From a virus, in the IMG/VR virus record IMGVR_UViG_3300042992_002743, positions 1-28,007 of that record: a DNA stretch of 28,007 nucleotides, one strand, 5' to 3'. Position numbers and translations under genes: made by a program. Numbering within the stretch: position 1 is the first letter of the stretch; the number at the start of each line of letters is the position of its first letter. Under the pieces are notes generated by a model. The model did not search any database, had not been told where the DNA came from, and saw only the letters and a program-made list of their open reading frames with translations. Positions 1 through 28,007 of the stretch are shown piece after piece.

Positions 1-516
1 AAGATGCTCTCCCCTGCCTGGAACAGTCAAAAGATGACATTCGTCAATTACTAAAGTTCCGATATCTTTTAGATAATCACTTTTCTCAGAATTTATATTT
101 CTTGCCCTATGATTGAGCATTTCTGAGGTCATTATTATCAAATTAGATTCATTTAATTCTTTCTGTCTAGCTGGTGTAATTCGGTAATCGCCTGTGCAAA
201 TAGATATGTTTATGTCGTGAAAATGGTAATTTGGGTCTGTCCATTGATCTATTTTTTCTTGTGCTAATGCTCTAAGAGGAGCAAGAAACATTCCTTTGCC
301 ACCTCGTTTTCTAATTTCGTGAGCAAGAAACATTTCTGCGACAACGGTTTTTCCCGCACTTGTTTTGGCAGCAATTAAAACATTTATATCTTTATCGTAA
401 ATTTCAAATATCCTACTTTGAACTGGGTTGAAATTCTCAAATTCCCAAGATGCCAATGAATATTTATTTGTATTTACCAAATCATTTTGATCTAATATTT
501 CGATAATTGGTGGCAT
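1..516 (-). CDS. Ski2/Hel308-like superfamily 2 helicase (C-terminal part outside window)
   Basis: My own translation of the minus strand from the ATG at 514-516 stays open to the window edge, giving the first 172 residues. Visible motifs are a Q-motif-like 'FNPVQ', Walker A 'AAKTSAGKT', motif Ia 'APLRALAQEK', 'MTSEML' and a Walker B 'VIDECHLL' followed by 'GRGEH'. The 'TSAGKT ... APLRAL ... DE.HLL ... RG' pattern is typical of Ski2-like helicases such as Hel308, which unwind DNA forks or RNA with ATP. The start is supported by GAGG six bases upstream and by the stop of the upstream HNH gene directly abutting it (TAAATG), so the two are probably co-translated. It is distinct from the UvsW-type helicase at 24064-25500. 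The family is fairly sure; the role in the phage is inferred to be replication or recombination. Confidence 0.8.
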   Translation of the reverse strand, partial: MPPIIEILDQNDLVNTNKYSLASWEFENFNPVQSRIFEIYDKDINVLIAAKTSAGKTVVAEMFLAHEIRKRGGKGMFLAPLRALAQEKIDQWTDPNYHFHDINISICTGDYRITPARQKELNESNLIIMTSEMLNHRARNINSEKSDYLKDIGTLVIDECHLLTVPGRGEHL

Positions 517-972
517 TTATTCCTCTAGTCTTTTATTCCAAATGTGATTAATTTCAGTGCCTATAGACTTCATTTCATTTTCAGAAAAGAAATTGCTTTT
601 TATCTTATTGCAAATTAAGCAACAAAGAGCAATATTATCTAATGTATAGTCGCCATAATTGTCAATCCTGTCAATGCCTAATGACTCAACACCTAAGCCA
701 ATTTGAGATTTTATTTTGAACTTATGAATTTCTTTTTCTTTAAGTCCACAATAATGGCATTGTCTATCAGAGTTTCTCAACCATATTAAAAATTCTTCTT
801 CTGAAATAAGAATTTCTGGGTTTCTTTTTCGTTTTCTTTTAAAATTAGAATTGTTTTTTAAATTTTTAAATTTTTGACAATCTTTGCAGACTAGCATTTT
901 CCCAGAAGTGTACCGCAAATCAATATCTGTAGTATTACATTTTTTGCATGCCCATAAATCACCTTGACTCAT
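517..972 (-). CDS. HNH endonuclease with N-terminal zinc-ribbon
   Basis: A 151-residue protein. An N-terminal CxxC pair (C9/C12 and C29/C32) looks like a zinc ribbon, followed by a basic stretch of alternating Lys/Arg near residues 45-50. The C-terminal half has C72xxC75, 'GIDRIDN' at 99-105, 'YTLDNI' at 109-114 and C118xxC121 'CNKIKS', the arrangement of phage HNH nucleases of the DRIDN subclass with structural cysteines. Such proteins cut or nick DNA and are often homing enzymes. I start at the ATG at 970-972 because GGAGG lies just upstream, although the spacing is short (3 nt); an in-frame TTG four codons earlier has no such site. The gene abuts the downstream helicase with no gap. A free-standing homing endonuclease is the likeliest role; a recombination nuclease is possible. 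Confidence 0.82.
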   Translation of the reverse strand: MSQGDLWACKKCNTTDIDLRYTSGKMLVCKDCQKFKNLKNNSNFKRKRKRNPEILISEEEFLIWLRNSDRQCHYCGLKEKEIHKFKIKSQIGLGVESLGIDRIDNYGDYTLDNIALCCLICNKIKSNFFSENEMKSIGTEINHIWNKRLEE

Positions 973-1002
973 TTTCCTCCACAAAAAATTTAAAATAAAT
1001 CA

Positions 1003-1046
1003 GTCACGACAATAGAGGCTATTTTTTCGTCCTCTATTATCGTGAC
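1003..1046. repeat. long inverted repeat (16-bp stem, 12-nt loop)
   Basis: Bases 1003-1018 pair with 1031-1046 over 16 positions with a single mismatch, leaving a 12-nt loop rich in T on the plus strand. It lies between the minus-strand gene ending at 1057 and the HNH gene beginning at 972. On the minus strand the sequence after the stem is T-rich but has no clean T-run, so it may be a weak terminator, an mRNA-stabilising hairpin or a protein-binding site. Confidence 0.6.
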
Positions 1047-1056
1047 AATAAAATTA

Positions 1057-1311
1057 CTATCTATTTATTTCAAATCTTTTTTTATACTCTTTATTTACAT
1101 GCTCATGCATAAAATCTAACATGTCATATAAATCTTTTGGAGAATTTGCTGTTCCTAGCCAACGATCCATTTCTTTATTATTACAAACATAATTAAGAAC
1201 TTCTGAAAGATCGCCAGAATATCTAAAGTTAAGCCTACTATGCAAAACCTTTAAATTCTCATCAGAAAGCCTGTAAAAATACTCTTTTAAAAACTGTTCC
1301 TGCTTCTTCAT
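1057..1311 (-). CDS. small hypothetical protein (84 aa)
   Basis: An 84-residue, mostly helical, charged protein with no motif I can name. The start ATG (1309-1311) has GAGG seven bases upstream, which makes it a credible gene. The middle contains 'WLGTANSPKDLYDML', a helical stretch ending in an acidic and then basic C-terminus. It lies on the same strand as the HNH and helicase genes downstream, separated from them by a strong hairpin at 1003-1046. Its start codon overlaps that of the plus-strand gene at 1310 within a single CATG, so the two genes are divergent and cannot have separate promoters between them. No function proposed. Confidence 0.65.
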   Translation of the reverse strand: MKKQEQFLKEYFYRLSDENLKVLHSRLNFRYSGDLSEVLNYVCNNKEMDRWLGTANSPKDLYDMLDFMHEHVNKEYKKRFEINR

Positions 1312-1669
1312 GGATAAACCTCAAATGGAAATTAAAAATATATTTAACAAACAAAAATTTGAAGAACTACTTGTCACAAAATGGACACATTTTTTAGATG
1401 GTTCCAATTTAATAAAAGTAATAAATGATCTTGTGTTACAAAACAAACATAATTTTGAACTTATTCCAAACACAAGTTATAAAAAAAAAGGCACACAAAT
1501 TATGATCTCAAGATTCCAAAATACAGAACATGGATTTATAATTTGGATCGACTTTTTAGTTCCTTTGCAAAACGAACAAGTTGCCATAGGAACAACCGAA
1601 ATGTTCCTACTATCTAATGGTATTTTAAGTCATTCAAAAACTTTAGGCAATATATATAATTATAATTAA
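1310..1669 (+). CDS. small hypothetical protein (119 aa, start uncertain)
   Basis: An isolated plus-strand gene in a minus-strand block. The protein alternates hydrophobic and polar residues in a way typical of beta-strands, for example 'GFIIWIDFLVPL', so coding is believable. The start is doubtful: neither the ATG at 1310 nor the one at 1325 has a recognisable ribosome site, and the region upstream is the coding part of the divergent neighbour. The stop codon TAA overlaps the stop of the convergent gene at 1666 in one shared TTAA. No family recognised. Confidence 0.5.
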   Translation: MDKPQMEIKNIFNKQKFEELLVTKWTHFLDGSNLIKVINDLVLQNKHNFELIPNTSYKKKGTQIMISRFQNTEHGFIIWIDFLVPLQNEQVAIGTTEMFLLSNGILSHSKTLGNIYNYN

Positions 1670-1965
1670 ACTACATCTAATCGCCTAACTTGTTCGCCAT
1701 CTTGATTTATAAAACTATCATCTAAAATTAACGCATTTTTTTCATCTGCAAATCTAAGCCCAAGATTAAAAGAATCTAGACAAGCAGTTCTATCGTCACG
1801 AGATGCCATAACCCAACAATAATTATCTTTTTTTATAAATTTTCCACTTTGGCTTTCTTGTGTTATCCCAATTTCTAAAGTGACATTATCTGGCAAAAAA
1901 ATTTCTATTTGCCCATGTTTCAATAAATGCTCTACAATTAAACACTGTATTTTGTTTTTACTCAT
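1666..1965 (-). CDS. small hypothetical protein (99 aa)
   Basis: A 99-residue protein starting at the ATG 1963-1965, chosen because GAGG lies five to six bases upstream. A longer frame to 2019 would add a hydrophobic, probably untranslated, leader. Notable residues include 'CWVMASRDDRTAC' in the middle and an acidic-to-basic C-terminus. The upstream neighbour (1988-2458) contains the similar 'YCWTVY' pattern, which hints that both are small related alpha/beta proteins, but this is weak. The gap to that neighbour is 22 bases, suggesting an operon. No function assigned. Confidence 0.6.
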   Translation of the reverse strand: MSKNKIQCLIVEHLLKHGQIEIFLPDNVTLEIGITQESQSGKFIKKDNYCWVMASRDDRTACLDSFNLGLRFADEKNALILDDSFINQDGEQVRRLDVV

Positions 1966-1987
1966 AATAACCTCGCATAAAAATATT

Positions 1988-2458
1988 TTAAATAAAAAAA
2001 ACTTTATTCGGAGGAACATAGAAATATTTCATATCATCATAAAACCCATGCTTCCAATCACCTTGATCTTTATATGGATTAGAGATTACGCTTTCTTGTT
2101 TGTCTAAATACACAGTCCAACAGTAAATTTTTCGATTTTCTTTATAAGTCTCTACCAATGATAATTCTTTATTTCCAAGAAATCTTTTTGCAAATTTACA
2201 AATTACTGGCAATGGTAAATATGTACTATAATCACCATAAAGCTGTAATAAATCTAAATAGTATTTACCATAATCACACCTTTGATAATGTGCGATTAAA
2301 GAATAACCATCTACAATAAAAATTCTTGTTTTAAAAATTAAAAGATCATCATTTTGTAAACTTAAAGTGCAAATCGGATAGTTGTATGGAACTAAAATTT
2401 TTGCTAAATTTTTTAGTTCTTTTATTGACTTATCGATATTTTTACTATGATCTGACAT
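1988..2458 (-). CDS. hypothetical protein (156 aa)
   Basis: A 156-residue soluble protein with many aromatic residues and mixed alpha/beta character. AAGG nine bases upstream of the ATG supports the start. The first 25 residues form a basic amphipathic helix; the remainder contains short beta-like stretches such as 'LLIFKTRIFIVDGYSLIAHY'. The C-terminus ends in a hydrophobic 'KVFFI'. It sits 36 bases downstream of the amidoligase gene and 22 bases upstream of the next small gene, so the three probably share a transcript. I do not recognise a family, and context does not show whether it assists the amidoligase. Confidence 0.65.
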   Translation of the reverse strand: MSDHSKNIDKSIKELKNLAKILVPYNYPICTLSLQNDDLLIFKTRIFIVDGYSLIAHYQRCDYGKYYLDLLQLYGDYSTYLPLPVICKFAKRFLGNKELSLVETYKENRKIYCWTVYLDKQESVISNPYKDQGDWKHGFYDDMKYFYVPPNKVFFI

Positions 2459-2494
2459 ATTATTCTACCTTTTCTATGTCTACTCTATGTATTG

Positions 2495-3508
2495 TTATTT
2501 TTTAAACTTCTCATGAAAAAAATCACAATTAAAAACATTATGATTTGATGATCTTAATTTATCTAAAGTGTTTTCCATATTGAACTTACATTCACTACCA
2601 AAAATTCCACGATCAGCATTGGAAATATTCTGTTGAAGCCTAATATATAGCCAAAATCTAAGCTCTTTCATGCCTTCAGATAAATTTTTATCATCGTCTA
2701 AATGCAAAAATTGTAAAAACTCCTCAATGGTTAACCAAGAATAACTAGAAAAAGAATCACCATCTTTATAATCACAAGGCAATTTTCTTTCTAGCGAACA
2801 TTTTATAAAATGTAAAATCAATAAAATATAGTTTTTAGCATTAAAATAACTAATGCAACATGATGAATCCATAATTCTAAATTCAATTGTATTTCTTTTT
2901 CTGTTAACCATGTGGTAAGTGTTTAAAGTAAAATACTTATGCTTTCCAAGCTGATTAATTAAATATCCACTATCATGCATTTCATTTTTAACACTTTCAA
3001 CAATCGATGTAAAAGACAACATTTGGCAATATTTGCTTTTTCTTCTTTTAATTGGAACTATATCCATAAAAACATTTTCGCATTTAATCCACCACGAAAT
3101 AATTGCACCTAAATCATCTTTTTTCAAATCATTTACATCAACATGAATATGAAAAGAACATCTTGAATCGGCTTGCACAAAATTATCAGTTGAAAATGAA
3201 TTAACGACAGAGCAAACACTTTTGATTCCAGTCATACCTTTTAAAACTGGTGTGCATATTTCTATTCCACAACTACTATCTGGTTTTAATATCCAAGAGT
3301 CATTGTGGTGATTATTTTGCCATCGATGAATATCAACTTTGTTTTTAACCGTTTTTTGTACTAAATTTGCTATGTATCCTATGCCTTCTGGTAGGTTTCC
3401 GAATTCATATCCAGAAGGTCTATTCCTAAGATCGAAAGCGTTCAATTCAATCTCAACGCCAAATCTTCTTGAACTATCACATGATATTAAATTTCTGTTA
3501 TTGTCCAC
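2495..3508 (-). CDS. amidoligase-like enzyme (COOH-NH2 ligase)
   Basis: A 337-residue protein matching the general pattern of the Amidoligase_2 family, ATP-dependent relatives of glutamine synthetase and glutamate-cysteine ligase that form amide bonds. Visible are 'FGVEIELN' (residues 16-23) with the metal-binding acidic pair, 'KPDSSCGIE' (75-83), 'CSFHIHVD' (117-124) and 'NTIEFRIMD' near 206-214. Length is normal for the family. The only reasonable start is GTG at 3506-3508, preceded by a strong GAGGG eight bases away. In other genomes these enzymes are often next to a glutamine amidotransferase or peptidase; no such partner is adjacent here, although an M14 peptidase lies at 22199. The substrate cannot be deduced: a peptide tag, a protein side chain or a cell-wall peptide are all possible. 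Divergent from the gene at 3564. Confidence 0.75.
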   Translation of the reverse strand: MDNNRNLISCDSSRRFGVEIELNAFDLRNRPSGYEFGNLPEGIGYIANLVQKTVKNKVDIHRWQNNHHNDSWILKPDSSCGIEICTPVLKGMTGIKSVCSVVNSFSTDNFVQADSRCSFHIHVDVNDLKKDDLGAIISWWIKCENVFMDIVPIKRRKSKYCQMLSFTSIVESVKNEMHDSGYLINQLGKHKYFTLNTYHMVNRKRNTIEFRIMDSSCCISYFNAKNYILLILHFIKCSLERKLPCDYKDGDSFSSYSWLTIEEFLQFLHLDDDKNLSEGMKELRFWLYIRLQQNISNADRGIFGSECKFNMENTLDKLRSSNHNVFNCDFFHEKFKK

Positions 3509-3530
3509 GCTTGGTTCCCTCGTTTATAAT

Positions 3531-3538
3531 TATAAATA
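3531..3538 (+). promoter_or_regulatory. T4-type late promoter octamer
   Basis: TATAAATA, an exact match to the T4 late-promoter consensus, lies 33 bases before the start codon at 3564 and in the right orientation. Transcription would begin near 3544, leaving room for the AAGGAG ribosome site at about 3554. The region is AT-rich, so chance occurrence is possible, but intergenic position and spacing favour function. Confidence 0.55.
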
Positions 3539-3563
3539 ATATTCTATCCAAAGGAGAATAACG

Positions 3564-3995
3564 ATGAATTGTTTATTAGTAAAATTAAAAGACAAAAGAA
3601 AATTCCTTACAAGCAAAAACAATTTAGATCAACTAATTGAGTTTGCAAATACATTTAAAGCAGAATTATCATTAGTTGAAACCAATTGCAAAAATATAAA
3701 ATCATTAGAGGAACTTGCTAATGATATTTGTGATACCAATTGCAAACAAGAAGATTTTGATTATAAAGAAATTGAAAAAATTGCAAAAAAAAAATCAAAC
3801 AAAATATTTGAACAAATGATAAAAGATCTAAAAAGCAAAAAAACAATTGATATTAGCAAAATAAAATGTGAATTTAGCAAACAAGGATTGGAAGAAAAAG
3901 AAATATCTGCACAAATACAAAAAGCCAAGAATTACATCAAAAAAATTGGGTTTACATTGAATAAAATCGATAAAAATAAGTATAAAATAAATTAA
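3564..3995 (+). CDS. small lysine-rich hypothetical protein (143 aa)
   Basis: A 143-residue, strongly lysine-rich and helical protein. AAGGAG seven bases upstream gives a good start. Two 'CK' cysteines ('ETNCKN' and 'DTNCKQ') are spaced through the first half; the second half, from about residue 75, looks like helices ending in a short beta hairpin ('GFTLNKIDKNKYKIN'), reminiscent of a small winged-helix, but I cannot confirm this. It is convergent with the sigma factor gene, with only seven bases between the two stops, and has its own T4-type late promoter octamer. No function is proposed; a small DNA-binding or regulatory role is only a guess. Confidence 0.7.
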   Translation: MNCLLVKLKDKRKFLTSKNNLDQLIEFANTFKAELSLVETNCKNIKSLEELANDICDTNCKQEDFDYKEIEKIAKKKSNKIFEQMIKDLKSKKTIDISKIKCEFSKQGLEEKEISAQIQKAKNYIKKIGFTLNKIDKNKYKIN

Positions 3996-4002
3996 ATAAT
4001 TC

Positions 4003-4917
4003 TTATTTTAATAGAAAAACTTTATTTTCATCCATTAAATCTTTTAGCTTTATCAATATAGAAGCTACAATTTGTCTAACTCTTTCTCTTGTTATTCCTA
4101 ATTTTTTCCCAATATGTCTTAACGAATAATATTCTTTTTTACAATTGATTCCAAATTTCATGCAAATAATAAATCTTTGCCTTTTATTGCATCGCTTTAG
4201 CAAAGATTCCACACAATGATTTATGTGTTCCTTTTCGCAAAAATTACTCAAAGGATCTTCTATTACAGGATTAAGTTGTTCTGTCAATTGAATGCTTCTA
4301 AGCATTATGATAATCATTTGTAGATTTTTAGGATAAGTTCCAAAATCATTAATGTTTTCAATTTCTAATTCTTTTTCAATATTTTTCACATCATTAAAAG
4401 CAAGAGTTTGAAAAATTACAGTTGATATTTTTTGCAATTTTGAATAAACATTTGTCGGAACTTTAACAAAATATCTATTGTGAGATATGTATTTATAAAT
4501 TCTTTTATAAATATGAAAAAGTACATAATAACTAAATTTAACATTCTTGCTTGCATCATAACCATTTATTGCCTCATAAATACCCAAAACACCTTCTTGA
4601 ATGCAATCAGGCATTAAATCAACAGGGATATTTATTTTTTTTCCCATCCAATAAATCAATTTATAACAAGAAAAAACAAGTTTATCACAAGCCTTTATAT
4701 CGCCATTTTTGGCACTTTTAACAAGATTCATTTGCTCTTGTGTTGTTAATTTTTTTTTAAAATTTTCTTGTTCTATTTTGTCGAATGTGAAGTCACGATA
4801 AAATTTAATACCATAATTTTTTTTTAAACTAAATTCAAAAAGTCTGTCTAATTTAGTTATTTTAAATTTTTGCCAATTTTTAAACGACTTGGTATTTCCC
4901 AATTTAACAGAACTCAT
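4003..4917 (-). CDS. phage-encoded sigma-70-family RNA polymerase sigma factor
   Basis: A 304-residue sigma factor that would direct host RNA polymerase to phage promoters. Region 2 is at about residues 75-148, with 'CIQEGVLGIYEAINGYD' and 'KFSYYVLFHIYKRI', the core-binding and -10-recognition helices. A region-3-like 'VKVPTNVYSKLQKI' follows at 151-164. Region 4, with the helix-turn-helix 'SLRHIGKKLGITRERVRQI', is near the C-terminus. This full domain set is closer to group 2/3 bacterial sigma factors than to the much shorter T4 gp55. Region 1.1 is absent. AAGGAG six bases upstream fixes the start. It is the last gene of the minus block after the UvsX terminator, so it likely has its own promoter just upstream of 4917, where TTGATG can be seen without a convincing -10. 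Its target promoters are unknown; the TATAAATA octamer at 3531 is one candidate. Confidence 0.92.
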   Translation of the reverse strand: MSSVKLGNTKSFKNWQKFKITKLDRLFEFSLKKNYGIKFYRDFTFDKIEQENFKKKLTTQEQMNLVKSAKNGDIKACDKLVFSCYKLIYWMGKKINIPVDLMPDCIQEGVLGIYEAINGYDASKNVKFSYYVLFHIYKRIYKYISHNRYFVKVPTNVYSKLQKISTVIFQTLAFNDVKNIEKELEIENINDFGTYPKNLQMIIIMLRSIQLTEQLNPVIEDPLSNFCEKEHINHCVESLLKRCNKRQRFIICMKFGINCKKEYYSLRHIGKKLGITRERVRQIVASILIKLKDLMDENKVFLLK

Positions 4918-4974
4918 CAGCTACTCCTTAACTTGTATGACAAATAATATTGATTAATTCATCAAAGTAAAGGC

Positions 4975-5013
4975 AAAAAAAAAGGAATTACCTAAATCAA
5001 AGGTAATTCCCTT
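4975..5013 (-). terminator. rho-independent terminator after uvsX
   Basis: On the minus strand a 9-bp perfect stem (5002-5010 with 4984-4992) with a 9-nt loop is followed by a run of nine T (4975-4983). It begins about 20 bases after the UvsX stop codon and separates UvsX from the sigma factor gene. Confidence 0.88.
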
Positions 5014-5031
5014 TTAAAGTTAAATTTAAAA

Positions 5032-6234
5032 TTATTCTAATTCTTCGTCTATCACATCGTCATCATCTGAACCCAATACATCAGTTTCGATGACATCAGC
5101 ACCAAGCTTAAAGTTCATTGCATCCTTAAAAGGCTCAAAATAATCAACCAACTCCTGCTCAGATGTAGCATCCACCAAACTTGGATATTTAAGCAATATT
5201 TCAAGTGGCACTTCATTTTTATCAAGCGAAGCCTTGAACTTTACTTCTTCTCCATTGGAAAATGCATCTGCGATGACAAAATTACCAGCACTTTTAGCCA
5301 CAATTCTATTCGCATCAAGCAAACAAGACAATAAGCCACTAACAGGATTTATTCCATGTTCAAAAAGCAATTGAATGTTTTCTGTTGAAATAAATGGCGT
5401 GTGAGTCTTATTCTTGACATTTTTAACACGAATGTTAATTCCAAGAATCTTGGTTTTTTTTGCACTGATTTTATATTCTATCTTCTTCATTGTAGATGTT
5501 TCTAATCTACATGAAGCATAGAATGGTAAAGCGTTACCACCGCCAGCAGTTGTGGTTGGATTGCCATAAAGAACACCTATCTTGGATCTTGTCTGATTCA
5601 AAATAACAACAGTGGCATCATTGGTTTCCATAACAGTATTAAGCTTACGGAATTCTCTAGAACAAATCTTAGCCCGTTCACCTGGCTGTTCATTGCCACC
5701 CACAATGCGTTTAAAATCAGCTTTTGAGGCATTCTCTGGAAGCTTGACCTCTCTAAGCTCTCTAGCTGATGGACTCACGCCAATAGAATCGTAGACGATT
5801 GCAATAGGGCAGTCTTTTCTTTTCGAACGAACAAATTCGATAGATTTATACATCTTCAAAAAAACATCTTCCAAACTCTGAGGAGTATGCCTCACAATTT
5901 TAGTAAGATCACAATGTGATGCCTTTTGAATAAATTCTTTATTAGCTGAATTTTCACAATCCTCAAGAATTGCAATTCCATCCTGTCTCTGACTTCCAAA
6001 TAAAATATTTGTTCCTATCAATGATTTTGATGACGAAGAAGGACCATATATTTCAGTTAGCTTTCCGCCCGGAATACCACCACCCATAAACTTTCCACTA
6101 CAAATATAATTTATCGCAAGATTCCCAGTATCAACAAAATACTTCACACTATCAATCTTGGCAACAATATCGCCACCAGTTTGATTTGCTAAATCTTGAA
6201 AAAATGAATCATCATCGACCTTTCTTTTGGCCAT
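5032..6234 (-). CDS. uvsX: UvsX-like RecA-family recombinase
   Basis: A 400-residue RecA/UvsX strand-exchange protein that forms filaments on single-stranded DNA for recombination and recombination-dependent replication. The Walker A is 'GPSSSSKS' (residues 64-71), lacking the usual glycine before lysine; T4 UvsX shows the same departure, so this points to the UvsX branch rather than to a defect. Other RecA-like signs are 'CPIAIVYDSIG' (Walker B), 'VVILNQTR' (L2-proximal strand) and 'TTTAGGGNALPFYASCRL'. The tail is strongly acidic ('GSDDDDVIDEELE'), as in gp32-interacting recombinases. I start at the ATG 6232-6234, eight bases after GAGG; a GTG three codons earlier overlaps that site. It follows the SSB gene by about 80 bases, with a terminator hairpin between them. 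Confidence 0.93.
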   Translation of the reverse strand: MAKRKVDDDSFFQDLANQTGGDIVAKIDSVKYFVDTGNLAINYICSGKFMGGGIPGGKLTEIYGPSSSSKSLIGTNILFGSQRQDGIAILEDCENSANKEFIQKASHCDLTKIVRHTPQSLEDVFLKMYKSIEFVRSKRKDCPIAIVYDSIGVSPSARELREVKLPENASKADFKRIVGGNEQPGERAKICSREFRKLNTVMETNDATVVILNQTRSKIGVLYGNPTTTAGGGNALPFYASCRLETSTMKKIEYKISAKKTKILGINIRVKNVKNKTHTPFISTENIQLLFEHGINPVSGLLSCLLDANRIVAKSAGNFVIADAFSNGEEVKFKASLDKNEVPLEILLKYPSLVDATSEQELVDYFEPFKDAMNFKLGADVIETDVLGSDDDDVIDEELE

Positions 6235-6270
6235 GTTAAACACCTCGGTAAAAATGTAATTATTTTTTTA

Positions 6271-6304
6271 AAAAAATAGGTGGAATCACTGACTCCACCT
6301 ATTT
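6271..6304 (-). terminator. terminator-like hairpin between ssb and uvsX
   Basis: A perfect 11-bp stem (6294-6304 with 6274-6284) and 9-nt loop begin 13 bases after the SSB stop and run into T-residues on the minus strand, with a matching A-run beyond. It would end or attenuate SSB transcription. Because no obvious promoter lies between it and UvsX, partial read-through probably sets the SSB to UvsX ratio. Confidence 0.8.
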
Positions 6305-6316
6305 GAAGACAGGGAA

Positions 6317-7330
6317 TTAAATACCTTCTAATTCTTTCAAAAAGTCATCATCAGCAAGAGATGCAGAATCATCCGTTTTGGAAACTACCTTTGCAGTTTT
6401 CTTGACAGATAAAATTTCTTCATCAATAGTATCTGAACCAGAAATTACATTTGAAGAACTTAAGTTAGATCTAGAAGAAGATCCCGATGAATTACGAAAT
6501 TCATCTAAAGAATCATCTTGTTGGCCTTCTACTATCATTCCGCAATGAACTCTCAAGGCATGCTTAATATCATCGCCAGATTTGATAATACGAAGAGACT
6601 GAAGGTCTTGTAAACTTGTTAGCCATTTTTCAAGCTCTTCTGAGGTGCCTGAAGAAGAAACTTCTTCAAACTTTGAAAAGTCATAGTTTGGATATTCTCT
6701 ATTGCCACTCTTAACAACTTTTTTAACAAGTCTAAAATCACGACCAGTTGTTGGATGTGTAATATCCCCTAATTCCTTTTCTCCAGCAGCCTCATCACCA
6801 AGAATTGCTCTCAAAATCTTAGCATGAACTTGTTTGCCACATGAATAAATTTTTGGCCCTACATTTGTTCCTACTATAGACTTATTTTTAGGATCTACTT
6901 CCGATCTAACGATAACATTGTAATAATATCGTTCAACTGGCTTTAACTCCCTAGCACTGTTACGCATATCTTCTTGATCTTTGCCAGACAGTCCTTCAGA
7001 TTTTTGCCATAAATCACTATAGTACTTACAAATAATGCAATCTCCACGCCATTGTGGACCCCTATCAGTATCGGTAAGAGTTTTAGGACAATGGAATATT
7101 CTTTTCTGATTCGTAGTTGGATTATTTAAAGTGTGAATTCTTGTCGCACAATACAACTTTTGGCCTTTTCTCTTAGGCAAAAAACGCATCAAAACAAATC
7201 CATCACGGTCAGGAAGTCGTACATATTTTGCAAAGTACTCTTCGTTTTGACCCGTGTTGCTTTCTGAATTTACTCGTTTGGATTCTTTTTTTAACTCGTT
7301 AAGATCGAGTGGTTCGTAATCGATACCCAT
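6317..7330 (-). CDS. gp32-like single-stranded DNA-binding protein
   Basis: A 337-residue SSB of the T4 gp32 type, which coats single-stranded DNA during replication and recruits partner proteins. The core shows 'GFVLMRFLP' (44-52), then a zinc-site pattern H66 ... C81 ... C98xxC101, similar to the His-Cys-Cys-Cys zinc site of gp32, and a central aromatic stretch 'ERYYYNVIV'. A long serine-rich linker (about 275-300) leads to an acidic tail ending 'DDDFLKELEGI', the usual protein-docking tip of SSBs. I start at the ATG 7328-7330, preceded by AGG(CAGG) at suitable spacing; the longer frame to 7375 reads through leader hairpins. Neighbours are UvsX downstream and a promoter plus hairpin array upstream. 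Confidence 0.88.
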   Translation of the reverse strand: MGIDYEPLDLNELKKESKRVNSESNTGQNEEYFAKYVRLPDRDGFVLMRFLPKRKGQKLYCATRIHTLNNPTTNQKRIFHCPKTLTDTDRGPQWRGDCIICKYYSDLWQKSEGLSGKDQEDMRNSARELKPVERYYYNVIVRSEVDPKNKSIVGTNVGPKIYSCGKQVHAKILRAILGDEAAGEKELGDITHPTTGRDFRLVKKVVKSGNREYPNYDFSKFEEVSSSGTSEELEKWLTSLQDLQSLRIIKSGDDIKHALRVHCGMIVEGQQDDSLDEFRNSSGSSSRSNLSSSNVISGSDTIDEEILSVKKTAKVVSKTDDSASLADDDFLKELEGI

Positions 7331-7358
7331 GATAGCACCTGCCTTTAAATGATGGTTC

Positions 7359-7458
7359 GAGTAATGAATAATCACTACTCAATTAGTTAATGGTTCGAGC
7401 AATAAAACATTTATTGCCCAGTTAGTCAATGATTCGAGAAACAAACGATATGCTTCTC
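7359..7458 (-). promoter_or_regulatory. SSB mRNA leader: three tandem hairpins with conserved linkers
   Basis: Three repeats of 38-39 bases. On the minus strand each has a linker (GACTAACT, GACTAACT, AACTAATT), a hairpin, then CGAA. The hairpins (7436-7458, 7397-7419, 7359-7380) have 8, 9 and 9 base pairs with loops of 7, 5 and 4; their stem sequences differ, but pairing is kept, including G-U pairs. This pattern of preserved structure with preserved linkers argues for an RNA element, most simply a translational operator for autoregulation by SSB, as gp32 does in T4 with a different structure. Confidence 0.75.
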
Positions 7459-7467
7459 AGTTAGTCA

Positions 7468-7496
7468 TTTATAATCGTATCTATCATGTTGTGCAA
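7468..7496 (-). promoter_or_regulatory. sigma-70-like promoter of the ssb gene
   Basis: On the minus strand TTGCAC (7491-7496) and TATAAA (7468-7473) are separated by exactly 17 bases. Transcription would start near 7460, just at the first leader hairpin, giving a leader of roughly 130 bases before the SSB start codon. Confidence 0.65.
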
Positions 7497-7512
7497 GATT
7501 AATTTTATAAAT

Positions 7513-7944
7513 TTATTTATTTTCGTAATCGATTACTATTTGTGCATCAGGATCTTGAAATTTTTCCTGTGAATCGATGACACTTTTGTGCATGGCAGAT
7601 AATTTATCCTGCAAGCTCATATTGCCTTCAGATTCCAAATTCTCATTAATTTGTTTTCTTATGTCTTGCTCTTGATTGTATTGTTCTTCAAGAGCTTTTA
7701 AAATCTCTTGATTTTTCAATAATTGTTCTTTTATTTTTTCTGTTTTTTTTGCTTCTTGATCCAATTGCAACTCTCTATTGTTAACTATGGGTGTTTTTTT
7801 AGGACTAAGTGATTTTTCCAAAAGGTTTTGACGAACAATTTCCCTTCGTTCTTTTCTTATAGCTTCCCTTCTAAGCAAAACCTTTGTATGTGATTTTTTT
7901 TCTCGTTCTTTTCTTTTCTTTGCAATTTTTTCATTTTTTTTCAT
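7513..7944 (-). CDS. highly charged coiled-coil protein (143 aa)
   Basis: A 143-residue protein with no hydrophobic core to speak of. The first 45 residues are extremely rich in Lys/Arg and would bind nucleic acid or a negatively charged partner. Residues 55-105 have Glu/Lys/Gln/Leu periodicity typical of a coiled coil. The last 40 residues are acidic and end 'IVIDYENK'. The start has AGGAG six bases upstream; the preceding gene stops two bases before this ribosome-binding unit, so the two are translated in tandem. It lies just upstream of the SSB promoter region. No family recognised; a scaffold or DNA-organising role is a guess from composition alone. Confidence 0.75.
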   Translation of the reverse strand: MKKNEKIAKKRKEREKKSHTKVLLRREAIRKERREIVRQNLLEKSLSPKKTPIVNNRELQLDQEAKKTEKIKEQLLKNQEILKALEEQYNQEQDIRKQINENLESEGNMSLQDKLSAMHKSVIDSQEKFQDPDAQIVIDYENK

Positions 7945-7946
7945 AA

Positions 7947-8699
7947 CTATCTCCTAATGTTTGGCATGTTTTCTTGTGATGCGTTTCCCCAAAAAAGCTT
8001 TCCACCTTCTCTATCTTTTTGTGTCTCTGAAAAATTAACTTCATTGTCACCAATGAGGCCAACTGGGGCTTGAATAAAATATTTGTCGCTAATTTTTATT
8101 TCCTTAGACATATCATCTATAATTGTATAAATCTCACCTTGAATAGAGCCAGATTTAGCATAAACTGGGTATTTTTTATCAACTGTTAGTTTATATCCTT
8201 TTGTCTTTACTTCATGTAGCATTGGCAATTCTGGGGAAAAAACAACTGTTGTGATTGGCTTTTTTGACCTTACCACAGTTTGCTTTTGAATTGCCAATTG
8301 CTCATGAGGATAAATTTCTCTTTTCTCTATTTGTTCATGAGGATAAAGTTCTATTTTCTCCACTTGTTCATGAGGATAAGTCGAATTTCCTACGCATGCT
8401 ACAGACAAATCTTGAACCGAAAAACCCACAGAGTGATCAAATGTGAACTTTTTGTTTTTTATCACAACGCCACCATCAGATTCTCTAAAGCTAATTGGTT
8501 TTTTGCTAAGTTCAAATACTTCTACACTAGCGACAAATATATCTCTTCGAGCAAGTTGCCCCATTACAACGGATGCAAGCTTTTCCAAAGGTACATCCTC
8601 GAATGGATCTCCAACCTTTTTTTTGATTGTTTTAACTTCATCTTTATTGTAATTCCCATCAACTTTTTCGTGATAAGAATAAATTACTTCGTAGCCCAT
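7947..8699 (-). CDS. hypothetical protein with triple YPHEQ repeat (250 aa)
   Basis: A 250-residue soluble protein with three parts. Residues 1-95 look like a compact alpha/beta domain. Residues about 109-141 hold three tandem 11-residue repeats beginning 'YPHEQ' (followed by VEKIEL, IEKREI, LAIQKQ). Residues about 145-250 look beta-rich ('KGYKLTVDKKYPVYAKSGSIQ', 'EIYTIIDDMSKEIKISDKYF') and resemble a small SH3-like barrel, though I cannot verify this. GAGG six bases upstream of the ATG supports the start. It is followed at once by the coiled-coil gene. No named family; the repeat region may be a flexible linker or a multivalent docking site between two folded domains. Confidence 0.75.
   Translation of the reverse strand: MGYEVIYSYHEKVDGNYNKDEVKTIKKKVGDPFEDVPLEKLASVVMGQLARRDIFVASVEVFELSKKPISFRESDGGVVIKNKKFTFDHSVGFSVQDLSVACVGNSTYPHEQVEKIELYPHEQIEKREIYPHEQLAIQKQTVVRSKKPITTVVFSPELPMLHEVKTKGYKLTVDKKYPVYAKSGSIQGEIYTIIDDMSKEIKISDKYFIQAPVGLIGDNEVNFSETQKDREGGKLFWGNASQENMPNIRR
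8298..8378. repeat. three 33-bp tandem repeats inside a gene
   Basis: A 15-base core TTG(C/T)TCATGAGGATA recurs at 8298, 8331 and 8364, exactly 33 bases apart, in the frame that encodes the YPHEQ repeats of the 250-residue protein. The intervening bases have diverged mainly in ways that keep the protein pattern. Confidence 0.9.
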
Positions 8700-8729
8700 A
8701 AATTCCTCATAATTTATTCTAATATAGTA

Positions 8730-9356
8730 TTATTTTTGTAAAATACCTGTGCCATATCTAGTATTGTAAATAATTGGTTCTTTTTCTACACTTTCTGCAA
8801 AAGCATAAAAGGCATTTTTCATTTTTTTCAAATCTTTTATATACTCAACAACAATGATCCCGCCATCAGCCATATTCTTCCAAGAAATATCTAAATAATA
8901 AAGCAAATCATCATAAGAATTTTCATCAGTAATAAAAAAACAATCCCACTTTTGGCTTGTTATCTTATCGTTTATTTCATCATCATGAATCGAACCATGA
9001 TAAAAATCAAATTCTTTCTTGAAAGACTTTTTTACATTATAAGAACCCATCCTTGGAGAAAAATATAGATTTTCATCTTTTTTTCTAAATGAAAAAAATA
9101 TTTCTGTTTCTTTGCATGACATGAAAAAACATTTTTCCAAAAAACCAAGAGTAAAATTCCATGAAAAAACATTTTTTGGTTTTACAAATTTACCAAGATG
9201 ATAATAAAACGGAGCATACATATAATCTCCATATGCTGGCGTTTTTCTTGAGTTTTCATCTATAAATTTACAATTTTGTAATAAGACCTTACCGTTTATA
9301 ATCTTTTTATTTAAAAGAATTGATAATTCTTTTTGTATTGTTTCTATTCTAACCAT
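8730..9356 (-). CDS. putative class I SAM-dependent methyltransferase-like protein
   Basis: A 208-residue protein. The second half resembles the back end of a Rossmann methyltransferase of the Methyltransf_24 type: 'KWDCFFITDENSYDDLLYYL' followed by 'WKNMADGGIIVVEYI', the pattern 'fiD..HsYe.v..Dl...w..l.pGGiivv'. The first half lacks a clean glycine-rich SAM motif, so activity is uncertain. The ATG at 9354-9356 is used here; a TTG six codons upstream is also open. No ribosome site is visible for either. It is divergent from the UDP-galactopyranose mutase gene with 29 bases between starts. Because it adjoins sugar genes, methylation of a sugar or glycan is conceivable, but this is inference. 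Confidence 0.55.
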   Translation of the reverse strand: MVRIETIQKELSILLNKKIINGKVLLQNCKFIDENSRKTPAYGDYMYAPFYYHLGKFVKPKNVFSWNFTLGFLEKCFFMSCKETEIFFSFRKKDENLYFSPRMGSYNVKKSFKKEFDFYHGSIHDDEINDKITSQKWDCFFITDENSYDDLLYYLDISWKNMADGGIIVVEYIKDLKKMKNAFYAFAESVEKEPIIYNTRYGTGILQK

Positions 9357-9385
9357 AAAATAATATAGAAACAAAGGGCAACAAT

Positions 9386-10504
9386 ATGTATGACTTTCTT
9401 ATAGTTGGATCAGGTTTTTTTGGATCTACCTTCGCAAGAAGAGCTACCGATCATGGCAAAAAATGTTTAGTAATTGAAAAGAAAGATCATATCGCTGGTG
9501 CTGCCCATGATGTGCCATTTCAAGACTATTATGTTTCCTCTTATGGCGCACATATTTTTCACACTCATAGCTCTGAGATATGGAATTTTGTAAATCAATT
9601 TGAAGAATTTATTCCATTTATCAATAGGCCAAAAGTATTATCTGGTGGAACAATATATTCATTTCCAATCAATCTAATGACCATGCATCAGTTGTGGGGC
9701 GTAAAAAAACCATCTGAAGCAATTGAGAAATTAGAAAATGTGAAAATTAAATTTGAAAATCCCAAAAACTTTGAAGAATGGGCTTTATCAATGGTCGGAG
9801 AAGAAATATACAAAAAGTTTTTTTATGGATATACAAAAAAACAATGGCTAAAAGAACCAAAAGAATTACCAACATCGATAATTCAAAGACTTCCAATCAG
9901 ACTGACATATGATGAAAATTATTTCACCACAAAATATCAGGGTATTCCCAAAAATGGGTATACAAATTTTGTCAAAAAGTTACTTGATGGAATTGATGTG
10001 GATACGAATGTTGATTTTATAAAAAATAAAGATAAATTATCATCTATGGCAAAAACCATAATCTATACTGGCCCAATAGATGAATACTACGATTATGAAT
10101 TTGGTAACCTTGATTACAACACATTAAGATTTACGAAAGAAGAATACAAAGGCGACTTTCAAGGTAATGCCGTTATAAATTATGCCGATGAAGATGTTCC
10201 ATACATAAGATCAATAGAACACAAACATTTTTATAAACATGGCGAATTAACAAAGCATTATACAAAAAAAAATGAATCAGAAATTAGCATAATAACTTAT
10301 GATCATCCAGTTTCATTTAAAGAAAACCCAGATCCTTTTTATCCTATTAGAAATGAAAAAAATTCAGATATTTATAAAAAATACAATTCAATAAAATCAT
10401 CAAATATAGTATTTGGTGGAAGACTTGGTGAATATAAGTACCTAGATCTAGATGCGACTATGGCATCTGCAATAAGCAAATGTAATAAATTTTTGGAGAT
10501 TTAA
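9386..10504 (+). CDS. glf: UDP-galactopyranose mutase
   Basis: A 372-residue flavoenzyme that interconverts UDP-galactopyranose and UDP-galactofuranose, the donor for galactofuranose-containing glycans. The N-terminal FAD-binding 'GSGFFGS' (8-14) is followed by a conserved 'SSYGAHIFHT' and by 'FFYGYTKKQW', characteristic of the family; 'PYIRSIEHKHF' and the C-terminal 'GRLGEYKYLDLDATMASAI' are hallmark segments. The length equals that of bacterial enzymes and nothing essential appears missing. AAGGG seven bases upstream supports the start. The next gene, a glycosyltransferase-like protein, starts one base after its stop. Both are on the plus strand inside a minus-strand replication region, suggesting they were inserted as a unit. 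The acceptor that would receive galactofuranose is not shown by the sequence. Confidence 0.95.
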   Translation: MYDFLIVGSGFFGSTFARRATDHGKKCLVIEKKDHIAGAAHDVPFQDYYVSSYGAHIFHTHSSEIWNFVNQFEEFIPFINRPKVLSGGTIYSFPINLMTMHQLWGVKKPSEAIEKLENVKIKFENPKNFEEWALSMVGEEIYKKFFYGYTKKQWLKEPKELPTSIIQRLPIRLTYDENYFTTKYQGIPKNGYTNFVKKLLDGIDVDTNVDFIKNKDKLSSMAKTIIYTGPIDEYYDYEFGNLDYNTLRFTKEEYKGDFQGNAVINYADEDVPYIRSIEHKHFYKHGELTKHYTKKNESEISIITYDHPVSFKENPDPFYPIRNEKNSDIYKKYNSIKSSNIVFGGRLGEYKYLDLDATMASAISKCNKFLEI

Positions 10505-10505
10505 A

Positions 10506-11510
10506 ATGAATGATGCTAAATTTGTTGTCTTGGCAACAGAAAAAGGTAAAAAAAGATTAGAAAATTTTTTAGAATATTGCTTAGAAAATAAATCTAAAAA
10601 AATAGAATGTGTATTCTTACTTGGTCCAAAAAACGAAAATAGCTTTGCTGAAGATATCATAGAAAAATATCAAACTGAAAACACAAAAATATCTATAGTT
10701 CGTTATGAAAATGATCAACCATCATTTAAAAGAAATGGTTATTTTAGAGATTTAGATCAAGATACTGTTGATAATTTCAAATGGTTAATATCAATTGATG
10801 AAGACTCAGTAACAAATGTTGATGGTCTTATAGATTCATTGAATGATGACTTCAATGAAGAATTTCCAACATATGCTTGCGGGGAAATACAAGATCATTT
10901 TCAAAAAGAAGAATTTTTAGTTGCTGAATATATTGGAAAAAATTGTTGGTATAAAAGAGGTTTAGGACCATTACACGAATGGGAAATATCTTGTTTAAAT
11001 AATAAAACAATGCAAATGATGATAAATTCAAATATAGTTAAAAAAGTTTTTAATTATAGAACAAAATTACTTTCTGGTTGGGGTGATCATTGCCTTGGAT
11101 TGGCCCTAAGATTATTGAAAATACACCCAGTTAAAACATCTTACATGACTGGTGACAATAGAATTTATGATCATAGCCTATTAGGACAAAGATTTCATCA
11201 CACTCATCACATTTATTACAACATTGGAATAGAAAATATTTTAAATGTTTTTAAATTTCCAAATTTACCAACAACAAAAAAAGCTTGGCTAAAACTTAAG
11301 GAAGGAAATGCAATAAAAGATATAGGTGTTGTTTTTTTAAATCAAAACAAAACCATTACAGCATTCGGAGAAGAAAATTTTTTCTATGGTCTTTGGAATA
11401 TTAAAAACGATCAAATTTACATATATCAAAAAGAAATTGAAGAAGGTTTATTATTGGAAAATGGAAAAGATAGTGAAAACAAAATAAGTGTTTGGGAGCT
11501 AATAGATTAA
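10506..11510 (+). CDS. putative glycosyltransferase (Fringe-like pattern)
   Basis: A 334-residue protein with a likely GT-A fold. Key signs are 'WLISIDEDSVTNVDGL' near residues 92-107, whose D-E-D fits a metal- and nucleotide-sugar-binding DxD motif after a hydrophobic strand, and 'SGWGDHCLGLALRLL' further on, like the late acidic motif and helix of Fringe-type enzymes. The last 80 residues look like a separate beta-rich domain ('GIENILNVFKFPNLP' onward). GGAG seven bases upstream and the one-base gap after glf show coupling with the mutase. It may use UDP-galactofuranose or UDP-galactose as donor; that is inference from position. The stop overlaps that of the convergent dCMP deaminase in a shared TTAA. 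Confidence 0.6.
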   Translation: MNDAKFVVLATEKGKKRLENFLEYCLENKSKKIECVFLLGPKNENSFAEDIIEKYQTENTKISIVRYENDQPSFKRNGYFRDLDQDTVDNFKWLISIDEDSVTNVDGLIDSLNDDFNEEFPTYACGEIQDHFQKEEFLVAEYIGKNCWYKRGLGPLHEWEISCLNNKTMQMMINSNIVKKVFNYRTKLLSGWGDHCLGLALRLLKIHPVKTSYMTGDNRIYDHSLLGQRFHHTHHIYYNIGIENILNVFKFPNLPTTKKAWLKLKEGNAIKDIGVVFLNQNKTITAFGEENFFYGLWNIKNDQIYIYQKEIEEGLLLENGKDSENKISVWELID

Positions 11511-11944
11511 TCAAAATCGTATAAAATCAAATCAACTCCAGCTTCACTAAACATATTAGATGCAAGCTCACATGATTCGCTCCATCTTTCTGCCAATTGG
11601 CCTTTAATTTTTGGAGCAATACAATTGCTAATTCCAGATTGAATTATCACACTTGCACAATTAGAACATGGCATAAAAGGGTAAGTTGCTATGGAACATC
11701 CAGACACATCTCTTTGTGCAAATAAAATTGCATTTATTTCAGCGTGTACAACCATTTTGTATTTTATATTTCTATCAGCGTATTTATTTGGATCATCGGC
11801 TACGCTCTTTGGAAAACCATTATAACCAATTGATACTATTCTGTTTTTATCGTCAAAAATAACAGCACCAACTTGTGTGGATGGATCTTTGCTCCACTCA
11901 GAAACATGTTTTGCTAAATTTAAAAATCTTAAATTCCAATTCAT
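11507..11944 (-). CDS. dCMP deaminase
   Basis: A 145-residue zinc enzyme that converts dCMP to dUMP, feeding thymidylate synthesis during phage replication. The catalytic 'HAE' is at 67-69, in 'VVHAEINA', and the zinc cysteines are C93 and C96 in 'PCSNC'. 'DPSTQVGAVI' and 'GYNGFP' near residues 20-45 are the substrate-side motifs of this family. I use the ATG at 11942-11944, with AAGG six bases upstream; an ATG two codons earlier (11950) is also possible. The start overlaps the ribosome site with the stop of the upstream acetyltransferase gene, so the two are coupled. Confident in the family; dCTP allosteric residues were not checked. Confidence 0.92.
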   Translation of the reverse strand: MNWNLRFLNLAKHVSEWSKDPSTQVGAVIFDDKNRIVSIGYNGFPKSVADDPNKYADRNIKYKMVVHAEINAILFAQRDVSGCSIATYPFMPCSNCASVIIQSGISNCIAPKIKGQLAERWSESCELASNMFSEAGVDLILYDFD

Positions 11945-11946
11945 AA

Positions 11947-12447
11947 TCATCCTTTTTCGTTCTGTTCCAAAATGCATCTTTCTTTTTGAATTATTTCTTT
12001 TTTTGTTGTATAGTTAAAAAAATAAGCGTCATTTTTTTCGTTATTTTCTGAGAAGAAATCTTTTTCAATCCATAGGGCTTTAAATCCTAATTTTTTGAAA
12101 AACAAATGACCTTCTAAATATTTATCGCAAATTAAAACATCTATTTCTGTTCTATGTCCATTTTGCAATTTATCGGTTAATTGAGAAACCAGTACTTTTC
12201 CATAGCCTTTTTTTTGAAGTTCTGGCTTTATTCCGATATTTAAAATTTCGAATTTTTTGTTTTTTAATTCGTATACCATAAAACCAATAACTTTACTTTC
12301 TTCTTCTATAACTTTACATATCCTATTTTTATCACTTAAACATTCTATAAAATCTTTTTCATTCCAAGGGTGAGAAAAACAATTTTTTTCTATCTCCGCA
12401 ATTTCTTTAATATCATCCTTAACAACCCATCTAATATTTTTTTTCAT
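11947..12447 (-). CDS. GNAT-family N-acetyltransferase (RimI-like)
   Basis: A 166-residue acetyl-CoA-dependent transferase. The N-terminal 'VVKDDIKEIAEIEKNCFSHPW' (written here in part) is the typical RimI-like opening, and 'ILNIGIKPELQKKGYGKVL' carries the acetyl-CoA pyrophosphate loop Q/RxxGxG as 'QKKGYG'. 'FFKKLGFKAL' is the usual C-terminal beta-bulge segment. RimI enzymes acetylate protein N-termini, but phage versions may act on host proteins, nucleotides or DNA-linked amines; nothing here decides. GGAG five to six bases upstream supports the start. It is between a small unknown gene (12462) and dCMP deaminase, all on one strand with tiny gaps, so it belongs to the replication operon. 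Confidence 0.85.
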   Translation of the reverse strand: MKKNIRWVVKDDIKEIAEIEKNCFSHPWNEKDFIECLSDKNRICKVIEEESKVIGFMVYELKNKKFEILNIGIKPELQKKGYGKVLVSQLTDKLQNGHRTEIDVLICDKYLEGHLFFKKLGFKALWIEKDFFSENNEKNDAYFFNYTTKKEIIQKERCILEQNEKG

Positions 12448-12461
12448 TTTTTCTCCGCTTT

Positions 12462-12944
12462 TTACTTTAATAAATCTTCGGCATTACAAAGACCATCATC
12501 TTTCTTTTCGTATATATCTCTATTCAATTTATCTAATTCTTTTCTAAGAGTATGGCCACGATTTTGAGCATTGTCATGATTTTTATCCCACGCCTTTAAA
12601 TGCGATTTTATGAGACCTACCGTGGTTTTTCTGTCGATAGTGTACTCGTAAAGCTTAACGCATTCAGAATTTGATTGAGCTTTAGCTTTGCAATAACCAT
12701 CAGATCCGCCCTCGTCTTTAAATGATATGTAAAGCTCGTTAAATTTTGTTTCATAAGCAAGCTCTGCCATAGAAAGCTCTTTGTTAGATATTTCTAATTG
12801 CTTTCCATAATAGTCAATCCAAGCGTACTCTCTATCCATATAATTGCTTAAAGTAAATTCATTAAAAATCATATTGTCTGGATCTAGAACTAGATCTTTA
12901 TTATTTACTTTTACAACAATCTTTTCATTTGGTGCTTCTGCCAT
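12462..12944 (-). CDS. hypothetical protein (160 aa) in replication operon
   Basis: A 160-residue, mainly helical, charged protein with a short beta-rich N-terminus ('EKIVVKVNNKDLVLDP'). It continues with long helices from about residue 30 to the end, including 'YAWIDYYGKQLEISNKEL', and ends acidic ('NAEDLLK'). The start at 12942-12944 follows GAGG by six bases and lies one base after the stop of the helicase gene, indicating translation coupled to it. The position right behind the replicative helicase suggests a replication accessory role, but no family is recognised. Confidence 0.78.
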   Translation of the reverse strand: MAEAPNEKIVVKVNNKDLVLDPDNMIFNEFTLSNYMDREYAWIDYYGKQLEISNKELSMAELAYETKFNELYISFKDEGGSDGYCKAKAQSNSECVKLYEYTIDRKTTVGLIKSHLKAWDKNHDNAQNRGHTLRKELDKLNRDIYEKKDDGLCNAEDLLK

Positions 12945-12945
12945 G

Positions 12946-14472
12946 TTATTCCTCATCTGCTTCTATTACACTATTGTTTTCATTTTTCTTAAAAGGTTTC
13001 TTTTTTTTATCTACTGAGTATGTGTCAAATTCAATGTCCTCAGATCTTTTTTGCTGCACAGAACTCAAAAGTTGTTTATATCTATCCTTCGATATTTCAA
13101 ATATATCCAAAGTTCCCATGCTATAATCAAAACCCATTTTAAACGGGAATCTGGATCTTCCATCTCGATGCTTTATCACAAATCCACGACCAACCTCTGC
13201 ATCTTTTTCTATCGTTTGCTGATTAATAGACCAAAATGCATCTAATGGCTTAAACTGATCAAAAGATGTTCCTATGTTTGATTCATCAATATACTGAGAA
13301 ATTTCAAGCTTTGCGGCAGTCTGATTTGGTTGCACACAAGTCAAAGTACAATGCTGCTTTTCGACACCAAATCCTCTAAGATCTCTCAATATTTTGTACG
13401 CACTCTCGTATTTCTTAACATTAGGATCATCTTTCATTTCACCTACATAATCTATTATTATAAGCCCTGGCTTCCAACCCCTAACTTCAAGTTGTGAGCA
13501 AAATGCCCTAACACCATTCACATCTATCGAGCCACCAGCAAATTGCTTAACAATTAATAGATTTTTCTCCTCTTTATCTTGAGAAAATTCAGCGAGTGTT
13601 CTTTTTACCTCTTCTTTGGATGTTCGCAAAAGATTTATATCTATTTTGGCGAATTGCGAAGTAAACCTTTGGGCAATTCCAACCTCATCCATTTCCATCG
13701 TTAAGTACAAAACTTTATGACCCAATAAAACATTTGCGACAGCAGCCTTTACCAATGCCAAGCTTTTGCCAGTTCCAGGCAAACCAATCCATGATCCAAT
13801 CTGACCATGAAATAAACCACCACCAGTTAAAGCATTGTCTATGGACTCAAAAGATGATGTATATCTTTCCTTTCCTTCAAACCGATTTTCCATTCTTTTA
13901 AACATCTCTTCGATATTTAAAAAATATTCAAGACCAGGCTCATAGTTGCGATCTATACTCATCGCCTCACGCATTTTTTCGTAAACATAACTCCATGTCT
14001 TTTCGTCTTCTGGAGCTTCTGACATTTTTTGCAAACAATCATGAAATGCAACTTTGATTGCTTGAACTTTTGCAAAATAAGTAACTTTATCTAAGAGGTA
14101 TTCTCTTGTTTCAATCCCAGCAACATAATAGTCATATATCGCTTCCAATTCAGCTATATGATAGAGTTGAATCGATCTATCACGATCTTTTAGCTGATCA
14201 CTTAAAGATTGTCTAATAATATCTATGTCTGGACATTCTCTGTATTTCTCAAAGAAAGAAAAAAGCAATTTGCAAATTATAACATGTGCTTCATTACTGA
14301 AATAGGTAGGCTTTAACTTGTCGATGCTTTGAACTAGCATGTGCTTATCCACAAGCAACATGCTAAGAAGCTTTCTTTGAAATGTATCATCCCATGAAAA
14401 TTTTGACTTTATTACATCTGGGTCTGTGAGCGATTCTAACTTGTCTTGCTCTTCTGGTGTTAACTCTCGCAT
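12946..14472 (-). CDS. DnaB/gp41-like replicative DNA helicase
   Basis: A 508-residue hexameric helicase that unwinds the fork ahead of the polymerase. The N-terminal 150 residues are helical, as in DnaB. 'TGGGLFHGQIGSWIGLPGTGKS' region (about 216-237) holds the Walker A 'GLPGTGKS' at 230-237. 'VLYLTMEMD' follows as motif 1a, then 'LIIIDYVGEM' as Walker B and a late 'QPNQTA' as the DnaB-type sensor glutamine strand. 'FVIKHRDGRS' provides the arginine-finger region. The C-terminus is Lys-rich and then acidic. AGGAG nine bases upstream supports the start. Upstream is a structured 157-base stretch with a terminator-like hairpin. A priming domain is not present, so a separate primase should exist elsewhere. 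Confidence 0.92.
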   Translation of the reverse strand: MRELTPEEQDKLESLTDPDVIKSKFSWDDTFQRKLLSMLLVDKHMLVQSIDKLKPTYFSNEAHVIICKLLFSFFEKYRECPDIDIIRQSLSDQLKDRDRSIQLYHIAELEAIYDYYVAGIETREYLLDKVTYFAKVQAIKVAFHDCLQKMSEAPEDEKTWSYVYEKMREAMSIDRNYEPGLEYFLNIEEMFKRMENRFEGKERYTSSFESIDNALTGGGLFHGQIGSWIGLPGTGKSLALVKAAVANVLLGHKVLYLTMEMDEVGIAQRFTSQFAKIDINLLRTSKEEVKRTLAEFSQDKEEKNLLIVKQFAGGSIDVNGVRAFCSQLEVRGWKPGLIIIDYVGEMKDDPNVKKYESAYKILRDLRGFGVEKQHCTLTCVQPNQTAAKLEISQYIDESNIGTSFDQFKPLDAFWSINQQTIEKDAEVGRGFVIKHRDGRSRFPFKMGFDYSMGTLDIFEISKDRYKQLLSSVQQKRSEDIEFDTYSVDKKKKPFKKNENNSVIEADEE

Positions 14473-14501
14473 TTTGTTTATCTCCTGTTTAGGAAACTAA
14501 C

Positions 14502-14532
14502 AAAAAACCCACACCGAGTAAATAGGGCTTTT
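14502..14532 (-). terminator. terminator-like hairpin upstream of the helicase gene
   Basis: On the minus strand an 8-bp stem (AAAAGCCC with GGGTTTTT, one G-T pair) and a 14-nt loop are followed directly by T residues. It falls about 30 bases before the helicase start and could end transcripts from the polymerase side or act as an attenuator. Confidence 0.55.
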
Positions 14533-14540
14533 AAAAATAA

Positions 14541-14616
14541 AGAGTGGAGGATTGTAATACTAGGATTTGAAATTATCTATAATGTATAAGTTCCCGACAA
14601 TCTATTACCCCACTCT
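14541..14616. promoter_or_regulatory. two-stem structured element between genes
   Basis: An outer 7-bp stem (14541-14547 with 14610-14616) encloses an inner 7-bp stem (14549-14555 with 14597-14603, one G-T pair), leaving a 41-nt AT-rich interior. It sits in the 157-base gap between the sigma-like gene and the helicase gene. It could be an mRNA leader structure of the helicase transcript; function is unknown. Confidence 0.45.
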
Positions 14617-14629
14617 CCATTGACTGTAT

Positions 14630-15187
14630 TTATTCGCCATTAAGATAATCAAATTCAGATAGAGAAACTTGGCCAGATCGAATGGCCTTTTCTCTGGTTA
14701 TTTTTTTGCCCATACTTTTTTGACCATTCCAAACAATAGCCTTACAGTATGTGGCAAATTTCGTATCTATTTCAAGTTCAGCATTTCTATTTGGTCTTTT
14801 ACTTTTTGAAATAAATTTTTCAATAATTTTATCTAGAATGATTTCTTGCTTCATTCCAAACTTTTGTCTATTAGCACCATGGCGAGTTCTATTTTGCCAC
14901 AAGTCTTTTAATTTGTTTATAATTTTTTCTATAAATAAATCGAATTTTTTATCAGAAACGCTATCAAAACACTTCTCAATATAAATTTGTCTTTTGTAAT
15001 AAGATCCAGCCCTAATAATTGAAAGTTGCAATTCTTGATTTATATCATCAAAATCATCAGTGTAATTATTTTTGCAATTCTTTTTTTGAAGTTGATGAGC
15101 AGCATAATAACAAAGCTTTCCAAAACTTTTATTTAATTCGTCAAATTCTTTAGATGTGATCGGAAATGACTGACAAATACTTTTCAT
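14630..15187 (-). CDS. possible sigma-like regulatory protein (185 aa)
   Basis: A 185-residue, helical, basic protein. 'DDFDDINQELQLSIIRAGSYYKRQIYIEKC' region (about 44-73) resembles the sigma region 2 pattern of an acidic start, a Q-E pair and a hydrophobic helix, and is followed by 'NRTRHGANRQKFG', a strongly basic segment likely to contact nucleic acid. Near the C-terminus, 'GKKITREKAIRSGQVSLSEFD' could be part of a helix-turn-helix. This looks like a divergent phage sigma or transcription co-factor, but I cannot prove it. It starts one base after the polymerase stop and lacks a strong ribosome site, so it is likely coupled to the polymerase. Confidence 0.5.
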   Translation of the reverse strand: MKSICQSFPITSKEFDELNKSFGKLCYYAAHQLQKKNCKNNYTDDFDDINQELQLSIIRAGSYYKRQIYIEKCFDSVSDKKFDLFIEKIINKLKDLWQNRTRHGANRQKFGMKQEIILDKIIEKFISKSKRPNRNAELEIDTKFATYCKAIVWNGQKSMGKKITREKAIRSGQVSLSEFDYLNGE

Positions 15188-15188
15188 T

Positions 15189-16523
15189 TTATTCTCTTTT
15201 GTTAATGTTAATTTTCTTTAGCTCTGATAATTTTCTTCCCGCATAACACGAAATATTTAAATTCATATCTGGGAACAAATGACTTTTAGAAAGCAAAACG
15301 GATTGTGATTCTAAAATTACATCCTTTAAATTATCTCTTGTGCTATAAAGCATATAACCATCATGTACATTATAAGCGATTTTAGCTTTACCATTCAAGC
15401 TTTTGTATAATTGTATAAGTTTTTCTAAACAAAATATTGCTGCTGGAGATTGAACTACGAAGTTTCTAGCCTTATATTCTTTTTCTAAAAATATTCTTTT
15501 TTTACCAAAAATATCACAAACAGCATGTTCTTCTTTTGCCTTATTCTGAAATGATTCAATCCATGAGTATGCCACAGAAAATGTACTCTTTACCCTTTCT
15601 ACTATTGATTCTGCTGCCTTTACTGGGAGTCCTAAATTTTCAGATATGGCATTTACGCCCATCCCATAAAAAATTGGTAAAAAGAATCGTTTACAAAGAT
15701 TTCTTTTATCTTCCGAATCGCAAGATGTTTTTGTTATAAGTTCATATACAGAACTGTACACATCAGAACTTTCACAGACTTTTTGTAGTTCTGGATCTTT
15801 AGACAACCATTGAAGTACTTTTACTTCCATGCTCTTAAAATCAAAGTATAAAAATACTTGATCAAAATCTAATGGCTTAAATTCGAGCTTCTGATCTGGT
15901 GTTATGACATGAGGAACATATCCCTTTGTGTATGCATTAAAACACAACAAACGACCATTTTCTTGACCATTTATCTCATAATACGCATGTAACCTATCTT
16001 GATCTAATATCCCAACACATTCCAATGCTGGTATAACATCTAACATTAGCGGTAAATAAACACTTTTGTAAATGGATTGTAATTGTGGCCATTTCCCAGA
16101 ATCCAAAACAAATTTAAGCCTTCTTAAACATTCGCTAAAATTTTCTGGCTTTTTTTGTCGTAAACCAAAAAATGATTCAATAATCTTCAAATCGATAATT
16201 GAACAAAAAAATTCAAATTTTATTTTGAATCTTCCAAAACAAAAAGAAACAAAATTTTTCCAATTCCAAGTCAATATCTTCTTGTTGCCTGAAAATATAG
16301 TTTTTGATGCAGCCCTGTTAAAAAGATTCATCATCCATGGATTGGACATAGGAATCTCATAAATGCCCTTTTTAGACGATATTACCAACCTATAGGCATC
16401 TTGCTTGCTTTTGTCGGTAAAGTCCAAAATATCATCATTGTAGGAGATGTATAATGTGCTTTCGGATTCTAGATCAGAAAACATTTCCATAAGCTGCATA
16501 TAATTTGAAATAGTTTTAGACAT
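15189..16523 (-). CDS. family A DNA polymerase, compact, no intact proofreading domain
   Basis: A 444-residue PolA-type DNA polymerase. Motif A is 'FDFKSMEVKVLQWLSKD' with catalytic D228 and E233. Motif B is 'RNLCKRFFLPIFYGMG' with R274, K278 and Y286 in the right spacing. Motif C is 'VHDG' with D388. Two unusual points are visible: the motif-B position that is Phe762 in E. coli Pol I (Tyr526 in T7) is Leu282, and the residue after the motif-C aspartate is Gly rather than Glu. Residues 1-140 resemble a shrunken DnaQ-like domain ('KILTWNWKNF', 'IIDLKIIESFFGL'), but no DxE or NxxxD metal motifs remain, so proofreading is unlikely. The ATG at 16521-16523 is chosen over a TTG 13 codons upstream. 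Downstream genes follow with one-base gaps. Confidence 0.88.
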   Translation of the reverse strand: MSKTISNYMQLMEMFSDLESESTLYISYNDDILDFTDKSKQDAYRLVISSKKGIYEIPMSNPWMMNLFNRAASKTIFSGNKKILTWNWKNFVSFCFGRFKIKFEFFCSIIDLKIIESFFGLRQKKPENFSECLRRLKFVLDSGKWPQLQSIYKSVYLPLMLDVIPALECVGILDQDRLHAYYEINGQENGRLLCFNAYTKGYVPHVITPDQKLEFKPLDFDQVFLYFDFKSMEVKVLQWLSKDPELQKVCESSDVYSSVYELITKTSCDSEDKRNLCKRFFLPIFYGMGVNAISENLGLPVKAAESIVERVKSTFSVAYSWIESFQNKAKEEHAVCDIFGKKRIFLEKEYKARNFVVQSPAAIFCLEKLIQLYKSLNGKAKIAYNVHDGYMLYSTRDNLKDVILESQSVLLSKSHLFPDMNLNISCYAGRKLSELKKININKRE

Positions 16524-16599
16524 AAGCTCAAATATACAAAATCCAATAGCAAATTGCAACAAATATAATTTGAGACAAATTTTATCTTAAATTACATTA

Positions 16600-17037
16600 A
16601 ACCGAGTGCCGACTTAGCTTTGTTTATTGTTATATATAAAGATTATTGTGTAATAAGCTTATTATATATAATTGAATAAGATATTCTGTGTTTAAACATA
16701 ACTTCCCTCATTCAATCCAATAAAAAAGTAAGTTAAACCCTTAAACTACAATGTTTAAAGATTCAATTTACAAAATCAATTAGTATCAATTTATGTTTTA
16801 AAACTCTTAGTTAGTCTATTCCCTTGTCTGCAAGAATAGAAGTCGGCTATTTATTTCTAATCTAAGGCTTACTTAACATTCGGGTGTAACAATGGTTCTC
16901 GTTGCACCATTCGTGATTTTTCACTACAAAGACTTACCCGCTATGGGCCACCCAAGTTTTTTTTCCAATATCTCTTAGTTGGGATACTTTCATACTAAGA
17001 TTTAGAGGGGAAGAGAAAGCTTCCATCTTCGTTTTTT
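16600..17037 (+). ncRNA. candidate structured non-coding RNA in 0.6-kb gene-free stretch
   Basis: The stretch 16524-17145 has no believable gene. On the plus strand it contains a long-range pairing (16608-16615 with 16840-16847, 8 perfect GC-rich pairs), a stem 16806-16814 with 16857-16866 (9 bp, one bulge) enclosing a hairpin at 16816-16839, an 8-bp stem 16883-16890 with 16901-16908, a GTGA-TTTT-TCAC hairpin at 16913-16924, and CGGGT/ACCCG closing (16881-16885 with 16936-16940) that competes with the previous stem. T-runs follow at 16957-16964 and 17032-17037, fitting plus-strand termination. The class is unknown; edges are approximate. An origin or a leader for the 233-residue protein is an alternative. 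Confidence 0.5.
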
Positions 17038-17145
17038 ATAGTTCTGTAACAAGTTGTAGATAATATAACATGAATTGATTAAAAAAACAAATATATTATG
17101 TTTAAATAACATGATCTCTTGTGAATAAAAGGAAAATAAGCTAAA

Positions 17146-17847
17146 ATGATCAATCATGAGGATGTTGAAAAAATGATTGAAAAATACAAAATGGACAACT
17201 TAGAATCATTGGCATTTAAGGTCTGTTTGATATGGATTGAAAAAAGTAGAAAAATATTTCCAAATTATAATCACATAAATCTTCGAAAAGGAGATCCTAG
17301 AAAATCTTTAATATTTAAGGTTTGTTATAAGCTTGTAAGAGAGACACAAGGACTTTTGGATGAATTTAATCATGGTTTGTATGTTCAGTCTCAATTAGAT
17401 ATTCTCAGACACATAAATATGGGAAAAGGACATCCTCTCGTAGATGTCAATTGTCTTGTTGGTGATAAAGCTTGGAAACGATGGAAATTATGGAAGAAAA
17501 AATATGACACCGTATCTCAACTCAAAACAAAAATGCCTGAAGTTAAAATTTATAACGCCAAAATCTATGAAGCTATTAAAAAAACTAAAGAATTCATTGA
17601 TAAGTCCATCGGAGTATGCCCAACAATTGAGCAGTACAGAGCCTACGAATCAAGCAAACAGTTATACAGATGGATTAACTTTGGAAAAATATCACCCTAT
17701 TATCTTATCTTGTCTCCATATATTGAAAAAATTATAAACAAAGATGATTTGAAAAAGTTAAACTTCGATCTGAACATTTACAAACAAGGTATTGATGAGG
17801 ATGTGGTGGAATTTTTTAAAAAACAATTTGAATACGAATTCAAGTGA
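17146..17847 (+). CDS. hypothetical protein (233 aa)
   Basis: A 233-residue, basic, helical, tryptophan-containing protein. Recognisable segments are 'LIWIEKSRKIFPNYNHINLRKGD' in part at 28-50, 'ILRHINMGKGHPLVD' and 'CLVGDKAWKRWKLWKKKYD' around 87-122; the last is strongly basic and aromatic, and suits contact with nucleic acid or membrane. The C-terminal third holds two further helices. The start is uncertain: AAGGA is 12 bases upstream, which is long. It is followed after one base by the DUF3431-like gene, so these two form a plus-strand pair downstream of the structured region. No family recognised. Confidence 0.7.
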   Translation: MINHEDVEKMIEKYKMDNLESLAFKVCLIWIEKSRKIFPNYNHINLRKGDPRKSLIFKVCYKLVRETQGLLDEFNHGLYVQSQLDILRHINMGKGHPLVDVNCLVGDKAWKRWKLWKKKYDTVSQLKTKMPEVKIYNAKIYEAIKKTKEFIDKSIGVCPTIEQYRAYESSKQLYRWINFGKISPYYLILSPYIEKIINKDDLKKLNFDLNIYKQGIDEDVVEFFKKQFEYEFK

Positions 17848-17848
17848 A

Positions 17849-18538
17849 ATGCTACACTCAAAAAGTAAAAAACAATTAGTAGTTTCCAGATATGGAGAAT
17901 CCATAGATTGGATTAAAAAAATTGAACATTTATTTCAAGATATAGTTATTTATGAAAAAAACAATTCGTCTAATTCGTATCATAAATACAAAACCATAGA
18001 ATTAAAAAATGTTGGTAGAGAATCACACACTTATTTACATCATATTATTGCCAATTATGAAGAGATATCTACATATGACAATATACTTTTCTGTCAGGCA
18101 AATCCATTTGATCACTGTAGTGAATTTTTAGACAAATTAAAGATATCGGATAATTATACGAATGATCCATTTTACTTTAAAAAAGTTGGCTCGCATGAAA
18201 TTACTTTTTATTATGAGCCAATCGAAAAGGTCCACCCCATAGGATTACCAGTATTCAATTTTTATTATCATCTTTTTTTTGATTCATATATGAAGAATTT
18301 GGAACAAACAAGAAATTCTTTAATGGTAATTCCAACAAATAATATAAAATTTAGATCAAAAGTTTTTTATGAATATCTTATAAAATATTTGAGCAATCGA
18401 AAAAATCCATTAGAAGGATACATCATAGAAAGACTTTGGGTTCCTATATTTGATGGAAAAACCAAAGATTGGATTAGTCATTATTTTTCTGGTAGAGATA
18501 AATTCTTAGGCATGTGGAATAATCAAAAAATCGAATGA
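17849..18538 (+). CDS. DUF3431-like protein
   Basis: A 229-residue protein whose N-terminal half follows the DUF3431 pattern: 'LVVSRYGESIDWI' near residues 9-22, a strand 'DIVIYEKN', then 'LKNVGRESHTYLHHI' and 'NILFCQANPFDH'. These resemble glycosyltransferase-like proteins in which an early R-Y-x-E strand and a G-R-E-x-x-T-Y-L helix recur. The catalytic role of the family is not established. The ATG at 17849 lies one base past the preceding stop and has no clear ribosome site, which suggests coupling; a longer reading from 17792 overlaps the preceding gene in another frame. The gene ends two bases before the convergent TAGT-like gene, so sugar-related proteins flank this spot on both strands. 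Confidence 0.6.
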   Translation: MLHSKSKKQLVVSRYGESIDWIKKIEHLFQDIVIYEKNNSSNSYHKYKTIELKNVGRESHTYLHHIIANYEEISTYDNILFCQANPFDHCSEFLDKLKISDNYTNDPFYFKKVGSHEITFYYEPIEKVHPIGLPVFNFYYHLFFDSYMKNLEQTRNSLMVIPTNNIKFRSKVFYEYLIKYLSNRKNPLEGYIIERLWVPIFDGKTKDWISHYFSGRDKFLGMWNNQKIE

Positions 18539-18540
18539 TT

Positions 18541-19371
18541 TTATTTTTTTTCGTTAATCAATATCATTCCATAATTATTTATTCCATCTGGTATTATCAA
18601 ACCTTCTTTTTTTATTAGTTTATTATTTTTAAAAGGCTTGTAATTAACTTGATGGTGCCATCTGCCAAATTTCCAAGTTACCTTTGCAACATCTGGATGC
18701 TGATCTACTAACGATTGTGCAAATTCTTTTCTGTTATCTGTTTCTTTATAAATTTCATTTGTATTTCCTCCTTTCATTCTCATTGTTGTAACTTTTCCTG
18801 CGAGAAAAGCATTAAACAATATCGTACAATAGCCATCTTTTAAAGCCCTTAAACTTAAATCTGTGTCCTCGTTATATCTACCTCTCCACCTATAAGGCAA
18901 ATCATTTTTAAGCAGTATACAAGAGTAAATTCTTGTGTTTAGATAGTATGGTGGCACTTTGTCTGTGGTTTTACAAAATGAATAATAGTTAAATCCACTT
19001 ATCGCCACATTCTCATATCTGTCTGTAAAATCTTCCGCACATTTAAAAACTGTTCCCGATGAAACTACTGGCTTTGCATTTCTATTTAATCTGTGAAAAC
19101 CTTCTATATTATCATCTAAAATCCAATGTCTTTCATGTCCTTCCGCAATAGAATGTTCCCATACCCAATTTCTTGCAGGTATAGATCCTTGACCCAAATT
19201 ACTAAATGGAAGTAAAAGGATGTTTTTTGTAATGTGTTTATAATCATTTATTTCTTGTGGCTCAATCACTAATTGAAAAGGAACATTAATCTTCAAAAGC
19301 TCTCTTGCCGTTAAACAAGATTTACCTCTACCTTTTGATATAATGTAAAATGGATATTTGGGATTATTCAT
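18541..19371 (-). CDS. TAGT-like glycosyltransferase (TET-associated glycosyltransferase family)
   Basis: A 276-residue protein matching what I know of the TAGT family, glycosyltransferases predicted in phages to add sugars to oxidised DNA bases made by TET/JBP enzymes. Signs are 'FYIISKGRGKS' (8-18), 'LPFSNLGQGSIPARNWVW' (54-71), 'RHWILDDNI' (81-89) whose D-D-N can act as the metal-binding DxD, 'VPPYYLNTRIYSC' (139-151) and 'RGRYNEDTDLSLRALKDG' (163-180). The length is normal. The start codon overlaps the end of the methyltransferase gene by eight bases. No TET/JBP hydroxylase is seen in this window, so the DNA-base role is inference. It could instead glycosylate a protein. Confidence 0.65.
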   Translation of the reverse strand: MNNPKYPFYIISKGRGKSCLTARELLKINVPFQLVIEPQEINDYKHITKNILLLPFSNLGQGSIPARNWVWEHSIAEGHERHWILDDNIEGFHRLNRNAKPVVSSGTVFKCAEDFTDRYENVAISGFNYYSFCKTTDKVPPYYLNTRIYSCILLKNDLPYRWRGRYNEDTDLSLRALKDGYCTILFNAFLAGKVTTMRMKGGNTNEIYKETDNRKEFAQSLVDQHPDVAKVTWKFGRWHHQVNYKPFKNNKLIKKEGLIIPDGINNYGMILINEKK

Positions 19372-20164
19372 TGTTTATTTTCTCCCAGTATGTTGGTCTT
19401 GCGTTCCATAATTTTGTATTTATTTTTTCATATCCATGAAGTCGCATTGCGGAACCAAAAACTCTACCTAACTTTTTATTCTCAATAAGTTCATCTGCAA
19501 CAATATAGAATGGAAAGTGACCTATAGCTTTAGTATTGAACGAATTTGCAGCATATAAATTTTTCGGAGACATATGTTCAACCACATCGAATAAATGTTT
19601 TATTGGATTATTTATATGTTCAAAATATTCACTTGCAAAAACAATATCTACATTTTTTGGAATATCTAAAATAGATTCAACAATTTTAAAATCATTTTTT
19701 TCAGCTATGCTATTACAAATAGAAAATTGCATAGTATTTTTTAAGTTTGTTCCAAATACTTCTGCATTAGGAAACAATTGTTTTAATGCTAAGGTTGAAA
19801 ATCCTATTCCACATCCTAAGTCAACAATCACTTTTGGACTATCAGGGAACAATCCAAGCTTATTTATATTTCTAATATATTCTTTGGAATAGATCGACCA
19901 ACACGCAACTAGTTCTGATAGATAATACGGATGGTCATAAACTCCATAGTCGGGATTACCATTTTCAACAGATTTATACCATCTTGATTCTAATTCTTGC
20001 CCTTCCCTTAATTCTTCTCTTAAATTTTTATCACCTTTTAAATATTTTATGGTTTGAATAATTATATCTTTGATTTTTAAATCGTTAATATTTAAAACAT
20101 CATTAACAACTTTCATGAAAACTTCTATTGTATCTTTCGTATTGTGCTGCAAAATATTATTCAT
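19364..20164 (-). CDS. SAM-dependent methyltransferase
   Basis: A 266-residue class I methyltransferase. The SAM-binding loop is 'IVDLGCGIGFS' at about 113-123, with the acidic end of strand 2 near 'NAEVFGTN' and 'DIVFASEYFEHI' as motif IV/V with a histidine in the position common in small-molecule or sugar methyltransferases. The N-terminal 100 residues are a helical cap. I start at the ATG 20162-20164, which overlaps the last eight bases of the upstream gene, rather than the longer frame to 20224 that runs over that gene. The gene ends eight bases inside the TAGT-like gene. It may methylate a modified base or a sugar; substrate is unknown. Confidence 0.8.
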   Translation of the reverse strand: MNNILQHNTKDTIEVFMKVVNDVLNINDLKIKDIIIQTIKYLKGDKNLREELREGQELESRWYKSVENGNPDYGVYDHPYYLSELVACWSIYSKEYIRNINKLGLFPDSPKVIVDLGCGIGFSTLALKQLFPNAEVFGTNLKNTMQFSICNSIAEKNDFKIVESILDIPKNVDIVFASEYFEHINNPIKHLFDVVEHMSPKNLYAANSFNTKAIGHFPFYIVADELIENKKLGRVFGSAMRLHGYEKINTKLWNARPTYWEKINNE

Positions 20165-20468
20165 TTTCTTTACTTTCTTTTTCAATTTCTGGTTTGAAAT
20201 CAAACTCAAGCTGATTTGAGTCAACCCATTTCATTTTTGTTTTTTGAAAATGAGACTTGAATGGGAACCAAGCACTTTTAGTTTTGTTTGTTAGTTTCTG
20301 CCCTATAAGTTTTGCGAAATCTTGTAAAGATTCTTCGTTGTCAAAACGGAAGATAATTTTTGCATATGGTTCTTGTTTATTTTGAACAAATTCTGGCATG
20401 TCCTTCCATTCATCACGCCAGTCATCTGTTTTGCCCACTTGATTTTCTTCAAAAATATTATCTTCCAT
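20157..20468 (-). CDS. small conserved-looking protein with MPEFVQ motif (103 aa)
   Basis: A 103-residue protein. 'DDWRDEWKDMPEFVQ' (15-29), followed by an acidic/aromatic strand 'AKIIFRFDNEESLQDFAKLIGQKL' in part and 'NKTKSAWFPFK', gives the pattern of a small alpha/beta protein I have met as an uncharacterised phage gene near DNA-modification and ParB-like genes; this association is from memory and not verifiable here. The start has AAGGA eight bases upstream. It is the first gene of a three-gene overlapping set with the methyltransferase and TAGT-like enzyme. It may bind DNA or regulate the pair. Confidence 0.7.
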   Translation of the reverse strand: MEDNIFEENQVGKTDDWRDEWKDMPEFVQNKQEPYAKIIFRFDNEESLQDFAKLIGQKLTNKTKSAWFPFKSHFQKTKMKWVDSNQLEFDFKPEIEKESKENE

Positions 20469-20511
20469 TTTTCAATTCCTTTATTGGCAATTTTTCATTT
20501 TTTGCTTCTTA

Positions 20512-20520
20512 AATATAACA
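20512..20520 (-). promoter_or_regulatory. extended -10 promoter candidate for the 20468-18541 gene set
   Basis: On the minus strand TGTTATATT fits an extended -10 element (TGn plus TATATT, five of six with TATAAT). Only a poor -35 (TTAATT) lies at 17 bases. It lies about 44 bases before the start at 20468. Confidence 0.35.
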
Positions 20521-20555
20521 TGGTTTTGACTTAAAATTAAGTAATTTTAAACCAT
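20520..20555. terminator. AT-rich inverted repeat with T-tract on plus strand
   Basis: ATGGTTT (20520-20526) pairs with AAACCAT (20549-20555), with a further palindrome inside at 20529-20542, and seven T residues follow on the plus strand (from 20555). It lies in the 159-base gap between 20468 and 20628, which otherwise holds no gene. No plus-strand gene ends nearby, so a role as a two-way barrier or an operator over the adjacent promoter candidate is equally possible. Confidence 0.35.
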
Positions 20556-20627
20556 TTTTTTATATTTTTAAAAGTGTTTTACGACTGAATGTGTTTGTTG
20601 ATCAAAAGATGAAAAATTAATTTGAAT

Positions 20628-21080
20628 TTAATCCAGCCAATTATTGAATTCTCTAGAACTTTTAAATCCTTCATCTTTTTTTACAATATTTTCTTTTTTG
20701 TCTATGATTACATAAAAAGGTATTGCTTTAACATTGTATTTTGAAACTATTTCTTTGTTTTTATCAAGATCAATGTCTATGGTGAGATACAATAATTCTT
20801 TTTGTTTAATTTTATTTTTAATTTTTGAAGTGCTGAATACTTCATGTTCCATTTTTTGACAAGGAATACACCATTTTGAAAAGAATACAAGTAATATTTT
20901 TTGATTAGAATTGTTAGCAGCAGAAATAATCTCTTTGTAATCATTTATTTGTTCTGCTGTATATAATTTTTCTTTATTGTAATTTTCTTTTGTGATCAAT
21001 ACATTTTCATTTTTTTTGTTTGTCAAAAAAATTAAAAGTAAACAAATTGAAGCCAAGGATATGTTTATAATGTTTTTCAT
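20628..21080 (-). CDS. membrane-anchored thioredoxin-like protein
   Basis: A 150-residue thioredoxin-fold protein. Residues 4-20 are a hydrophobic segment after a basic start and likely form a signal anchor; there is no proper lipobox. The redox motif 'WCIPC' has C71 and C74, followed by 'QKMEHEVF', which is typical of DsbD-C/thiol-disulfide interchange thioredoxins, and the cis-proline is in 'KAIPFYVI' (P121). Such proteins pass electrons to disulfides outside the cytoplasm. The start lies just behind the stop of the gene at 21086 and has no visible ribosome site, so it is coupled. In a phage the target might be an envelope protein or a virion component; this is inference. Confidence 0.82.
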   Translation of the reverse strand: MKNIINISLASICLLLIFLTNKKNENVLITKENYNKEKLYTAEQINDYKEIISAANNSNQKILLVFFSKWCIPCQKMEHEVFSTSKIKNKIKQKELLYLTIDIDLDKNKEIVSKYNVKAIPFYVIIDKKENIVKKDEGFKSSREFNNWLD

Positions 21081-21085
21081 ATTTT

Positions 21086-21895
21086 TTAATAGGTCATAAA
21101 TATTTTTACGACTGCGTCAATAATTTCCTTTGGTTCTTGAGTAGGGGCAAAATTTTCATCCCATTCTGAAGGTTGAACTTTCCAAGAATGCTGTCTAGTT
21201 GTTGAATCTATATTATATCCCCAACATCTCAACAATCCTTTTTTAGCATCCCAATAAAGATCTATATTGAATTGTTCTGCTCTCCCAGAGGTTGGAGATT
21301 CGACTCCATGACCACGAAATTCAAATATGTATTTGTGATAGTGTTCGTTTTTTTTCAGCATACCAATTGGAAACATACAATATGATGGATAAGTGTTTCT
21401 TACAGCCCCAAACAATTTCAAAGACAATTTGTTGAATCCATTGAAATCTGTTTTTGCTTTATCAATCATGGTTTCATTGAGTGATGTTAAATAATCATGA
21501 ATTTCAGAAGCATATACTTCTTCTCTGGTGTTATGATAGCCTTCTTCAAGTGGAAATATTCTTTTGCAAATCCAATCAATATGGCCAGTAGCATCTGCGA
21601 TTTTTCTTCTGGTAATTATTTTGTAAGATCCAAGTGGAGTTAATTGCAATTGCAATGCCCCAACCTCTGAACCCCATTCAATTAAGTTTTGAAATTTTTG
21701 ATTTAATCTAAGATTACCAATTGCAGGAGAATCTAAAATCTCAGATATAATCTTACTCGAATGAATTATATCAATCGGTCCATAACCAGTAATTTTTTTG
21801 GTTCCACCTTCTGGGTCATGCAATTTTTTTTCACCAAAACCAAATGATGCCCATTCTTTAAAATTCAAATGTTTGTTATAACTATAATTACTCAT
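21086..21895 (-). CDS. hypothetical protein (269 aa)
   Basis: A 269-residue soluble protein with many aromatic and Gly residues. The N-terminus has 'FKEWASFGFGEKKLHDPEGG'. Other visible elements are 'GHIDWICKRIFPLEEGYHN', a helical centre, and a beta-rich end with 'KYIFEFRGHGVESP' and 'LLRCWGYNID'. I see no catalytic signature or signal peptide. No ribosome site is visible ahead of the ATG, although the start region faces a divergent gene 40 bases away. It is coupled to the thioredoxin-like gene downstream (gap five bases), which suggests that the two act together, perhaps with the thioredoxin protecting or oxidising this protein. No family recognised. Confidence 0.72.
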   Translation of the reverse strand: MSNYSYNKHLNFKEWASFGFGEKKLHDPEGGTKKITGYGPIDIIHSSKIISEILDSPAIGNLRLNQKFQNLIEWGSEVGALQLQLTPLGSYKIITRRKIADATGHIDWICKRIFPLEEGYHNTREEVYASEIHDYLTSLNETMIDKAKTDFNGFNKLSLKLFGAVRNTYPSYCMFPIGMLKKNEHYHKYIFEFRGHGVESPTSGRAEQFNIDLYWDAKKGLLRCWGYNIDSTTRQHSWKVQPSEWDENFAPTQEPKEIIDAVVKIFMTY

Positions 21896-21935
21896 GATAA
21901 TATATAGAATAGAAAATTAATATTAGGATAAAAAA

Positions 21936-22202
21936 ATGATATCGTATAAAATTTGGACTGAAACAAAACAAAGAAAATTTGAAGACTTCAAAAATGTTAT
22001 TTTACCAGCATTGAATCTTGATTCCGAAAAGGGAATTTCAACCACTATCGATTCGTTGAGTATAGACAATTTGAAAAGCAAATTGCAAAGTTTGGAGATT
22101 TTTAAATTGTTACCAACTAAAAAGCAACAAGAAATAATGAAAAAAATAGAAGGTGAAAAAAGTGGAACTATACTTGATTTGATCAACAATATGATCAATT
22201 AG
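21936..22202 (+). CDS. small helical hypothetical protein (88 aa)
   Basis: An 88-residue protein of charged amphipathic helices, with 'LQSLEIFKLLPTKKQQEIMKKIEG' in part near the C-terminus. AGGA upstream of the ATG supports the start. It is a lone plus-strand gene between two minus-strand genes; its stop overlaps the stop of the M14 peptidase gene by four bases (TTAG). No family recognised. Confidence 0.6.
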   Translation: MISYKIWTETKQRKFEDFKNVILPALNLDSEKGISTTIDSLSIDNLKSKLQSLEIFKLLPTKKQQEIMKKIEGEKSGTILDLINNMIN

Positions 22203-22972
22203 GCGTAATTTTTAAATAGAAATTCTAACATTTTTCTATTACATAAGGTTCTCTTTGCTAGACTAGCATTGCAAGGGGTTTCGGTTGTTAAATAGTTTAT
22301 CCCCATGTTGTGAAATTTGTTTTCAATCGAACACTTGTGCTTTGGATGCATAGAGATTTTATCTTCAGATGGATGAGAAATCAAACCATTGTCGCATTCA
22401 TCTCCATGTATTTTTTTGTTTCTTATGGGAAAATAATTGCTTGCAAAATCAACAATTTTTTTCCATAAATGTATTTTTTCTTCATTTGAATAATATAAGT
22501 AAAAATCGTCACATGATGCATCTTCGTGAAGAGTCCATAATAATTCTGGCTTATCATTCTTCAATAAATTCATAATCGCTGCGGTTTCTGGCTGAAGAGT
22601 CGGCTTGCAAAAATCCCGATTAATATCAGTGTCATTTGAATTGTTTCTTGTGTTTTTTATAAAACCAGATGTATTAAGAAGTGGAATTATTTCTAATCTT
22701 ATGCTTTTTGGCATATTTGATTTTTGCATAAAATTTAAAATACCAGTAGTTCCAGCGGTTTCATTTCCGTGAATACAACCTATGATGTAAATGCTTCTAT
22801 CTATGTTTGGATTGATTGTAGCACGATATATTGGGGTTTCTGAATCTCCAATATTTGAAATAATTGCTTTTTTGCAGTTTTTTAACTGTTTTTCAAATTC
22901 TGAATACCTTGACAAACCAGAGTCTATAAAATTATGAAAATTCATATTTGTATCTATGAAATTTAACTCCAT
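22199..22972 (-). CDS. M14-family metallopeptidase / deacylase-like protein
   Basis: A 257-residue zinc enzyme of the M14 carboxypeptidase and aspartoacylase group. 'IIGCIHGNETAGTTGI' carries zinc ligands H68 and E71, 'NDTDINRDF' (113-121) the N-R-D substrate motif, 'WTLHEDAS' the third zinc ligand H149, and 'LTTETP' the catalytic glutamate E231. All expected active-site residues are present, so it is probably active. Family members cut C-terminal residues from peptides, including cell-wall peptides, or deacylate amino acids. The length is compact, without a pro-domain or signal peptide. The substrate is unknown; an amidoligase at 2495 offers an opposing reaction in the same genome. It is divergent from the small HNH gene by 17 bases. 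Confidence 0.8.
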   Translation of the reverse strand: MELNFIDTNMNFHNFIDSGLSRYSEFEKQLKNCKKAIISNIGDSETPIYRATINPNIDRSIYIIGCIHGNETAGTTGILNFMQKSNMPKSIRLEIIPLLNTSGFIKNTRNNSNDTDINRDFCKPTLQPETAAIMNLLKNDKPELLWTLHEDASCDDFYLYYSNEEKIHLWKKIVDFASNYFPIRNKKIHGDECDNGLISHPSEDKISMHPKHKCSIENKFHNMGINYLTTETPCNASLAKRTLCNRKMLEFLFKNYA

Positions 22973-22989
22973 AAAACTTACAATATTAT

Positions 22990-23265
22990 GTGAGCAAAAA
23001 ATACAGTAAAAAACAGATTAAAAAATTAGTTGATAAAAAATGTTATTTTTGTCAACAGAATGACTATTCATTGCTTGATGTCCATAGAATAATTGAAGGA
23101 AAAGATGGTGGCGAATACCACGAAATGAACACGATAACAGTTTGTGTTCTTTGTCACAGAAAGATTCACTCAGGAAGAATGAAAGTTTTTCGTAAATATA
23201 CAACAACTTTGGGAAGAATTGTTTTACATTTTGTTGATGAAAATGGTGAGGAAAAATTCGAATAG
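22990..23265 (+). CDS. small HNH endonuclease (91 aa)
   Basis: A 91-residue HNH protein: C18xxC21, 'DVHRI' with H32, 'EMNTITVCVLCH' with N47 and C52xxC55, and H60 in 'RKIHSG' make a full H-N-H with zinc cysteines. The start is GTG (22990-22992) and no ribosome site is visible; the ATG just before it is followed by a stop in frame. It is a lone plus-strand gene between two minus-strand genes and abuts the next gene's stop with no gap. Such small free-standing HNH genes in phages are often homing enzymes, which fits the isolation. Confidence 0.8.
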   Translation: MSKKYSKKQIKKLVDKKCYFCQQNDYSLLDVHRIIEGKDGGEYHEMNTITVCVLCHRKIHSGRMKVFRKYTTTLGRIVLHFVDENGEEKFE

Positions 23266-23748
23266 TTACTCGAACGGATTTAAATCAGATATCTTAACAT
23301 TATAACAATCAGACTTTACAATGAAATTGTTGTCTGGATCAAAATCACCCTGTTTTAAAAATTTAGCCTTTTTGAAATAATCTTCTTTCTCAAGCCAACC
23401 TAAAATATAAGCTTTTTTCCACTGGTCATTTCTTAATTCAAGTCTTACAAATGCGTAATTGGTACATTTTTGATGAATGTTAAATGCAGCCACAGAGCAT
23501 TCGTAATGAGGTTTTGGTCTTGATGTACATCTTTTTGTCTTGACATCCCAAAGTATATTGTCTTGAATAATATCGTAATCATAAGTATTGCCAACAATCC
23601 CTTTGATTATTTCATTTGCTGCTTGCTCTCCAATAAAACCAGCCATATTCCCTAATCCGCTAGTAATTGAATTTTTTATTCTTCCCATTTCAATTGATTT
23701 TCTATTTGCCCGAACAATCATATCATTTGTTATGCCGACTTCTAACAT
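23266..23748 (-). CDS. PD-(D/E)XK nuclease-like protein
   Basis: A 160-residue protein with the core pattern of a restriction-endonuclease-like nuclease. An early glutamate helix 'AGFIGEQAANEII' (E41) is followed by 'YDYDIIQDNILWDVKTKRC', in which D63 and D68-V-K70 match the (D/E)-x-K catalytic site. A beta-strand and helix 'YECSVAAFNI' follow as expected. AGGTG seven bases upstream supports the start. It sits between UvsW-side genes and the HNH, so recombination or DNA-processing is likely. A resolvase or a recombination-coupled nuclease are alternatives. Confidence 0.78.
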   Translation of the reverse strand: MLEVGITNDMIVRANRKSIEMGRIKNSITSGLGNMAGFIGEQAANEIIKGIVGNTYDYDIIQDNILWDVKTKRCTSRPKPHYECSVAAFNIHQKCTNYAFVRLELRNDQWKKAYILGWLEKEDYFKKAKFLKQGDFDPDNNFIVKSDCYNVKISDLNPFE

Positions 23749-23755
23749 GATACAC

Positions 23756-24067
23756 CTATATGTTTTTTAGAAAGAATTTTATCTTTTCATCATCCTTTAT
23801 TATTTGATAAATTCTTTTTTTGGAATTTTCCTGTAAGAAATCCAATTTTTCTTTTTTGCTTGGTTTAAAATTACAACTTTTAATTATTGGTTCCAAACCA
23901 AACAGGAATATCCATATTCTATAAGTGCTATTGTTTAATTTGGAAGAAACAAAATTGTAAAATTTTATCCAATTCAATTTCCAAATCTTAAATATTTTTT
24001 CATATCTTGTACACATTTGCTCGACTTGCGTTGTGTAAAATTCTTTGTCAAACTCAGGAATTATCAT
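23756..24067 (-). CDS. small hypothetical protein (103 aa)
   Basis: A 103-residue basic protein made of helices, with conserved-looking aromatics ('FKIWKLNWIKFYNFV'). It overlaps the stop of the UvsW gene by four bases, a typical coupling arrangement, and precedes the nuclease by seven bases. It may assist one of its neighbours, but nothing in the sequence shows how. No membrane segment or known motif is recognised. Confidence 0.68.
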   Translation of the reverse strand: MIIPEFDKEFYTTQVEQMCTRYEKIFKIWKLNWIKFYNFVSSKLNNSTYRIWIFLFGLEPIIKSCNFKPSKKEKLDFLQENSKKRIYQIIKDDEKIKFFLKNI

Positions 24068-25500
24068 ATATCCACCGTATCTTTGATTTCTATTTCGTGA
24101 CCTTGATCTTTTAGTATTTTTACTCTTCTTTTGCTATGAGTCAAAAGATATGGATTTATATTGAAAATAAAATCGTAATAATTTAATTCATTTTTATCTT
24201 TAGCCGTTCTTAGACCACGACCCATCCTTTGAATTATTTGATGATCTGCCTGACCACCAGCAGCATTGATAAGATTATGTACCTTCACATTAATCCCTGT
24301 GTTGAAAATTTGCTGAGTAGCAATTGCAACCACAGTCTCTTTTGACTGCTGTAATTGCAATACAACTTCTTTTCTTGTTTCTGTATTATCTTTTCCTTGA
24401 ACCCAAAGTGAATTTTTAAGCATTTGACTCAACTTGTCTCCATGAGCAACACGATCAACCAATATAAGTGTTCTTCCAGTACATCCTTTCGCTAATCTTG
24501 TCACAATATCATTGAAATATGTGTTTTCTGCAACTCCTCTTGTTACAGCATCAAGATAAATATCATAAGGAATGGCAGGTTCGTTAATTGGATAAAATGT
24601 ACACTTGCTAGAAGAAAGAATGCCTCTTTCTTGAAGCTGTGCCGTTGTTAATACTCCACCATCTGAAGACTTTATTTTAAGAACAGGTCCAAAATATCCT
24701 TTTACTTGATGTTTTTGTACTTTATCTCTTTCTCCAAATTTGAATGGAGTTGCACTAATCGCAATTCTAATATCAGCACCTTTAAGCTTCTTGTAGACCG
24801 CCATTGGAGTTTTACTCATCATGTCATGGATTTCATCAACGATAAGACATTTTATTTTTGGAAGAACCTTTTCCATTTTCATTACCGATTGAATGCTTGC
24901 CACAGTTATGATATTTGGCTCAACGCATTTTCCCCAAAGTCTACCAAGATTGCTAAAATTCCATTTTTTTAATTCAGAATAGTTTTGTTCTGCTAGACCA
25001 ATACGATTCTGCAAAACAAGTGTCGGTGTTCTTGGTGGAAGTGATTTCAAAATCCCTAAAAGAACATTGGTCTTTCCAGCACTTGTTGGGGCAAATATAA
25101 TGCCTCTTTTTTGTTTGATTGATGTGTTTATCAAATCAACCTGATAATCATAAAGCGTTACTTTTTCGGAATTTTCAGGCAACCATTGATTTAAAAAATT
25201 TTCATTTATATTTTCAATTTCAAATTTCGTATTCGTTCTTTTGTCTTGAATTTCATATTCCATTCCAAAATGCTTCAAAGCAGCAGATATTTCAGGAATT
25301 AATCCTGTAAGAAATCTCCCAGTCTCTTTTTTAAAAAATTCAGTGTAACCATCCCAAATCCTTTGTTTATACAATCTGCTTCTGAAATAATTTTTTTCAC
25401 GAAATCTTAAGGCATCCCAAAGAGTAGCTTTTATATTTTGGTCGGTTGTTATCAATTGCGAATAATCGTTTTCAATGACCAAAAGTGTGTTTTTTTCCAT
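24064..25500 (-). CDS. uvsW: UvsW-like DNA helicase
   Basis: A 478-residue superfamily 2 helicase that in T4 regresses forks, resolves recombination intermediates and removes origin R-loops. Residues 1-110 form an accessory region like the one in UvsW. Walker A is 'APTSAGKT' (137-144), 'LVLQNRIGLAEQ' follows, then 'DEIH' (222-225), 'SATPF', 'TLILVDRVAHGDKL' as motif IV, 'ATQQIFNTGIN' as motif V and 'QRMGRGLR' as motif VI. All motifs are complete. AGGAA seven bases upstream supports the start. Its stop overlaps a small gene by four bases. It is divergent from the virion-gene module at 25612. Confidence 0.92.
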   Translation of the reverse strand: MEKNTLLVIENDYSQLITTDQNIKATLWDALRFREKNYFRSRLYKQRIWDGYTEFFKKETGRFLTGLIPEISAALKHFGMEYEIQDKRTNTKFEIENINENFLNQWLPENSEKVTLYDYQVDLINTSIKQKRGIIFAPTSAGKTNVLLGILKSLPPRTPTLVLQNRIGLAEQNYSELKKWNFSNLGRLWGKCVEPNIITVASIQSVMKMEKVLPKIKCLIVDEIHDMMSKTPMAVYKKLKGADIRIAISATPFKFGERDKVQKHQVKGYFGPVLKIKSSDGGVLTTAQLQERGILSSSKCTFYPINEPAIPYDIYLDAVTRGVAENTYFNDIVTRLAKGCTGRTLILVDRVAHGDKLSQMLKNSLWVQGKDNTETRKEVVLQLQQSKETVVAIATQQIFNTGINVKVHNLINAAGGQADHQIIQRMGRGLRTAKDKNELNYYDFIFNINPYLLTHSKRRVKILKDQGHEIEIKDTVDI

Positions 25501-25520
25501 ATTCTTTTCCTAAAAATTCA

Positions 25521-25542
25521 TTTTCATCTAGATAGATGAAAA
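25521..25542. repeat. perfect 9-bp inverted repeat between divergent genes
   Basis: TTTTCATCT (25521-25529) and AGATGAAAA (25534-25542) around a four-base spacer form a perfect palindromic hairpin or dyad. It lies 21 bases in front of the UvsW start, within the 111-base divergent control region, so it could be an operator or a leader hairpin. Confidence 0.6.
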
Positions 25543-25589
25543 GATCAATGTCTTATTTGAAAAATAATTTTTATTATGTGATTTATTTT

Positions 25590-25597
25590 TCTAAATA
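25590..25597 (+). promoter_or_regulatory. T4-late-like octamer before virion genes
   Basis: TCTAAATA differs by one base from the T4 late octamer TATAAATA and stands before the first virion-like gene. The ribosome site AGGAGG begins only five bases after it, so a transcript starting at the usual distance would have an unusually short leader; this lowers the confidence. Confidence 0.35.
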
Positions 25598-25611
25598 CAA
25601 CAGGAGGAATT

Positions 25612-28007
<2,396 letters not shown>

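Follow-up and report, generated by a model that had tools for sequence, protein, structure and literature searches.

Three tandem covarying hairpins in the RNA leader of a phage gp32-type SSB gene, a candidate autogenous operator with a multiplied module

Introduction

The closest described counterpart of the leader analysed here is the gene 32 operator of T4, T2 and RB69. According to the passages on gene 32 in two accounts, T4 gp32, when in excess over its ssDNA sites, attaches to a folded 5'-terminal element of its message and spreads cooperatively from there over UUAAA/UAAA repeats onto the ribosome-binding site (PMC535899; PMC3014915). The corresponding passage of PMC535899 leaves open whether relatives apparently without the pseudoknot repress their own translation. 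T4 gene 32 long ago raised the question of how a non-specific ssDNA binder picks out the message that encodes it. A second point of comparison is the T4-type promoter-plus-stem-loop cassette, reportedly described by Arbiol in 2010 as mobile and as standing before many genes.

Here we analyse a virus record of 28,007 bases (the window) in which the leader of a gp32-family SSB gene bears three tandem hairpins. This leader resembles the T4/T2/RB69 operator in the protein family encoded downstream, in a folded RNA element near the leader 5' end and in the less structured RNA that then leads into the ribosome-binding site; short leader repeats are also common to both, as UUAAA/UAAA in T4 and as the linkers between the hairpins here, with ACUUUU in relatives. 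It differs in that the single pseudoknot there is replaced by three tandem covarying hairpins here, with no loop-linker pairing beyond that of shuffled sequences, and in that the leader holds one UUAAA (7348-7344) outside the stems where T4 has a UUAAA/UAAA tract, ACUAA being repeated in the linkers instead. Because tests for a loop-linker pseudoknot and for a UUAAA tract found neither, we do not class the array with the T4 operator family; an earlier note on this DNA had proposed a solution different from that of T4, and set beside published descriptions of the T4 operator the array is indeed different. With the T4-type cassettes it shares an intergenic promoter followed by a hairpin, but here one probable promoter would serve three hairpins, and whereas the cassettes are said to precede many genes, the 19 phage records searched showed strong copies of the window unit before SSB only.

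Results

Genomic setting and hairpin units

Replication-gene matches in the window comprise a UvsX-like recombinase, a gp32-like SSB, a DnaB-like helicase and a DNA polymerase, with further matches to a DNA helicase (PHROG 16), a dCMP deaminase and a sigma factor. The SSB gene (6317-7330, minus strand; 337 aa, start codon at 7330) is of the gp32 type: it matches PF08804 at E 2.8e-10, above the curated cut-off, and PHROG 224 at E 3.6e-18, and a profile of five SSB relatives matched the gp32 structures PDB 2a1k/2atq at E 2e-5; NCBIfam gave no match at E 0.01. The earlier note had placed the hairpin array in the SSB mRNA leader, and this placement, ahead of a gp32-family gene, is supported. At the far end of the window, 26141-28006 encodes a long collagen-like protein with GTTGET-type triplets that is still open at the window end.

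On the minus strand, between a probable promoter (7496-7468) and the SSB start codon, there are three units of 37-38 bases each, with unit starts spaced 39 nt apart. U1 (7429-7466, minus strand), delineated by sequence, fold and covariation, consists of the linker GACUAACU, an 8-bp stem at 7458-7451/7443-7436 (sense-RNA arms GAGAAGCA and, past the loop, UGUUUCUC), the loop UAUCGUU and the linker GAAUCAU. U2 (7390-7427, minus strand) repeats the linker GACUAACU, followed by a stem at 7419-7412/7404-7397 with 2 further bp possible (arms GGGCAAUA and, past the loop, UAUUGCUC), the loop aauguuu and the linker GAACCAU, and U3 (7352-7388, minus strand) has the linker AACUAAUU, a stem at 7380-7373/7366-7359 with 1 further bp possible (arms GAGUAGUG and, past the loop, CAUUACUC), the loop auuauu and again GAACCAU. 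A Shine-Dalgarno region, AAGGCAGGU (7337-7345, minus strand), separates U3 from the SSB start codon.

The stems vary by compensating and G-U changes, all non-Watson-Crick positions being G-U in the sense RNA, and the linkers between them are near-constant, with the consensus RACUAAYU 5' of the stem and GAAYCAU 3' of it. Within the window units, 24/24 stem cells pair and both partners differ in 3/8 pairs; covariation scores 0.75, which 7/500 shuffles attained. The earlier note's three covarying hairpins with shared linkers are borne out: its stem coordinates are exact, and its interval 7359-7458 runs between the outer edges of the last and first stems.

Two other readings of the stretch were rejected. 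Stops occur in all three sense frames, which rules out a coding sequence, and a search for a GC-rich hairpin with an immediate U run, as in a transcription attenuator or intrinsic terminator, found no terminator-like site in 6500-8500. Between the UvsX-like and sigma-factor genes, a 15-bp AT-rich hairpin followed by a T run (4975-5015) is likely an intrinsic terminator, unlike the SSB array.

Homologous units and covariation

SSB relatives were gathered from uncultured viral contigs; no relative was found in GTDB genomes. The 197 loci yielded 193 SSB matches by tblastn, 190 of them with a located start (L195 was too short). The 62 distinct leaders were reduced to 58 by removal of the very remote L194 and L196-L198 and to 40 by an 85% similarity reduction; as controls we took 113 leaders from the same 40 loci, each before a script-called ORF whose upstream gap was 80 nt or longer.

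Four records with a 100% identical SSB (L001, L002, L003 and L049) carry the same three-unit leader. More distant phages, L026 (58.5% SSB identity to the window) and L100/L101 (59.6% for L101), carry two tandem units in the same frame as those of the window. Across the seven units, three from the window and four from phages that the reader behind the earlier note had not seen, 96.4% of 55 stem cells pair and covariation scores 0.679, values attained by 0/500 shuffles in either case; 5/8 pairs are changed on both sides (12/500 shuffles) and 12 further pair types occur (10/500). Sliding the partner by 1-3 columns lowers covariation to at most 0.202. One row, L100b, is a base out of register at one stem end, which costs a pair and adds none. 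The four L026/L101 units alone give a weaker signal, with covariation of 0.375 (30/500 shuffles) and 96.8% of 31 cells pairing with little variation. Pairing and covariation, which the earlier note had proposed to check on related phages, hold across the seven units taken together.

Three unit-model searches covered 54, 51 and 50 sources. The best three matches of model R2, built from the window units only, in 442 kb were L026 unit 2 (E 0.029), L026 unit 1 (0.54) and a hairpin in the L007 SSB leader (1.1), E-values that are modest, and L101 was absent from the R2 matches. The best three of model R3, built from the L026/L101 units, in 452 kb were U1 (E 3.4e-4), U2 (0.028) and U3 (0.16), followed at E 0.19, nearly equal to U3, by a coding-region stretch at 17945-17978 of the window. 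Each group's model has the other group as its best matches, and we regard the window and L026/L101 units as homologous.

A further search of 19 phage records, four of them from the same species as the window and of up to 80 kb, placed 18/18 matches of at least 38 bits in arrays before SSB; five weak matches lay elsewhere at E 0.012-0.86 (G006, G008, G009 at 0.012, G017 twice). Weak matches outside SSB leaders were also returned by the 54-source search (L018, L154, window 17945-17978 and L184), by R2 (L004 twice and L022) and by R3 (window 17945-17978, L122 and L018), and all such matches are taken as chance. The L007-type leader hairpin, which scored E 0.091 in the 54-source search, was not returned by the 19-record search, whose first look can therefore miss weak copies. 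Rfam gave no match at gathering score in the window or in 10 related loci, and none at E up to 1 for 7300-7560.

RNA folding

The fold belongs to the sense RNA and not to the antisense. The sense RNA from 7474 to 7328 (minus strand) folds at -38.7 kcal/mol (z -4.41) and 0/200 shuffles fold as well, whereas the antisense RNA of the array (z -0.59) is ordinary, as is the plus strand under DNA folding (z -1.24). A coarse scan of 1396 segments of 125 nt gave a z of only -2.66 for the one at 7361, several other places being stronger; because fold energy alone would not single out the array, our case for it is built on covariation and homology. Elsewhere on the minus strand, a very strong nested hairpin at 995-1057 (z -7.2 for 930-1090) directly precedes an ORF at 984-517 that by eye is HNH endonuclease-like, and a helicase-like ORF adjoins.

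In RNAs starting at 7463-7468 and ending at 7250 or 7200, U2 and U3 are predicted to form with a probability of 0.99-1.00 and U1 with 0.23-0.68; U1 is uncertain in these longer RNAs because it can pair with the SSB coding sequence. All three units form (at least 0.98) when the RNA ends at 7328 or 7300, and also when it starts at 7495 or 7520. Pairing between a loop and the following linker, sought in the seven units as a pseudoknot, reached 3-4 bp at best, within the range of shuffles (P 0.67-0.99).

SSB leaders as a class are not better folded than others, with a mean z of -1.50 (n=40) against -1.48 for the 113 same-locus leaders, a comparison that rules out the notion that SSB leaders are unusually structured in general; a slight excess of folding appears after the 9 remotest leaders are dropped (n=31, z -2.02, p 0.049). 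The advantage of sense over antisense fold energy is likewise slight across the 40 SSB leaders (p 0.042), and is clear in the three hairpin-unit leaders (sense/antisense -37.3/-24.0, -31.5/-25.9 and -22.4/-12.6).

Leader variants among relatives

Other relatives have a simpler leader. L004, L005/L007 and L022 show a single hairpin after an ACGAA stretch, followed by ACU-rich single strand, and LR756511, the nearest named phage record (36% SSB identity), also has a single hairpin at that place. A different form of multiplication is seen in L090 and L092, which are 93.3% identical in DNA over 7 kb and 96.0% in SSB: a hairpin is followed, up to the Shine-Dalgarno region, by tandem AACTTTTGTGT repeats, with five copies of AACUUUUGUGU in L090 (L090:2881-3000) versus two in L092 (L092:2906-3000). 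Of the 12 stretches of viral contigs that contain the exact 18-mer AACTTTTGTGTAACTTTT, only L207 (the L092 contig) and L217 (the L090 contig) encode SSB; the DNA examined of the other 10 showed none. The top-ranked 5-mer, ACTTT, lies within 60 nt of the start in 24/40 SSB leaders versus 11/113 other leaders, and the window leader is without this ACUUU motif, which is frequent among relatives.

Tandem direct repeats (z>4) were found in 6/40 SSB leaders versus 2/113 others from the same loci, with a Fisher p of 0.004 that overstates the enrichment because the six represent about three origins and are not independent: the window, L026 and L100 types share one unit family, L090 and L092 another, and L122 stands by itself. 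Outside these counts, L197 and L198 carry tandem AACTGTAGC-like repeats within 130 nt before a remote gp32-like gene, and in L103 repeats of the UGUGAUGU type (L103:4931-5040 and L103:5436-5545) precede two other ORFs downstream of SSB.

Promoter and read-through RNA

The probable SSB promoter, read from its sequence as TTGCAC-17-TATAAA (7468-7496, minus strand), overlaps a conserved T/A-rich element, TATAAATTAATCTTG (7509-7494, minus strand), which overlaps and precedes the first hexamer. This element occurs exactly, and once each, in 8/9 relatives' records; calculated from the contig ranges, every copy falls within the SSB leader, some 90-155 nt upstream of the start. In the ninth record, which belongs to the same species as the window, the element is longer by one A. 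A consensus promoter scan did not list TTGCAC-17-TATAAA, which is a poor consensus match. The sigma-70-like promoter claimed in the earlier note is therefore backed by conservation of the upstream element and not by the consensus. Transcription would probably start at the array edge, near 7465 (minus strand), and the TATAAATTAATCTTG element, judged by its conservation, could be an SSB-specific promoter or operator.

Other SSB leaders (for example L097, L125 and L135) carry CTAAAGT and GCCGATA with promoter-like spacing, a pair that presumably recalls the sigma-28 consensus. This pattern, devised after inspection of these same leaders, is present in 9/40 SSB leaders versus 0/113 controls over 110 nt, and in 14/40 when 130 nt are read (controls 110 nt). 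The window's phage itself encodes a sigma factor (4006-4917, minus strand).

Within the promoter spacer, CAUGAUAG (7481-7488, minus strand) is an 8-bp complement of CUAUCAUG (7335-7328), which holds the start codon. The duplex is perfect (-13.2 kcal/mol) and encloses the hairpin array; by chance it arises in 1/2000 shuffles of a narrow segment and at p 0.032 in a wider one. The predicted probability that the AUG is unpaired is 0.00 for an RNA starting at 7495 (0.00-0.13 for starts 7495-7600) and 0.70 for one starting at 7465, and the Shine-Dalgarno region is about half open either way (0.64 and 0.52, respectively) and hidden in neither. It is possible, on this folding model, that the CAUGAUAG pairing would conceal the start codon in read-through RNA alone.

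Among relatives, a first test with a fixed segment over the 40 leaders, in which the window's segment was misplaced, gave p 0.125. With hand-placed -10 anchors, which were set after pairing had been seen in some leaders, 29/40 leaders could be used and p was 0.0012; the signal came from clade A (9 leaders; 0/5000 permutations, 4/9 leaders at p<0.05) and was absent in clade B (13 leaders, p 0.39), with p 0.09 for class C (7 leaders), so that we reject concealment of the start region by a promoter segment as a general feature of the relatives. In L043, L047, L050 and L057 of clade A the promoter spacer could base-pair with the Shine-Dalgarno region, an arrangement that would suit the silencing of read-through transcripts, and L025 and L029 differ by one compensating pair in this spacer/Shine-Dalgarno complementarity. 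The window's predicted pairing would be like that of T4 genes e, soc, 49 and I-TevI, whose start region is hidden in read-through RNA according to the part of PMC3014915 concerned with them, in that a segment upstream of the expected own-transcript start can pair with the start codon, with the predicted consequence that free translation would be limited to the SSB gene's own transcript; unlike theirs, the pairing modelled in the window would enclose a hairpin array and concern an SSB gene.

Discussion

On balance we think it fairly probable that the array is, by analogy with T4 gene 32, an autogenous translational operator with a multiplied folded module. We favour this reading because the protein family, the place of the array, its sense-strand structure, its constant linkers and the enrichment of repeats in SSB leaders all fit it. 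In such an operator the array would be the 5' untranslated leader of the SSB mRNA, to which free SSB would bind once ssDNA is saturated. The hairpins would be the specific seeds, and the single-stranded linkers of 14-16 nt would offer short binding lattices, from which a cooperative SSB chain could extend over the Shine-Dalgarno region and start codon and so stop translation. The module would have been multiplied to three copies here, relatives having one, two, or a hairpin with a repeated linear motif. Against this reading count the competition of U1 with coding-sequence pairing in longer RNAs, the ordinary folding of SSB leaders as a class, the missing loop-linker pseudoknot and ACUUU motif, the few origins behind the repeat-bearing leaders, the modest R2 E-values, and the coding-region match that R3 scores almost as high as U3.

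One alternative is that the hairpins act as a 5'-terminal RNA stabiliser, blocking 5'-end-dependent nucleases and giving a long-lived SSB message with no specific ligand. The first stem does lie within about 10 nt of the 5' end expected from the promoter, but a stabiliser needs neither three copies nor linkers that stay constant from unit to unit and phage to phage, as they do here beside varying stems. Expansion of a linear motif, as in relatives, would not stabilise a 5' end, and the 5'-most hairpin, U1, is the one least certain to form. We consider this explanation unlikely, though still worth weighing.

The units could instead bind a protein other than SSB, be it a translational regulator of the host or the phage, or a factor for antitermination or processing. 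Constant linkers and covarying stems look protein-bound whatever the binder, and, according to the relevant part of PMC4347634, antiterminators of the group to which NasR belongs recognise a motif of two tandem stem-loops. Against this stand the confinement of strong copies to positions before SSB (19 records) and the lack of a terminator-like site in 6500-8500. A search of 9 records for RegA (PF01818) gave no match, but the controls were silent too and the result proves little. Taken together, these points leave another binder with a small probability.

Recombination of short repeats is common, and copy number differs among the relatives, as it would if one leader hairpin had undergone neutral tandem duplication, with function only in the start-proximal hairpin or in none. 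Yet the window units have diverged and keep their pairing throughout (24/24 cells), and the L026/L101 units also keep it (96.8% of 31 cells), though with little variation, which makes neutral duplication improbable in our judgement. A DNA-level element, such as a replication origin or single-strand initiation hairpins merely sited before SSB, is disfavoured and extremely unlikely in spite of tandem palindromic repeats beside a replication gene, since the window units depart from Watson-Crick pairing by G-U pairs of the sense strand, folding of the antisense RNA and of the plus-strand DNA is ordinary, GC skew makes no turn at the array, and repeats are enriched in the SSB leaders of other phages.

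Within the autogenous-operator reading, SSB as the ligand, repression as its effect and any influence of copy number are inferences; that the units let the phage count free SSB in steps, as the earlier note had suggested, is speculation, and each unit might add no more than affinity. It is conceivable, though we hold it doubtful, that module number (one, two or three hairpins, or two versus five linear repeats) tunes SSB genes as a repeat-number rheostat, in which modules gained or lost in evolution would set the free-SSB level or the steepness at which translation stops. The idea of such self-regulation is known from T4, but among the open-access papers listed for tandem hairpins or repeated operators before phage SSB genes (subscription journals being mostly outside that scope) we recognised the T4/RB69 work and no account of the repeated-hairpin form. 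The natural series of leaders, with one, two or three hairpins and with two versus five linear repeats in phages that are 93% identical, bears on the seed sites, lattice length and module number by which an SSB of this family may pick its own message.
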